A stretch of 64,000 nucleotides of DNA from positions 1 through 64,000 of the forward strand of contig CANRGX010000003.1 in assembly GCA_947630215.1 (NCBI GenBank). The letters run 5' to 3'. This stretch comes from an uncultured Eisenbergiella sp. (GTDB lineage: Bacteria; Bacillota; Clostridia; Lachnospirales; Lachnospiraceae). Below the pieces are notes generated by a model, which was not told the DNA's origin, ran no database searches, and saw nothing but the letters and a program-made list of their open reading frames with translations. Position 1 is the first letter of the stretch; every line of letters starts with the position of its first letter. Both the position numbers and the translations under genes were made by a program. This document shows, piece by piece, positions 1 to 64,000 of the stretch.

Positions 1-77
1 TTGTCGATTCCCATGGCGGCAAACCCGGCCAGGTTTACGATTCCGATATAGAGAAGCAAAATAACAATGACATCCAT
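1..77 (-). CDS. DUF1294-like small membrane protein (partial, cut by window edge)
   Basis: Reverse strand reads MDVIVILLLYIGIVNLAGFAAMGID..., resembling the N-terminus of DUF1294 proteins; truncated. Confidence 0.4.
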   Translation of the reverse strand, partial: MDVIVILLLYIGIVNLAGFAAMGID

Positions 78-107
78 AACTCGATTCGCTTTCTTCTTTT
101 TGAGAAG

Positions 108-146
108 AACAGCCGGTCTGTCGTATGCGGCGGACCGGCTGTTTTG
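108..146 (-). terminator. intrinsic terminator downstream of argG
   Basis: AACAGCCGGTC / GACCGGCTGTT inverted repeat with flanking A/T tracts. Confidence 0.65.
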
Positions 147-185
147 TTGACAGAAAAAAGATTTTACCGCAGGGGCAGCAGGGCG

Positions 186-1415
186 TCAGACCTCAAACCC
201 GGCGTTTTTTGCTTCCTGCAGCTTCATGGCGCGCACCTTGCTGGGAAGGCCAAACAGGTTGATAAACCCTTCCGCGTCGTGATGGTCGTACAGATCGCCG
301 GTGGTGAAGGAAGCAATCTTTTCATTATAGAGAGAATACGGGGAAGTGGTTCCGGCCTTGATAATATTGCCCTTGTAGAGCTTGAATTTCACTTCTCCGG
401 TCACGTATTTCTGGGTGGATTCGATGAAGGCCTGCAGCGCTTCGCGCAGCGGGGTGAACCATTTGCCCTCGTAGACCACCTGGGCCAGCTTGTTGCCCAG
501 ATCCTTTTTGAGCGCGTAGGTGTCGCGATCCAGAATCAACTCCTCCAGCTGCTGGTGCGCTTCCATCAAAATGGTGCCGCCGGGCGTTTCATAGACGCCG
601 CGGGACTTCATGCCCACCACGCGGTTTTCCACGATATCCACAATGCCGATGCCGTGTTTGCCGCCCAGCTTGTTCAAAGTCCGGATAATATCGGAAACCT
701 TCATCTCCTGGCCGTTTACGCTGACCGGCACGCCCGCTTCAAAGCGCATGGTCACATATTCGCCCTCATCGGGAGCCTTTTCGGGGGTTACGCCCAGCAC
801 CAGAAGATGATCGAAGTTGGGCTCGTTGGCAGGATCCTCCAGTTCCAGTCCCTCATGGCTGATATGCCAGAGGTTGCGGTCGCGGCTGTAGCTGGAGTCC
901 GCGGAAAACGGCAGGTCGATACCGTGCTCCTTGCAGTACGCGATTTCGGATTCCCGGGAATCCAGCGTCCATTTCTCATTGCGCCAGGCGGCGATGATTT
1001 TCAGATCGGGGGCCAGCGCCTTAATGCCCAGTTCAAAACGGATCTGATCGTTGCCCTTGCCGGTAGCGCCGTGGCAGATGGCGGCGGCGCCTTCCTTGCG
1101 GGCGATTTCCACCAGCTTCTTGGCGATCAGGGGACGGGCCATGGAAGTGCCCAGCAGATATTTGTTTTCATAAACGGCGTTCGCCTGTACGCAGGGAACG
1201 ATGTATTCGTCCGCGAACTCGTCGGTAACGTCCAGAATATACAGCTTGGACGCGCCGCAGAACTTCGCGCGCTCCTCCAGACCGTCCAGTTCCTCCGCCT
1301 GCCCGCAGTCAATGCAGACACAGATCACTTCATAATCAAAATTCTCCTTGAGCCAGGGAATGATGGCGGTGGTGTCCAGTCCGCCGGAATACGCCAGAAT
1401 GACCTTTTCTTTCAT
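186..1415 (-). CDS. argG: argininosuccinate synthase
   Basis: 409 aa; N-terminal [19 protein letters not shown]-loop; full-length family match. Confidence 0.97.
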
Positions 1416-1505
1416 GATACAAACCTCCGTAGCTGTTGCTTTTTTTCTTGAAATGTGTCAAGATGGTAATGCGTGATCGGATAGCGCCGCCCGCATTCTT
1501 TCCTT

Positions 1506-1534
1506 ACTATACAACAGGCAGGAAAGAATTGCAA
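1506..1534 (-). promoter_or_regulatory. argG sigma-A type promoter
   Basis: Minus strand TTGCAA - 17 bp - TATAGT upstream of argG. Confidence 0.5.
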
Positions 1535-1539
1535 GTGAT

Positions 1540-1583
1540 ATTTTATGCAAAAAATATGCGTAATATGTGCATAAATATGTATT
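1540..1583. promoter_or_regulatory. candidate ArgR operator (ARG boxes) between argG and argC
   Basis: AT-rich TTTTATGCAAAAAATATGCG and TGTGCATAAATATGTATT resemble ARG boxes and lie between the divergent arg promoters. Confidence 0.35.
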
Positions 1584-1586
1584 TTA

Positions 1587-1616
1587 TTGACAAATCAAGG
1601 CTCAATAGTGAATAAT
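1587..1616 (+). promoter_or_regulatory. argC promoter
   Basis: TTGACA - 18 bp - AATAAT upstream of argC. Confidence 0.45.
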
Positions 1617-1651
1617 AAGAATGAAGTTATGCAGACGGATTGGAGGACAGG

Positions 1652-2719
1652 ATGATCAGAGCAGGTATAATCGGAGCGACAGGGTACGCAGGCGGAGAAC
1701 TGGTGCGGCTGCTTTTGGGACACAGGAACGTGGAGATCAAATGGTACGGCTCCCACAGTTATATCGATCAGAAGTATGCGTCCGTATACCGGAATATGTT
1801 CCGGCTGGTGGAGGACGTCTGCCAGGACGATAACCTGACCCAGCTGGCCAGACAGGTGGATGTGATTTTTACGGCTACGCCCCAGGGGTTTCTGGCATCG
1901 GCCCTGAATGAGGATATTTTATCCGGGACGAGAGTCGTGGATTTAAGCGCGGACTTTCGCATCAAGGACGTGGCAGTCTATGAAAAATGGTACGGCATTG
2001 CGCACAAATCGCCGCAGTTTATTCCGGAAGCGGTCTACGGGCTGTGCGAGATCAACCGGGAGGCGATGAAGGGCGCGCGGCTGGTGGCCAATCCGGGCTG
2101 TTACCCCACCTGTTCCATCCTTTCGATCTATCCGCTCTTAAAAGAGGGGCTGATTGAGCCGTCCACTCTTATCATTGACGCCAAGAGCGGCACTTCCGGG
2201 GCGGGACGGGGCGCCAAGGTGGCGAATCTGTTCTGCGAGGTGAACGAGAGCATCAAGGCATACGGAGTGGCCAGCCACCGCCATACGCCGGAAATTGAGG
2301 AACAGCTTTCCTATGCTGCGGCGGAGCCGGTGATCCTGAATTTTACGCCCCATCTGGTACCTATGAACCGGGGGATTCTGATCACGGCCTACGCTTCGCT
2401 CAAAAAGCTGCCCCAGCCGGACGGAAGTCTGGCGCTGCCTACGGAGCAGCAGATCCGCAGCGCCTATGAGAAGTATTATAAGGAAGAAATCTTTGTCCGC
2501 CTGCTGGAGCCCGGCGTCTGTCCGGAGACCAGATGGGTGGAAGGCAGCAACTATGTGGATGTGAATTTCCAGATCGATTCGCGTACCGGGCGGATCATTA
2601 TGATGGGCGCCATGGACAACCTGGTCAAGGGCGCAGCGGGACAGGCCGTGCAGAATATGAATCTGTTGTTTGGAGAGGCAGAGGACGAGGGACTGCGGAT
2701 GCCTCCCCTGTTCCCGTAA
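1652..2719 (+). CDS. argC: N-acetyl-gamma-glutamyl-phosphate reductase
   Basis: MIRAGIIGATGYAGGELVRLLLGH N-terminus and NPGCYPT active-site motif; ATG at 1652 preceded by GGAGGA. Confidence 0.96.
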   Translation: MIRAGIIGATGYAGGELVRLLLGHRNVEIKWYGSHSYIDQKYASVYRNMFRLVEDVCQDDNLTQLARQVDVIFTATPQGFLASALNEDILSGTRVVDLSADFRIKDVAVYEKWYGIAHKSPQFIPEAVYGLCEINREAMKGARLVANPGCYPTCSILSIYPLLKEGLIEPSTLIIDAKSGTSGAGRGAKVANLFCEVNESIKAYGVASHRHTPEIEEQLSYAAAEPVILNFTPHLVPMNRGILITAYASLKKLPQPDGSLALPTEQQIRSAYEKYYKEEIFVRLLEPGVCPETRWVEGSNYVDVNFQIDSRTGRIIMMGAMDNLVKGAAGQAVQNMNLLFGEAEDEGLRMPPLFP

Positions 2720-2729
2720 GGAGCGTTGA

Positions 2730-3236
2730 ATGGAAACGGTGACGCACACCTTTGAACCGGTATACGATGCGGAGTCCAGAATCCTGATTCTGGGCACCTT
2801 TCCGTCGGTAAAGTCCCGGGAAAACGGTTTTTACTACGGACATCCCCAAAACCGCTTCTGGAAAGTGACGGCGGCTCTGCTTGGCGTAAAGCCGCCGGAG
2901 ACGGTGGAAGAAAAAAAGGCCATGCTGTTGGCGGGGCATATCGCCATCTGGGATGTGATTGCGTCCTGCACAATCCGGGGCTCCTCGGACAGCTCCATTC
3001 GGAACGTAATGCCCAACGACATTGCCGGACTGCTGGCAAAAACCGGTATCCGGGCCATATTCGCCAACGGGCGCAAGGCCTGTGAACTATATGAAAAATA
3101 CTGTGAAGCACAGTGCCACAAAAAGGCGGTCTGCCTGCCCTCCACTTCTCCTGCCAACGCGGCGTTCAGCCTTGCGCGGCTGACGGAATGCTGGAGAGAG
3201 CAGACAGACCCCTGGCTTTTGGGGAAGTGGGGATAA
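2730..3236 (+). CDS. DNA-deoxyinosine glycosylase (uracil-DNA glycosylase superfamily)
   Basis: LILGTFPSVKSRENGFYYGHPQNRFWKV and LPSTSPANA motifs. Confidence 0.85.
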   Translation: METVTHTFEPVYDAESRILILGTFPSVKSRENGFYYGHPQNRFWKVTAALLGVKPPETVEEKKAMLLAGHIAIWDVIASCTIRGSSDSSIRNVMPNDIAGLLAKTGIRAIFANGRKACELYEKYCEAQCHKKAVCLPSTSPANAAFSLARLTECWREQTDPWLLGKWG

Positions 3237-3238
3237 AA

Positions 3239-4060
3239 ATGCGTGTGAAAACGGTGTGGAAGGATAAAAAACTGGTATTTTGCATCGCAACGGCGGCAGT
3301 TGTGGTCTGCATAGCGGCTGCCATATGCTTTCTGACAGATCAACTGCGTCCTGTCAGTGTCCTTTCCCGGCTTTCCCGGGTGGACTGGAACGAGATAAGG
3401 GCCCGAAATCTCACCGTCGAAGGGGACAAGGATTGGACGGATATCGTCTGTCTGGGAAAGATACCGGAGAAAAATATCACACTCTACGGATATAACGATC
3501 AGGAGTGTTTCGGCCAGGGCGTTGCCGTTGAAATAGGAGAAGACAGATATTATTTTGACTGGGTTTATATTACGCCCAGGATGCTGCTTCCCGATTGTTA
3601 CTGGAAGGAGAACGACGGGCAGCTGCAGATCTCTTTAAATGTCTATACGGGGACCGGCGTTTCGGCGCAGGAGCTGCACGTGCTCCGGTACCGGGACGGT
3701 GAACTGACGGATAGTGCGTTTGCTTTTCAGGAGTATTCCGAAATCCTTACGCAGCGGATACAGTCTGCCTATGACAGCGCAGCCTGCCGGCTCACGCTGA
3801 CCGACCGAAAAACGGGAAAAGAACTGTGTACGGTCAAACTCGGCGGGGAGAAGGAGATTGTAGGGATCGAGACAGGAATGATTTCGGAATTTATTCTGGG
3901 GGATACCGTAAGTCTTCAGGTAAAGCCGGGCTGCCGCTATGAGAACGAGGCTGCAGCGGACTATGGAGACGACATACCGCTGCTTCGGGCGGAAGTCATC
4001 CTATCGGAAGACAGCGGCGAACCGGTTTTTGACCTGGGGGATTTCTCTGTGCTGCCGTAG
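3239..4060 (+). CDS. membrane-anchored hypothetical protein
   Basis: ATG at 3239 (MRVKTVWKDKKLVFCIATAAVVVCIAAAICFL), one N-terminal TM helix; no family recognised. Confidence 0.65.
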   Translation: MRVKTVWKDKKLVFCIATAAVVVCIAAAICFLTDQLRPVSVLSRLSRVDWNEIRARNLTVEGDKDWTDIVCLGKIPEKNITLYGYNDQECFGQGVAVEIGEDRYYFDWVYITPRMLLPDCYWKENDGQLQISLNVYTGTGVSAQELHVLRYRDGELTDSAFAFQEYSEILTQRIQSAYDSAACRLTLTDRKTGKELCTVKLGGEKEIVGIETGMISEFILGDTVSLQVKPGCRYENEAAADYGDDIPLLRAEVILSEDSGEPVFDLGDFSVLP

Positions 4061-4073
4061 TTTTCTTTTTGCC

Positions 4074-4102
4074 TTGACAGCCCTGTCCAAAGAAGGTACA
4101 CT
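4074..4102 (+). promoter_or_regulatory. promoter upstream of GNAT-argJBD
   Basis: TTGACA - 17 bp - TACACT. Confidence 0.5.
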
Positions 4103-4155
4103 GTCAAAGAATATAGCGCAGGCAAAACAGCGTAGGCACGCTACAGGAGGATACC

Positions 4156-4605
4156 ATGTTTACAGTCAGGACAATGCAGCCGGAAGATTACGACCAGGTA
4201 TACGAACTCTGGATGACCATTCGGGGATTTCGTATCCGCAGCATTGACGATTCCCGGGCGGGAGTGGAGCGTTTCCTTCTGCGCAATCCCACCACCAGCG
4301 TGGTGGCGGAGATGGACGGACGGGTAGTGGGCGCGATCCTCTGCGGCCATGACGGCAGGAGGGGCTGCCTGTACCATGTGTGCGTGCGGGAGGGTTTCCG
4401 CCGGATGGGCATTGGCAAGGCCATGGTGGTGGCGTGCATGGAAGCGCTGCGCAAAGAACAGATCAGCAAGGTTTCCCTGATTGCGTTTACCAAAAACGAC
4501 ATCGGCAACGCCTTCTGGAAGTGCATCGGATGGACGAAGCGGGAGGATCTCAACTATTACGATTTCGTGCTGAACCGGGAAAATATTGAAAAATTCAATG
4601 AATAA
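4156..4605 (+). CDS. GNAT family N-acetyltransferase (YpeA-like)
   Basis: GNAT core YHVCVREGFRRMGIGKAMVVACMEAL. Confidence 0.85.
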   Translation: MFTVRTMQPEDYDQVYELWMTIRGFRIRSIDDSRAGVERFLLRNPTTSVVAEMDGRVVGAILCGHDGRRGCLYHVCVREGFRRMGIGKAMVVACMEALRKEQISKVSLIAFTKNDIGNAFWKCIGWTKREDLNYYDFVLNRENIEKFNE

Positions 4606-4687
4606 GTATTGCATATTTATGAAATAAGTTGTATATTTATACATCAATGAAAGAAGACGGCGTCCGCGCCGGCAGGAGGATAGGACA

Positions 4688-5911
4688 ATGGAATGGATAA
4701 CAGGCGGCATCACGGCGGCGAAGGGGTTTCTGGCCTCCGGCGTGGAAGCCGGCGTGAAGTATTCCAACAGGAAGGATATGGCGATGGTTTACAGCCAGGC
4801 CCCCTGCAGGGTGGCCGGCGTGTTTACCCGCAATGTGGTAAAGGCCGCCCCCGTGATTTGGGATCGGCAGGTGGTAAACAGCGGCCATGAGGTGCAGGCC
4901 GTGGTAGTCAATACGGGCATTGCCAACGCCTGTACCGGGCAGCAGGGCTTTGACTGCTGCCGGAAGACGGCGGAAGCGGTGGGCGAAACGCTGGGGCTTG
5001 CGTCGGAGGACGTGCTGATCGGCTCCACCGGCGTCATCGGGATGCAGCTGCCCGTAGATCGGATTGCGGCGGGTGCGAAAAAGGCCGCGGCCGCCCTACG
5101 GGAGGGCATAGAAGCGGGCCATGAGGCGGCCTGCGCCATTCTGACGACGGACACGGTGCCCAAGGAGGCGGCGATCCGGGTGACCATCGGCGGAAAAGAA
5201 GTGGTTCTGGGCGGTATGTGCAAGGGATCCGGCATGATCCATCCCAATATGTGTACCATGCTGGCCTATGTGGCCACCGACGTCAACATTTCAAAGGAAC
5301 TTTTGCAGGAAGCGCTTTCGGAGGATGTGGAGGAGACCTTCAACATGATTTCGGTGGACGGCGACACCTCTACCAACGATACGCTGCTGGTGCTGGCAAA
5401 CGGCCTGGCGGGCAATCCCGAAATCACGGAAAAGGGAGAGGATTACAGGGCCTTTTGCGCCGCCCTGCACGCGCTTGACGAAACGCTGGCCAAAAAGATT
5501 GCCGGCGACGGGGAAGGCGCCACGGCGCTGTTTGAGGTTCAGGTGATCCATGCGGATACGAAAGAAAACGCCAAAAAGCTGGCAAAGTCCGTCGTCACCT
5601 CCAATCTGACCAAGGCGGCCATCTTCGGCCATGACGCCAACTGCGGGCGCATCCTGTGCGCGCTGGGATATTCGGGCGTTTCCTTCGATCCGGAGAAGGT
5701 GGAGCTGTGGCTTTTGAGCGCCGCCGGCAAGCTGCTGGTTTACCGGGACGGCGTTGTGCTGGATTTTGACGAAGCAAAAGCGGAAAAAATCCTGTCCTGC
5801 CCGGAGGTGACGGCTCTGGTGGATATGAAGGCAGGAGAGCAGAGCGCGACGGCCTGGGGGTGCGACCTGACCTACGACTATGTGAAGATCAACGCAGATT
5901 ACAGAAGCTGA
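4688..5911 (+). CDS. argJ: bifunctional ornithine acetyltransferase / N-acetylglutamate synthase
   Basis: [22 protein letters not shown] self-cleavage region; operon with argB and argD. Confidence 0.96.
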
Positions 5912-5927
5912 GGAGTGTGCGGCATCA

Positions 5928-6842
5928 ATGAAACCAGAAATGGAAGAAATCATGAAAAAGGCGGCAGTGCTGGTGGAGGCCCTGCCCTATATCCAGAAAT
6001 TCAACCGCAAGTTCATTGTGGTCAAGTACGGCGGCAGCGCCATGAGTGACGATACGTTAAAACGCAGCGTCATCCAGGATGTGACGCTGTTAAAACTGGT
6101 GGGCTTTAAGCCCATCATCGTGCACGGCGGCGGGAAGGCCATCAGCACCTGGGTGAAAAGAGCGGGCAAGCAGCCGGTCTTTGTCAGCGGCCTGCGGGTG
6201 ACCGACGCAGAGACCATGGAGATCGCCGAAATGGTATTGAACCAGGTGAACAAGAGCCTGGTGTCCATGGTGCAGAAGCTGGGCGTCCTAGCGGCGGGGA
6301 TCTCCGGCAAGGACGGGAACCTTCTGCAGGTGGAAAAGAAGTATATCGACGGGCAGGACATCGGCTTTGTGGGAGACGTAAAACAGGTGAACCCCAAGAT
6401 CCTCTACGATCTGATCGACGACGATTTCCTCCCGATTGTGGCCCCCATCGGTATGGATGAGAACTGCGAAACCTATAATATTAACGCGGACGACGCGGCC
6501 TGTGCCATTGCGAAGGCGGTGGGAGCCGACAAGCTGGTTTTTCTGACGGATGTGGAAGGACTGTATAGGGATTTTGACGATAAGGATTCCTTTATCAACC
6601 GGATCCGTGTCAGCGATGCGGAGACCCTGATCCAGAGCGGCTACATCGGCGGCGGGATGCTGCCCAAGCTGGCCAACTGCACCTCCGCCGTGAAAAACGG
6701 CGTGAACCGGGTGCACATTCTGGACGGACGGATTCCGCACTGCCTGCTTTTGGAGGTCTTTACGGATCGAGGCGTGGGAACCGCTATCGTCGGGGACGAC
6801 GATCCGCTGCCGGATACCCCGTGTAAAGGGCAGAAGGCGTAA
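5928..6842 (+). CDS. argB: acetylglutamate kinase
   Basis: [11 protein letters not shown] and [12 protein letters not shown] motifs. Confidence 0.96.
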
Positions 6843-6895
6843 GCAGCGCAGACAGATCAACGGCCGCTGTCCGGCGGCGGAAGGGAGAGAAAAGT

Positions 6896-8122
6896 ATGGC
6901 GGAGAAAACACAGCAGTATATCGAAAGGGCCGAAGGCGCTCTCCTGCACACCTACAACCGGTATCCGATTGTGCTGGATCGGGGCGAGGGCGTTTATCTT
7001 TATGATATAGAAGGAAAAAAATATCTGGACTTTGCGGCGGGTATCGCCGTATTTTCCCTGGGGTACAACAACCCGGAATACAAGGAGGCGTTAAAGGATC
7101 AGATCGACAAGCTGACCCATACCTCCAATTATTATTACAACGTGCCTGCCATTGAAGCCGCGGAAAAGCTGAAGAAAGTGTCCGGCATGGATCGGGTGTT
7201 TTTTACCAACAGCGGCGCGGAGGCCATAGAAGGGGCCATCAAGGCGGCGCGCAAATATGCCTGGGAAAAGGATGGCTGCACGGATCATGAGATCATCGCC
7301 ATGCACCATTCTTTCCACGGCCGCACCATGGGCGCGCTTTCCGTGACGGGGACGCCCAAGTACCGGGAGCCCTTCGAGCCCGGAATCGGGCACGTGAAGT
7401 TTGCGCAGCTCAATGACTTTGACAGCGTGCTTTCCTGCGTGACGCCAAAGACCTGTGCCATCGTCCTGGAGGCGGTGCAGGGAGAGGGCGGCCTGATGCC
7501 GGCCACGGAGGATTTTTTGAAGCGGGTCCGCGCCCTTTGCGAGGAAAAAGACATTTTGCTGATCCTGGACGAGGTGCAGTGCGGCATGGGACGGACGGGC
7601 TTTCTGTTCGCCTGGCAGCGCTATGGCGTAAAGCCGGATATCATGGCGGTGGCCAAGGGCGTCGGATGCGGCGTGCCGGTGGGCGCGTTTCTGATGACGG
7701 AAGAAGTGGCGCAGCATTCCCTCAAGGCCGGGGATCACGGCACCACTTACGGCGGCAATCCGCTGGCCTGCGCGGCGGTCAGCAAGGTTCTGGATCTGTT
7801 TGAAAAATACGATCTTTTGCACCATGTCCGGGAGGTGTCCGCCTATCTGGAAGAAAAGCTGGACGGGCTGGTTTCGCAGTTTGACTGTATCCGCCTGCGG
7901 CGCGGGGCCGGGCTGATGCAGGGGCTGGTGTTCGACCGTCCTGTGGCGCCCGTGATCAACGAAGCGCTGAGCCGCGGCCTGATTCTGATCAACGCAGGGC
8001 CCGAGATCCTGCGTCTGGTGCCGCCCCTTGTGATCACGAAGGAAAATGTGGACGAGATGATCGGGATTTTGGAAGAAAGTATTGCCGCCGGCACCGGATC
8101 TTGCGGTGAGGGAAGCCTATGA
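6896..8122 (+). CDS. argD: acetylornithine aminotransferase
   Basis: PLP class-III aminotransferase; LILDEVQCGMGRTG and MAVAKGVGCGVPVGAF. Confidence 0.95.
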   Translation: MAEKTQQYIERAEGALLHTYNRYPIVLDRGEGVYLYDIEGKKYLDFAAGIAVFSLGYNNPEYKEALKDQIDKLTHTSNYYYNVPAIEAAEKLKKVSGMDRVFFTNSGAEAIEGAIKAARKYAWEKDGCTDHEIIAMHHSFHGRTMGALSVTGTPKYREPFEPGIGHVKFAQLNDFDSVLSCVTPKTCAIVLEAVQGEGGLMPATEDFLKRVRALCEEKDILLILDEVQCGMGRTGFLFAWQRYGVKPDIMAVAKGVGCGVPVGAFLMTEEVAQHSLKAGDHGTTYGGNPLACAAVSKVLDLFEKYDLLHHVREVSAYLEEKLDGLVSQFDCIRLRRGAGLMQGLVFDRPVAPVINEALSRGLILINAGPEILRLVPPLVITKENVDEMIGILEESIAAGTGSCGEGSL

Positions 8123-9504
8123 GTCTGAAAAAGAGGCTGATCGCCGTTTTTTGTATTCTGGCGATGACGGGCGCCGCCGCATTTCTGGCTGTGCCAGCGC
8201 AGCAGTCTTTAGAACCGGCGCCGCAGAATATTCTGAAGACAAAACCCACGATTACGCTCTGGTACACGGATGAGGCCATGGGGGATTATCTTTCCAGCGT
8301 CGCGCTGGATTACCTGGAAAGCTGCGACATACGCGTGCTTCCCGTTCTGGTTTCCGGGCTGGATTATTTGGAAGCAATTCACGACGCTTCCATGGGGAAT
8401 ACGGACGGATCGGGCGGAAATGCCCCGGATCTGTATCTGATCAGCAATGACAGTCTGGAAAAGGCCTATCTGGCGGGACTGGCCCAGGAGATTCAAACGG
8501 ACGGAATCGTGTCGGACGGCGGTGTGCTCACATCGGAACGGTTTCCTGAGGCCGCGCTGAACGCGGTCACCTATCAGGGAAAGCGGGTGGCGTTTCCGCT
8601 TTATTATGAAACCAGCGCCTTGGTCTATAATGAGACCTATCTGCAGCAGGCGGCCCGGGAGATGGGCGTAGCTGAGGATACCCTGATTCCCCGGACCATA
8701 GAAGATATCCTGTCGTTTGCGGATGCGTACAACGCGCCGGAGACGGTGGAAGCGGTCTTTAAGTGGGATGTTTCCGATATATTTTATAACTATTTTTTCG
8801 CGGGTCACTATATCAGCGTAGGCGGCCCCTGCGGAGACGATGAGAGCCGGATCGATATCTACAATCGGGAGGCTGTGACCGGCCTGAAAGCGTATCAGGA
8901 TCTGAACCAGTTTTTCTCCATCGACGCCGAAACCTCCAGCTATGAGGCGGTGGTGCAGGATTTCCTGGACGGGAAGCTGGTGTTTACGGTAGCCACCACG
9001 GATATGCTGGGGCGGGTGGAAAAAGCCCGGGCAGAGGGAACGTTTCCCTATGAATACGGCGTGGCGGCCCTGCCGGATATCAGCGCGCAGACGCGTTCGG
9101 GCGGGCTTTCGGTGACATATGCCCTGGCGATAAACGGCTACAGTACGCAAAAGGGTATGGCCAGTGACTTTGCCCTGTTTTTGCTGGATCAGGACGTGTC
9201 GAAAATGTACGCCAGGACGGGGCGGCTGTCCGCCCAGAACAAAGCGCTGCCGGACGTGCCGGGCGCAGAGGGATTTTCCGCGGAGTATGCAAAATCCGTT
9301 CCCATGCCGAAGCTGATGAGCACGGAGAATTTCTGGGTCTGGATGGAAGTGGCCTATACCAGAATCTGGCAGGGGGAAAACGTATCCGATATTTTGAAGG
9401 CGCTGTCGGAGCAGATTATGACCCAGGTGACGGGCAGCCCTTACGAGGAAACGGAATATATTGAGGTGCCGGAGGCATCCACTCAACAGGACGAGGCGGA
9501 ATAG
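8119..9504 (+). CDS. extracellular solute-binding protein (sugar ABC-type), no adjacent permease
   Basis: Signal peptide plus MalE-like sequence (PTITLWYTDEAM... GKLVFTVATTDML); overlaps argD by 4 bp. Confidence 0.75.
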   Translation: MSLKKRLIAVFCILAMTGAAAFLAVPAQQSLEPAPQNILKTKPTITLWYTDEAMGDYLSSVALDYLESCDIRVLPVLVSGLDYLEAIHDASMGNTDGSGGNAPDLYLISNDSLEKAYLAGLAQEIQTDGIVSDGGVLTSERFPEAALNAVTYQGKRVAFPLYYETSALVYNETYLQQAAREMGVAEDTLIPRTIEDILSFADAYNAPETVEAVFKWDVSDIFYNYFFAGHYISVGGPCGDDESRIDIYNREAVTGLKAYQDLNQFFSIDAETSSYEAVVQDFLDGKLVFTVATTDMLGRVEKARAEGTFPYEYGVAALPDISAQTRSGGLSVTYALAINGYSTQKGMASDFALFLLDQDVSKMYARTGRLSAQNKALPDVPGAEGFSAEYAKSVPMPKLMSTENFWVWMEVAYTRIWQGENVSDILKALSEQIMTQVTGSPYEETEYIEVPEASTQQDEAE

Positions 9505-9570
9505 AACCGGCGGTACAAAAAGAATAAAAAGTCCGATCTGCAGGCATACTTTAGGAAAAGGAGGCTTGAC

Positions 9571-10002
9571 ATGATCGGATTTTTTATTGCTGTTTTATCG
9601 GGAGCGCTGATGAGCCTGCAGGGCGTGTTCAATACCCAGGTGACGAAATCCTCTACCATCTGGACGGCCAACGCCTTTGTGCAGTTCAGCGCTTTTCTGG
9701 TGTGTATGCTGGCCTGGGCAGCGACAGATCGGACGAACCTGCTGCAGGTTTTCCGGGTGGAACCAAAATATATGCTGCTGGGCGGCGTGATGGGCGCGGC
9801 CATCACCTGGACGGTGATCAAGAGCATGGATATGCTGGGGCCGGCAAAAGCGGTTCTGTTTATCGTGGTGGCCCAGATTGCGGCGGCCTATTTGATTGAA
9901 CTGGCCGGTGCATTCGGCACGGAAAAACAGCCCTGGGAGTGGCGGAAGGGAATCGGTCTTTTAGTGGCCATCGCAGGAATCGTGGTGTTTAAGTGGGAGT
10001 GA
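9571..10002 (+). CDS. DMT family transporter (YdcZ/DUF606-like)
   Basis: Four-TM hydrophobic protein, MIGFFIAVLSGALMSLQGVFNTQV. Confidence 0.8.
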   Translation: MIGFFIAVLSGALMSLQGVFNTQVTKSSTIWTANAFVQFSAFLVCMLAWAATDRTNLLQVFRVEPKYMLLGGVMGAAITWTVIKSMDMLGPAKAVLFIVVAQIAAAYLIELAGAFGTEKQPWEWRKGIGLLVAIAGIVVFKWE

Positions 10003-10033
10003 CCAGACTGCCAAACGCTATATAAAAAAGAAA

Positions 10034-10083
10034 CAACAGGCAGATCCTAACGCGGCAAACGAGGATCTGCCTGTTGCTTTTTC
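10034..10083 (+). terminator. intrinsic terminator
   Basis: CAACAGGCAGATCCT / AGGATCTGCCTGTTG perfect 15-bp stem followed by CTTTTTC. Confidence 0.85.
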
Positions 10084-10182
10084 TGGAAATCCTGCTGGAC
10101 GTTCCATCATAGCAAAATGGTATTGACAGCGTACATAAAATGCAATACGATGTATATAATATAAGGAAGGAGGTGCTGGTTT

Positions 10183-10464
10183 ATGGCAAATGTAAACGTA
10201 AACATTCGCATGGATTCCGGCCTGAAACATCAGTTTGAAAAATTCTGCGAGGATATGGGGCTGACGATGAGCGCGGCGTTTAATATTTTTGCAAAAAAGG
10301 CAGTCCGTGAGTACCGTATTCCCTTTGAGATCAGCGGGGAAAACCCGAATCCCGAAACAAAGGAAGCAATTCGGGAAGGGAAGAAGATGAAAGCAGATCC
10401 AAGTCTGGAAAAGACATATACGGACGCAGACCAGATGACGGAGGATCTTTTGTCAGATGTATAA
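10183..10464 (+). CDS. RelB/DinJ family antitoxin, no cognate toxin seen
   Basis: ANVNVNIRMDSGLKHQFEKFCEDMGLTMSAAFNIFAKKAVRE ribbon-helix-helix N-terminus. Confidence 0.85.
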   Translation: MANVNVNIRMDSGLKHQFEKFCEDMGLTMSAAFNIFAKKAVREYRIPFEISGENPNPETKEAIREGKKMKADPSLEKTYTDADQMTEDLLSDV

Positions 10465-10574
10465 TCAGTCACGACGAGCTGATCCTATCTCTCAAAGCAA
10501 GGGAAAACAGAGATTCTGCCTTTCGTGCTATCGCCAAAAACAGGAGCACATTTGGGCCGGGAGGAAACGCTGCT

Positions 10575-11336
10575 ATGCTTTTGATCGGGGATAAGATACT
10601 GGAATGCCGGAAGGCCGCCAATTTGAGCCAGGAGGAATTTGCCGCCAAGGTGGGCGTGACCAGACAGGCGGTTTCCAAGTGGGAGCTGGATAAGGCCTAT
10701 CCGGATCTGGACAAGCTGGTGGATATTTGCGACATTTTTCATATCAGCATGACGGAGTTTCTCTACGGGAAACCGGAAACGGCGCCGCCGGAGAACGACG
10801 CCGCAGCAGCGGGGGGCAAATCAGCCGGTCAGCTGCGGGGAAAGGGCGCGTTTGTCCGGCTGTGCGTGCTTTCGGTGCTGCTGGGCGGGCTTTTCGTCTT
10901 CTGCGCTGTGATCTGCTTTACGGTGCTGGGGCGCAATGTCTGGCCGGGGGCGGACAGTCCCGTCCTAAAGGCCCGGATTGAGAGAGTCTATCAGCAGTAT
11001 ACCAAGGCGGATCTGTGCGTCTATGACGACGTGGGCCGAAAGGTGGTAAAAACGGTATGGCTGGATGCGGACGGCATCCGGGACGGGGATTTTATTTCCT
11101 GCCGTACCAATGAGAAGCAGGACGGGATATTTTATGCCTACCGGATTGGGACACTGGTGATCCTGCCGTGTCTGGTACTGTTGTTTCTGGTACTGTTTTT
11201 ACTGAGCCTGGGAGAAATCGTCCGGTTTTGCAAAGAGAACCGGTGGGAGATCCGATGGGACGGCAAAGCGGATTCTGCACCGGCGCCGGCGGCAAAACCA
11301 ACGGCAGAGGAGAAAGAAACGGTGGAGCGGATATGA
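10575..11336 (+). CDS. XRE family transcriptional regulator with C-terminal TM helices
   Basis: HTH_3: ILECRKAANLSQEEFAAKVGVTRQAVSKWELDKAYPDLDKL; two hydrophobic segments follow. Confidence 0.85.
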   Translation: MLLIGDKILECRKAANLSQEEFAAKVGVTRQAVSKWELDKAYPDLDKLVDICDIFHISMTEFLYGKPETAPPENDAAAAGGKSAGQLRGKGAFVRLCVLSVLLGGLFVFCAVICFTVLGRNVWPGADSPVLKARIERVYQQYTKADLCVYDDVGRKVVKTVWLDADGIRDGDFISCRTNEKQDGIFYAYRIGTLVILPCLVLLFLVLFLLSLGEIVRFCKENRWEIRWDGKADSAPAPAAKPTAEEKETVERI

Positions 11337-12469
11337 GTACGGCGGAAAAAAGAGCGTTTTTTACGGCGGCCGCCGGAGGATTTTTGCTCGCCGCGATTCT
11401 GGGGCTTTGGTTCATGGGCGTCCTTTCTTTCGGGGGGAGGGACGAGGAAACCGTTCCGGCAGAAACGGCGGCCGCAGAGGATCGGGAAAGCTGGGAGGCG
11501 GTCTTTTCCGGGATGAAGTTTTTTCTTCCCAAACAGGGAATGGCCGCCGTTCACGAAAGCGGATGCTTAAACGTCAGGCAGAAGGACGAATATCTGATTC
11601 AGATCGATATGGAAGACGACACCATAGAAGATATGTGGGCGCGCATGGAGGATAAGAAAAAAGTCCTGACGGATTCCGGCTACCGGATAGAGAAGGAGCC
11701 GGAGTGGATCGACGGGACGGATTCGCCCCACATCCGATATGTCATCAGTATGGCAGACGAGCGGGGCAGCGATTTTCGCCGCTCCTATTTTGAAGTGCTT
11801 CTGCTGCCCGCCGACGGACAGCGGCATTTTCTGGCGGCAATCCGTTATGACGGAATCGACGTCGAAGCCCTTCGGGAGAAACAGCGGGAATCGCTTTATG
11901 ACGAAGCGGCAGACGTGGCGGCGGATATTCTGAAACGGGCCGTTCCCACCGATGAGGAGGACGATTTGCCCGGCACCTTCTGGATGGAGGATGAAAATCT
12001 GGATCCTGGCGGGAATCTTCTGGCCGGGGACTGCATGACCGACGGAGATGACGGCTGGAGCCTGTCCTACCGGCTCCCTCCGGACAGCCAGCTTGTTTCG
12101 GACAATGTGGCGGGCAAAACCTATCTGGACACGAAGCATCAGATTTATATCCTGCTGGATGTGACGGATTATACCTGGGAGACGGCCAAGCAAAAAGCAC
12201 AGTCGCTGGCGCAGAGCGAGCTTTCCCGGATCCACGATCAGGGCCAGGTCGAAGTTGGGGACTATACCTTTTATTATTATTCTTACTCTGTTCTGGAGTA
12301 CGGGGAAAAGGAAAAACTGCTCCATTCCTATTTCCATGCGTACTGTGATTTGAAAAACGGATCGATCTATTCCGTCTACGGCTATGCGGATGACTGTCCC
12401 ATGGCCCTTGAACCCGGATATTACGCGGATGTTTTCAGCCTTACGGAAACCGGTTTGGCGCGCAAGTGA
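11333..12469 (+). CDS. membrane-anchored hypothetical protein
   Basis: ATG overlaps the stop of the XRE gene (ATGA); one N-terminal TM segment. Confidence 0.65.
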   Translation: MSTAEKRAFFTAAAGGFLLAAILGLWFMGVLSFGGRDEETVPAETAAAEDRESWEAVFSGMKFFLPKQGMAAVHESGCLNVRQKDEYLIQIDMEDDTIEDMWARMEDKKKVLTDSGYRIEKEPEWIDGTDSPHIRYVISMADERGSDFRRSYFEVLLLPADGQRHFLAAIRYDGIDVEALREKQRESLYDEAADVAADILKRAVPTDEEDDLPGTFWMEDENLDPGGNLLAGDCMTDGDDGWSLSYRLPPDSQLVSDNVAGKTYLDTKHQIYILLDVTDYTWETAKQKAQSLAQSELSRIHDQGQVEVGDYTFYYYSYSVLEYGEKEKLLHSYFHAYCDLKNGSIYSVYGYADDCPMALEPGYYADVFSLTETGLARK

Positions 12470-12612
12470 GCCAAATCCGGCCGCGGCAACCGGAAGTTGC
12501 GGTTTTGCAACCACGTTTCGCTTGTGAAAAACGGTGTTTTCTCCCGATAATTTCTTTTGCGAGCCATCCGGAAGATTCCGGGGGATGCAAAAAAGAAAAA
12601 GGAGAAGACAAG

Positions 12613-13446
12613 ATGAAAAAAAGAAGACAAGCAGGAGTACTCTTTCTTACGGCGGCCGTGCTGGCTGCCATGACCGCCTGTGGCGGGAGCAGAGAGGAGG
12701 AGACGGACAAAGGAGCGGCACAGGACACGCAGCAGGCCGTGACCGTGGAGACGCAGACCGTTCCGGCGCCCGAAACGGATGAAAGACCGGACACAGAAAC
12801 ACTGGAGGAAAACGGCGAAGCGTCCGACCAGCCGGTCGAATCGGCCGAACCGGCCGAACCGGTTCCTTTCGTTCCCGTCGAAGGGCTGAGCGAAACGTAT
12901 GCGGATCTGGAAAACCTGAGCTTTGCTTACGACGGTCAAATTTATACGCTGGGAAAGAGCACGCTGCAGGATATGATCGACGGCGGCGTCCCGTTTGACC
13001 CGAACGAACTGAATAACGCCAATAATAATGTAAACAGCAACTACGAGACGGACAGATATACCGTGGAGATCAACGATTATGTCATGCTGCAGGTTTCCTT
13101 TCTCAATGTTTCGGACAGCAACATCAGTCAGTCCCAGTGCCCGCTGCACCTTGTCCGGTGGTACTCGATCTATGTCCCTCAGCCGGATTATGAGGACAGC
13201 CTGAACCAGGAAATCACAGAAAAGATTGCCGACGCGGCGCAGCATGTCTGTTTTGCCTTTCCGCTGACGCTCACCAGGCAGCAGCTTCTGGAAAACAGCA
13301 GCGGCGGCGTGGAGGAGGAGGGAGCCTCCAACAGCGTGAAATATCAGGTAGAATCCGAAGTCTATATGGGCGAGAGCGGCTATACCTTTCAGTTTAACAA
13401 AACGACGGATCAGCTAAAGGATGTGTCCATTTCCTGGCTCCCGTAA
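12613..13446 (+). CDS. hypothetical lipoprotein
   Basis: MKKRRQAGVLFLTAAVLAAMTACGGS lipobox, then low-complexity acidic linker. Confidence 0.7.
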   Translation: MKKRRQAGVLFLTAAVLAAMTACGGSREEETDKGAAQDTQQAVTVETQTVPAPETDERPDTETLEENGEASDQPVESAEPAEPVPFVPVEGLSETYADLENLSFAYDGQIYTLGKSTLQDMIDGGVPFDPNELNNANNNVNSNYETDRYTVEINDYVMLQVSFLNVSDSNISQSQCPLHLVRWYSIYVPQPDYEDSLNQEITEKIADAAQHVCFAFPLTLTRQQLLENSSGGVEEEGASNSVKYQVESEVYMGESGYTFQFNKTTDQLKDVSISWLP

Positions 13447-13576
13447 CCGGTGGCAGACCGACGGACACTTTGGCACAAAACAACCGGGAAAGCGCAAGAA
13501 TTGGCTTGTAAAATATCCTTTTTGGGCATACAATGAAAGTGCGGTGCATGGGGTTCCTCTTTACGAGGAGAAAAAC

Positions 13577-14215
13577 GTGCCGAACAGAGAAAACATATAT
13601 CAAAAAATAGGGCGTCCGGCGCTGCCTGCGCTGTTGTGTATCTGCCTGCTCTTGGGCGGCTGCCGGGAGCGGGAGGAAGTTTCCTTTCTGCCTTTGGAGG
13701 AGGAAACCGGGCCGACAGAGACAGAGACCGTGCCGCCCCGGACAGCGGACGAGGAACGGACTTCGGAAGCGGTGTGCGTGGTGCATATCTGCGGAGCGGT
13801 ATCCAATCCGGGCGTATATGAGCTGCCAGAAGGCAGCCGGATCATGGACGCGGTGACTGCGGGCGGGGGATTTCTGCCCGAGGCGGATCCGGATGCCTGC
13901 AACCTGGCCCAGGTGCTGGAGGACGGCTCCCGGATCTATATTTTAAGCCGGGAAGAAAGCGCGCGCCTGGAAATTGGCGTGGAAGCTGTCCAAACAGGAC
14001 AGCCAGACGCACAGGCGGACGGCAGAGTGGATCTGAACGCTGCGGACGCGGCTGCCCTGATGACCCTGCCGGGGATCGGGGAGAGCCGCGCCGCGGCGAT
14101 TCTGGCGTGGCGCCGGGAGAACGGCCGGTTTGAGCGCATCGAGGACATTATGAAGGTAAGCGGCATCAAACAGGCCGCGTTTGAAAAGATACGGGAAAGG
14201 ATAACGGTCAGATAA
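13577..14215 (+). CDS. comEA: ComEA-type competence DNA-binding protein (SLBB + helix-hairpin-helix), predicted lipoprotein
   Basis: VHICGAVSNPGVYELPEGSRIMDAV and VDLNAADAAALMTLPGIGESRAAAILAWR HhH; GTG start with lipobox LLLGGC. Confidence 0.85.
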   Translation: MPNRENIYQKIGRPALPALLCICLLLGGCREREEVSFLPLEEETGPTETETVPPRTADEERTSEAVCVVHICGAVSNPGVYELPEGSRIMDAVTAGGGFLPEADPDACNLAQVLEDGSRIYILSREESARLEIGVEAVQTGQPDAQADGRVDLNAADAAALMTLPGIGESRAAAILAWRRENGRFERIEDIMKVSGIKQAAFEKIRERITVR

Positions 14216-14240
14216 AAAAGCGGTCGTAGGGGGAGCGGGG

Positions 14241-14930
14241 ATGGCGAAGAAAGTTCTTGTGGTGGATGATGAAAAGCTGATTGTAAAGGGAATCCGGTTC
14301 AGCCTGGAGCAGGACGGCATGGAGGTCACCTGTGCCTATGACGGGGAGGAAGCGCTGGAGTACGCGCGCAGCCAGCCGTTTGATATGATTTTGCTGGATA
14401 TCATGCTGCCCAAATTAAACGGAACCGAGGTCTGCCAGCAGATCCGGGAATTTTCCAACGTTCCCATCGTGATGCTGACAGCCAAGAGCGACGATATGGA
14501 TAAGATCATGGGACTGGAATACGGGGCGGACGATTATATCACCAAGCCCTTTAATATCCTGGAGGTCAAAGCCAGAATCAAAGCCATCATGCGCCGCACT
14601 TCGGGCGGGGGAAAGGAACGGGGAGAGAACCGCGTCATCGAAAGCGGGCAGCTTTGCATGGACTGCGACAGCCGCCGCGTGAGCATCGACGGCAGGGAAG
14701 TGAACCTGACCGCGAAGGAATTTGACGTGCTGGAACTGCTTCTTAGAAACCCCAATAAAGTATACAGCCGCGAAAAACTGCTGAATCTGATCTGGGGGGC
14801 GGACTATCCCGGAGACGTCCGCACTGTGGACGTCCACATCCGCCGTCTCCGTGAAAAAATCGAATCGAATCCCAGCGAACCCCGCTACGTCCATACCAAA
14901 TGGGGCGTAGGCTATTTCTTCCGCGCATAG
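14241..14930 (+). CDS. OmpR/PhoB family response regulator
   Basis: VLVVDDEKLIVKGIRFSLEQDGM receiver, LLDIMLP phospho-Asp, C-terminal winged helix. Confidence 0.95.
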   Translation: MAKKVLVVDDEKLIVKGIRFSLEQDGMEVTCAYDGEEALEYARSQPFDMILLDIMLPKLNGTEVCQQIREFSNVPIVMLTAKSDDMDKIMGLEYGADDYITKPFNILEVKARIKAIMRRTSGGGKERGENRVIESGQLCMDCDSRRVSIDGREVNLTAKEFDVLELLLRNPNKVYSREKLLNLIWGADYPGDVRTVDVHIRRLREKIESNPSEPRYVHTKWGVGYFFRA

Positions 14931-14991
14931 GCGAAGTAAAATTGTCCGGCGGCAAAGACTGTCCGGCGCACTTTCTACCGGAGGGGACGCA

Positions 14992-16479
14992 ATGCACTTT
15001 CAATTCGGGAGCTTCTTCCAGGATCTGATCCGCAAGGTTCCGGTTTTCAGGAGCCTGAAAGCCTATATTTTTCTGCTCATGCTGGTCATCGGCGTCGTGC
15101 CCGGGGCCATTATGCGCATCGGAATCCTGGAAAACTACGAAGAACGCGCCGTCTCTCTGCGCATTTCCGATTTGACCACACAGTACCGGATCATTGCGGA
15201 TCATCTGCTCAACTATAACTATCTTCAGGACACTTCTTCCGATGTCATCAACGCCGAACTGGAACAGATGGCCAATCTGTACGACGGCCGCGTGCTGATT
15301 ATCAACGGCAATTTCAGCATTGTAAAGGATACCTATGCCCTCAGCGAGGGAAAGACCATGATCTCGGAGGAGGTCATCCGGTGCTTTAAGGGGGAAAACA
15401 TTTCCCGGCACGACCGGAACAACGGCTATATTGAAATGACCGTTCCCATTGTGGAAACCGTGGAGACAGACGGAAAGGCCGGTTCCGTGGTGCGGGGGGT
15501 GATCCTGGCCAGTTCGTCTACGGACAGCATCGCCGCCATGCTGGAAATTTTGAGCCGCCGTGCGCTGATTTTAGAGATCGTCATGACAATTCTGATCCTG
15601 GGCATTGTATTTTTCTTTTCCCATATTCTGATTGCGCCCTTTGACCGGGTGACAAAAGCGATCAATGAGGTGCGGGACGGATATAACGACAAGGAGATTT
15701 CCGTGCCGGATTACCTGGAGACGGAGCAGATTGTGGACGCATTCAACCAGCTGCTGGGCAGGATGCGCGTGATCAACGATTCCCGGCAGGAGTTTGTGTC
15801 CAACGTCTCCCATGAACTCAAGACGCCCATGACCTCTGTCAAGGTGCTGGCGGATTCCCTGAACCAGCAGCCGGACGCGCCCGTGGAACTCTACCGCGAA
15901 TTCATGCAGGATATCACGGAGGAAATCGAGCGCGAAAACAAAATCATCAACGACCTTCTGACGCTGGTGAAGATGGACAGAACCGAAGCGGAGTTGGATA
16001 TCCGGACCGTGGACATCAACAGCCTGCTGGAAAAGACGCTGAAGCGCCTGCGGCCCATCGCCAGACAGCGGGATATTGAAGTGGTGTTCGAGAGCATCCG
16101 ATCCGTGACGGCGGAGGTGGATGAGGTGAAGCTGTCCCAGATTTTTACCAATTTGGTGGAAAATGCCATCAAATACAACAAGGAGCACGGCTGGGTCAGG
16201 GTGCGGCTGGACGCGGATCACCAGTTTTTTACCGTGGAGGTTTCCGATTCCGGCATCGGTCTGAAGGAAGAGGATTACGAGCCTATCTTTGAACGGTTTT
16301 ACCGGGTGGACAAGTCCCATTCCAGGGAGATCGGCGGAACGGGGCTGGGGCTCTCCATCGCCCGCAGCGCGGTGCTTCTGCACAGGGGTTCCATCCGGGT
16401 CAGCAGCGTGGAGGGAGAAGGAACCGTCTTTACCGTGAAAATTCCGCTGACCCATGTGATAGCCGGAGGTGGCGCATGA
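14992..16479 (+). CDS. HAMP-domain sensor histidine kinase
   Basis: FVSNVSHELKTPMTSVK H-box, N-box NLVENAIKYNKEHG, GGTGLGLSIAR G-box. Confidence 0.95.
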   Translation: MHFQFGSFFQDLIRKVPVFRSLKAYIFLLMLVIGVVPGAIMRIGILENYEERAVSLRISDLTTQYRIIADHLLNYNYLQDTSSDVINAELEQMANLYDGRVLIINGNFSIVKDTYALSEGKTMISEEVIRCFKGENISRHDRNNGYIEMTVPIVETVETDGKAGSVVRGVILASSSTDSIAAMLEILSRRALILEIVMTILILGIVFFFSHILIAPFDRVTKAINEVRDGYNDKEISVPDYLETEQIVDAFNQLLGRMRVINDSRQEFVSNVSHELKTPMTSVKVLADSLNQQPDAPVELYREFMQDITEEIERENKIINDLLTLVKMDRTEAELDIRTVDINSLLEKTLKRLRPIARQRDIEVVFESIRSVTAEVDEVKLSQIFTNLVENAIKYNKEHGWVRVRLDADHQFFTVEVSDSGIGLKEEDYEPIFERFYRVDKSHSREIGGTGLGLSIARSAVLLHRGSIRVSSVEGEGTVFTVKIPLTHVIAGGGA

Positions 16480-17438
16480 AAATAAAGATGCCAAAAGCGT
16501 TTCTCATACGGCGGATCCGCTCCGGCGCCTGCGTAGCGGCTCTGGCCCTTTTGTGCCTTTTGACCGGCTGCGGAAAACAGGACGTGGTGCCCGGGGAAAA
16601 TGAGATTTCCGTCTATTATATCAACCAGGCGGAGACGAAGATCACGCCGGTGGTCTGCGCGCTGGAAAGCCTGGAAAAAAACGATCAGGTGAACGAGGCC
16701 ATCGGGGCGCTGATGGAAAATCCCGTGGAGCTTTCCCTGCGGACGACGGTGAACGGATACCGCATTTTGGGATGGGAAATGCAGGATACTCTGCTGGTGC
16801 TGGATGTGAGCGAAGAATACCGCACGATTCAACCGACTACGGAGGTACTGATCCGGGCGGCCATTGTACGCACGCTGACGCAGCTGGAGGGGGTAGAGCA
16901 TGTGGCCATGACCGTGCGCGGGGAAGGACTGACAGACAGTATGGGGCTGCCCGTAGGCCCTATGTCGGCGGACCAGTTTTTGGATAACGAGGGGGACGAG
17001 ATCAATTCCTACGAGCAGGTCTGGCTGAAGCTGTATTTTGCCAACGAAACGGGGGATCAGCTGATCCCGGTCAATGTAAAAAAAGTTTTTAACAGCAATA
17101 TTTCGCTGGAAAAGCTGGTAGTGGAAAGCCTGATAGCGGGGCCGGAACAGGACAGTGAAGACGCCTTTCCCGTGATCAATCCGGCCACCAAGGTACTGGG
17201 CGTGACGGTAAAGGACGGCACCTGCTATGTGAATCTGGACGACGGCTTCAGCACGCAGATTTATAACGTGACGGGGGACGTGGTTCTTTATTCCATCGTG
17301 GATTCCCTGGCGGAGCTGTCCAACATCAACAAGGTGCAGCTGTCCATAAACGGCTCCACGGAGGTGATTTACCGGGAGAATTTTCCGTTGTCCAGCGTGT
17401 ATGAACGGAACCTGGATCTGGTGTCGCCGGGGAACTGA
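16476..17438 (+). CDS. GerMN domain lipoprotein
   Basis: Lipobox LLCLLTGCG; two repeats of GerMN-like sequence; overlaps histidine kinase gene by 4 bp. Confidence 0.8.
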   Translation: MKIKMPKAFLIRRIRSGACVAALALLCLLTGCGKQDVVPGENEISVYYINQAETKITPVVCALESLEKNDQVNEAIGALMENPVELSLRTTVNGYRILGWEMQDTLLVLDVSEEYRTIQPTTEVLIRAAIVRTLTQLEGVEHVAMTVRGEGLTDSMGLPVGPMSADQFLDNEGDEINSYEQVWLKLYFANETGDQLIPVNVKKVFNSNISLEKLVVESLIAGPEQDSEDAFPVINPATKVLGVTVKDGTCYVNLDDGFSTQIYNVTGDVVLYSIVDSLAELSNINKVQLSINGSTEVIYRENFPLSSVYERNLDLVSPGN

Positions 17439-17478
17439 CGGCCTGTGATCTCGGGGAGAAAAGAAAGGAATCGGGCGT

Positions 17479-19746
17479 TTGAGACGACCTTTGTGTACGG
17501 CGCTGCTGATCTTTCTGGCGGTTTATGTGTGGCTTTCCTCCTGCCCGGATGCGGCGGACCGGTGGGAGGGCCTGTCGGGCGAAACCGTCGTTTTGGAAGG
17601 AAAGGCGGCGCAGCTGTACCGGCCTGCGGACGGTTCGCGGGCCGGCGCTTCTTTTTCCCTCACCCAAGTCAGCGTGGTGAGCGGTTGGAACCATTCTTCT
17701 GATTCGGAACAATTCCCACAGCCAACAGAAAAAGAATCGATTCTCTGTTATGTAAAAGAGGGCGTGCCGCTGCCGCAGACGGGCAGCCGGGTACGGGTGA
17801 GAGGGCGGGCGCTGGCCTTTCGCCGGGCCTCCAATCCCGGAGAATTTGATTACGATGCCTATCAACGAATCAGAAATTGCATTTTCACACTAAGAGATGC
17901 AGAAATTCTTGCAGAAAGTGAAACATATGACCGAATCGGCCAGTTTCTCTATGTGTGCAGGGAACAGACGGCGGCTCTATTTTTGCGGACGCTGGGAGAG
18001 GAGGACGGTGCTCTGGCCGCCGCCATGGTGCTGGGGGAGAAAAAAGAGGTGGACGCCGGCATCAGGGCGCTGTACAAGGCGGCCGGAATTTCCCATCTGC
18101 TGGCCATATCGGGACTGCATATCTCCCTGATCGGAATGGGGGTGTTCCGATTGCTTCAAAAAGCGCGTCTGCCGGTATGGTGCGCCGCGCCCGCGGCCTT
18201 TTTCATCCTGTTTTTTTACGGTGTCATGACGGGAATGGGGGTATCCGTAACGCGAGCGATCCTCATGTTCGGTCTGCTGCTGGCGGCCCGGCTTCTGGGC
18301 AGGACCGCCGATCCGATCACGAACCTGGCGCTGGCAGCGCTGGGGATCCTGCTGTTTCACCCGGCCTACAGCAGGGATGTGGGATTCCGGTTGTCCTTTT
18401 CCGCCGTGGCCGGTATCTGTATGGTGACGCCGGTGTTGCAGGAAACCGGGAACCGTAGCAATAGGGCGCTGTATCGTCCGGCCTGGCTGCGCGGTCTGGG
18501 AAAGTCTCTCTTTTCCGGCGTCACCGCCAGCCTGGGCGTCACCCTCGCCACGCTGCCCTTTTTGCTGTACGGCTATTTCCAGTGGAACCCCTGGTCGGTG
18601 CTCGCCAATCTGATCGTGATTCCTTTGATGGGCGTGCTCCTTCCGCTTTTGTTTTTGCTGGCGGGAGTCGGGCTGATCGCGCAGCGGTTTTTGTTTTGCC
18701 AGCCGGTAGTTTGCGGGATCGCGCTGGCGGCCCGGGGCATTTTCTTTCTCTATAAGGGGATCTGTCGGGGCGTGCTGCGGCTGCCGGGCAGCGTTTTGCA
18801 TACCGGGGCGCCCAGTGGGTGGCAGACCGCCGTGTATTTTGCCGGATTGGCTGCGCTGGTCTGGCGGGGGCGCCGGATCGGCCCGGCGCTCCGGCTGACG
18901 CTGGCGGCGCTTCTGACCTATGTCTTTTTGATCCGGCTGCCCGGAAATTTACGGATTACCATGCTGGACGTGGGACAGGGGGAGAGCGTCTGCGTCGAAA
19001 CGCCGCGGCATGCGTTCTGGCTGTTGGACGCAGGCAGCAGCTCGAAGGAAAAAACGGGGGAATTTCAGATCGTCCCGTTTTTAAAATACAGCGGCGCGCG
19101 GGCGCTGGAAGGGATCTTTATCAGTCACTGGGACGAAGATCATGTCAACGCGCTGGAGGATATTTTTTCCTGGGCGCAAAGAGAACGGGTCAAAATAGGA
19201 CGGCTGTTTCTGCCGGATACGGATCTGGAGGACGAAAAGCTGGAGGAAATCCTGGCGCTGGCCCGGCGCTTTGAGGTCAAAACAGAGCGTCTGCGGGCGG
19301 GGACGCGGATGGAAACAGAGGCGCTTATGGTTTCCTGTCTGCATCCCGAAAAAGGGCGGCCGGCGGCCGACCGCAATGACAGCTCTCTTGTACTGAGGCT
19401 GGAAGCCGGGGCGTTTTCCGCTTTGTTTACCGGCGATCTGCAGGAGGAGGGAGAAAGGCGGCTGGTACAGGCCTGTAGGGAAAAAGAGCTGGACTGCGAC
19501 CTTCTGGACGCCGGGCACCACGGCGCGGCCAACGCCACCGGGGAGGAGCTGCTGCAGGCGGTCCGCCCGCGTATCCTGCTGATCTCCTGTGGGGAAAACA
19601 ACCGCTACGGACATCCGGCCAAGGAAACGCTGGATCGCGTCCGAAACGCCGGGATCCCGTACTATGTGACCGCCTCCTGCGGCGCTGTCACCGTGGAAGT
19701 TTCCCGGGACGGTCTGCATATCGGCACTTTCCTTTCCGGGAAATAG
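17479..19746 (+). CDS. comEC: ComEC/Rec2 DNA internalisation protein
   Basis: Multi-TM competence domain (HLLAISGLHISLIGMGVFRL) plus C-terminal MBL domain (MLDVGQGESVCVETP...). TTG start. Confidence 0.9.
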   Translation: MRRPLCTALLIFLAVYVWLSSCPDAADRWEGLSGETVVLEGKAAQLYRPADGSRAGASFSLTQVSVVSGWNHSSDSEQFPQPTEKESILCYVKEGVPLPQTGSRVRVRGRALAFRRASNPGEFDYDAYQRIRNCIFTLRDAEILAESETYDRIGQFLYVCREQTAALFLRTLGEEDGALAAAMVLGEKKEVDAGIRALYKAAGISHLLAISGLHISLIGMGVFRLLQKARLPVWCAAPAAFFILFFYGVMTGMGVSVTRAILMFGLLLAARLLGRTADPITNLALAALGILLFHPAYSRDVGFRLSFSAVAGICMVTPVLQETGNRSNRALYRPAWLRGLGKSLFSGVTASLGVTLATLPFLLYGYFQWNPWSVLANLIVIPLMGVLLPLLFLLAGVGLIAQRFLFCQPVVCGIALAARGIFFLYKGICRGVLRLPGSVLHTGAPSGWQTAVYFAGLAALVWRGRRIGPALRLTLAALLTYVFLIRLPGNLRITMLDVGQGESVCVETPRHAFWLLDAGSSSKEKTGEFQIVPFLKYSGARALEGIFISHWDEDHVNALEDIFSWAQRERVKIGRLFLPDTDLEDEKLEEILALARRFEVKTERLRAGTRMETEALMVSCLHPEKGRPAADRNDSSLVLRLEAGAFSALFTGDLQEEGERRLVQACREKELDCDLLDAGHHGAANATGEELLQAVRPRILLISCGENNRYGHPAKETLDRVRNAGIPYYVTASCGAVTVEVSRDGLHIGTFLSGK

Positions 19747-19816
19747 GTGCTATACTATAAAAAAGGACAGGGCCGGGTACAGGCTGTCTGCGGCGGAAGG
19801 GAAGGGGGAAGCGCGC

Positions 19817-20812
19817 TTGCAGCAACTATCGCAGGATCTCAAAAGCGGCCGTTTCAAACAGGTCTATCTGCTGTACGGCGAGGAAGCCTATCTGCGCCTG
19901 CAGTACCGGGATCGGCTCAAGGAGGCGCTGCTTGGCGGAGACGATTCCATGAACTTTGGCCGCTTTGAAGGAAAGGACGTAGAGGTGGGGCAGATCATCG
20001 ATCAGGCCGAAACGCTGCCCTTTTTTGCGGACAGACGGGTCATCCTGGTGGAAAACAGCGGTCTTTTCAAAAAAGCCTCCGATCAGCTGGCGGAGTATGT
20101 AAAAGAGATTCCGGCCACCACTTACCTCATCTTTGCCGAGACGGAGGTGGATCGGCGGGGGAAGCTGTTTAAGGCGGTGCGGGACGTGGGCCGCGCCGTG
20201 GAATTTCCCGTGCAGGACGAGGCCACGCTGAAAAAGTGGATCCTTGTCCGGTTTCGCAAGGAGGGAAAACAAATTTCCGCGGCCGCGCTGGATCATTTTC
20301 TGCAAAAGACCGGCACGGACATGGAAAATATCTGCCGGGAGATGGAAAAGCTGTTTTGCTACACGCTGGGGAAAGACGCTGTGACGGAGGCCGATATGGA
20401 CGCTGTCTGTACCCGGCAGGTGAGCAGCCAGATCTTCGATATGGTGGAGGCTGTCGCGGGGCACAGGCGGCAGCAGGCGCTGAAGCTGTACTACGATCTG
20501 CTTTCCCTGAAGGAACCGCCCATGCGGATCCTGTTTCTGATCGGCCGGCAGTTTCATTTGCTGCTGCAGGTCAAGGAGCTTAAGAAAAAGGGATACCGGG
20601 ACAGGGAAATTGGAGAGAAGACGGGACTGAAGGAGTTTCTTGTCCGGAAGTACGCTTCCCAGGCGGCCCGGTTTTCAGCGGGAGAGCTCAAGGAGTCCCT
20701 GACCCTTTGCGTGGAAGCGGATGAGGCAATCAAAACGGGTGCGATGAGCGACAGGCTGAGCGTGGAACTGCTTCTGATCCGGTGCAGCGGGGAAACAACG
20801 GCAAAATCATAA
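19817..20812 (+). CDS. holA: DNA polymerase III subunit delta
   Basis: FKQVYLLYGEEAYLRLQYRDRLKEAL; usual position after comEC; TTG start. Confidence 0.9.
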   Translation: MQQLSQDLKSGRFKQVYLLYGEEAYLRLQYRDRLKEALLGGDDSMNFGRFEGKDVEVGQIIDQAETLPFFADRRVILVENSGLFKKASDQLAEYVKEIPATTYLIFAETEVDRRGKLFKAVRDVGRAVEFPVQDEATLKKWILVRFRKEGKQISAAALDHFLQKTGTDMENICREMEKLFCYTLGKDAVTEADMDAVCTRQVSSQIFDMVEAVAGHRRQQALKLYYDLLSLKEPPMRILFLIGRQFHLLLQVKELKKKGYRDREIGEKTGLKEFLVRKYASQAARFSAGELKESLTLCVEADEAIKTGAMSDRLSVELLLIRCSGETTAKS

Positions 20813-20829
20813 GAAAAGGAGAGCAGAAA

Positions 20830-21342
20830 ATGTCACTGATGACTTCCCTGATATTGTTTTATTTGATCATGGTGGTGGTGATTCGTGTCCTGAAAGTCAC
20901 CCGAAAGTCCAAAACCAGGGGACGGGAACAGGAAAGACAGACGGCCACACGGCAGGACAGCGCGCCTGTCCGGCGACCGGCGGCCAAAACGCCTTTGTCC
21001 CAGAGCAGCAGGACAGCCAGGACGGCAGGGTCGGCCGGAAGCGTTTCGCCTGCCGGAAAGGATTTGACCAAAACAAAGGACGGGCAGGCTTCCACTACGG
21101 AATATCTCAGGCAAAAGGCCATTGAGGACGAGCGCGCGCACGCGGAGGAGGCCAGGATTGAGGAACTGCGCCTGCACCATGAGACGGGAGGGCGTATGCC
21201 CGCCATGCGCCATTATGACGGCGACAGCGTGCCAAGAGGGATGCACATCGTCAGGTGCGGGTACTGCGCCGCGGAAAATCTGATCCGGGACGGACAGAAG
21301 CAAAGCGATTGTACCTGTTATTTCTGCAGGGAAATCCTGTAA
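20830..21342 (+). CDS. hypothetical TM protein with C-terminal zinc-ribbon
   Basis: N-terminal TM; C-terminal CGYCAAENLIRDGQKQSDCTCYFC paired CxxC motifs. Confidence 0.65.
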   Translation: MSLMTSLILFYLIMVVVIRVLKVTRKSKTRGREQERQTATRQDSAPVRRPAAKTPLSQSSRTARTAGSAGSVSPAGKDLTKTKDGQASTTEYLRQKAIEDERAHAEEARIEELRLHHETGGRMPAMRHYDGDSVPRGMHIVRCGYCAAENLIRDGQKQSDCTCYFCREIL

Positions 21343-21348
21343 GGACAG

Positions 21349-21399
21349 CAAAAAAGTCAGGATTGCCGGTGGTGCCGCCGATCCTGACTTCTTTTTTTT
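21349..21399. terminator. bidirectional intrinsic terminator between convergent genes
   Basis: AAGTCAGGAT / ATCCTGACTT stem flanked by A-run and T-run. Confidence 0.85.
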
Positions 21400-21407
21400 G
21401 CTTTCTT

Positions 21408-23234
21408 TTATTCTACGGTGACGGATTTTGCCAGGTTGCGGGGTTTATCCACGTCCAGCCCGCGTCCCAGAGACACATAGTAGGCGAACAGCTGCAGCGG
21501 GATGATGGCCAGAGAGCCCATGAAGGGCGCTTCGGTCTCGGGCACATAGAGCACATAGTCCGCGCATTTTTCCATGTCCTGATGCTGCAGGGTGGTCACG
21601 GCCATCACAAAGGCGCCCCGGCTCTTGACCTCCACGATATTGCTTACGGTTTTGGGATAGAGCGCATCCTGGGTGGCCACCGCGATGACGAGCGTGCCGT
21701 TTTCCATCAGGGAAATGGTGCCGTGCTTGAGTTCGCCCGCCGCGTAGGCTTCGGAATGGATATAGGAAATTTCTTTCAGCTTCAGGGAAGCCTCCAGGCA
21801 GAGCGCGTAATCGACGCCCCGTCCGATGAAGAAGATGTGTTCCGTCGCCAGATAATGATTGGCAAAAAACTGGATTTTCTCTTTCTGGGAGAGCAGCGTT
21901 TCCACCTGGCCGGGCAGCTGGGAGAGCGCCTCTAGGAGCGTCTTGAACCGTTCAGGGGAAATGGTGGAGCGCAGCTGGGCAAATTTCAGCGCCAGCAGAT
22001 AAAAGGCCGCGATCTGGCAGCTGTACGCCTTGGTGGTGGCGACGGCGATTTCCGGCCCCGCCCAGGTATACAGGACGGCGTCCGCCTCCCGGGCGATGGA
22101 GCTGCCCACCACGTTGACGATGGCCAGAACCTTGCAGCCGTGGGCCTTCGCGTCCCGCAGGGCGGCCAGGGAATCCGCCGTTTCCCCGGACTGGCTGACC
22201 ACGATAACCAAAGTCTGCGGATCGTAAATGGGGTTCCGGTAACGAAATTCGCTGGCCAGATCCGCTTCTGTCGGGATCCGGGCCAGATCCTCCAGCACAT
22301 ACCGGCCGGTCACGCCGCTGTGATAGGCGCTGCCGCAGGCCACGATGGTGATCTTGTGAAAGGAGAGCAGTTCTTCGTCGCTCATGCCAATCTCGCTTAA
22401 ATCGATTTCCCCGTTCCGGATGCGGGGGAAAACGGTGTCCTTAATCGCCTTGGGCTGCTCATAGATCTCCTTGAGCATAAAATGTTCAAAGCCGCCTTTT
22501 TCCGCCGCGTGGATATCCCAGTCAACGGTGACGGACGTTTTTTGGATGGGCTCTCCATCCACGTTGAAAAAGCGGGTGTGCTCTGCAGAAAGGCAGGCGA
22601 TTTCTTCGTTTTCCATATAGTAGACGGTGCGGGTGTAGTGCAGAATGGCGGGCACGTCGGAGGCGATGAATTTGCCGTCGGCGCTTTCTCCGATGATGAG
22701 CGGGCTGTCCTTCCTGGCCGCATAAATGTGGTGCGGATGATCCAGGAACATGATGCCCAGGGCATAGGAGCCCTCCACCCGGTGCATGACCTTCTCGATG
22801 GCTTCCACGGGATCGCCGTCGTAGTATTCGGTCAGCATATGGGCCAGTACTTCCGTATCGGTTTCGGACGCAAAATGATAGCCTTTTTCCTGCAGCCGCT
22901 GTCTGAGCTGGGCGTAATTTTCAATAATGCCGTTATGGACTACGGCGATAGAACTGTTTTCGTTGAGGTGAGGATGGGCGTTGGTATCCGAGGGCGAACC
23001 GTGAGTGGCCCAGCGGGTGTGACCGATACCGCACAGCCCCGGCATGGTGGCCCCGTGCTGTGTCAGTTCCTCCAGCACACGCAGACGGCCCGCCGCCTTT
23101 TCCATATGGATCCGCTCCCCGTCGTAGACGGCGAGGCCCGCGGAATCGTATCCTCTGTATTCCAGCTTGGACAGCCCGTCAAGAATGATGGGGGCCGCCT
23201 GCTGCTTCCCGATATATCCGGCTATACCGCACAT
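21408..23234 (-). CDS. glmS: glutamine--fructose-6-phosphate aminotransferase (isomerizing)
   Basis: MCGIAGYIGKQQAAPIILDGLSKLEYRGYDSAG; two SIS domains; C-terminal DKPRNLAKSVTVE. Confidence 0.97.
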   Translation of the reverse strand: MCGIAGYIGKQQAAPIILDGLSKLEYRGYDSAGLAVYDGERIHMEKAAGRLRVLEELTQHGATMPGLCGIGHTRWATHGSPSDTNAHPHLNENSSIAVVHNGIIENYAQLRQRLQEKGYHFASETDTEVLAHMLTEYYDGDPVEAIEKVMHRVEGSYALGIMFLDHPHHIYAARKDSPLIIGESADGKFIASDVPAILHYTRTVYYMENEEIACLSAEHTRFFNVDGEPIQKTSVTVDWDIHAAEKGGFEHFMLKEIYEQPKAIKDTVFPRIRNGEIDLSEIGMSDEELLSFHKITIVACGSAYHSGVTGRYVLEDLARIPTEADLASEFRYRNPIYDPQTLVIVVSQSGETADSLAALRDAKAHGCKVLAIVNVVGSSIAREADAVLYTWAGPEIAVATTKAYSCQIAAFYLLALKFAQLRSTISPERFKTLLEALSQLPGQVETLLSQKEKIQFFANHYLATEHIFFIGRGVDYALCLEASLKLKEISYIHSEAYAAGELKHGTISLMENGTLVIAVATQDALYPKTVSNIVEVKSRGAFVMAVTTLQHQDMEKCADYVLYVPETEAPFMGSLAIIPLQLFAYYVSLGRGLDVDKPRNLAKSVTVE

Positions 23235-23252
23235 ATATATGACCTCCGATTT

Positions 23253-23287
23253 TAAAAAAAGCGCGGACTCTAAATGATTGACCGCGC
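23253..23287 (-). terminator. intrinsic terminator in glmS 5' leader
   Basis: Minus strand GCGCGG-N15-CCGCGC followed by TTTTTTT, about 6 nt upstream of the glmS Shine-Dalgarno. Confidence 0.65.
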
Positions 23288-23350
23288 CTTCGCTTTCGGA
23301 AACGATAGAATGGGTCGCTTCCCAGCGACTGGCGTTTCCCTTCTCTTGTA

Positions 23351-23378
23351 AGTATACACGATTGCAGGAAGATGTCAA
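23351..23378 (-). promoter_or_regulatory. glmS promoter
   Basis: Minus strand TTGACA - 16 bp - TATACT. Confidence 0.7.
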
Positions 23379-23488
23379 GGATAAAACCGCGGTGGGGCAT
23401 GAATTGTATTGGTGATATCGGTTCGGCGGTGTCATTCGTAAAGCTGTATGCGTATGTATCCCGGACTTCGCGTTTACTTCCGGAAATG

Positions 23489-24433
23489 TTATGATTTATC
23501 CTGTAAAAGTGTAAAGCTAAGTTCAACCACATCGGTTGTATCGTTTACGTTAGACAGGCTTGCAGTTACATCGAACGAATCTTCCCTAGCGTAACGAATT
23601 ATATCATAATATTTATAGGAGAAGATAGCTTTTCCATCAGGCAGAACTTCGATCAATTTATAGTTATTTCCATGATAAACTGCCAACACGTCTTCAGCTT
23701 GCAACTGGTATTCTTCACCTTCAGATAATTCTTTTTTCAAGCCGGTGACATCGTTCCACACAATAAATGTTGGTGTATCCTTCATGAGATAATTTGCCCA
23801 TTCTTCTCCTGTCATTTTGGCCAGAAGATCTTCTGTAAGGGGTGGGACTATTGTGTAGTCAAAATACGTTCTTTCTCCAGAAAGCGATACTATTCCGAAT
23901 TCATATTCCCCCGGTTCGTAAAATTTCATTTGTATAACGTCGTACGAATCGTAAATGTTTGAACCAATATATATCGCATTCCCAGGAGTAGTAAAAGCAG
24001 AAATTTCCACTGGTCTGTAAAGCACTAATTCATCCCCTTCCCCAAATTCGTAAGTTCCGCCATTTTCCAGAAGCTCACCCTGTTTTTCTATTTTATTCCA
24101 AATACATAATTTACAGTCATCAGATTGCAGAGAGGCGATCCATTCGGCTAAAAATGATTCGTCTTCTGTCATTTGTTCCTGTGAAGGGTAGGTTTCCTCC
24201 AAAACTGTTTCAGTTGCGTTTTCTGTAATTTCTTCTGGTATAAACTCAGTTTTTGGTACTACACATTCGGTTTCCGATGTTTCTGATACCGTTGCAATTT
24301 GTACGGGGTTTTTTGAACTGCCGCATCCGCAAACAGTTTCTGCCGTAAGTGTGAGGGCAAATAAAATGCCTGCCTTGCGAATTAAATTATCTGTTTTTCT
24401 GGCGTTTATTCCATTTTCATACATCGGTTCCAT
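23489..24433 (-). CDS. hypothetical lipoprotein
   Basis: ATG 24433 with AGGAGG; lipobox-like TAETVCGCGSS; no family recognised. Confidence 0.65.
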   Translation of the reverse strand: MEPMYENGINARKTDNLIRKAGILFALTLTAETVCGCGSSKNPVQIATVSETSETECVVPKTEFIPEEITENATETVLEETYPSQEQMTEDESFLAEWIASLQSDDCKLCIWNKIEKQGELLENGGTYEFGEGDELVLYRPVEISAFTTPGNAIYIGSNIYDSYDVIQMKFYEPGEYEFGIVSLSGERTYFDYTIVPPLTEDLLAKMTGEEWANYLMKDTPTFIVWNDVTGLKKELSEGEEYQLQAEDVLAVYHGNNYKLIEVLPDGKAIFSYKYYDIIRYAREDSFDVTASLSNVNDTTDVVELSFTLLQDKS

Positions 24434-24461
24434 TTTCAAATCCTCCTTGTCTCTTTTGCAT

Positions 24462-24502
24462 ATATCTCTTAAAGAGCATTTATCATTCTCTTTTAGAGAT
24501 AT
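24462..24502. promoter_or_regulatory. long inverted repeat, candidate XRE operator
   Basis: ATATCTCTTAAAGAG-N11-CTCTTTTAGAGATAT, arms match 14/15, between the divergent lipoprotein and XRE genes. Confidence 0.6.
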
Positions 24503-24596
24503 TATAAATCTCTTTAGGCTAATTTTCAAGGCTCAATTAAGGAATTATTGTTTTATAAAGAATTTCAATATTAAAAAGCAAAGGAGCAAGGAAAAG

Positions 24597-24914
24597 ATGG
24601 TGAAAGGGGCATTGGGAAATGTGATTAGAAAAAGCCGTATTAGTCTGGGGTATTCACAGGAGGAACTTTCTGAGAAAATAGGGATTACTCCGACTCACAT
24701 GAAACATTTGGAAAGTGAGCATCGAAAGCCGTCCCTTGAAGTATTGATTCGGCTAATGGAAACGCTTGGCTTTTCTTTTGACGCACTGGTATTCCCTTCA
24801 TCGGATAACACTATTCAAAATGAGTGGTTAGCGCTTCTTTCCAATTGCACCGAATCTGAGCAAAATATTATCAGAGATATGGTTATTTCCATCAAAAAGA
24901 ATCATTTGACCTGA
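24597..24914 (+). CDS. XRE family transcriptional regulator
   Basis: LGNVIRKSRISLGYSQEELSEKIGITPTHMKHLESEHRKPSLEVLIRL HTH_3. Confidence 0.9.
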   Translation: MVKGALGNVIRKSRISLGYSQEELSEKIGITPTHMKHLESEHRKPSLEVLIRLMETLGFSFDALVFPSSDNTIQNEWLALLSNCTESEQNIIRDMVISIKKNHLT

Positions 24915-24929
24915 TTTTGCTGTATAAAA

Positions 24930-24970
24930 AAGACAAAAACGCGCCCCGCCGCATGGGACGGGGCGCACTT
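24930..24970 (-). terminator. intrinsic terminator of amt
   Basis: GCGCCCCG / CGGGGCGC stem; on the minus strand followed by a T-rich tract. Confidence 0.75.
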
Positions 24971-25001
24971 TAAGGGGAACAAGTATAGGAGAGTGTTGTC
25001 C

Positions 25002-26792
25002 TTATTCTACGTCCTGCAGAGCGGCGTAGCCTTCCTCGCCGGTGCGGACCTTCACCACCTGGCTCACATTGTAGACAAAGATCTTGCCGTCGCCGATGTG
25101 GCCGGTATACAGGGTTTTCTTTGCGGTTTCGATGACATCCGAAACGGGAATCTTGCTGACGACGACCTCGATCTTGACCTTAGGCAGCAGCGTCGCGTCC
25201 ACTTCCACGCCGCGGTACATGCTTCCGGCGCCCTTCTGGATGCCGCAGCCCATGACCTGTGTGACCGTCATACCCGTGACGCCCAGGTTGTTCATGGCCT
25301 CCTTGATCTTCTCGTAGCTGGACAGCTTGGTGACAATGACCACCTTGTGGATGCCCGTATCCAGATCCATGGGCGCGCCGTTGACAGGCACGGCCGCGGC
25401 TTTCTGCACCTCGGAGGCCTTTTCGTAATCGGAAGTGCCCAGATCCGTGTTTTCGTTGATATCCATGGTCATGGTGTTGGAAATATCCATGATGGAGAAG
25501 CCCGCATAAGCGCTGGTCAGGCCGTGCTCGCAGGCGTCCAGTCCCATAATTTCTTCATCCTGGGAAACCCGCAGGCCCACGAGAGCGCGGATGACCAGGA
25601 AAGCGATGGTGATGGTGACAGCGGTCCAGAGGATCGTCGCACCCATGCCCAGAAGCTGAATGCCCAGCTGCTTCAGACCGCCGCCGTAGAACAGTCCTTC
25701 GCCCGCGATCTGGTTTGCCCCGAAGGTTACGCCGTCGCCGAACCCTCTGGCAAAAGCGGGTGCGGTTTTTGTGGCGAACAGACCGACAGAGATGGTGCCC
25801 CAAATGCCGTTTAAGCAGTGTACGGCCACGGCGCCCACCGGGTCGTCAATGTGCAGCTTGTAGTCCAGGAACCATACGCCAAATACCACCAGCAGACCGG
25901 CCACAGCGCCGATTACGATAGCGCCGAAGGCGTCGCAGACGTCGCAGGGAGCGGTGATGGCCACCAGACCCGCCAGGGAAGCGTTTAAGCACATGGAAAC
26001 ATCGGGTTTGCCATATTTGATCCAGGTAAAAATCATACATACAACCGTGGCCACAGAGGGCGCGATAGTAGTGGTGACAAAGATGGAACCCATTTCCTCA
26101 ATGGAAGTGGCGGCCGCGCCGTTAAAGCCGTACCAGCCCAGCCACAGAATGAACACGCCCAGGCAGCCCAGCGGAAGGCTGTGACCGGGGAACGCGTTGA
26201 CCTTCGTCACTTTTCCGGCCTTATCCTTCACAAATTTCCCGATACGGGGCCCAAGAAGGGCCGCGCCCACCAGCGCGCTGATGCCGCCTACCATGTGGAT
26301 ACAGTTGGAACCCGCGAAATCGTGGAATCCGATCTGGGCCAGCCAGCCGCCGCCCCAGGTCCAGTGCGCCTCCACCGGATAGATCACAGCGGAGATGACA
26401 GCGGAGTAAATGCAGTAGGAAAGGAACTTGGTACGTTCCGCCATGGCTCCGGACACGATGGTCGCCGTGGTCGCACAGAACACCAGGTTGAACACAAAGT
26501 TGGACCAGTCGAAGCTCTCGTAGGCGGTAAAAATGTCAAAACCGGGCTTGCCGATGAACCCGAACAGATCCTCACCCAGAAACAGGCCGAAGCCGACCAG
26601 GATGAACATCACGGTTCCGATGCAGAAGTCCATCAGATTCTTCATCAGAATGTTGCCCGCGTTTTTTGCCCTGGTAAAGCCGGTCTCCACCATGGCGAAT
26701 CCGGCCTGCATCCAGAATACCAGGGCGGCGCCGATCAAAAACCAGACGCCGAATACTTCGCCGTTAATGGCACTCAGAATTTCTTCGCTCAT
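25002..26792 (-). CDS. ammonium transporter with C-terminal fused PII (GlnB/GlnK) domain
   Basis: Amt core (FSIGTVMFILVGFGLFLGED..., GSNCIHMVGGISALVGAALLGPR) then PII domain KVVIVTKLSSYEKIKEAMNNLGVTGMTVTQVMGCG... TGHIGDGKIFVYNVSQVVKVRTGEEG. Confidence 0.93.
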   Translation of the reverse strand: MSEEILSAINGEVFGVWFLIGAALVFWMQAGFAMVETGFTRAKNAGNILMKNLMDFCIGTVMFILVGFGLFLGEDLFGFIGKPGFDIFTAYESFDWSNFVFNLVFCATTATIVSGAMAERTKFLSYCIYSAVISAVIYPVEAHWTWGGGWLAQIGFHDFAGSNCIHMVGGISALVGAALLGPRIGKFVKDKAGKVTKVNAFPGHSLPLGCLGVFILWLGWYGFNGAAATSIEEMGSIFVTTTIAPSVATVVCMIFTWIKYGKPDVSMCLNASLAGLVAITAPCDVCDAFGAIVIGAVAGLLVVFGVWFLDYKLHIDDPVGAVAVHCLNGIWGTISVGLFATKTAPAFARGFGDGVTFGANQIAGEGLFYGGGLKQLGIQLLGMGATILWTAVTITIAFLVIRALVGLRVSQDEEIMGLDACEHGLTSAYAGFSIMDISNTMTMDINENTDLGTSDYEKASEVQKAAAVPVNGAPMDLDTGIHKVVIVTKLSSYEKIKEAMNNLGVTGMTVTQVMGCGIQKGAGSMYRGVEVDATLLPKVKIEVVVSKIPVSDVIETAKKTLYTGHIGDGKIFVYNVSQVVKVRTGEEGYAALQDVE

Positions 26793-26922
26793 AATATTCT
26801 CCTCCTCATTCTATGACCGCTGCTGCGGTCATGATTTTTGACGCCGGATAAGCGACGGCCCGGCGCCTGTCTATGTCAGGCCGGGATAAAAACCGGCATG
26901 GCATACCAAACAAAACATGACA

Positions 26923-26955
26923 AAAGGTGCGCCTGTCTGCAAGCGCACCTTTGCG
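26923..26955 (-). promoter_or_regulatory. terminator / candidate antiterminator element between purF and amt
   Basis: Minus strand AAAGGTGCGC-N10-GCGCACCTTTTG stem; overlapping alternative CGC[AAAGGT]GCG hairpin. Confidence 0.55.
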
Positions 26956-27001
26956 TTGTTGCCCCGTTAGGGGAAAAAGAATGTCCGACAACCGGGGAGA
27001 G

Positions 27002-28441
27002 TCATACAGGGTAACGGTTGTCAAAACACGCTTTACATAGTGGAAGATCTCCTGTCATTTGGGACAGATCTTCGATTTTCATATACCCCAGGGAATCCGC
27101 GCCGATCCGGGCGCAGATTTCGTCAGCCGTATGCGTGGAAGCGATCAGCTGATCGTTGCTGGGAACGTCCGTCCCGTAGTAGCAGGGATACAAAAAGGGC
27201 GGGGAGCTGATGCGGACGTGCACCTCCTTCGCCCCGGCCTGCTTGAGCATGGAGATGAGACTTGCCATGGTGGTGCCGCGGACGATGGAATCGTCAATCA
27301 GGACCAGCCGTTTGCCTTTTACCACGCTGCTAAGTACGTTCAGCTTTAAGTGTACGGCCGATTCCCGCTCCTTTTGGGTGGGCTTGATAAAGGTTCTGCC
27401 CACATAACTGTTTTTATGAAACGCGAGGGCGAAGGGCAGGCCGGAAGCCTGCGAAAAGCCCATGGCGGCGGCCAGTCCGGAATCGGGAACCCCGGTGACC
27501 AGATCCGCGTCCGCCGGCTGTGAGAGGGCCAGCGCCCTGCCGGCACGGATTCTCGCGTCATAAACATTTACGCTGTCCAGCGTGGAGTCCAGCCGGGCAA
27601 AATAGATGTATTCAAAAATGCAGTGCGCGTGGGCCTCCTGTGCCAGCCGGCAGTCCGACTGTACCTTATCTTTGGTGACGGTGAGAATCTCGCCGGGCAT
27701 GACGTCCCGGACAAATTCCGCGCCCACCGCGTCCAGCGCGCAGCTTTCGGAAGCAAACAGATAACTGTCGCCCCGCTTCCCCAGGCAAAGAGGCTTTAGG
27801 CCCAGCGGATCCCGCACGCCTATCAGCTTGCGGGGACTCATGATCACCAGCGCATAACCGCCCTTTAACTTCTGTGCGGCATGCAGGATGGCATCCTCCA
27901 CCCGCGCGGCGCGGGTGCGCTCCTTCGCGATGAGACAGGCGATCACCTCCGAATCGGTGGTGGTGTGGAAGATTGTGCCGTTTTCCTCCAATTCCTGCCG
28001 CAGCTGCAGGGCGTTGGTCAGATTTCCGTTGTGCGCCAGCGCCAGCGTTCCCTTTAAATACTTTAAAACCAGGGGCTGGGCGTTTTCGGCGGTACTGGAA
28101 CCGGTGGTGGAGTAGCGCACGTGCCCGATGCCCAGATTGCCCGTCAGGGCGTTGAGGGTTTCGGGACGGAACACCTCGTTTACCAGTCCCATATCCTTGT
28201 GCCAGGTGATGTTTCCCTTGGGCCCGAAGGTATCGCAGACGGCCATGCCGGCCGCCTCCTGCCCGCGGTGCTGTAAGGCGCAAAGGCCGTAGTAGACGTC
28301 GGGGGCCGCGGCGCCTTTGTCCGGGTTGAAAATCCCGAACACGCCGCATTCTTCTTTTATGGAGCGCACCAGCGCCACGCGCTTTGCGCCGGTATCCAGC
28401 CCCGGTGCGCCCTCTGTTTCGCCGGATGTCTGCCTAGACAT
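27002..28441 (-). CDS. purF: amidophosphoribosyltransferase
   Basis: ECGVFGIFNPDK N-terminal Ntn amidotransferase; VLIDDSIVRGTTMASLISMLKQAGAKEVHVRISSPP PRPP site. Confidence 0.95.
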   Translation of the reverse strand: MSRQTSGETEGAPGLDTGAKRVALVRSIKEECGVFGIFNPDKGAAAPDVYYGLCALQHRGQEAAGMAVCDTFGPKGNITWHKDMGLVNEVFRPETLNALTGNLGIGHVRYSTTGSSTAENAQPLVLKYLKGTLALAHNGNLTNALQLRQELEENGTIFHTTTDSEVIACLIAKERTRAARVEDAILHAAQKLKGGYALVIMSPRKLIGVRDPLGLKPLCLGKRGDSYLFASESCALDAVGAEFVRDVMPGEILTVTKDKVQSDCRLAQEAHAHCIFEYIYFARLDSTLDSVNVYDARIRAGRALALSQPADADLVTGVPDSGLAAAMGFSQASGLPFALAFHKNSYVGRTFIKPTQKERESAVHLKLNVLSSVVKGKRLVLIDDSIVRGTTMASLISMLKQAGAKEVHVRISSPPFLYPCYYGTDVPSNDQLIASTHTADEICARIGADSLGYMKIEDLSQMTGDLPLCKACFDNRYPV

Positions 28442-28483
28442 ATTGACGGTTTCCTTCCTGTTTCCCGGTCGGGCCGGAAAAGC

Positions 28484-30580
28484 TCAGATGTAAAACAGCA
28501 GCTTTTCGTAGTTCGGATAGGGCAGAATGCTGTCGGGAATATATTCCTCCGCCGCGTCCGCGCTTTCGCGCACGGCCGCCATGTCCGCCAGTACGGTTTC
28601 GTGATAGAACCTGGCCGCTTCCAGCATATCCGTCATGCCCTCCGCCGTCCTGGTATCGGCCGCCAGCTTTTCCTGTGCCGCGTAGATGTCCTCATAGTAA
28701 CCGGACAGCGTGGAAAGCAGCTTCTGCTCCGCCGTGCAGGGCAGATCGGCCACCGCTTTTTTGCCGCGGATGGAGCTGCTCACCTCGTCGGCGTACTGCA
28801 TCAGCGCCGGCAGGAAGTCGCGCCGGATCATATCCTGCATGGTTTTGGCTTCAATGTGCAGCGTCTTGCAGTAATTCTCCAGCAGGATTTCATATCTGGA
28901 ATGAATTTCGCTTTCCGTAAAGATCCGGTGTTTGGTAAACAGCTGAATGTTTTTCTCGGCGATGAAGCAGGGCAGAGCCTCGGGCGTGGATTTCAGATTG
29001 TAAAGACCGCGCTTTTTGGCTTCCTCCACCCATTCGTCGGTGTAGCCGTTGCCGTTGAAAATGATCTTTTTATGTTTCAGAATCGCGCGCTTGACCAGGG
29101 TATGTACCGCGTTGCCCATCTGATCCGCGGGCGTATCCTTCAGCTCGTCATAGAACTGGGACAGAGCCTCCGCAACCGCCGTGTTCAGTACGATGTTGGG
29201 GCCGGCCACCGAAATGGAGGAACCCAGCATACGGAACTCGAACTTATTGCCGGTAAAGGCAAAGGGTGAGGTACGGTTCCGGTCGGTGTTGTCCTTGAAG
29301 AAGTGGGGCAGTACGGTCGCCCCCGTCTCCATCTGAATCTGCTGATGCTTGCCGAAGAACGTATCGTTCTCGATGGAATCCAGAACCTCCGTCAGTTCGT
29401 CGCCCAGGAAAATGGATACAATGGCGGGCGGCGCTTCGTTGGCGCCCAGCCGGTGATCGTTTCCGGCGCTGGCCACGGAAAGACGCATCAGATCCGCGTA
29501 TTCGTCCACCGCCTTGATGACCGCCATCAGGAAGATGAGGAACTGAATGTTCTCCGCGGGCGTGCGGCCGGGATCCAGAAGATTCACGCCGGTATTGGTG
29601 ATCATGGACCAGTTGTTGTGCTTGCCGGAGCCGTTGATGCCGTCGAAAGGCTTCTCATGCAGCAGGCATACCAGCCCGTGCTTGTCGGCCACCTTTTTCA
29701 TGACTTCCATGGTCAGCTGGTTGTGATCCACGGCGATGTTGGCGGTATCGAAGATGGGAGCCAGCTCATGCTGCGCGGGCGCCACTTCGTTGTGCTTGGT
29801 CTTGGCGGGAATGCCCAGCTTCCAGAGCTCTACGTCCAGATCGTGCATGAAAGCGGCGACGCGGGGCTTTAAGGCTCCGAAATAATGATCTTCCATTTCC
29901 TGGCCCTTGGGGGGCATGGCGCCCAGCAGCGTGCGGCCGGTGAAAATCAGATCCTTTCTCTTTGCGTACTGTTCTTTGTCAATCAGGAAATATTCCTGCT
30001 CGGGCCCGATGGTGGTGGAAACGCTGGTCACATCCGTCTGCCCCAGCAGATTTAAGATCTTGGCGGCTTCCCGGCTCAGCGTTTCCATGGAGCGCAGAAG
30101 CGGGGTCTTTTTGTCCAACGCTTCGCCGCTGTAGGAGCAGAAAGCGGTGGGAATATACAAGGTGCCATCCTTGATAAAAGCCGGAGAGGTGGGATCCCAG
30201 GCGGTATAACCTCTCGCCTCAAAGGTCGCCCGCAGTCCGCCGGAAGGAAAGCTGGACGCATCGGGTTCGCCCTTTACCAGCTCCTTGCCGGAGAAGTCCA
30301 TAATGACCTGCCCGTTGCCCACCGGGGAAATAAAGCTGTCATGCTTTTCGGCGGTGAAACCGGTCATCGGCTGGAACCAGTGCGTGAAATGCGTCGCGCC
30401 GTTTTCCACGGCCCATTCCTTCATCGCCACCGCAACGGAATTGGCCACGTCCAGCTCCAGATGCGTGTTGTTCTCAATGGTTTTGCGCAGCGCCTTGTAG
30501 ATGTCCCTGGGGAGCTTGTCGCGCATGACCTTGTCATTGAAAACGAGGCTGCCGTACAGTTCGGGAATACCTTTTTCCAT
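28484..30580 (-). CDS. glnN: type III glutamine synthetase
   Basis: 698 aa; GSIII features (THFTHWFQPMTGFTAEKHDSF, NEVAPAQHELAPIFD). Confidence 0.94.
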   Translation of the reverse strand: MEKGIPELYGSLVFNDKVMRDKLPRDIYKALRKTIENNTHLELDVANSVAVAMKEWAVENGATHFTHWFQPMTGFTAEKHDSFISPVGNGQVIMDFSGKELVKGEPDASSFPSGGLRATFEARGYTAWDPTSPAFIKDGTLYIPTAFCSYSGEALDKKTPLLRSMETLSREAAKILNLLGQTDVTSVSTTIGPEQEYFLIDKEQYAKRKDLIFTGRTLLGAMPPKGQEMEDHYFGALKPRVAAFMHDLDVELWKLGIPAKTKHNEVAPAQHELAPIFDTANIAVDHNQLTMEVMKKVADKHGLVCLLHEKPFDGINGSGKHNNWSMITNTGVNLLDPGRTPAENIQFLIFLMAVIKAVDEYADLMRLSVASAGNDHRLGANEAPPAIVSIFLGDELTEVLDSIENDTFFGKHQQIQMETGATVLPHFFKDNTDRNRTSPFAFTGNKFEFRMLGSSISVAGPNIVLNTAVAEALSQFYDELKDTPADQMGNAVHTLVKRAILKHKKIIFNGNGYTDEWVEEAKKRGLYNLKSTPEALPCFIAEKNIQLFTKHRIFTESEIHSRYEILLENYCKTLHIEAKTMQDMIRRDFLPALMQYADEVSSSIRGKKAVADLPCTAEQKLLSTLSGYYEDIYAAQEKLAADTRTAEGMTDMLEAARFYHETVLADMAAVRESADAAEEYIPDSILPYPNYEKLLFYI

Positions 30581-30675
30581 AGATTTTTCTCCTTTCGCTC
30601 TTGTGTGCGCGCCGGAAGCCGTTCAAACAAACGGCCGCCGGACAAAACCGACAGAAACGCGGGCTGTCCGCGCAC

Positions 30676-30716
30676 AAAAAAGGCGCCTGGGGAAATTCCC
30701 AAAGCGCCTTTGCTTT
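30676..30716 (-). promoter_or_regulatory. glnN leader: intrinsic terminator with overlapping AxxGxx-hexaloop hairpin
   Basis: Minus strand AAAGC[AAAGGC]GCTTT overlaps AAAGGCGC...GCGCCTTTTTT. Confidence 0.6.
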
Positions 30717-30725
30717 ACGATTGGT

Positions 30726-30753
30726 AGTATACACTCCTAAAATAAAAAGTCAA
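30726..30753 (-). promoter_or_regulatory. glnN promoter
   Basis: Minus strand TTGACT - 16 bp - TATACT. Confidence 0.65.
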
Positions 30754-30824
30754 GAGGTTTTTTTGTATTTTTAGGCGTACATTTTGAGAGGGACATAATG
30801 AAAATTTCGGGTCAAGGTAACCAA

Positions 30825-30878
30825 AATTTCTTCCAGATACTTGAAAAAAGACAGGAATATGGTATTCTGGAAGAAATT
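30825..30878. repeat. inverted repeat around a putative promoter
   Basis: AATTTCTTCCAGATAC ... GTATTCTGGAAGAAATT (one extra base), loop contains TTGAAA and a -10-like TATTCT overlaps the right arm. Confidence 0.5.
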
Positions 30879-30919
30879 ATGGGAATAATAACCCAAAATA
30901 TCTTTTGGGAGGGAGCGCT

Positions 30920-32179
30920 ATGGAAAAGGAAATCAAAAGGGACAGATATCTCGATCAACTGGTGCAACGCAAGGGCAACGGATTGATTAAAGTGATAACG
31001 GGGATCAGAAGATGCGGGAAATCCTATTTACTGCGGACATTGTTTAAAAACCATCTGTTGGAGGAAGGCGTAGAAAAGGATCATATTATTGAAATGGCCT
31101 TCGATCTGTTCGACAACATCGACTACAGAGATCCCCGGGTTTTTTATCCGTGGGCAAAGGAACAGATCCGGGATAACGGAAGATATTATTTTTTGCTGGA
31201 CGAAGTACAGCTTTTGGGAGAATTTGTCAGCGTCTTAAACGGCCTTGCGGATAAAAAGAACTGTGATGTGTATGTAACCGGAAGCAACGCCCGGTTCCTT
31301 TCCCGGGATATCGCGACGGAATTTGGCGGCAGAGGGGAAGAAATACACATGTATCCGCTCAGCTTTTCGGAGTTTATGACCGTATCCCCCAAAAATCGCT
31401 ATGACGGCTGGAATGAGTATATTACCTACGGCGGGATCCCGATGGTGGTTCTGGCGGATACCGACGATCAGAAGGAGGCCCTTTTAAAAAGCCTGTTTCA
31501 GGAAACCTATATCCGTGATATTGCGGCAAGAAATAAGGTCAGGAATGTGGGCGAGATGGAAGCGCTTCTGGATATCCTGTCCTCCGCAATTGGTTCCCTG
31601 ACCAATCCAAACAAGCTGCAGAAAGTTTTCCAGAGTGTGAACCGTTCCAAAATAACGGCGTCAACCGTCACAAAGTATATCGAATATCTCAAGGATGCCT
31701 TTCTGATTGAGGAAGCGAAGCGCTATGACATAAGGGGAAACGCCTATATCGGTACGCCTGTGAAGTATTACTATATGGATTTGGGCCTTCGGAATGTGCG
31801 GATCAATTTCAGACAAATGGAAATTTCGCACGCGATGGAAAATGTCATCTACAATGAACTGAGAATGCGCGGCTACAGTGTGGACGTGGGAAATCTTGGC
31901 ATCGTGGAGAGAAAAAAGGACGCGGCTCCCGTAAAAAAACAGCTGGAGGTCGATTTTATCTGTCGGAAGGGTTCCGGGCGCTGTTATGTGCAGTCCGCCT
32001 ATTTGCTGGAGTCAGAAGAAAAGATAACCCAGGAGATCAGGCCCTTTTTAAAGATCCGGGATTCCTTCCGGAAGATGATCATCACCTCCAATACGCCCAA
32101 ACCTTTTTTTAACGATCAGGGAATCCTGATCATGAACGTCTATGATTTTCTCCTGGATCCGGATTCGGTGGTTTTTTGA
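30920..32179 (+). CDS. ATP-binding protein, AAA_14/DUF4143 family
   Basis: Walker A GIRRCGKSYLL, FLLDEVQ Walker B, VTGSNARFLSRDIATEFGGRGEEIHMYPLSFSEF, C-terminal DUF4143-type nuclease-like region. Confidence 0.9.
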   Translation: MEKEIKRDRYLDQLVQRKGNGLIKVITGIRRCGKSYLLRTLFKNHLLEEGVEKDHIIEMAFDLFDNIDYRDPRVFYPWAKEQIRDNGRYYFLLDEVQLLGEFVSVLNGLADKKNCDVYVTGSNARFLSRDIATEFGGRGEEIHMYPLSFSEFMTVSPKNRYDGWNEYITYGGIPMVVLADTDDQKEALLKSLFQETYIRDIAARNKVRNVGEMEALLDILSSAIGSLTNPNKLQKVFQSVNRSKITASTVTKYIEYLKDAFLIEEAKRYDIRGNAYIGTPVKYYYMDLGLRNVRINFRQMEISHAMENVIYNELRMRGYSVDVGNLGIVERKKDAAPVKKQLEVDFICRKGSGRCYVQSAYLLESEEKITQEIRPFLKIRDSFRKMIITSNTPKPFFNDQGILIMNVYDFLLDPDSVVF

Positions 32180-32197
32180 TTGTCTGTCAAAATGTAC

Positions 32198-32226
32198 TTT
32201 ACAAATTTCACCGAATAGAGTAAACT
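32198..32226 (+). promoter_or_regulatory. pyrG operon promoter
   Basis: TTTACA - 17 bp - TAAACT. Confidence 0.45.
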
Positions 32227-32262
32227 GTTTGAGTAAAAGGTTGGAAAGCGCATAAAATGAAA

Positions 32263-32312
32263 TTGACAAGGGCGTCAAATGGCCTGCAAAAGCAGGCTTA
32301 TTTGACGCCCTT
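32263..32312 (+). promoter_or_regulatory. pyrG leader: long hairpin with overlapping AxxGxx-hexaloop hairpin
   Basis: AAGGGCGTCAAAT-G-GCCTGC-AAAA-GCAGGC-TT-ATTTGACGCCCTT; alternative TTGAC[AAGGGC]GTCAA. Confidence 0.6.
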
Positions 32313-32369
32313 CGCTGTTTTGGGGACGCTTACAGGGAAGCGGCCGGAAGGAAAGCAGGGAGGGAGAGT

Positions 32370-33992
32370 ATGGCGGTTAAATATGTGTTTGTGACGGGCG
32401 GTGTGGTGTCCGGGCTGGGCAAAGGGATCACCGCCGCGTCGCTGGGACGGCTGTTAAAGGCCAGAGGCTACCATGTGACGATGCAGAAGTTCGATCCCTA
32501 TATCAACGTGGATCCGGGAACCATGAATCCCATCCAGCACGGGGAGGTCTACGTGACCGACGACGGCACCGAAACCGATCTGGATCTGGGGCATTACGAG
32601 CGGTTCATCGACGAAAGCCTGGATTTCAACTCCAACGTCACCACCGGAAAAATTTACTGGTCGGTATTAAATAAGGAAAGACACGGTGACTACGGCGGCG
32701 GCACGGTACAGGTAATCCCCCACATCACCAACGAGATCAAATCCCGTTTCCATCGGGCGAAAACCCCGGACGAGGAGACGATTTCCATTATCGAGGTGGG
32801 CGGCACCGTAGGCGACATCGAAAGCCAGCCCTTCCTGGAGGCCATCCGGCAGTTCCAGGCGGAAATGGGACGGGAAAATGCAATTTTGATCCAGGTGACC
32901 CTGATCCCGTACCTGAAGGCTTCCGGAGAAATGAAGACCAAGCCCACGCAGATGAGCGTCAAGTCCCTGCAGAGCATGGGAATCTGGCCCGACATTCTGG
33001 TGTGCCGTTCCGATTATCCCATAGATGAGAAAATGCGGGAAAAGATCGCGCTTTTCTGCAATGTAAAAAAAGAACATGTCCTGCAGAACCTGGACGCGGA
33101 TTCCCTCTATGAGGTTCCGCTGATGCTGGAGGAGGAGAAGCTGGCCCAGGCGGTCTGCGAATGCCTGCATCTGCCCTGCCCCGATCCGGATTTGAGCGAC
33201 TGGCGGCGGCTGGTGGAGGATCTGCACCACCCCCTCACCAGTGTCACCATTGCGCTGGTGGGCAAATATGTGGCGCTGCACGACGCTTACTTAAGCGTGG
33301 CGGAGGCCTTAAAGCACGGCGGCATCGCCAACCGGGCCGAGGTACATATCCGCTGGATCGACGCGGAGGAACTGACGCCGGAAAATCTGGAGGAATATCT
33401 GCACGATGTGGACGGCATTCTGGTGCCCGGCGGGTTCGGACAGCGGGGCACGGAGGGGAAGATCCTGGCGGTGGGTTACGCCAGGAAAAATAAAATCCCC
33501 TATCTGGGGCTCTGCCTGGGAATGCAGCTGGCCATTGTGGAGTTTGCCCGGAACGTGGCAGGACTGCCGGAGGCGGCCAGCATCGAGCTTTCTCCCGATA
33601 CGCCCGACCCGGTTATCGCTCTGATGCCGGAGCAAAACGGCGTGGAAAATCTGGGCGGCACGCTGCGGCTGGGCGCCTATCCCTGTGTGTTAAAGGAAGG
33701 AACGCTGGCCCACAGGCTTTACGGAAAGACACAGATTTCAGAGCGGCACCGCCACCGCTATGAGGTAAACAACGAGTACCGCGCCTGCCTGACCGAAAAC
33801 GGAATGGTGCTTTCGGGCCTTTCCCCGGACGGCAGGATTGTGGAAATGATAGAACTGTCGGATCATCCGTTTTTTGTGGCGACCCAGGCGCACCCGGAGT
33901 TCAAGTCCAGGCCCAATCTGCCCCATCCGCTCTTTAAGGGACTGATTGAGGCGGCGGTGCGGTATGCCGGTTGTGCGGAGCCGCTCATGTAA
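32370..33992 (+). CDS. pyrG: CTP synthase
   Basis: [32 protein letters not shown]-terminus; class-I glutaminase GLCLGMQ. Confidence 0.97.
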
Positions 33993-34010
33993 GCGGGAAT
34001 GGAGGAAAAA

Positions 34011-37000
34011 ATGGATCAATTCTGTATCAGGAAACAGGACGACGAAACGCAGCAGGGGCTTTATCATGCTTCTTTTGAACACGATAACTGCGGCATTGGC
34101 GCTATCGTGAACATAGAGGGAAAGAAAAGCCACCGGATCGTCGCGGACGCGTTGAAGATTGTGGAAAATCTGGAGCACCGCGCGGGCAAGGACGCGGAGG
34201 GAAAAACCGGAGACGGCGTGGGGATTCTGACCCAGGTTTCCCACCGTTTCTTTGAAAAGGCCTGCAAAGAAGCAGGCATCCAAATCGGCGGGGAGAGGGA
34301 ATACGGCGTCGGTATGTTTTTCTTTCCCCAGAACGAACTCAAGCGCAGCCGGGCCAAAAAGATGTTTGAGATCATCGTGCAGAAAGAGGGCATGCGGTTT
34401 TTGGGCTGGCGCGATGTGCCGACGGATCCGCAGGTGCTGGGACATAAAGCGCGGGAGTGTATGCCCGTGATCTGCCAGGGCTTCGTGCAAAAGCCGGAGA
34501 ATCTGGAGAAGGGGCTGGAGTTTGACCGCAAGCTCTATGTGGTGCGGCGGGTTTTCGAACAGAGCAACGACAATACCTATGTGCCGTCCCTGTCCAGCCG
34601 GACTGTGGTTTACAAGGGAATGTTTCTGGTGGGACAGCTGCGCACCTTCTTTTTGGATCTGCAGGACGAGGACTATGACTCGGCCATTGCCATTGTCCAC
34701 TCCCGTTTTTCCACCAACACCAATCCCAGCTGGGAGCGGGCCCACCCCAACCGGTTCATTGTCCACAACGGGGAAATCAACACCATCAAGGGAAATGTGG
34801 ATAAAATGCTGGCCCGGGAGGAAACCATGTCCGCCCATAAATTTTCCGCGGACGATCTGACCAAGGTGCTGCCGGTGATCAACGCCACCGGATCCGATTC
34901 CGCCATGCTGGACAACACGCTGGAATTTCTGGTGATGAGCGGGATGGATCTGCCGCTGGCGGTGATGATCACCATTCCGGAGCCCTGGACGCACAACGAC
35001 ACCATTTCCCAGGAAAGACGGGATTTCTATCAATATTACGCCACCATGATGGAGCCCTGGGACGGCCCGGCCTCCATTCTGTTTTCCGACGGCGATCTGA
35101 TGGGGGCGGTGCTGGATCGAAACGGCCTGCGCCCTTCCCGTTACTACATTATGGATGACGGGCGGCTGATCCTCTCCTCCGAGGTGGGCGTGCTGGATCT
35201 GCCCGACGAGCACATTCTGAAAAAGGAGCGGCTGCATCCCGGCAAAATGCTGCTGGTGGATACGAAGCGCGGCCGGGTGCTTTCCGACGAACAGATCAAG
35301 GAAGCCTACGCGCTAAAGGAGCCCTACGGGGAATGGCTGGACAGCAACCTGGTGACGCTTTCGGAGTTAAAAATCCCCAACGAAAAGATCCCCGCCTATT
35401 CTTCGGAGGAACGGGCCCGGCTGCAGAAGGCCTTCGGCTATACCTATGAAGAATACCGGGGCAGTATCTGCGCCATGGCCTTAAACGGCACGGAGCAGAT
35501 CGGGGCCATGGGCGTGGATACGCCGCTGGCCGTGCTTTCCAAAGAATACCAGCCGCTGTTTTTCTATTTTAAACAGTTGTTTGCCCAGGTGACCAATCCG
35601 CCCATCGACGCCACCCGGGAAAAAATCGTGACCTCCACCACCGTTTATGTGGGCAAAAACGGCAATCTTTTGGAAGAAAAGCCGGAGAACTGCCAGGTGC
35701 TCAAAATCAACAATCCGATTTTGACGGATCTGGATCTGCTCAAAATCCGCACCATGAAAAAACCGGGCTTCCAGGTGGCCTATGTGCCCATTATTTTCTA
35801 CAAGAGCACGCCCATGGAAAGGGTGCTGGAGCATCTGTTTGTGGAGGTGGACAAAGCCTATCGGGAAGGGGCCAATATCCTGATCCTTTCCGACCGGGGC
35901 GTGGACGAAAACCATGTGGCGATCCCGTCCTTGCTGGCGGTTTCTGCTGTCCATAAGCATCTGGTCAAAACCAAAAAATGTACGGCGCTCTCTCTGATTC
36001 TGGAGTCCGGAGAACCCAGGGAGGTGCATCATTTCGCCGCCCTTTTGGGCTACGGCGCCAGCGCCGTGAACCCCTATCTGGCCCACGCCACCATCGCCGA
36101 ACTGGTGGAGGCGGGACTGGTGAACAAGGATTACTATGCGGCGGTCAACGATTATGACAACGCGATTTTGCAGGGCATCGTAAAAATCGCTTCCAAGATG
36201 GGCATTTCCACGATCCAGTCCTATCAGGGCAGCCAGATCTTTGAGGCGGTGGGCATTTCCCAGGAGGTGATCGACCGGTATTTCACCGGCACGGTCAGCC
36301 GGGTGGGCGGCATTACGCTGGAGGACATCGCGGCCCAGACCGACGCCCAGCACTCCAGGGCCTTTGACCCGCTGGGGCTGGAAACGGATCTGACCCTTTC
36401 CTCCCTGGGACGGCACAAAATGCGCAGCCAGGGGGAGACGCACCGGTACAATCCGCAAACCATCCATCTGCTGCAGCAGTCCACGCGGGAAGGAAATTAC
36501 GAGAAGTTTGTGGAATATACGAAGATGGTGGACGCCGAGCAGACCGGCTATCTGCGCAGTCTGATGGATTTTAACTATCCAAAAGAGGGCGTGCCCCTGG
36601 AGGAAGTGGAGAGCGTGGAGGAGATTGTGAAGCGCTTTAAGACCGGCGCCATGTCCTACGGATCGATCTCCGAGGAGGCCCATGAAGCGCTGGCCATTGC
36701 CATGAACCATCTGCACGGCAAGTCCAACAGCGGCGAGGGCGGAGAAAGCGACGAACGGCTGGAATCCGCCGGGACGGATCACGACAGAAGCTCCGCCATC
36801 AAGCAGGTTGCCAGCGGCCGTTTTGGCGTCACCAGCCGCTATCTGGTCAGCGCAAAAGAGATTCAGATCAAAATGGCCCAGGGAGCCAAGCCCGGCGAGG
36901 GCGGTCATCTGCCGGCCCGCAAGGTCTATCCCTGGATCGCTAAAACGAGACATTCCACACCGGGCGTAAGTCTGATTTCGCCGCCGCCGCATCACGATAT

Positions 37001-38579
37001 TTACTCCATCGAGGATTTGGCGCAGCTGATCTACGATTTGAAAAATGCCAATAAGTACGCGCGGATTTCCGTCAAACTGGTCTCCGAGGCCGGGGTGGGA
37101 ACCGTAGCGGCGGGCGTGGCCAAGGCCGGCGCCCAGGTGGTGCTCATCTCCGGCTATGACGGCGGCACCGGCGCGGCGCCCATCAGCTCCATTCACAACG
37201 CGGGCCTGCCCTGGGAGCTGGGACTGGCGGAGACGCACCAGACGCTGCTTGCCAACGGCCTGCGCAACCGCGTGATGATCGAGACGGACGGCAAGCTGAT
37301 GAGCGGCCGGGACGTGGCCATCGCGGCGCTGCTGGGCGCGGAGGAATTTGGGTTCGCCACGGCTCCGCTGGTGACGCTGGGCTGTGTGATGATGCGTGTC
37401 TGCAACTTGGACACCTGTCCCATGGGCGTGGCCACCCAGAACCCGGAGCTGCGCAAGCGCTTTATCGGGAAGCCGGAATACGTGGAGAATTTCATGCGCT
37501 TTATCGCGCAGCAGCTGCGGGAATACATGGCAAAGCTGGGCGTGCGCAGCATCAACGAGATGGTGGGCCGCACGGATCTGTTGAAGAAAAAGGAAAACCT
37601 CACCGGCCGCGCGGCCAAGGTGGATTTGAGCCGCATTTTAAACGCTTCGCCGGAAACGGATCGGAGCCTGTGCGTGTTCGATCCCGCCTGTGCGTATGAT
37701 TTCGGACTGGAAAAGACCAAGGACGAGGCCGTTCTTTTAAAGAAAAGGGATCTTCGCAAGGCCATTGCTTCCGGTGAAAAAACGGAATACAGCGTAAAAC
37801 TGAGCAACGTGGACCGCACCTTCGGGACGCTGCTGGGGGCGGAAATCACCAGACAGCATCCGGAAGGACTGCCGGAGGATACCATTACCGTCCGCTGCAG
37901 CGGCGCGGGGGGGCAGAGCTTTGGCGCCTTTTTGCCAAAGGGTCTGACGCTGAGCCTTTGCGGAGACAGCAACGACTATTTCGGCAAGGGGCTTTCCGGC
38001 GGCAAGCTGGTGGTCTATGCGCCCCAGAAAGCGAAGTTTGTCCCGCATGAAAATGTCATCATCGGCAACGTGGCCCTTTACGGCGCCACCAGCGGCGAGG
38101 CCTATATCGCGGGCGCGGCGGGAGAACGGTTCTGTGTCCGCAACTCCGGCGCCACCGCCGTGGTGGAGGGTGTGGGCGAGCACGGATGCGAGTATATGAC
38201 CGGCGGCCGGGCCGTAATTTTGGGCCCCACCGGAAAGAACTTTGCGGCCGGCATGAGCGGCGGCATCGCCTATGTGCTGGATGAGAAAAACTGCCTGTAC
38301 CGGAACCTGAATAAGGAGATGGTGCTGATGGAAAAGGTGGAGACAAAGTTTGACAGGGAAGAACTGCGGGCCATGATCGAAGCCCACGTGGCCCACACGG
38401 GATCGGAAAAAGGGAAGGAAGTGCTGGCGCACTTTTCCGAGTATCTGCCCAAATTTAAAAAGGTCATTCCCGGCGACTATAAACGGCTGATCCAGCTCTC
38501 CTCCCAGTTCGAGGAACAGGGCATGAGCAGACAGGAAGCACAGATCGAAGCCTTTTACGCCAGCCTGGGCAACAAATAA
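34011..38579 (+). CDS. gltB: glutamate synthase large subunit
   Basis: Amidotransferase class II start DNCGIGAIVNIEGKKSH, FMN-binding and GXGXG C-terminal domains; ATG 34011 after GGAGG. Confidence 0.96.
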   Translation: MDQFCIRKQDDETQQGLYHASFEHDNCGIGAIVNIEGKKSHRIVADALKIVENLEHRAGKDAEGKTGDGVGILTQVSHRFFEKACKEAGIQIGGEREYGVGMFFFPQNELKRSRAKKMFEIIVQKEGMRFLGWRDVPTDPQVLGHKARECMPVICQGFVQKPENLEKGLEFDRKLYVVRRVFEQSNDNTYVPSLSSRTVVYKGMFLVGQLRTFFLDLQDEDYDSAIAIVHSRFSTNTNPSWERAHPNRFIVHNGEINTIKGNVDKMLAREETMSAHKFSADDLTKVLPVINATGSDSAMLDNTLEFLVMSGMDLPLAVMITIPEPWTHNDTISQERRDFYQYYATMMEPWDGPASILFSDGDLMGAVLDRNGLRPSRYYIMDDGRLILSSEVGVLDLPDEHILKKERLHPGKMLLVDTKRGRVLSDEQIKEAYALKEPYGEWLDSNLVTLSELKIPNEKIPAYSSEERARLQKAFGYTYEEYRGSICAMALNGTEQIGAMGVDTPLAVLSKEYQPLFFYFKQLFAQVTNPPIDATREKIVTSTTVYVGKNGNLLEEKPENCQVLKINNPILTDLDLLKIRTMKKPGFQVAYVPIIFYKSTPMERVLEHLFVEVDKAYREGANILILSDRGVDENHVAIPSLLAVSAVHKHLVKTKKCTALSLILESGEPREVHHFAALLGYGASAVNPYLAHATIAELVEAGLVNKDYYAAVNDYDNAILQGIVKIASKMGISTIQSYQGSQIFEAVGISQEVIDRYFTGTVSRVGGITLEDIAAQTDAQHSRAFDPLGLETDLTLSSLGRHKMRSQGETHRYNPQTIHLLQQSTREGNYEKFVEYTKMVDAEQTGYLRSLMDFNYPKEGVPLEEVESVEEIVKRFKTGAMSYGSISEEAHEALAIAMNHLHGKSNSGEGGESDERLESAGTDHDRSSAIKQVASGRFGVTSRYLVSAKEIQIKMAQGAKPGEGGHLPARKVYPWIAKTRHSTPGVSLISPPPHHDIYSIEDLAQLIYDLKNANKYARISVKLVSEAGVGTVAAGVAKAGAQVVLISGYDGGTGAAPISSIHNAGLPWELGLAETHQTLLANGLRNRVMIETDGKLMSGRDVAIAALLGAEEFGFATAPLVTLGCVMMRVCNLDTCPMGVATQNPELRKRFIGKPEYVENFMRFIAQQLREYMAKLGVRSINEMVGRTDLLKKKENLTGRAAKVDLSRILNASPETDRSLCVFDPACAYDFGLEKTKDEAVLLKKRDLRKAIASGEKTEYSVKLSNVDRTFGTLLGAEITRQHPEGLPEDTITVRCSGAGGQSFGAFLPKGLTLSLCGDSNDYFGKGLSGGKLVVYAPQKAKFVPHENVIIGNVALYGATSGEAYIAGAAGERFCVRNSGATAVVEGVGEHGCEYMTGGRAVILGPTGKNFAAGMSGGIAYVLDEKNCLYRNLNKEMVLMEKVETKFDREELRAMIEAHVAHTGSEKGKEVLAHFSEYLPKFKKVIPGDYKRLIQLSSQFEEQGMSRQEAQIEAFYASLGNK

Positions 38580-38591
38580 GGAGATGAGAAA

Positions 38592-40076
38592 ATGGGAAAA
38601 CCCACAGGATTTCTGGAATATGAACGCAAAGACGGCCCGGTGACAGAGCCGGAGGAAAGAATCGGGAATTTCGGGGAATTTCACGGGGCTCTCTCCGAAG
38701 AACAGCAGCGCCTGCAGGGCGCGCGCTGTATGGAATGCGGCGTGCCCTTCTGCCAGGCGGGCATGATGATCGCCGGCATGGCGTCCGGCTGCCCGCTGCA
38801 CAATCTGGTGCCCGAGATCAACGATCTGGTCTATCACGGCAACTGGGAACAGGCCTATGTGCGGCTGAGCAAAACCCACTGTTTCCCGGAATTTACTTCC
38901 CGGGTCTGCCCGGCGCTGTGCGAAGCGGCCTGTACCTGCGGCCTGCACGCAAAGCCCGTCAGCACCAAGGAAAATGAACGGGCAGTCATTGAATACGCGT
39001 TTGCCAACGGCCTGGTAAAGGCCGATCCGCCCAGGGTGCGCACCGGCAAGACCGTGGCGGTGGTGGGCAGCGGCCCCGCGGGACTGGCGGCGGCCTGGCA
39101 GCTGAACAAAAGAGGACATCTGGTGACCGTGTACGAAAGAAGCGACAGGCCCGGCGGCCTGCTGCGTTACGGGATTCCCAACATGAAGCTGGAAAAGCGC
39201 ATCCTCGACCGGCGCATCCGGCTGATGGAGCAGTCCGGCATTCAGTTTCAATGCGGCGTCAACGTGGGCAAAGACATATCCGGCGCAGATCTGGCGGCGC
39301 AGTATGACCGGGTGATTCTGGCCTGCGGCGCTTCCCATCCCCGGGACATCAGCGTGCCCGGCCGGGACGCGCAGGGGATCTGGTTTGCTGTGGACTTTTT
39401 GTCCCGCGTGACCAAAACCCTCCTGGACAGTGAGTTTAGGGAGGTGCCCTATGAACTGGCGAAGGGAAAACAGGTGCTGGTCATCGGCGGCGGCGACACC
39501 GGGAACGACTGTGTGGGCACCGCCATCCGGCTGGGGGCCGCGAACGTGGTACAGCTGGAAATGATGCCCAAACCGCCGGAAGTGCGGGCGGAAAGCAATC
39601 CCTGGCCCGAATGGCCCAAGGTATTAAAGACCGATTATGGCCAGGAGGAGGCCATCGCCAGGTTCGGACAGGATCCCAGAATCTATCAGACTACCGTGAC
39701 GGAATTTCGGAAAAACGAAGCCGGACAGGTATGTGGCGCCACCGTCGTCAGCCTGCGGCCCCAATATGACGAAAAGACGAAACGCACGGCCATGGTGCCC
39801 GTAGAGGGCAGCCAGAGACAGATTCCGGCGGATCTGGTTTTGATTGCGGCGGGATTTTTGGGAAGTGAGGCTTACGTTTCGGAAAGTTTTGGTGTAAAAT
39901 GTAATGCAAGGACCAATGTGGACACCGCCCCCGGCCAGTATCAGACCAGCCGGGAAAGAATCTTTACGGCGGGCGACATGCACCGGGGGCAGTCCCTGGT
40001 GGTCTGGGCCATTGCGGAGGGAAAGGAAGCAGCTCACGCGGTGGACGAATCTCTCATGGGATACACAGATCGGTAA
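38592..40076 (+). CDS. gltD: glutamate synthase small subunit (NADPH)
   Basis: ARCMECGVPFCQ Fe-S region, VAVVGSGPAGLAAAWQLNKRGHLVTVYER. Confidence 0.96.
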   Translation: MGKPTGFLEYERKDGPVTEPEERIGNFGEFHGALSEEQQRLQGARCMECGVPFCQAGMMIAGMASGCPLHNLVPEINDLVYHGNWEQAYVRLSKTHCFPEFTSRVCPALCEAACTCGLHAKPVSTKENERAVIEYAFANGLVKADPPRVRTGKTVAVVGSGPAGLAAAWQLNKRGHLVTVYERSDRPGGLLRYGIPNMKLEKRILDRRIRLMEQSGIQFQCGVNVGKDISGADLAAQYDRVILACGASHPRDISVPGRDAQGIWFAVDFLSRVTKTLLDSEFREVPYELAKGKQVLVIGGGDTGNDCVGTAIRLGAANVVQLEMMPKPPEVRAESNPWPEWPKVLKTDYGQEEAIARFGQDPRIYQTTVTEFRKNEAGQVCGATVVSLRPQYDEKTKRTAMVPVEGSQRQIPADLVLIAAGFLGSEAYVSESFGVKCNARTNVDTAPGQYQTSRERIFTAGDMHRGQSLVVWAIAEGKEAAHAVDESLMGYTDR

Positions 40077-40091
40077 AAGGAGAAAGAGGAT

Positions 40092-41414
40092 ATGACGAAG
40101 GCCGAAATCTTGCGTTTGGCGGAAGAAGAAGATGTGGAGTTTATCCGGCTGCAGTTTACGGATATGTTCGGAGTGCTCAAAAATGTGGCGGTTCCGGCCA
40201 GCCAGCTGGAACGCGCCGTCAACAACGAGTGTTCCTTCGACGGCTATGGCATGGACGGCATCTGGAACAGAAGCGAGGGCGACCTGTTTCTGCATCCGGA
40301 TCTGGACACGTTCCGGATTTTGCCCTGGCGGCCCCAGCAGGGAAAAGTGGCCAGGATGTTGTGCGATGTGCGCCGGGAGGACGGCTCCTCCCTGCCGGTC
40401 AGCACCCGGGCCATGCTCAAGTGCGTCCTGCAAAAGGCGGACGAAATGGGCTATGAGGTCTATGTTCATCCGGAATGCGAATTTTTCCTGTTCCATACGG
40501 ACGAAAACGGCGTACCCACGACCGTGAGCCATGAACGCGCCGGTTTTCTGGACGTGAGCCCGCTGGATCTGGGCGAGAACGCCAGACGGGAAATGGTGCT
40601 GGCGCTGGAGAGCATGGGATTTGAAATTGAGTCCTCCTTCCACGAGAGCGCTCCCGCCCAGCATGAGATCGATTTTAAACCCGCCGGGGCGCTGGAAATC
40701 GCCGACAAGATTGTCACCTTTAAGAATGCGGTGCGCTCCACGGCCAAGCGCTTTGGCCTGCACGCCACCTTCATGCCCAAGCCCACGGCCGGATCCGCGG
40801 GATCCGGAATGCACATCAGCTTCACGCTGCGCAGGGACGGGAAAAATATCTTTTTCGATTCGCAGGATAAGGACGGTATCAGCAGCGAGGCGCGCTGGTT
40901 CATGGGAGGCGTCATGGCCCATGTAAAGGGAATGTGCGCCCTGACCAACCCGCTGGTCAATTCCTATAAACGTCTGACATCGGGTTTTGAGGCGCCCCGG
41001 GACATCATCTGGACGACCCGCAATCAGAACACGCTGATCCGGGTGCATACCCAGAGGGGAACCGACGTGGGGATCGAACTGCGGTTTCCCGACCCTTCGT
41101 CCAATCCCTACCTGGCGCTGACGGCCTGCATTGCGGCGGGGCTGGACGGCATAGAAAAACGGACGGATCCCGGCGCGGCGGCGGCCTACAATTTCTCCGA
41201 GCGCACGGAGGCCGAAAAGACGGCCGCCGGTGTGGAACGTCTGCCGGCAACGCTGCCGGAGGCGGTGGCCTGCCTGGAACAGGACGCGTTTTTAAAGACC
41301 GTGCTGGGCGGGGAGTTTGTCCAGACCTATGTGGACTGCAAAAAAGCGGAATGGAACGAATATATGTCCCAGGTTTCCGAATGGGAAATAGAAAAATACC
41401 TGTACCGGGTATGA
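40092..41414 (+). CDS. glnA: glutamine synthetase type I
   Basis: VEFIRLQFTDMFGVLKNVAVP, APAQHEIDFK, NPLVNSYKRLTSGFEAP motifs. Confidence 0.96.
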   Translation: MTKAEILRLAEEEDVEFIRLQFTDMFGVLKNVAVPASQLERAVNNECSFDGYGMDGIWNRSEGDLFLHPDLDTFRILPWRPQQGKVARMLCDVRREDGSSLPVSTRAMLKCVLQKADEMGYEVYVHPECEFFLFHTDENGVPTTVSHERAGFLDVSPLDLGENARREMVLALESMGFEIESSFHESAPAQHEIDFKPAGALEIADKIVTFKNAVRSTAKRFGLHATFMPKPTAGSAGSGMHISFTLRRDGKNIFFDSQDKDGISSEARWFMGGVMAHVKGMCALTNPLVNSYKRLTSGFEAPRDIIWTTRNQNTLIRVHTQRGTDVGIELRFPDPSSNPYLALTACIAAGLDGIEKRTDPGAAAAYNFSERTEAEKTAAGVERLPATLPEAVACLEQDAFLKTVLGGEFVQTYVDCKKAEWNEYMSQVSEWEIEKYLYRV

Positions 41415-41427
41415 GGCGGGGGAGCGG

Positions 41428-41976
41428 ATGAGCGGCATAATTGTTGTTTTGCCAAAACTGGAGGACGCAAAACAGATTCGCAGCATCCTCAGCCGCCGCG
41501 GCCTGGATACCGCCGCCGTCTGTACCACAGGGGCGGGGGTTTTGTCCCGTCTCTCCCAGATCGGCAGCGGCGTGGTGATTTGCAGCTACCGCCTGAAGGA
41601 TATGCACTATACGCAGCTTGCGGCGTATCTGCCCGATTATTTTGAAATGCTGCTTTTGACGTCGTCTGCCGAGGTGGAAAACTGCCCGCCGGACATTCTG
41701 TCTTTGACCTATCCCATCCGGCCCAACGACCTGGCGGGAACGGTAAGTATGATGCTGGCCCAGCTGGATCGGCGACTCCGCCGCAAAAAGACGATGCCCA
41801 AACAGCGGTCGGATCGGGAGCAGAACTACATCAACAACGCGAAGATGATTCTGATGGAACGCAACAATATGACGGAGCAGGAGGCCTATCGGTACATCCA
41901 GAAAAGCAGTATGGATTCCGGCACCAATATGGTAGAAACGGCGCAGATGATCCTGCTGCTTTTGTTTGACAGCTGA
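41428..41976 (+). CDS. ANTAR domain RNA-binding regulator with degenerate receiver domain (NitR-like position next to glnA)
   Basis: C-terminal [48 protein letters not shown]. Confidence 0.9.
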
Positions 41977-42002
41977 CGGCGCGCAGGCGGAGGGAGGAAA
42001 TC

Positions 42003-43217
42003 ATGTATACAATCAATGAAAATTATCTGAAACTGCAGGGAAGCTATCTGTTTTCCGAAATTGCAAAGAGAGTGGCGGCCTACAAGCAGGCCCACCCCGA
42101 GGCGGACGTGATCCGGCTGGGGATCGGCGACGTGACGCAGCCCATCGCGCCGGCCATTGTGCAGGCGCTGCATCGGGCGGTGGACGAAATGGGAACCCGG
42201 GAGGGATTTCGGGGGTACGGCCCGGAGCAGGGCTACGACTTTCTGCGGCAGGCCATCGTAAAAAACGACTACCAGGCCAGGGGCTGCGACATCAGCCCGG
42301 AGGAGATCTTTATCTCCGACGGCGCCAAGTGCGACGTGGGCAATATCCAGGAGATCTTTGGAACCGACAATACGGTGGCGGTCTGCGATCCGGTCTATCC
42401 GGTCTATGTGGACACCAATGTAATGGCAGGGCGCACCGGACAGTTCAATCCTGCCACCGGCGGGTTCGACAAACTGATCTATATGCCCTGTACGGCGGAA
42501 AACGGATTTTCCCCCCAGCTGCCCAAACAGACGCCGGATCTGATCTATCTGTGCTTTCCCAACAACCCCACCGGTGCGGCCATCCAAAAAGACGCGCTGC
42601 AGGCGTGGGTGGACTATGCGAACAAAAACGGCTCCGTCATTCTCTATGACGCGGCCTATGAAGCCTATATTTCCGAGGAGGGCATTCCGCACAGCATCTA
42701 TGAGTGCCAGGGGGCCAGAGGCTGCGCCATCGAAATGCACAGCTTTTCCAAAAACGCGGGCTTTACGGGACTGCGGCTGGGCTACACCGTCATTCCAAAG
42801 GATCTGGTCTGCAACGGCACCAGCCTGCACAGCCTGTGGGAGAGAAGACACGGCACCCGCTATAACGGCGCGCCCTATATCGTACAGCGGGCCGGAGAGG
42901 CGGTGTATTCCCCGGAAGGGAAGGCACAGCTTAGGGAACAGGTGGCCTACTATATGGAAAATGCCCGCCTGATCCGGGAAGGGCTGGCGCAGGCCGGCTT
43001 TACCGCCTACGGCGGCGTCAACGCCCCCTACATTTGGCTGAAAACGCCGGACAAAATGACCAGCTGGGCCTTTTTTGACCGTCTGCTCCACGAGGTACAG
43101 GTGGTGGGAACACCCGGATCGGGCTTTGGCGCCAGCGGAGAAGGGTATTTTAGACTGACGGCCTTTGGCACCCATGAAAACACCAGGGAAGCGCTCCAAA
43201 GGATCCAAAAGCTGTAA
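42003..43217 (+). CDS. dapL: LL-diaminopimelate aminotransferase
   Basis: [44 protein letters not shown] Lys region [17 protein letters not shown]. Confidence 0.95.
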
Positions 43218-43235
43218 AAAGAGAGGTCAGAACAG

Positions 43236-44648
43236 GTGCGTTTGTTATCCCCAAAAAATGCTTTCCCCTGGAAAAGCTTTCTGAAAAATCTGGCGTCTAT
43301 AGCGATTCCCATTGCGCTGCAGAACCTTCTGACGACCACGGCCAGCATGGTGGATACCATGATGGTGGCCCCGCTGGGCGAGTTGTCCGTGGGAGCGCTG
43401 GGCCTGTGCGCCCAGTTTTCCTCGCTGATGTTCTCCGGCTACTGGGGCTTTGTGGGCGGGGGCATGCTGTTCATTTCCCAGTACTGGGGGTCCAAGGAGG
43501 ACGACGGCATCGAGCGTTCCTATGGGATGACGCTGGCGTGTATGATGACGGTGGCGGCGGTGTTTGGCTGCCTTGCCATTTTCGCGCCGAATCTGGTCAT
43601 GCGGATCTATACGGACAAGGAGGCCATCCGGCAGATAGGCGTACAGTATCTGCATATTGTGGGGGCGGCCTATTTCTTACAGGTGTTCTCCATGGCCATG
43701 AGCTGCCTGCTGCGGGGGACGGAGCGGGTGAAAATCCCCATGATCGCGTCTGTCGCTTCGGTGGCGGCGAACCTGTTTTTAAACTGGGTCTTTATTTACG
43801 GCAATCTGGGCGCGCCCGCCATGGGGATCCGGGGCGCGGCCCTGGCCACCACCTGCGCGGCGGCCGTAAACGTGATCACCATATATCTTCTGGCATATCT
43901 GAATGGATATCCCTATCTGTTCCGGCTGCGGGGACATTTCCGGTGGAAAAAAGAGAAACTGAAAGAATATTTTGTGAAGTGCTTTCCGATCCTCTGTAAC
44001 GAGGTGCTGGTGGGCGTGGGCAACATGGTGATCAACATCACGCTGGGAAGACAGTCAGAGCAGGTGATTGCGGCGCTGGCGGTCTTTCGCACGCTGGAAG
44101 GCCTGATCATCGGCTTTTTCGCGGGCTTCTCCAATGCCTCCTCCATTCTGGTGGGCAAATGTGTGGGCGCGGGAGAGCTGGACACGGCCTTTGCGCGGGC
44201 CAAACGGCTGGTCTATCTGTGCAGCGGCGTGATTCTGATAGCGAATCTGTGCGTGCTGGCCGTGCACCGGCCGCTTCTGACGGGTATGAGCCTGTCCGGG
44301 CCGTCCTATGAGGCGGGCCTTCGGATGCTTTTGATTTACGCCGTCGTCTCCGTTATCCGGATGGGAAACTGGATCCAGAACGATACCTACCGGGCCTCCG
44401 GAGACGCGGTATATGGCACCGTGCTGGAAATTGTCTTCATGTATGCGGTGGTGATCCCGGGGGTCGTGCTGACGGGCTTTGTCCTTCATGCGCCCTACTG
44501 GGTCGTGTTTTTGTGCTGTTATCTCGACGAGCCCATCCGGTATGTGCTCATGCAGATCCACCTGTATTCGGCCAAATGGGTCAGACCGGTGACCGAGCTG
44601 GGGAAAGCTGCGCTGCCGGGGTTTTTGGAGAAAAGGCGGAAGGGCTGA
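43236..44648 (+). CDS. MATE family efflux transporter
   Basis: 12-TM MatE-like: IALQNLLTTTASMVDTMMVAPLGELSVGALGLCAQ. Confidence 0.92.
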   Translation: MRLLSPKNAFPWKSFLKNLASIAIPIALQNLLTTTASMVDTMMVAPLGELSVGALGLCAQFSSLMFSGYWGFVGGGMLFISQYWGSKEDDGIERSYGMTLACMMTVAAVFGCLAIFAPNLVMRIYTDKEAIRQIGVQYLHIVGAAYFLQVFSMAMSCLLRGTERVKIPMIASVASVAANLFLNWVFIYGNLGAPAMGIRGAALATTCAAAVNVITIYLLAYLNGYPYLFRLRGHFRWKKEKLKEYFVKCFPILCNEVLVGVGNMVINITLGRQSEQVIAALAVFRTLEGLIIGFFAGFSNASSILVGKCVGAGELDTAFARAKRLVYLCSGVILIANLCVLAVHRPLLTGMSLSGPSYEAGLRMLLIYAVVSVIRMGNWIQNDTYRASGDAVYGTVLEIVFMYAVVIPGVVLTGFVLHAPYWVVFLCCYLDEPIRYVLMQIHLYSAKWVRPVTELGKAALPGFLEKRRKG

Positions 44649-44761
44649 AGCACCGACCTGAAAGCGGACAAAATTTCCTTCTTTGCAGATGGAAAAGTCC
44701 GTATGGATGTGGTAAAATATGATCTGTCGTAGGAAGACGGAAAGCAGTCCAGGAGGAAAAC

Positions 44762-45718
44762 ATGAGCGGATACGATGTGATGGCTCTCGGAGAGCTTTTG
44801 ATTGACTTTACGGAGAACGGAAAGAGCGCGCAGGGCAACCCCTTGTTTGAGGCCAATCCCGGCGGCGCGCCCTGCAACGTGCTGGCCATGCTGGCGCGGC
44901 TGGGCAAGAAAACCGCCTTTATCGGAAAGGTGGGCAGGGACTTTTTCGGGGACCAGTTAAAGGAGGCTCTGGAGGAGGTCGGGATTGACGCGTCCGCCCT
45001 GCGGATGGACGAACAGGTACATACGACGCTGGCGCTGGTACACACCTATCCGGACGGGGATCGGGATTTTTCGTTTTACCGCAATCCGGGCGCGGATATG
45101 ATGCTGACAGAAGCAGAAATTCCGGAGGAACAGATTGCGGCGTCCCGGATCCTGCATTTCGGCACGCTGTCCATGACCCATGAGGGAGTGCGCGCGGCAA
45201 CGCAAAAGGCCCTTGCCGCCGCGAAGAAAAACGGCGTTCTCATTTCCTTTGATCCCAATCTGCGGCCGCCGCTGTGGCCGTCCCTGGAAGCGGCAAAGCA
45301 GCAAGTGCTCTGCGGAATGGGCTATTGCGATGTGCTCAAGATCTCGGACAATGAAATCACATGGCTGACCGGGACGCAGGATTACGATGAAGGGGTGGCA
45401 TGGATCCGCAGCCGGTATCCGGATATTACCCTGATCCTGGTTTCGCTGGGAAAAGAGGGCAGCCGGGCCTACTACGGAAAAGAAACGGTGGAAGTGCCCG
45501 CCTTTGTGCGGCAGGATACGGTGGAGACCACGGGCGCAGGGGACACCTTCTGCGGCTGCGTGCTCAACTACATCCTGGAGCATGGCCTGCAAAAGTTGAG
45601 CCGGGAAAATCTGACAGAAATGCTGCGGTTTGCCAACGCCGCGGCGTCCCTTATCACAACCCGGAAGGGAGCGCTGCGCGTGATGCCCACCAGACAGGAA
45701 GTGGAAGCGCTGCTGTAA
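44762..45718 (+). CDS. PfkB family carbohydrate kinase (fructokinase-like)
   Basis: ALGELLIDFTENG..., NPGGAPCNVLAMLARLG, ETTGAGDTFCGCVL. Confidence 0.92.
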   Translation: MSGYDVMALGELLIDFTENGKSAQGNPLFEANPGGAPCNVLAMLARLGKKTAFIGKVGRDFFGDQLKEALEEVGIDASALRMDEQVHTTLALVHTYPDGDRDFSFYRNPGADMMLTEAEIPEEQIAASRILHFGTLSMTHEGVRAATQKALAAAKKNGVLISFDPNLRPPLWPSLEAAKQQVLCGMGYCDVLKISDNEITWLTGTQDYDEGVAWIRSRYPDITLILVSLGKEGSRAYYGKETVEVPAFVRQDTVETTGAGDTFCGCVLNYILEHGLQKLSRENLTEMLRFANAAASLITTRKGALRVMPTRQEVEALL

Positions 45719-45738
45719 GAAAAGAAACGGATAGGAAA

Positions 45739-45777
45739 TCAGGCCGCCGGGGGAACCGGCGGCCTGACTGTTTTTTA
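45739..45777. terminator. bidirectional terminator between convergent pfkB-like gene and purC
   Basis: TCAGGCCGCCGG / CCGGCGGCCTGA perfect stem then CTGTTTTTT. Confidence 0.85.
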
Positions 45778-46650
45778 TAACCGAGTGCCGGTCAACAGCT
45801 CGTAAGCCTGCAGATATTTTTCGATGGTCTGATCCACCACGTCCTGCGGCAGCGTCCAGTCGTTGCCGGGATGGGCTTTGAGCCAGTCGCGGGCGAACTG
45901 TTTGTCAAAGGAGGGCTGGCTGTGTCCCGGCTCGTAGCTGTCGGCGGGCCAGAAGCGGGAGCTGTCGGGCGTCAGCATTTCGTCTCCCAGCACAATCTGC
46001 CCGTTTTCATCCAGACCGAACTCAAATTTGGTATCCGCGATGAGGATGCCCCTGTCCGCGGCATAGTCCGCGCATTTCCGATAGAGGGCAATCGTATAAT
46101 CCCGCAGTTTGGAGGCATATTCCTCTCCCTTGCCGGGAAAGCGTTTTTCCAGATAGTCTATGCTCTGTTCATAGGAAATGTTCTCGTCGTGATCGCCGAT
46201 TTCCGCCTTGGTGGAGGGCGTGTAGATGGGCTCGGGCAGCTTGTCGGACTCTTTGAGCCCCTCCGGCAGCCGGATGCCGCATACGGTACCGTCCTTGACA
46301 TAGCTGGCCCAGCCGCTGCCCGTGATATAGCCGCGGACAATGCACTCGACGGGCAGCATATGCAGCTTCTTGCACAGCATACTGTTGCCGGAGAACCGGG
46401 GCTGGCGGAAAAATGCCGGCATATCTTCCGTGTCCGTGGAGATCATGTGGTTGGGCAGGATGTCCCGCGTCATTTCAAACCAGAACCGGGACATCTGGGT
46501 CAGCACCGTCCCCTTTTTGGTAACGGTGTTGTGCAGGATCACATCAAAACAGCTGATGCGGTCGGTGGCCACCATGATCAGACTGTCGCCGTTGTCATAA
46601 ATTTCGCGTACCTTTCCTTCTTTTATCGGTTTTCTCGTCTCTGTGTTCAT
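45775..46650 (-). CDS. purC: phosphoribosylaminoimidazole-succinocarboxamide synthase
   Basis: KEGKVREIYDNGDSLIMVATDRISCFDVIL; ATG at 46650. Confidence 0.95.
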   Translation of the reverse strand: MNTETRKPIKEGKVREIYDNGDSLIMVATDRISCFDVILHNTVTKKGTVLTQMSRFWFEMTRDILPNHMISTDTEDMPAFFRQPRFSGNSMLCKKLHMLPVECIVRGYITGSGWASYVKDGTVCGIRLPEGLKESDKLPEPIYTPSTKAEIGDHDENISYEQSIDYLEKRFPGKGEEYASKLRDYTIALYRKCADYAADRGILIADTKFEFGLDENGQIVLGDEMLTPDSSRFWPADSYEPGHSQPSFDKQFARDWLKAHPGNDWTLPQDVVDQTIEKYLQAYELLTGTRL

Positions 46651-47010
46651 GTCCTTTCTTACCTCGCTTGTGCGGATTTTGCCGGAACGCAACCGGAAAA
46701 ACGCCTTTCGCCATGCGAAGGGCTGATACCCATAGTTAAACAGATTTCGGGGGAAAATGCAAGGGCCATTTTCAGAAAGATGGTCTGCAGGTTTGTCAAA
46801 CATATGTTGCATTTTGACCTTTTCATTTGTTATTATTTAAGAAGGAGGCCTGTATCCCCAGGAGGATACAGGGAAAAGAGAGGGTTTTAACGGATGTTCT
46901 AAACATGGCTGTTATCCGGACTGGCATCAGAATTGTGGGTATACTAGAGATTAGTCTGATCGATCTCATGGGGTGTGCTGGTTGGAGTGTTGGTGGAGAT
47001 GTCTTGATAA

Positions 47011-47157
47011 GCAAAACAGGGATTTAATAAAGCTATCGAAATATTTCTTCCAGTGGTAGATGATCTGTCAGTTGATCCTGTACTTGATTACCGCGTTGGT
47101 GATGCCTTTTTTCAGTATACTGAAAAAGGATTAGCCATATGGAGATACCTGTTTTAA
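47011..47157 (+). pseudogene. start-less coding remnant
   Basis: Open frame AKQGFNKAIEIFLPVVDDLSVDPVLDYRVGDAFFQYTEKGLAIWRYLF* follows a stop and has no initiator; amphipathic, protein-like. Confidence 0.3.
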
Positions 47158-47349
47158 GTTAGTCGTGGTTCGGCGGTTAGCATATAGCACAAAACGGGTA
47201 TCTTGTTTTTAATTATTAGGTTGTGTTGTATGGAATAGAATCCTACATACACAGTGCATTGGGCGGGGATAGGATTGAGTTTTTTGCGTGTACTATATTT
47301 CGACCACGAATGTTCTGCATTATGACATTTTTCGACGGAGGAAAGACAT

Positions 47350-47703
47350 ATGGTTCGTCCAAGTGATTTTTTAGATAGTATTGACAAAGTTTGCGATATT
47401 ATGAATTTTTGGACTGATATTAACAAACGCAAAATAGCAGATGAAATTTTCTGGCTTGGACAGAATTATGAAAATCCAAACGTTCTGCGTTGCTATATTT
47501 TGAAATGTGCAGATTTTAAAGATAATAAAGCAAATGAATCATATGCGAGGCAGCTGTTTGAATATTCTGATGAGAAAGTACAGAGACTAGCTGATTTGAG
47601 AGCGAATTATTTATACAGTCAGTTGCAGAATCTGCAAAATAGCAAAATAGACCATAAACCTTTGAAAATCATAATTCATGAACTGAAATTACTGGGAAGA
47701 TGA
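47350..47703 (+). CDS. small hypothetical helical protein
   Basis: 117 aa with GGAGGAAAG 5 nt before ATG; no family recognised. Confidence 0.55.
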   Translation: MVRPSDFLDSIDKVCDIMNFWTDINKRKIADEIFWLGQNYENPNVLRCYILKCADFKDNKANESYARQLFEYSDEKVQRLADLRANYLYSQLQNLQNSKIDHKPLKIIIHELKLLGR

Positions 47704-47859
47704 AATCGGGATTAGCGGCGGGTGTTTAAAATAACGTGAGTGCGAATGAGCCCATGTGAATACACTGGCGATGCTGGTGGATATGTTTTATTTTGATGTT
47801 TTTTAGTATAACTTGAGTGTTATGTTGAATTCGCATCTTCAAGGATATTTTATACAAAT

Positions 47860-48065
47860 TCAGGATTCTTCTTTGAATATCTTAAGCAGATCAGCTGCAG
47901 TATAGGGACATACAGCATTTAGCTGTATGTTTTTTTCCTTTCCTGCGATTTCTTCAAATGGTTGATATATGATATCGCAAAAGGGATTTCTTTTTCAAGA
48001 TGATCTGCAATTGCTAATACAACCTGTATGTCAGATTCCACTGAAAAAATGTTCCTTCCCCGGCG
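47860..48065 (-). pseudogene. frameshifted coding remnant of unknown family
   Basis: RRGRNIFSVESDIQVVLAIADHLEKEIPF in one frame continues as CDIIYQPFEEIAGKEKNIQLNAVCPYTAADLLKIFKEES* in the next. Confidence 0.4.
47909..47936 (+). terminator. intrinsic terminator
   Basis: CATACAGC-ATTTA-GCTGTATG followed by TTTTTTT. Confidence 0.6.
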
Positions 48066-48071
48066 CCTCCC

Positions 48072-48269
48072 TTAAACCAGAAGTATTGTCAGCAAATAAT
48101 ACATTATTTCTTTCCGGCCCCTGATAAAATTCCCGCATAATATAAATGTACCTTTACTTGTTAAAATATGAATTCTTTGATTTTGGGTAAATGCTGTTTT
48201 TAAGGGATTTTTCAATCTATTTGGATAATAAAAGTAAATTATTCCATATATATTCTTTGTACAATGCAT
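48072..48269 (-). pseudogene. short ORF, possible LytTR-like fragment
   Basis: MHCTKNIYGIIYFYYPNRLKNPLKTAFTQNQRIHILTSKGTFILCGNF... with GGAGGG Shine-Dalgarno; truncated compared with any LytTR domain. Confidence 0.25.
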
Positions 48270-48453
48270 ATCCCTCCCCCAAAAACGTCCAGTACTCCCA
48301 AAAATGAAACTAAAAAATGAAAAGAAAAAACATGATTAGACGCATCATATATATAGATGTCAAATAAACATTTGTGTGGCACGCAAACACAGAAAAATAT
48401 AACCATTGAATTTGCCAAAAGAAATAAGAGATAATAATTATTTAAAAAATGTA

Positions 48454-48482
48454 TTGAAAACTTGTTTTTAATACTTTAAAAT
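48454..48482 (+). promoter_or_regulatory. candidate promoter of the VWA-tubulin operon
   Basis: TTGAAA - 17 bp - TAAAAT. Confidence 0.35.
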
Positions 48483-48632
48483 AAAAATGGAATTATTATA
48501 ACCAATTAAAGACAGAAAAAATAGTTCAAATTAATTTGGAGAAATTGCGAAAAAATGCAAGAAGTATAATGAATCAAGGTATTGTGATTTGTTAGAAACT
48601 TGGATACGACACACACAAGTAAAGGAGAACAA

Positions 48633-51221
48633 ATGAAAAAGATATGTTGTGTACTGATGATGGGTTTAATAGTATGTGTCATGTCTGGATTTGAAAAGCC
48701 ACCCACAATCGCGGGATTGTCAACAGAAAAAAAAGGGAAAGCAATTAGTGTTATTTTTGATAATTCGTCTTCTATGTATCAAGAAAAGGAAAAGTATACA
48801 AGTAGATGGGTGGAAGCGGATTATGCACTAAAGGCATTGTACGCTATGATGAATTCGGAAGATATTCTTGATTTATATATTATGGGTGATTATAGTGGTG
48901 AAATAGAACCTAAAACTACATCTATATCGAGTATTAGTGATATTGAAAACAAAATGAACGAAATGGTATTTACAGAGATGACATATTTTCAAGGGGTGCA
49001 GAAAGCAGCAAAGTATATGTCAGATAACTATAAAGATAAAGATTGCTGGATTGTAATTTTAACAGATGGCACTTTTAATATGCCAAAAGAATTGTTTCCC
49101 AAATTGCCAAAAAATATGCCACAAGAAGAAATAAATAAGGAACGAGCAAAAATTTTACTAAGGAATCTGAAAACCACAATAGAGGATACAGATATTTCAA
49201 TTGCATATGTGCCAATTGGTGCAGGTGCAACTGATTTATCAGAAATGGATTTGGAACATATTATTACGACGGAAATGAAGGATGATATAATCGGACAGGT
49301 TACCGAAATTATAAATAAAATATATCAAAGGGTAAAACTTGATGAGGAAACTCAAAAAAAATATTTAACCCAAAAAGATACAGGAGACATGAATGTTACG
49401 CTGGATATTCCGCTGGAAAAAATGATAGTCTTTTTTCAGTCATCGGGGCAGGAGGATTTGTATACGAAATTAAATCCGGCTCAGGATCCATGGATGAAGG
49501 AAGAAAATGGCCGGATCAATTTGAATACTCGAAATTCAAAAACTATAAGTGTAGAAGATTCTGTTGTATTTGCGGGCAAGACAGAGCCTCCATCAAAAGA
49601 TTCAACTGTTACAAAATACTCCATAGAAAAATTCAGATATCATATGCTGAAGGGATCCGTATATTGTATAAATGATAGTTTGGGTGATATTACTTCGGTC
49701 CAAATTAAACCTAATGATGCTGCGGTAGATATATATTATCAACCAGCAGTTAACATTAAATTTGAATATTGGCAGGATGGTGTACAAGTAATAAATTGTG
49801 CGGATGAGGAACAGGATTTGGGATTAGAGAATTCTCAATACCTCCAGGAAGGAGAATTTACAGTAAAATTAGTAGCAGTAGACAATAATGGGGAAAAAAT
49901 CAATCAGGATTCCAAATTATTAAATTCAGAAAAATTTGATGTAAAACTTACATCAGAAGGGAAAAATTTTGAACTAAAAAAGGGAAGTAATGCATATGAA
50001 TATAATGTGCAGGCTGACAGAGGGGAATATGAATTGACTGTAACTACTCCATGGAATGAGGTGATTACAACTAATATTTCGGTACAAGAGAAACGAAAGG
50101 CAATTGAAATTGTTAAACCGGACAATACAAAACTTAATATTGACAAAACCGCTGATGGAGAAAGTGATTTTTTTGTAAGTGTGACGGAAAATGGGGAGTC
50201 TCCGTCAGAAGAATCATTGAAACGTATTAAAGTTACCTTGGGAGAATGGGATGCTCAGGATTTTCTGATAGAACCATATGGGGAACCGCGTAAGGGAATA
50301 TGGACATATAGAGTATCCTTGAAAGAGCCGGATAAATTTCAAATTCCTTCGGAGATCACTGTCCCGGTCATTGCGACTCGTGAATATGACTATGGAGAAC
50401 CTGAGAAAGATGTCGAAAATCTTCTTTTTTCGATTATTTCCGAACCGCCAAACTTGACCACAGAACTTAAAGATTATTCTGCCGATCATTGTTATTCAAG
50501 GGTTTTATGGGGAGAAAAAATCCCTATTACTTATTATTGTGACGGTAAGGAACTGCCAAGGGAGCAATATGGTAATATTGAGATAATAGATCTTGATATA
50601 GAACCAAAAGAAATACAGGATTTGATTCGTATAGAAAATGGGGGGATTTTTTTATGCCCAAATCTGAAATGGTTACGCACATATGATGAAACTGTGAAGA
50701 TTGATTATAAATGGAAATTTGAAAGAAGAAATGCAGAGGGAATGGGGGGAAATTTAATCGAGCTCAGAATGACTTATATTTCAAGATGGCAGTTATATTT
50801 GGGATTTATATTGATTATTATAGTATTAATATGGCTTTTCTTGTGTCTGTTAAAACGAAAAACAGGCATTTTTATTAAGCGAAGTAAGGTATACTTATAT
50901 TCAGAGAAAAGCCATGAAACTATTCCGGTAAAACTTCATAGGAAAGCAATGATCTGGATCCCTTTCTGGAAAACTGCTTATATTAAATATGCACGCCCAG
51001 GAGTGTCCAAGCCGCTTGTTGAGGGATTTCAATTAAAAATAATCAAGAATGTGGCAGGAACCGGATATCAGATAAAAAATTATAATGATTTCCTAAATAC
51101 AGAGAAGTATCGAATTGCTGCCCAAGGGATAACAGAGGGAAATTGTATTATTTCTCCAAATTTGCATTTTGAAATCAGGGATAGAAGTAATAACTGGAAA
51201 GAACTCCATATGGAAGAATAG
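48633..51221 (+). CDS. von Willebrand factor A domain membrane protein
   Basis: N-terminal signal/TM; MIDAS motif VIFDNSSSM and ILTDGTFN; C-terminal TM LYLGFILIIIVLIWLFLCLL and cytosolic tail. ATG 48633 after AAAGGAGAAC. Confidence 0.85.
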   Translation: MKKICCVLMMGLIVCVMSGFEKPPTIAGLSTEKKGKAISVIFDNSSSMYQEKEKYTSRWVEADYALKALYAMMNSEDILDLYIMGDYSGEIEPKTTSISSISDIENKMNEMVFTEMTYFQGVQKAAKYMSDNYKDKDCWIVILTDGTFNMPKELFPKLPKNMPQEEINKERAKILLRNLKTTIEDTDISIAYVPIGAGATDLSEMDLEHIITTEMKDDIIGQVTEIINKIYQRVKLDEETQKKYLTQKDTGDMNVTLDIPLEKMIVFFQSSGQEDLYTKLNPAQDPWMKEENGRINLNTRNSKTISVEDSVVFAGKTEPPSKDSTVTKYSIEKFRYHMLKGSVYCINDSLGDITSVQIKPNDAAVDIYYQPAVNIKFEYWQDGVQVINCADEEQDLGLENSQYLQEGEFTVKLVAVDNNGEKINQDSKLLNSEKFDVKLTSEGKNFELKKGSNAYEYNVQADRGEYELTVTTPWNEVITTNISVQEKRKAIEIVKPDNTKLNIDKTADGESDFFVSVTENGESPSEESLKRIKVTLGEWDAQDFLIEPYGEPRKGIWTYRVSLKEPDKFQIPSEITVPVIATREYDYGEPEKDVENLLFSIISEPPNLTTELKDYSADHCYSRVLWGEKIPITYYCDGKELPREQYGNIEIIDLDIEPKEIQDLIRIENGGIFLCPNLKWLRTYDETVKIDYKWKFERRNAEGMGGNLIELRMTYISRWQLYLGFILIIIVLIWLFLCLLKRKTGIFIKRSKVYLYSEKSHETIPVKLHRKAMIWIPFWKTAYIKYARPGVSKPLVEGFQLKIIKNVAGTGYQIKNYNDFLNTEKYRIAAQGITEGNCIISPNLHFEIRDRSNNWKELHMEE

Positions 51222-51237
51222 GGAAGGAGAACAAAAG

Positions 51238-54200
51238 ATGAGAGCTCCATCGATGGTTATAGGTGTAGGGGGTATAGGCGCAGATATATGTGCGCGTGTT
51301 GCACGGCAGTTATCAGAAAATATGCCGGATAAGAATTCTATCCAGTTTGCAATTATGGATACGGATATTAATACCATCCATGAATTACATAGGGAAGGAT
51401 TCAGAGGCATTGAAATTCAATTATCTGATAACAGAACAGTCAAAAACTGTAGAGAAAGTATATTGGATCGGTTGGACGACTGGTATCCCCAAAGTGATAT
51501 CTTTGATAGAAAATCGATGACAGAAGGGGCCGGACAGCAGCGTTCTATTTCCAGACTGGCATTTGATTATTCTCTACGTGAAAATAAACTGGATGAATTG
51601 TTTCATGCGCTTCGGGAATTAAAAGAAGTTGCTTTGGATGCCAGTGATCAGCAAATTAGGATTTATATTATCAGTTCCCTGGCTGGCGGAACTGGTTCTG
51701 GAATTATATTGCCTTTAGCATTGTGCCTGAACCGATACATTCAGAAAACATTTGGAGATAATCTTGCGCTGTGCAAGGGATTTTTTGTCCTTTCGAGTGC
51801 GATAAAGAACAATGTTAAACATAAACTCGAAAAACAAAGTCTTGATTCAAACGCGTATGCAACAGTAAAAGAGTTGGATGCATTTATGAGACTGGCAGAT
51901 GGAGATAATGCGCGTTATCAGAATCTGGGTATACATATTCCGGACGGAGAGTCATACGAATATCAAAAATATATGGATAGTTCGTATGAATACTGCTATC
52001 TGTTTGGAATGATTAATGATGAAAAAAATGGCTTACATTCTTTTGAGGATTTAAAGAATCAAGTGGCCATGGCTGTTTATTTACAAGCATGCAGTCCTAT
52101 ACATAATAGGAATAATTCGAGAGAAGACAATACTCTGAAATTTCTGATTCAGCGGATGATTGCAAAGGGCTCCAATAAATTAAGCCGGTTCGGAAGCATT
52201 GGCTGTGGGGAATTGGTATATCCATATGATATACTTAGACGCTATTATGCAATAAGAAGAGCTGTGACAGTCATGGAAAGACAGTGGCAGGTTTATGATG
52301 AAATTTACCAAAAAAAAGATATGGAACAATATAAAAGAAGAAAGGAAGGGAAAAAATCTGTTCCTGTTAAGAGAAGTACAGAATATATTACTGCAGTAAA
52401 ATATGCTGATAAAACAGATTCTTTTGCTGAAATGATTCGTGTATCCTGTTTCAGGGATGAAAAAGATTATGCCTGGGATGGGTATTTAGATGCGCTTTGG
52501 AATGAGGCTGGTAAATATATAGACGAAATTCGAAAAACGAAGGAAACGGATGAAAGTAGTGATGAATACGCAGTTTCAACTGTAATGGATATTCTAATGG
52601 GTAAGTCGAATCGAAGAAGTAAAATTGATGCCAGAAACAGAATGCTGGAATATTTTAGAAATATGCGTTCCGATGTGTTGACCCGGAGTAATGAGTTGGG
52701 TACGCAGCTCGAGCATACATTGTTTTCCCTTCATCCGCTAATAGAAGAACTGTCAGTTAATTCTATGGAATACTGGCTGCGTCAAGGGGAAAACTTTCTT
52801 CATCCAAATGCAGTAAGGTATTTTTTATATAATTTACTGGATGCAATTCAAGTTAAAATGAAGAAAGTTGAAGGTGAAGCACAAATCGAATATAGTAAAT
52901 TGAGCTTTGTAGACTCAGACCAGAAGGTAAACAAAGGAAATTATTATGCATTTTATTTTCTGAATCTAAAAAAAGAATGGGAAAAATATGATAAAGCAAA
53001 GGAAGCGCTTTATGCTTATGCCAAGAGAAAAGTTTATTTGCAGATGTTGGAAAGCTGCAAATCCTATGCAGAAAAATTATGTACGAATTATGAAAACTTT
53101 TATGATTCATTAGGAACTATTCTGGACAATTTTAAAGATGAATTAGCTGTTTTAGAGGAACGGCTAAATAGAACAAAAGGAATGGGAAAAGCATTTATAT
53201 GTAGTGATAAAGAGTGTAGAGATATAGTTTTCGGCGAAATTCAGAGAAAAAGCAATTTTTCCATGTCGAGCACAGGACTTTCATATCTGATATTTGAACT
53301 GATGGGGAAATCTGAAGATGAAATATATCGAAAAGATGCTCTGATAGAACGGATTAAAGAATATTGGATTAAGGATATTGAATGGGAATATCCGGAATTA
53401 AATATGAATATTTTGCATGCTATGGACATGGAGTGCTTTTGTAAAAATAAAATACATATGAACGAAGAAATGTTTAAAAATCAAATTAGAAATGCGGAAA
53501 AGAAATTAGTAGCACCGTATTTGTTATATAAGACAATTTCGGGAGAACATCAAGGTATTTCTATTTCCTGCTTTAATAGCGAATTAGAATCGGAGAAAGA
53601 TATATATCATGATGTTTTTACCTGGCTAAAAGAAAACGACGGAATTGAGGATGAGTTTTTCTGTGATAAATACAGAATTATGTTTTATCGATCATTTGTG
53701 GGCTTAGATGCCTATGAAGTTTTGGAATATTATCATGATGGAAAGGAAAAAAGTGGAGAGGCATTTATTTCTTATGAGAAAATGATAGAAAATATGGGAA
53801 ATACAAAAGATGGAAATATGCAGATTACACCACATGTAGATAAGAAATGGAATAGTATTCTTGAACTTCCGGATCCGAATTTCTTTTATCAAAATAAAAA
53901 GGAAATTGAAATCGGCTGTGTTTTTCTATTTGCAATTTTGGAAGGAAAATTTAGAAAAATGGATTCTGGAAGTTATGATTTCACATTGTCTGATTCGGGA
54001 AAAAAATTTGAGAATTTGATGTCATGTCATGAGTTCCTTTATGAAAATCAGTGGTGGGAACATCTGTTGTTGGAACAATTGGAAGAATGCTTAAGAAAAG
54101 AAGACTCAGAAGGGAAATGTGTATTGCTGGAAAGTATTCATAATTATGATGATGGTATCCTGTCAATTATATATAACTATAATTTTGAAGTGCCGATCCC

Positions 54201-54426
54201 AAAACAGGATAGTGTAAGAAACACGATTCTAATTAATGCAGCCAAGTATTTGCTTGCTAATTGCTTCAAAGGGGAAAAATCTGCAATTGATAGGATGTGT
54301 AAGGAGGAAATGGAGTATGCAGCAGATAAAGTGAGAGAAAAAATGGATGAGGATAAAGTTAAGGGACTTAAGGAGATGCTGGTAAGTTTTTATAGGAAAA
54401 ATGGATATCGCTGGGATAAAGAATAA
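51238..54426 (+). CDS. tubulin/FtsZ-like GTPase (Tubulin_2 / FtsZL-type), large
   Basis: N-terminal PSMVIGVGGIGADICARVARQL and FAIMDTDINTI; tubulin signature-like loop IISSLAGGTGSGIILPLALCL. ATG 51238 after GGGAAGGAG. Confidence 0.8.
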   Translation: MRAPSMVIGVGGIGADICARVARQLSENMPDKNSIQFAIMDTDINTIHELHREGFRGIEIQLSDNRTVKNCRESILDRLDDWYPQSDIFDRKSMTEGAGQQRSISRLAFDYSLRENKLDELFHALRELKEVALDASDQQIRIYIISSLAGGTGSGIILPLALCLNRYIQKTFGDNLALCKGFFVLSSAIKNNVKHKLEKQSLDSNAYATVKELDAFMRLADGDNARYQNLGIHIPDGESYEYQKYMDSSYEYCYLFGMINDEKNGLHSFEDLKNQVAMAVYLQACSPIHNRNNSREDNTLKFLIQRMIAKGSNKLSRFGSIGCGELVYPYDILRRYYAIRRAVTVMERQWQVYDEIYQKKDMEQYKRRKEGKKSVPVKRSTEYITAVKYADKTDSFAEMIRVSCFRDEKDYAWDGYLDALWNEAGKYIDEIRKTKETDESSDEYAVSTVMDILMGKSNRRSKIDARNRMLEYFRNMRSDVLTRSNELGTQLEHTLFSLHPLIEELSVNSMEYWLRQGENFLHPNAVRYFLYNLLDAIQVKMKKVEGEAQIEYSKLSFVDSDQKVNKGNYYAFYFLNLKKEWEKYDKAKEALYAYAKRKVYLQMLESCKSYAEKLCTNYENFYDSLGTILDNFKDELAVLEERLNRTKGMGKAFICSDKECRDIVFGEIQRKSNFSMSSTGLSYLIFELMGKSEDEIYRKDALIERIKEYWIKDIEWEYPELNMNILHAMDMECFCKNKIHMNEEMFKNQIRNAEKKLVAPYLLYKTISGEHQGISISCFNSELESEKDIYHDVFTWLKENDGIEDEFFCDKYRIMFYRSFVGLDAYEVLEYYHDGKEKSGEAFISYEKMIENMGNTKDGNMQITPHVDKKWNSILELPDPNFFYQNKKEIEIGCVFLFAILEGKFRKMDSGSYDFTLSDSGKKFENLMSCHEFLYENQWWEHLLLEQLEECLRKEDSEGKCVLLESIHNYDDGILSIIYNYNFEVPIPKQDSVRNTILINAAKYLLANCFKGEKSAIDRMCKEEMEYAADKVREKMDEDKVKGLKEMLVSFYRKNGYRWDKE

Positions 54427-54428
54427 TT

Positions 54429-56192
54429 ATGTATACAATAATTATGTATAATCAGGTAGAACCCATTTCTATAGAGAGGTATCAATTTATTTTTTCGAGT
54501 TATGTCGAAGAACACAAAATTGCATTGTTTCAATGGAATGATAAGACTTCTCTTGAAAAAATGGTAGAAACATTGGAAATATTGACCGAGGTACATCATG
54601 AATGGAGACTAATCATTTTTGATGGGGCAAGAGATTTATCCAAATTCGGTGTTCGGTTTGCCATGGATGTGAAAATAAGGGAACTGATTTCGCGATATGC
54701 AAACAATGGAAGATACCCTGAATTTCCCATTCGGGGCTGTTTGCCACAGTATGTATTGTATCTTACATACCGTAAAATGGGGACAGATCCATTTATTTCT
54801 TCCCAACAATTTTGGAAAGTAGATGAAATGAGAGAATTTGGGACAAACTTTAGGATGCTATGGACGGAAATAGATTTCTGCTGTGAATTAAATATGCAAT
54901 TTGATTTGTTCCGGTTAGCTTGTGCTCTGCTTACATTGGCAATTAACGAATCATTATTGGAAATGGACTATGGGTTTTTATATCAAATCAATATAAATAT
55001 AGAAAGGGAGCTTTTCGCTAAATATGTTATAAAGAAAACAGATCAAATAAAAAAAATTGAACGATTGCTTGAAGAAGAAAATATTAAGTTGTACGGACGA
55101 AAAAAAGGGGATAATGATTATCCCGAAATAGAAGTAAAAATATCAGTTCTTCAAGGGATGCATAATAAAATGAATGCAGATATAGGAACTGAGAAGATAG
55201 GGCGTGCAGATTTAAAGGATATTGCAAAATTAAAAAATAAACTTGAGAAAGATAAGCGAGTGGTCAGGGCACGGTTATATTTTCCAAAGGGAGTTTTAAG
55301 GGATGAGGCCTCGAATATACAGGAGTGGGTATCCAAAAAGGCCAGAGTAGGTGGATTTTTAAATGAGGCAGGTATTGATAGATTAGAAAGAGAAAAATGG
55401 GAAATAATAAAAGAAATATGCATGCTTAAACCAAAACAAATGCGTCAACATGAATTTGAGGAATGCTTTGCTGAAGATCAGGAAAATCTGGTAAAGAGAG
55501 CAGAAAGGAAATGGAGCATCCCTTTAAGTTTATTATTACTGTGCTGTTTGGAATTCATAGAATGTATCATGCTGTTTCCATTCATATATTACGCAAACAA
55601 AGTAGGTAATAATTTATCATGGCTTGCAAAATTTCTTTCAATGTTTACAGAAGAAAATCAATCCAAGAGGTTTTTCCTCCGAGGAGGAGTAATTATCTTC
55701 GTGATTATTATATCCTTATATGTACTATTTTCTTTCATTCTGGATCAAACTACAATTAAGAAATATAAAAGAGATATAAAGAAAAAATTGCAAATAAAAC
55801 AAGTCGAAAAAATGGAATATATGGAAAAGATGCTGGGCTTGGTAGCGGAATATCAATATTGTATAAGATTGGAAGAAGAACAGTTTGAATTGCTAAATAA
55901 TTGGGAATTTCAAAGGAAATGCCTATATCGGCATCGGGCTGTATGGAAGAACAGCATCATAATGTGTGAACAACTAAAGCATCTGATGGTTGAACAGGGG
56001 ACAAGTTCATATGGATGTGAATTTATACATATAAAATTTGGAGATGAACCGCAGGAAATTGAGTATTATTGGCTTCCTTATAAAGATAAAATATATTTGG
56101 CACCATTAAACAGAAGCGGCCGACAAGTAAATGTGCCGTTTGATTTTATTACAAAAGTAACAATAGTAAAAACTCGTAAAATCTGGCAATAA
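54429..56192 (+). CDS. two-TM coiled-coil protein of unknown function
   Basis: Two hydrophobic helices (SLLLLCCLEFIECIMLFPFIYYA; GGVIIFVIIISLYVLFSFIL) between charged helical regions; 2 bp after the tubulin-like gene. Confidence 0.7.
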   Translation: MYTIIMYNQVEPISIERYQFIFSSYVEEHKIALFQWNDKTSLEKMVETLEILTEVHHEWRLIIFDGARDLSKFGVRFAMDVKIRELISRYANNGRYPEFPIRGCLPQYVLYLTYRKMGTDPFISSQQFWKVDEMREFGTNFRMLWTEIDFCCELNMQFDLFRLACALLTLAINESLLEMDYGFLYQININIERELFAKYVIKKTDQIKKIERLLEEENIKLYGRKKGDNDYPEIEVKISVLQGMHNKMNADIGTEKIGRADLKDIAKLKNKLEKDKRVVRARLYFPKGVLRDEASNIQEWVSKKARVGGFLNEAGIDRLEREKWEIIKEICMLKPKQMRQHEFEECFAEDQENLVKRAERKWSIPLSLLLLCCLEFIECIMLFPFIYYANKVGNNLSWLAKFLSMFTEENQSKRFFLRGGVIIFVIIISLYVLFSFILDQTTIKKYKRDIKKKLQIKQVEKMEYMEKMLGLVAEYQYCIRLEEEQFELLNNWEFQRKCLYRHRAVWKNSIIMCEQLKHLMVEQGTSSYGCEFIHIKFGDEPQEIEYYWLPYKDKIYLAPLNRSGRQVNVPFDFITKVTIVKTRKIWQ

Positions 56193-56223
56193 GAATTGAA
56201 AAACATAAGAAAAGGAATGTGTC

Positions 56224-59200
56224 ATGGAAACTCTTTCAAAAGCTATTTTTTATATTTTAGGTGAAGTATTGGGAGATTCTTCGTTTTTCCTGGCATATTA
56301 TTCGGACAAAAAAATAGTCCCGCTGATTAAGCAACAAAGAAAGAATTATGTATTAATGCCCGCACTTTCTGTTTTTTTCTCAATGGTAGCCATTGGAATG
56401 TGTGCTATGACCAGAGAAATATTACGAGAATTGTATTTATATATAGTTTCTTTTTATCCGGGCATAAGAGAATTAAAAAATCTTGTTCTGCAAATTCTGA
56501 ATGTTTTCCCAAATGTATCAAGCATGTATACATATATGTTTTTCTATCGCCTGTTTAGAAATAAAGGAGAAGATATAATTGTAAAACTTGGGTGTGATGT
56601 TAACAATAAGTATAGAAATTTCTTAGGTATATATTGTGATAATGAATTAACTGGAGAGTCTGTATTGTCAAAAGAATGGGAAAATGTTTCAGATCACTTA
56701 TCCATTGTAATATTGGTGGATTTGATTATTCTGGGGGTATTACATTCGAATTTAGTTGGAATGCCAATTCAAAATTTAGCTTATTTTGAGGTTTATGAAT
56801 TAATCCCGATTGCGACAATTTCATTTTTGCTGGAGTTATCCTATTTTCTTGGCTATCGGAAATTAAAAATATGGGAATTTTTTGGCTCGAAAAGGAAAAA
56901 ACATGAATCCGACTGGAAAATGGATTTGATTGATATGAGAACTAAGGCAATTGAAATTGCCCAGGCCGATAATGCAAAAGTAAAGTTAGAGTTTGTACGA
57001 GGGAATACCGGATTTGAAAATGAAATAAGGAAGGCTTTCGAACAGTACCAGGAAATAAATGATCCTGAAGTACAATATTTTCGAGTTTATTTGGAGACGA
57101 GGAAATTTCATTATCCATATCATATACATTGTATTGATACGACAGTCCGATTGATTCAAGGAGAAAGTATTTTTTTCGCGACACCTTTCTATCACGATAT
57201 TGATATATGTATTTTTTTCCCCGCTTATATGGCATTACTGAGAAATGAGAAAGTGTTAATTTTAGTTGAAGATACAGGAAATTTGGAAGAAATAGCGTTA
57301 TGGATTAAAAATGGAATAGAACAAATCCCTGATTTGATTGATTTTTGGAAATTTGACATTCTGAGTAAATTGGTCGATAGTACAGATGTAGGCATTATGG
57401 CATTTCAGGATGTGGATAAGGAAGAAGTTATTCAATGGCAAAGGGATTTTTTGTCACGTGTATCTTTTGTGGTAATTATAAAGGCATCAGATATTTTAAC
57501 AGCGGGACAGGAGGTAGTTTCTGCGTTAGCATCAAAAATTGGGAAAAATGTAAAGAAATGTGTTTGGCTGTTATGCGATAGAAATGCCGAGAGCATGATT
57601 GATCTATTTGCCCACTTATTGAATCAGGAAATGCATTTTGTGGCAGCAACTCCCAGGAGAGCAAAAGAGTCATTGACGGCATATTGGGATGCGGAGTGTG
57701 AGAAGGAGAAGGTGTGGGAACCTGCTAATAGATATTTAGGGGTGGAAGCAAGAATTGCAGAACTCGCGGGGAGGGAAAAAATTCCTTTGGTCGAATGGTA
57801 TGGGGAAGAAACAGTACCAATATACGATTTGAACTGGATTCTTGGTCAATACTATATGCAATATGCGGCGAGAACTATGCTAAAACCGCATCAGCTTCAG
57901 TTACAATGGCATATCGATTGTGAGATTTCAGGGAATACAGGAGAGCTTTGCAATGATAAATTTATTGTTGTAGAGGATTATTGTTTCAATCTATATGAAA
58001 TGGGGAGACAGTACGCTTCCAGGGCAGTAAACAAAGCTTTTGTTCATATTATTTCACCAAAGTATATGCTTCGGGATTTTATGAAGAGTGAGGATATTGC
58101 CATGAATGCGGATCCTAAGTATATAACTCAATTTGTACCCGAATATGTGGATTCTATTCGTAATATTACTCTAAGATTAATCCGGGATATGCTCGAGGAC
58201 TCACTTTCGGAAAATTATATTCGGGCAATGCTGAAAAAAAGTGAAGAAGAAACCGTAACGGAGGTATCTGTTGATAGTTTAAAGAAATTAATCAGGTTAG
58301 TTTTCTATGATATAGAAGATGCGGAAATTATGGTGACTTATCGAAGCGAATTTTCCGAGAGATGGGATGAAATCGGACAAGTTGCTTATTATCGCATCAT
58401 TGATGAACGTGTGAGGAAAGAATTTAAAAGATACTTTACGCAAGCAAGTTATATCGATGAGGAAGGGATAAAAAGACACATTAGCAGATTAATGCTGGCA
58501 GGACATTTAGAGCAGAAATATCAGTTGGGGCAGTATGTTACCTTAGATGGGAAATATTACGAAATTGTTGGAAACGTATCGGAAAATTACGATCAATCCT
58601 TGTTGGTAAAACGGGCATCAGATCAAATTAACGGAAGAAAATATTACCGTCAAAGGCGGTGGTATAAAGTTATAGATAATGGTGATTCGGATAATAAAAC
58701 AAGCGAGCTCAAGTTTCAAGATAGTAAGGTGATTGTTACAAGGTGCTATATGAGCATTGAAGCCTATACTTATGGATATGTATGTATGGATTCCTGGAAT
58801 AATATTGCAGGAGGGGAAGAAGTTTTTAATCCTCTTTATGAGAATAAGAAAAGACGGTATCAGAGAAAGCAAATACTGAAAGTAGAATTACCTAACGTAC
58901 CGGATAAGGATCCTCTGACGTGCTGGTTAGCAGCAATGTTAAATGAAATGTTTTGTACACTTTATCCACAATATTATCATTTGCTTTCTGTTGCGGTGGA
59001 CAGAATGCATTATGCGAATACAGAAATTTCTGATGAAATTTTGTACACAGTTTTGGCAGGAATTTCGACAGATACAGAAGAAGCTGATACAGGGAAGGAA
59101 TTTGCAAAAAATGCTTTTTATATTTTAGAAGATAGCCGGGAAGATATGGGATTGCTTCGTTCTATTGAAAGAAACTTTCAAAGAATTATTAATATTATAA

Positions 59201-59259
59201 TAGACTATGTCTCATGGAGTGAAAGAGTAAATGATGACTATTTTAAGTTTGGAGCATAA
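56224..59259 (+). CDS. large membrane protein with degenerate helicase-like core
   Basis: N-terminal TM helices; region FHYPYHIHCIDTTVRLIQGESIFFATPFYHDIDICIFFPAYMALLRNEKVLILVED...DVGIMAFQDV...FVVIIKASDIL laid out like SF2 helicase motifs without Walker A or DEAH residues. Confidence 0.6.
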   Translation: METLSKAIFYILGEVLGDSSFFLAYYSDKKIVPLIKQQRKNYVLMPALSVFFSMVAIGMCAMTREILRELYLYIVSFYPGIRELKNLVLQILNVFPNVSSMYTYMFFYRLFRNKGEDIIVKLGCDVNNKYRNFLGIYCDNELTGESVLSKEWENVSDHLSIVILVDLIILGVLHSNLVGMPIQNLAYFEVYELIPIATISFLLELSYFLGYRKLKIWEFFGSKRKKHESDWKMDLIDMRTKAIEIAQADNAKVKLEFVRGNTGFENEIRKAFEQYQEINDPEVQYFRVYLETRKFHYPYHIHCIDTTVRLIQGESIFFATPFYHDIDICIFFPAYMALLRNEKVLILVEDTGNLEEIALWIKNGIEQIPDLIDFWKFDILSKLVDSTDVGIMAFQDVDKEEVIQWQRDFLSRVSFVVIIKASDILTAGQEVVSALASKIGKNVKKCVWLLCDRNAESMIDLFAHLLNQEMHFVAATPRRAKESLTAYWDAECEKEKVWEPANRYLGVEARIAELAGREKIPLVEWYGEETVPIYDLNWILGQYYMQYAARTMLKPHQLQLQWHIDCEISGNTGELCNDKFIVVEDYCFNLYEMGRQYASRAVNKAFVHIISPKYMLRDFMKSEDIAMNADPKYITQFVPEYVDSIRNITLRLIRDMLEDSLSENYIRAMLKKSEEETVTEVSVDSLKKLIRLVFYDIEDAEIMVTYRSEFSERWDEIGQVAYYRIIDERVRKEFKRYFTQASYIDEEGIKRHISRLMLAGHLEQKYQLGQYVTLDGKYYEIVGNVSENYDQSLLVKRASDQINGRKYYRQRRWYKVIDNGDSDNKTSELKFQDSKVIVTRCYMSIEAYTYGYVCMDSWNNIAGGEEVFNPLYENKKRRYQRKQILKVELPNVPDKDPLTCWLAAMLNEMFCTLYPQYYHLLSVAVDRMHYANTEISDEILYTVLAGISTDTEEADTGKEFAKNAFYILEDSREDMGLLRSIERNFQRIINIIIDYVSWSERVNDDYFKFGA

Positions 59260-59956
59260 TAGGAACGAAATGGAACAAAATTATAATTGGAAAGAAAGTT
59301 TTTTAAATTATATCAAAGAAAAGGACAGTAATCAAGAAGAACGTACGAATAGAGTGATTTCTGGAAATGTTTGTGATTATTGCGGCGGAGAATTGAAGGA
59401 TTATGTTCATATTGGTGAAAACAATATGTGTATGAATTGCAGGGAGGAACTCGCAAAATCAAAGACGGAAATTGTAAACATAGTCAATGATGGTATATGT
59501 AACTTTGCTTATTTGTATGGATTCTCAGTGAAAAGAAAATTAAAAATTCAGGTAAAAAAATATAGGATTAGAAAAAAATTTGAAAAAAAACGCCAGTTAT
59601 TTCAAAATAATAATAGTATTAAAATAATTAAAAAAAGGAAATTTGATAAAGTGATTATACCGGAATATATGCCAAAACATTTAATTTTAGCATATTTGAC
59701 GGCATATGGAGCAAAATATTGTATGAAAACATCTGATACGGAACGGGAAGTAAAAAATGAGGATGGGCTGATTCTGTGGATGGTAATTAACTATCTTTTT
59801 GTGACAGGTTATAAGGAATTTGCTGCACGACTAGAAGAATATCAAAAAAATCAAGATGACAATGGAGACTATAAGATATGGTACGGAAAAACGGGGACAC
59901 CATTGACGGAAAAAAGGGTAATATCGGGCGATTTGTTGACAGATAAGAGTAAGTAG
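59231..59956 (+). CDS. LIM-like zinc-ribbon protein with degenerate DA1-like peptidase region
   Basis: CDYCGGELKDYVHIGENNMCMNC; C-terminal IPEYMPKHLILAYLTAYGAKYCM...EDGLILWMVINYLFVTGY resembles the DA1-like layout without HExxH. Overlaps upstream gene by 29 bp. Confidence 0.55.
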   Translation: MMTILSLEHNRNEMEQNYNWKESFLNYIKEKDSNQEERTNRVISGNVCDYCGGELKDYVHIGENNMCMNCREELAKSKTEIVNIVNDGICNFAYLYGFSVKRKLKIQVKKYRIRKKFEKKRQLFQNNNSIKIIKKRKFDKVIIPEYMPKHLILAYLTAYGAKYCMKTSDTEREVKNEDGLILWMVINYLFVTGYKEFAARLEEYQKNQDDNGDYKIWYGKTGTPLTEKRVISGDLLTDKSK

Positions 59957-60174
59957 ACTACTTATATATTATCATCAAAACTTTGGCTTCGAGGCTGGAA
60001 AAAAGACCGTTCCGCTCTATGCCGCATTTTGTATTTGAACCTGTAAGGCAATCGGTAACGTTCCCTTATAAGTTGAGAGTTTTTCTAAAGCCATAAAAAG
60101 GTTAAAATACATCAACTAAATTGATTAAATTTACCTCTTGCGGAATAGAAGGTGCTATGGTAAGCTGAATATCG

Positions 60175-60549
60175 TCGCAGAGGCATGGCAGAGGAGAACG
60201 CGGCAGCAAAGCTGCCCCGACGTATGCGGATGCGGGGAAACGCGAGGATGAGGACTAGTAGCCTTTCTGTTGGCAAGCAGAGAACTGCCGGGCGGTGCGA
60301 GGCAGTCAGAGACGAAAGGGGAACTGACCTCGGAGCGGCTGTCCGAAGGCCGGTGGATTTTGCTGTGCATTGCCGGTTGTGTAGGCGCAGACGGAATTTC
60401 CGCCGTGAAAAGGGAACAGGCATCCGGCCCGTTTGTGGGAGCCCGTGCCGACGAGCGCATGGCACAGCCATGAAATAGAGTGGTACCGCGCAAGAGGATT
60501 TTGCGTCTCTATGAAAACGTCTCCGAGGGGAGTTTTCATGGAGACATTT
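60175..60549 (+). promoter_or_regulatory. T-box leader (leucine-type) upstream of leuA
   Basis: T-box sequence TGGTACCGCG at 60481-60490 in an antiterminator; specifier-like GAACTGACCTCGG (CTG at 60325-60327); terminator GTCTCC...GGAGACATTTTTTT. Confidence 0.88.
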
Positions 60550-60597
60550 TTTTGTAAGTTGCAGAGAAGTTATCGGGAAGGAAAAGGAGAAAATCCC

Positions 60598-62592
60598 ATG
60601 GACGTGAAAGAAAAATACGGAAAATCTTATTTTATGCCCCCTGTGATCACCTACGACTGGGTGAAGAAGGATACCATTACAAAGGCGCCTGTCTGGTGCA
60701 GCGTGGACTTGCGGGACGGCAATCAGGCGCTGATCGAGCCCATGAGTCTGGAGGAGAAGCTGGAGTTTTTCAATCTCCTTGTGGAAGTTGGCTTTAAGGA
60801 GATCGAAGTGGGATTTCCGGCGGCCTCCGACACGGAATATCAGTTTGTACGCGCGCTGATCGAACGAAATATGATCCCGGAGGATGTGACCATCCAGGTG
60901 CTGACCCAGGCCAGGGATCACATCATCCGCAAGACCTTTGAAGCGGTCAAGGGAGCGCCCCGGGCCATCATTCATCTTTACAATTCCACCTCGGTGGCAC
61001 AGCGGGAGCAGGTGTTTAAAAAGAGCAAGGAAGAAGTGAAAAAGCTGGCCGTAGACGGCGCCAGGCTGCTGGCGCAGATCGCGTCGGAGATGGAGGGCAA
61101 TTTCGCCTTTGAATACAGTCCGGAGAGTTTCCCGGGCACAGAGGTGGAGTACGCGCTGGAGGTTTGCAATGCGGTGCTGGATGTCTGGCAGCCCACGGCA
61201 GAGCGAAAGGCCATCATCAATATTCCCACCACGGTGCAGATTGCCATGCCCCATGTGTTTGCCTGCCAGGTGGAATATCTGCATAAAAATATGAAATACC
61301 GGGACGCGGTGGTTTTGAGCGTCCATCCCCACAATGACCGGGGCTGCGGCGTCAGCGACGCGGAGTTCGGCGTGCTGGCGGGGGCGGACCGCATAGAAGG
61401 GACGTTGTTTGGCAACGGCGAGCGCACCGGGAACGTGGATCTGGTGACGGTGGCCATGAATATGGTCTGTCACGGAGTGGAGCCCGGGCTGGATTTCCAC
61501 GATGTGAGCCGGATCCGGCAGGTGTACGAGCGCCTTACCGGGATGCGTGTGCATGAGCGCACGCCCTATGCGGGAGATCTGGTGTTTACGGCTTTTTCCG
61601 GTTCCCATCAGGACGCGATTTCCAAGGGTATGGCCTGGCGGAAAGAAGGAAAGAGCAAAGAACGCTGGGAAGTGCCCTATCTTCCCATCGATCCCAGGGA
61701 TGTGGGACGCGAGTACGAGTCCGATGTCATCCGCATCAACAGCCAGTCCGGCAAGGGCGGCGTGGCCTTTATTCTGAAGCAGAACTTCGGGATCAATCTG
61801 CCGGATAGGATGAAGGAAGAAGTGGGGTATCTGGTTAAGGGCGTCTCCGATAAACGGCACCAGGAGCTGTCCCCGGCGGAAATCCATCAGATTTTCGAGG
61901 ATAAGTACATCAACCGCAGCGATGTGTTTACGGTGCCGGAATGTCATTTCCGGCAGGTGGACGGCATTCAGGCGGAAGTGACGATTGAGCAGAACGGCGT
62001 CCGCCGCGTGGTAAATGCCGGCGGCAACGGGCGTCTGGATGCGGTCAGCAACGCCATTAAGAGCTATTTTGGCATCAGCTATGAGCTTTCCGTTTATGAG
62101 GAGCATGCCATTTCCCGCGGGTCTTCCTCCAAGGCGGCGGCCTATGTGGGACTTTCCCATCAGGGCAGGATGTACTGGGGCGCGGGGATTGATGAGGACA
62201 TCATCAAAAGCTCCATCGCGGCGCTGGTATCCGCAGCCAATCAGCTGGCCCTGGCGGAGAACTGCATGGAAGGCCGGGAGGAACGCATCATCGAGATTAT
62301 GAATTATATCCAGGGGCATTACGTGGATGTGACGCTGGAAGGGCTGGCGGAGCAGTTCCATCTGTCCGCCCCTTACCTTTCCAAGTATATCCGCCAAAAG
62401 ACCGGCGGGACGTTCCAGGAGGCCGTGAAGCGGGCGCGCATGAAGAAGGCGCGCACGCTGTTGAAGGATTCCGGTCTGAAGGTGGAGACGGTGGCCGCAA
62501 ATGTGGGCTATGAGAACGTGGAGCACTTCAACCGGCTGTTTAAAAAGACGTATGGGATGACGCCGCTGCAGTTCCGGAGCCGGAACCGGTGA
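60598..62592 (+). CDS. leuA: 2-isopropylmalate synthase (type 2) fused to C-terminal AraC-type HTH domain
   Basis: LeuA catalytic ([41 protein letters not shown]), LeuA dimer domain, then [101 protein letters not shown] 60598 after AAGGAAAAGGAG. Confidence 0.92.
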
Positions 62593-62621
62593 GAAAATAT
62601 CGAAAAAAAGATTGGAAAGAA

Positions 62622-62650
62622 AAAAGGCCGGCAGGTTTGCCGGCCTTTTG
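62622..62650. terminator. bidirectional terminator between leuA and carB
   Basis: AAAAGGCCGGCA / TGCCGGCCTTTT stem-loop. Confidence 0.8.
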
Positions 62651-62652
62651 CA

Positions 62653-64000
62653 TTATTTTTGCAGGGTGCAGATATCCACCAGCGACGCGGTTTCGGTAGT
62701 AAATCCGCTCTTTAGAATATCTGCCAGCGCCACCGCCGTGTCCAGGCTGGTGAGACAGGGGATGCCCAGTTCCACGCTCTTGCGGCGGACTTTCACGCTG
62801 TCTCTGGCAGGGGTCCTTCCCTTGGCGGAGGTGGAGATGATATAGTTGACCTTTCCGCTCTCCAAAAGAGAGATGGTGTTGTGCTCGGATTCGCTGATTT
62901 TGTGTACCATGGTGACCTGCATACCGTGGCTGCGCAGCACCTTTGCCGTTCCCTGTGTGGCGTAAAGCTGAAAGCCCAGATCCGCGAAATGGCGCGCCAC
63001 CTCCGGAATTTCCTCCTTGTCGGTGTCCCGGACGGTGAGAAAGACGCCGCCGCTGCGCTTCATGGTGTAGCCGGCTCCCGCCAGTCCTTTGTAGAGGGCT
63101 TCCGTCATGGTGGGGCCGATGCCCAGCACTTCGCCGGTGGATTTCATTTCCGGGCCCAGCTGGGTGTCCAGGCCGGACAGTTTTTCAAAGGAAAAGACCG
63201 GCACTTTGATGGCGGTATAGGGAGAAGCGGGATAGAGGCCGGTGCCGTAGGGCATATCCTTCAGTTTTTCGCCCAGCATTACGCGGGTGGCAATGTCCAC
63301 CATGGGAATACCGGTGACTTTGCTTAAATAGGGTACGGTGCGGGAGGAGCGGGGATTGACCTCGATGACGTACACCTGTCCCTGGCTGATGACATACTGG
63401 ATATTGATCAGTCCCTTTGTGTGCAGCGACAGGGCCAGCCGGGTGGAGTAATCCACCAGCTTCTGTGTCTTGGCGGGGCTTAAATTCCAGGCCGGATAGA
63501 CGGCAATGGAGTCGCCGGAATGGATACCGGCCCGGTCGATGTGTTCCATAATGCCCGGCAGCAGCACGTCGTCGCCGTCGCAGATGGCGTCCACCTCCAG
63601 CTCCGTTCCCATCATATATTTGTCGATCAGCACCAGGTTCCCTTCCATGTGGGAAAGAATGATCTGCATATATTCTTCCACGTCCGCGTCGGAAAAGGCG
63701 ATGATCATATTCTGGCCGCCCAGTACGTAGCTGGGGCGCAGCAGCACGGGGTATCCCAGCCGGTTGGCCACCTCCAGCGCTTCTTTGGCGGTACGGACGG
63801 TGTCGCCCTTGGGCTGGCGGATATGCAGTTGTTTTAACAGAGCTTCAAACCGTCCCCTGTCCTCGGCGGCGTCGATGCTGTCGGCGGGCGTGCCCAGGAT
63901 CGGGATATGATTGGCGGAGAGCCATTTGGTCAGGCGGATGGCGGTCTGGCCGCCAAAGGCCACCACTGTTCCCACGGGTTTTTCCACGCGGATAATGTCT
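62653..64000 (-). CDS. carB: carbamoyl-phosphate synthase large subunit (partial, cut by window edge)
   Basis: VVAFGGQTAIRLTKWLS..., PSYVLGGQNMIIAFSD, VYVIEVNPRSSRTVPYLSKVTGIPMVDIATRVMLG; C-terminal MGS-like domain. Confidence 0.95.
   Translation of the reverse strand, partial: DIIRVEKPVGTVVAFGGQTAIRLTKWLSANHIPILGTPADSIDAAEDRGRFEALLKQLHIRQPKGDTVRTAKEALEVANRLGYPVLLRPSYVLGGQNMIIAFSDADVEEYMQIILSHMEGNLVLIDKYMMGTELEVDAICDGDDVLLPGIMEHIDRAGIHSGDSIAVYPAWNLSPAKTQKLVDYSTRLALSLHTKGLINIQYVISQGQVYVIEVNPRSSRTVPYLSKVTGIPMVDIATRVMLGEKLKDMPYGTGLYPASPYTAIKVPVFSFEKLSGLDTQLGPEMKSTGEVLGIGPTMTEALYKGLAGAGYTMKRSGGVFLTVRDTDKEEIPEVARHFADLGFQLYATQGTAKVLRSHGMQVTMVHKISESEHNTISLLESGKVNYIISTSAKGRTPARDSVKVRRKSVELGIPCLTSLDTAVALADILKSGFTTETASLVDICTLQK

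What the first reader, a model, noticed from the sequence alone, without database searches (positions are those of the whole stretch)
48633..59956. Five-gene AT-rich operon: VWA protein, tubulin-like GTPase, two membrane proteins and a LIM-like protein
Seen: five same-strand genes with gaps of 2-31 bp or overlaps, in AT-rich sequence between GC-rich housekeeping genes. Gene 1 has a VWA MIDAS motif and TM. Gene 2 has the N-terminal GVGGIG and AGGTGSG loops of the tubulin/FtsZ superfamily. Genes 3-4 have TM helices and gene 5 has paired CxxC motifs. Established knowledge (recalled): FtsZ-like Tubulin_2/FtsZL families have been linked by gene context to VWA proteins and predicted membrane remodelling (Makarova and Koonin 2010). 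Inference: this is a membrane-anchored tubulin-like system whose last three components I cannot match to a described set. It could act in membrane remodelling, surface assembly or defence.
Basis: partly seen in the sequence, partly recalled or inferred. Interest (0 to 1): 0.88.

Follow-up and report, generated by a model that had tools for sequence, protein, structure and literature searches.

The report
Tubulin-based membrane machine with pseudo-helicase
A gut bacterium carries a horizontally acquired block of genes for a conserved but uncharacterised membrane machine built on a tubulin relative and a membrane-bound protein shaped like a helicase that has lost its engine, and in some relatives the same machine sits beside a type VII-like protein-export motor and its likely secreted toxins.

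Summary
The five genes are real and correctly placed, in a ~13.3-kb AT-rich island (46783-60102) absent from the same purC-leuA site in a congener. Gene 2 is an FtsZl1/Tubulin_2 protein (E 1.4e-46). The order VWA, Tubulin_2, g3, g4 is kept in 54 of 54 Clostridia loci with enough upstream sequence. New here: (i) a model of a g4 relative (pLDDT 85) matches the SF2 helicase MrfA (Foldseek E 4.9e-24), but the ATPase motifs are missing: a membrane-anchored pseudo-helicase. (iii) In one clade (13 of 66 loci) an EccC-like T7SS ATPase follows, usually with WXG100-like pairs and toxin fusions; EssB and EsaA are undetected in those genomes. (iv) An Azospirillum plasmid carries VWA, Tubulin_2 and a g4 homologue. 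Best reading: an envelope scaffold or export platform, recruited at least once for type VII-like secretion. VWA-FtsZl1 linkage was known in 2010; the pseudo-helicase, peptidase and secretion links were not found in the literature searched. The window copy lacks EccC and WXG parts, so its cargo is unknown.

The parts
46783..60102 (.). Inserted AT-rich island between purC and leuA
   Evidence: Congener G317 aligns to window 46363-46782 and 60103-60916 with about 98 bp between; GC drop; flanking genes at the matching places in G317
48633..51221 (+). g1: VWA protein, 862 aa; N-terminal signal-like segment, MIDAS, C-terminal TM 721-739
   Evidence: VWA_2 E 1.1e-5; hydropathy and motif
48759..48773 (+). 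MIDAS motif DNSSS of g1
   Evidence: residues 43-47
51238..54426 (+). g2: FtsZl1/Tubulin_2 GTPase-like protein, 1062 aa
   Evidence: PF13809 E 1.4e-46; invariant GxGGxG and GGTGxG in family alignment
51262..51279 (+). Loop T1 motif GVGGIG of g2
   Evidence: residue 9
51682..51702 (+). Loop T4 motif AGGTGSG of g2
   Evidence: residues 149-155; G150, G151, T152, G153 and G155 invariant in 8 relatives
54429..56192 (+). g3: 587 aa; N-terminal alpha/beta domain, long coiled coil with two TM helices
   Evidence: AlphaFold model pLDDT 77.5; TM 368-386 and 420-438; family alignment
56224..59259 (+). g4: 1011 aa; membrane-anchored SF2 pseudo-helicase
   Evidence: profile match 1192 bits; MrfA fold of a relative; ATPase motifs missing
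59231..59956 (+). g5: 241 aa; split-off four-Cys finger plus degenerate peptidase module of g4
   Evidence: aligns with the C-terminus of relatives' g4
59372..59440 (+). Four-Cys finger of g5 (C48, C51, C67, C70)
   Evidence: sequence and alignment
59675..59689 (+). KHLIL of g5 at the place of HE[LM]TH in relatives (dead active site)
   Evidence: alignment; 75 of 77 relatives keep HExxH

Best explanation
The operon encodes a divergent member of a conserved four-protein envelope machine. Proposed arrangement: VWA g1 displayed outside the membrane on a C-terminal TM anchor; the FtsZl1-type GTPase g2 assembling beneath the membrane as a filament or lattice; the coiled-coil TM protein g3 as connector; and the polytopic pseudo-helicase g4 as the main membrane-cytosol platform, normally carrying a zinc-finger metallopeptidase at its C-terminus that would mature or clear substrates. 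In one Clostridia clade this platform serves a type VII-like export motor (EccC-like ATPase) with WXG100-like substrates and toxin fusions, taking the place of the usual EssB/EsaA membrane parts. In the window the peptidase module is a separate gene with a dead active site and there is no EccC or WXG partner, so this copy would use the scaffold for another, unknown cargo or signal. Shown: gene set, order, families, fold, motif losses, EccC/WXG neighbours, island insertion. Inferred: topology, assembly, export role, substrate processing.
For: Tubulin_2 E 1.4e-46 and VWA match; order kept in 54 of 54 loci, 58 of 60 contiguous; MrfA fold E 4.9e-24 on a pLDDT 85 model; no Walker A at motif I in 72 sequences; HExxH in 75 of 77 relatives; EccC-like gene directly downstream in 13 of 66 loci, EccCa profile E 2.5e-21, FtsK_SpoIIIE E 8.4e-17 and WXG100/EspC-like plus toxin-domain neighbours; EssB and EsaA undetected in the 13 genomes, control rings in B. 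subtilis; separate EccC-VWA-Tubulin_2 neighbourhood in G194; g4 and full-length g2 homologues in Azospirillum.
Against: EccC sits beside the core in only one clade and is absent with WXG100 from the window genome, so secretion may be a late recruitment. G025 has EccC and WXG-like genes without the core nearby. WXG100 matches are below cut-off. The fold was modelled on a relative, not on the window protein. No expression or interaction data. Most genomes are MAGs, so absences are weak.
Confidence: 0.42

Rival explanations
1. A defence or stress-sensing membrane complex: the VWA-tubulin-pseudo-helicase assembly senses invading nucleic acid or envelope damage and triggers a response through the peptidase or neighbouring effectors.
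For: Thermaceae plasmids place VWA and Tubulin_2 beside BrxL, and two of the three also have methylase and helicase genes nearby; TIR, RyR/TrkA and Castor-like channel genes recur near the Clostridia operons; sparse, island-like distribution; helicase fold.
Against: No convincing PADLOC match (one weak Cmr6 hit, E 0.005); the middle protein of the Thermaceae operon shows no detectable homology to g3 and BrxL is absent from the Clostridia loci inspected; TIR and channel neighbours occur in a minority of loci.
Confidence: 0.22
2. General membrane remodelling, vesicle formation or surface assembly driven by FtsZl1 polymers, as predicted in 2010, with EccC/WXG linkage incidental.
For: Prediction for VWA-FtsZl1 operons (PMC2875224); TM-rich partners; most loci lack EccC.
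Against: No membrane-remodelling domain found; EccC linkage is same-strand and immediate in 13 loci; a pseudo-helicase and a peptidase are not needed for simple remodelling.
Confidence: 0.2
3. The window copy is a decaying or functionally inert acquisition.
For: HExxH lost in g5 where 75 of 77 relatives keep it; extremely long branch of window g2 (4.03 changes per column); absent from 11 of 13 congeners.
Against: Five long intact ORFs with RBS-like leaders, MIDAS intact, tubulin loop motifs intact. Splitting of g4 also occurs in L052, L079, L094, L099 and L101 with HExxH intact.
Confidence: 0.12

Closest known systems
FtsZl1 (Tubulin_2, PF13809) - VWA operons of Makarova and Koonin 2010 (PMC2875224)
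   Same: Long FtsZl1 protein next to a VWA protein with intact MIDAS and TM-rich lineage-specific partners
   Different: Partners g3 and g4, the pseudo-helicase fold, the finger-peptidase and the EccC/WXG neighbours are not in the main text; no OmpA, kinase or GTPase genes in this operon. The supplementary family list could not be read
Type VII secretion system (EccC/EssC ATPase, WXG100 substrates)
   Same: In one clade of relatives an EccC-like ATPase, WXG100-like pairs and WXG-toxin fusions lie next to the core operon
   Different: No EssB/YukC or EsaA detected in those genomes; WXG matches are sub-threshold; the window genome has neither EccC nor WXG100
MrfA, DUF1998-type SF2 helicase
   Same: Fold of the g4 soluble part (Foldseek E 4.9e-24)
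   Different: Membrane-anchored, no Walker A or DExH at the expected places, no Pfam helicase or DUF1998 match
DA1 (plant LIM-peptidase; PMC5322733)
   Same: Cys-rich zinc finger followed by an HExxH peptidase with a downstream Glu
   Different: Only one four-Cys finger, HE[LM]THIWQ rather than HEMMH-x15-EE, no PF12315 match; HExxH lost in the window
BREX-associated VWA-tubulin-BrxL clusters of Thermaceae plasmids
   Same: VWA gene directly before a Tubulin_2 gene, then a ~680-aa unknown protein
   Different: Shorter tubulin (903-911 aa), unknown protein not detectably related to g3, BrxL follows, no g4

Membership tests
FtsZl1 / Tubulin_2 family (PF13809) | Tubulin_2 profile match above the curated cut-off | tested here: met
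   159.8 bits against a cut-off of 27, E 1.4e-46
FtsZl1 / Tubulin_2 family (PF13809) | Nucleotide-binding glycine loops T1 and T4 | tested here: met
   GVGGIG and AGGTGSG, invariant glycines in relatives
FtsZl1 / Tubulin_2 family (PF13809) | Adjacent VWA gene with intact MIDAS | tested here: met
   g1 DNSSS; VWA_2 26.5 bits, just below its cut-off of 27
FtsZl1 / Tubulin_2 family (PF13809) | GTPase activity and polymerisation | not testable with these tools
   needs purified protein
Type VII secretion system | EccC/EssC-type ATPase in the window genome | tested here: not met
   only an FtsK-like weak match, E 6.7e-4
Type VII secretion system | WXG100 substrates in the window genome | tested here: not met
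   nothing over the cut-off, best E 0.295
Type VII secretion system | EccC-type ATPase next to the core operon in relatives | tested here: met
   13 of 66 loci; EccCa E 2.5e-21
Type VII secretion system | EssB/YukC or EsaA membrane proteins in the EccC-type relatives | tested here: not met
   0 of 13 genomes for both; mostly MAGs
SF2 helicase / MrfA (DUF1998) | Two RecA-like lobes of MrfA fold | tested here: met
   model of a g4 relative: 6znp E 4.9e-24, probability 1.0
SF2 helicase / MrfA (DUF1998) | Walker A and DExH motifs | tested here: not met
   nPFY.Dl..Y and EPS at those places
DA1-like LIM peptidase | LIM (eight ligands) plus PF12315 peptidase | tested here: not met
   four Cys only; no PF12315 match; HExxH lost in window g5
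Known anti-phage defence system | PADLOC profile match | tested here: not met
   only a weak Cmr6 hit to g2 at E 0.0052, no stretch passing on its own

The most novel reading that the evidence does not exclude
The VWA, Tubulin_2, coiled-coil and pseudo-helicase-peptidase complex is the membrane apparatus of a previously undescribed type VII-like secretion system in gut Clostridia, in which a tubulin-family GTPase lattice and a dead helicase fold replace the EssB/EsaA or EccB/D/E components.
Probability: 0.35. Interest if true: 0.88.

Novelty: new variant of a known kind. Interest (0 to 1): 0.72.

Why it matters
FtsZl1 tubulins were described in 2010 and no functional study of them turned up in the library searched. 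This operon family gives them a fixed four-protein partner set, identifies the largest partner as a membrane-bound SF2 pseudo-helicase that is fused to a zinc peptidase in most relatives, and, through the EccC/WXG clade, gives a testable hypothesis for the machine's cargo. If right, it would add a tubulin-family component to bacterial protein export and a new role for a helicase fold.

Tried and rejected
NCBIfam and PHROGs gave nothing useful for the window proteins; PADLOC gave one weak, implausible Cmr6 hit. A full LIM domain for g5 was rejected (four Cys only) and DA1 membership was rejected (no PF12315). No plasmid or viral carriage of the window operon was found: viral contigs empty, plasmids hold only distant tubulins. 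No tRNA in the window and no convincing long direct repeat flanking the island. PDB sequence search found no solved relative of g4 or g2. The g3 fold search gave only weak generic alpha/beta hits, best E 0.016. No homology was detected between g3 and the Azospirillum or Thermaceae candidate proteins. EccC as a universal partner was rejected. Literature searches found no paper linking FtsZl1 with WXG100, EccC or DUF1998; the library lacks most subscription journals and bioRxiv.
Full report
OBSERVATION. Gene 1 has a VWA_2 match just under Pfam's cut-off (E 1.1e-5), the MIDAS DNSSS, an N-terminal hydrophobic segment and a C-terminal TM. Gene 2 matches Tubulin_2 PF13809 at E 1.4e-46 and is the only such gene in the 2.57-Mb assembly. 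The unit is an acquired island: the closest congener (G317, 94-95% identical flanking proteins) aligns to the window up to 46782 and again from 60103 with about 98 bp between, so ~13.3 kb is inserted between purC and leuA. Two other congeners have about 2 kb of other sequence at the same site. Only 2 of 13 genomes of the genus have a g2 relative, the window's own and one other.

CONSERVATION. A search of 396 genomes of the same family found g2 relatives in 11 including the window's own. Seven had VWA, Tubulin_2, a ~650-700-aa protein and a 1100-1550-aa protein in the same order; three were a different, shorter Tubulin_2 type. A GTDB-wide scan with the g4 alignment returned 79 loci, nearly all labelled Clostridia. 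In all 54 with at least 8.5 kb upstream of g4, g1, g2 and g3 lie upstream on the same strand in that order; 58 of 60 complete loci are strictly contiguous. The distribution is sparse (2 of 398 genomes of the phylum). Window g2 is a very long branch, placed (SH-aLRT 84, uncertain) beside a clade that holds all the EccC-type loci.

GENE 4 AND GENE 5. In relatives g4 is mostly 1300-1970 aa, and its C-terminal part carries CxxC...CxxC and then HE[LM]THIWQ...YEG. 75 of 77 such modules keep HExxH; of the other two, one is cut off at the edge of the fetched stretch and one has HELTR. Window g5 aligns to this module (phmmer E 1.6e-4 to L017; co-linear in the multiple alignment), keeps the four Cys, and has KHLIL at the HExxH place. 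Splitting with HExxH intact also occurs in L052, L079, L094, L099 and L101. Pfam sees only weak metallopeptidase matches (DUF6782 E 1.9e-5 in L019). Plant DA1 has a comparable finger-HExxH layout (PMC5322733) but its family profile does not match.

PSEUDO-HELICASE. A model of residues 196-1323 of a g4 relative (L032), from 51 sequences, has pLDDT 85 and pTM 0.81. Foldseek's best PDB matches are the DUF1998 helicase MrfA (6znp, E 4.9e-24, probability 1.0), followed by Hel308, Pol theta and Lhr. At the expected motif I the family has nPFY.Dl..Y, and at motif II EPS. No Walker A occurs there in any of 72 sequences; the seven pattern hits lie elsewhere. Window g4 belongs to the family (1192 bits). 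That these motifs correspond is inferred from sequence order, not from a superposition. No Pfam helicase or DUF1998 profile matches by sequence.

GENE 3. The model (pLDDT 77.5) has an N-terminal alpha/beta domain, a long coiled coil and a small C-terminal beta unit; two TM helices are predicted. No significant fold match was found.

TYPE VII-LIKE CLADE. In 13 of 66 loci with enough downstream sequence an EccC-like gene starts within 2.5 kb after g4 on the same strand, and as the next gene in 13 of 68. Full copies match EccCa at E 2.5e-21 and 6.1e-23 and solved EccC/YukB, with invariant P-loop (GAS.SGKST) and LDEF residues. In L065 and L078 (and L014) only its N-terminal coil (195-208 aa) is left. 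Seven of these loci also have 90-116-aa WXG100/EspC-like proteins (weak but repeated matches); longer proteins share that N-terminus, one fused to a papain-fold toxin domain, and one locus has an ADP-ribosyltransferase domain. The T7SSb membrane proteins EssB/YukC and EsaA are undetected in all 13 genomes, while the control rings in B. subtilis. So the four-gene core is the only co-encoded membrane apparatus noticed there. A separate locus in G194 has EccC-like, VWA and Tubulin_2 genes adjacent. Against a universal link: of 49 searched carriers without an adjacent EccC, none has a full-length member of this subfamily elsewhere (two weaker FtsK-domain matches only), the window genome lacks EccC and WXG100, and EccC is confined to one clade.

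WIDER CONTEXT. An Azospirillum ramasamyi plasmid has a near full-length g2 homologue (E 1.9e-94) and a VWA-like protein (E 7e-9), and an 1118-aa TM protein that hhalign aligns over 391 columns of g4 (E 2.8e-5, probability 74%) with co-linear motifs and no peptidase, Walker A or cysteine finger. The tubulin-VWA-pseudo-helicase core thus appears to cross phyla, and the peptidase looks like a Clostridia addition. Three Thermaceae plasmids have VWA, Tubulin_2, a protein not detectably related to g3 (tested for one) and BrxL (in one case after an IS element), two of them near methylase and helicase genes, which keeps a defence reading alive. In Clostridia, transglutaminase-like proteins directly follow g4 in 13 loci, and RyR/TrkA and Castor-Pollux-like channels and TIR proteins recur nearby.

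MECHANISM AND VERDICT. The best reading is an envelope scaffold: VWA outside, tubulin lattice inside, coiled-coil connector, pseudo-helicase platform with a peptidase, used in one clade for type VII-like export. Anatomy, order, families, g4 fold and neighbours are shown. Topology, polymerisation, export and processing are inferred. Makarova and Koonin 2010 (PMC2875224) described FtsZl1-VWA operons and predicted membrane remodelling; their supplementary family list could not be read, so g3 or g4 may be among their unnamed families. No paper found here links FtsZl1 to EccC/WXG or to a helicase fold. I file it as a new variant of the FtsZl1-VWA kind. The window copy itself is a divergent, peptidase-dead member of unknown cargo.

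Noticed in passing
window 60155-60560: Leader upstream of leuA with GGTACCGCG and a terminator-like hairpin, resembling a T-box riboswitch; Rfam at gathering threshold gave no match.
   Followed up: partly
window 47350-48600: A 117-aa orphan ORF (47350-47703) and about 900 bp of AT-rich sequence without a clear gene precede the operon inside the island; no family match better than chance.
   Followed up: partly
window 23489-24914: A second, small AT-rich patch (GC 0.39) with a lipoprotein-like ORF and an XRE-type HTH ORF between housekeeping genes.
   Followed up: no
L128:13930-16490 and L128:17287-19901: Two tandem Tubulin_2 genes both change frame at the same nearly identical sequence (FFCRTSTSAFQK*): possible programmed frameshift, gene conversion or assembly error.
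   Followed up: partly
L125:5170-13349: EccC-like ATPase with WXG-like pair and transglutaminase-like protein beside a serine recombinase-like gene, without the tubulin core nearby.
   Followed up: partly
L137, L138, L139 (Thermaceae plasmids): VWA, Tubulin_2, unknown protein and BrxL in a row, two of three near methylase and helicase genes: a possible tubulin-containing BREX-like defence cluster.
   Followed up: partly
L066:16047-17915, L078:14939-16864, L050:14906-17023 and others: RyR plus TrkA_N proteins and Castor-Pollux-like channels, often adjacent to each other, recur on the same strand near the operon in many Clostridia loci.
   Followed up: partly
L141:14944-26051 (Azospirillum sp. 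TSA2s plasmid p2): A Tubulin_2 gene among caspase-family and OmpA-family genes.
   Followed up: no
L056:9977-13975: The only uncut relative other than the window with a changed peptidase motif (HELTR instead of HELTH).
   Followed up: no
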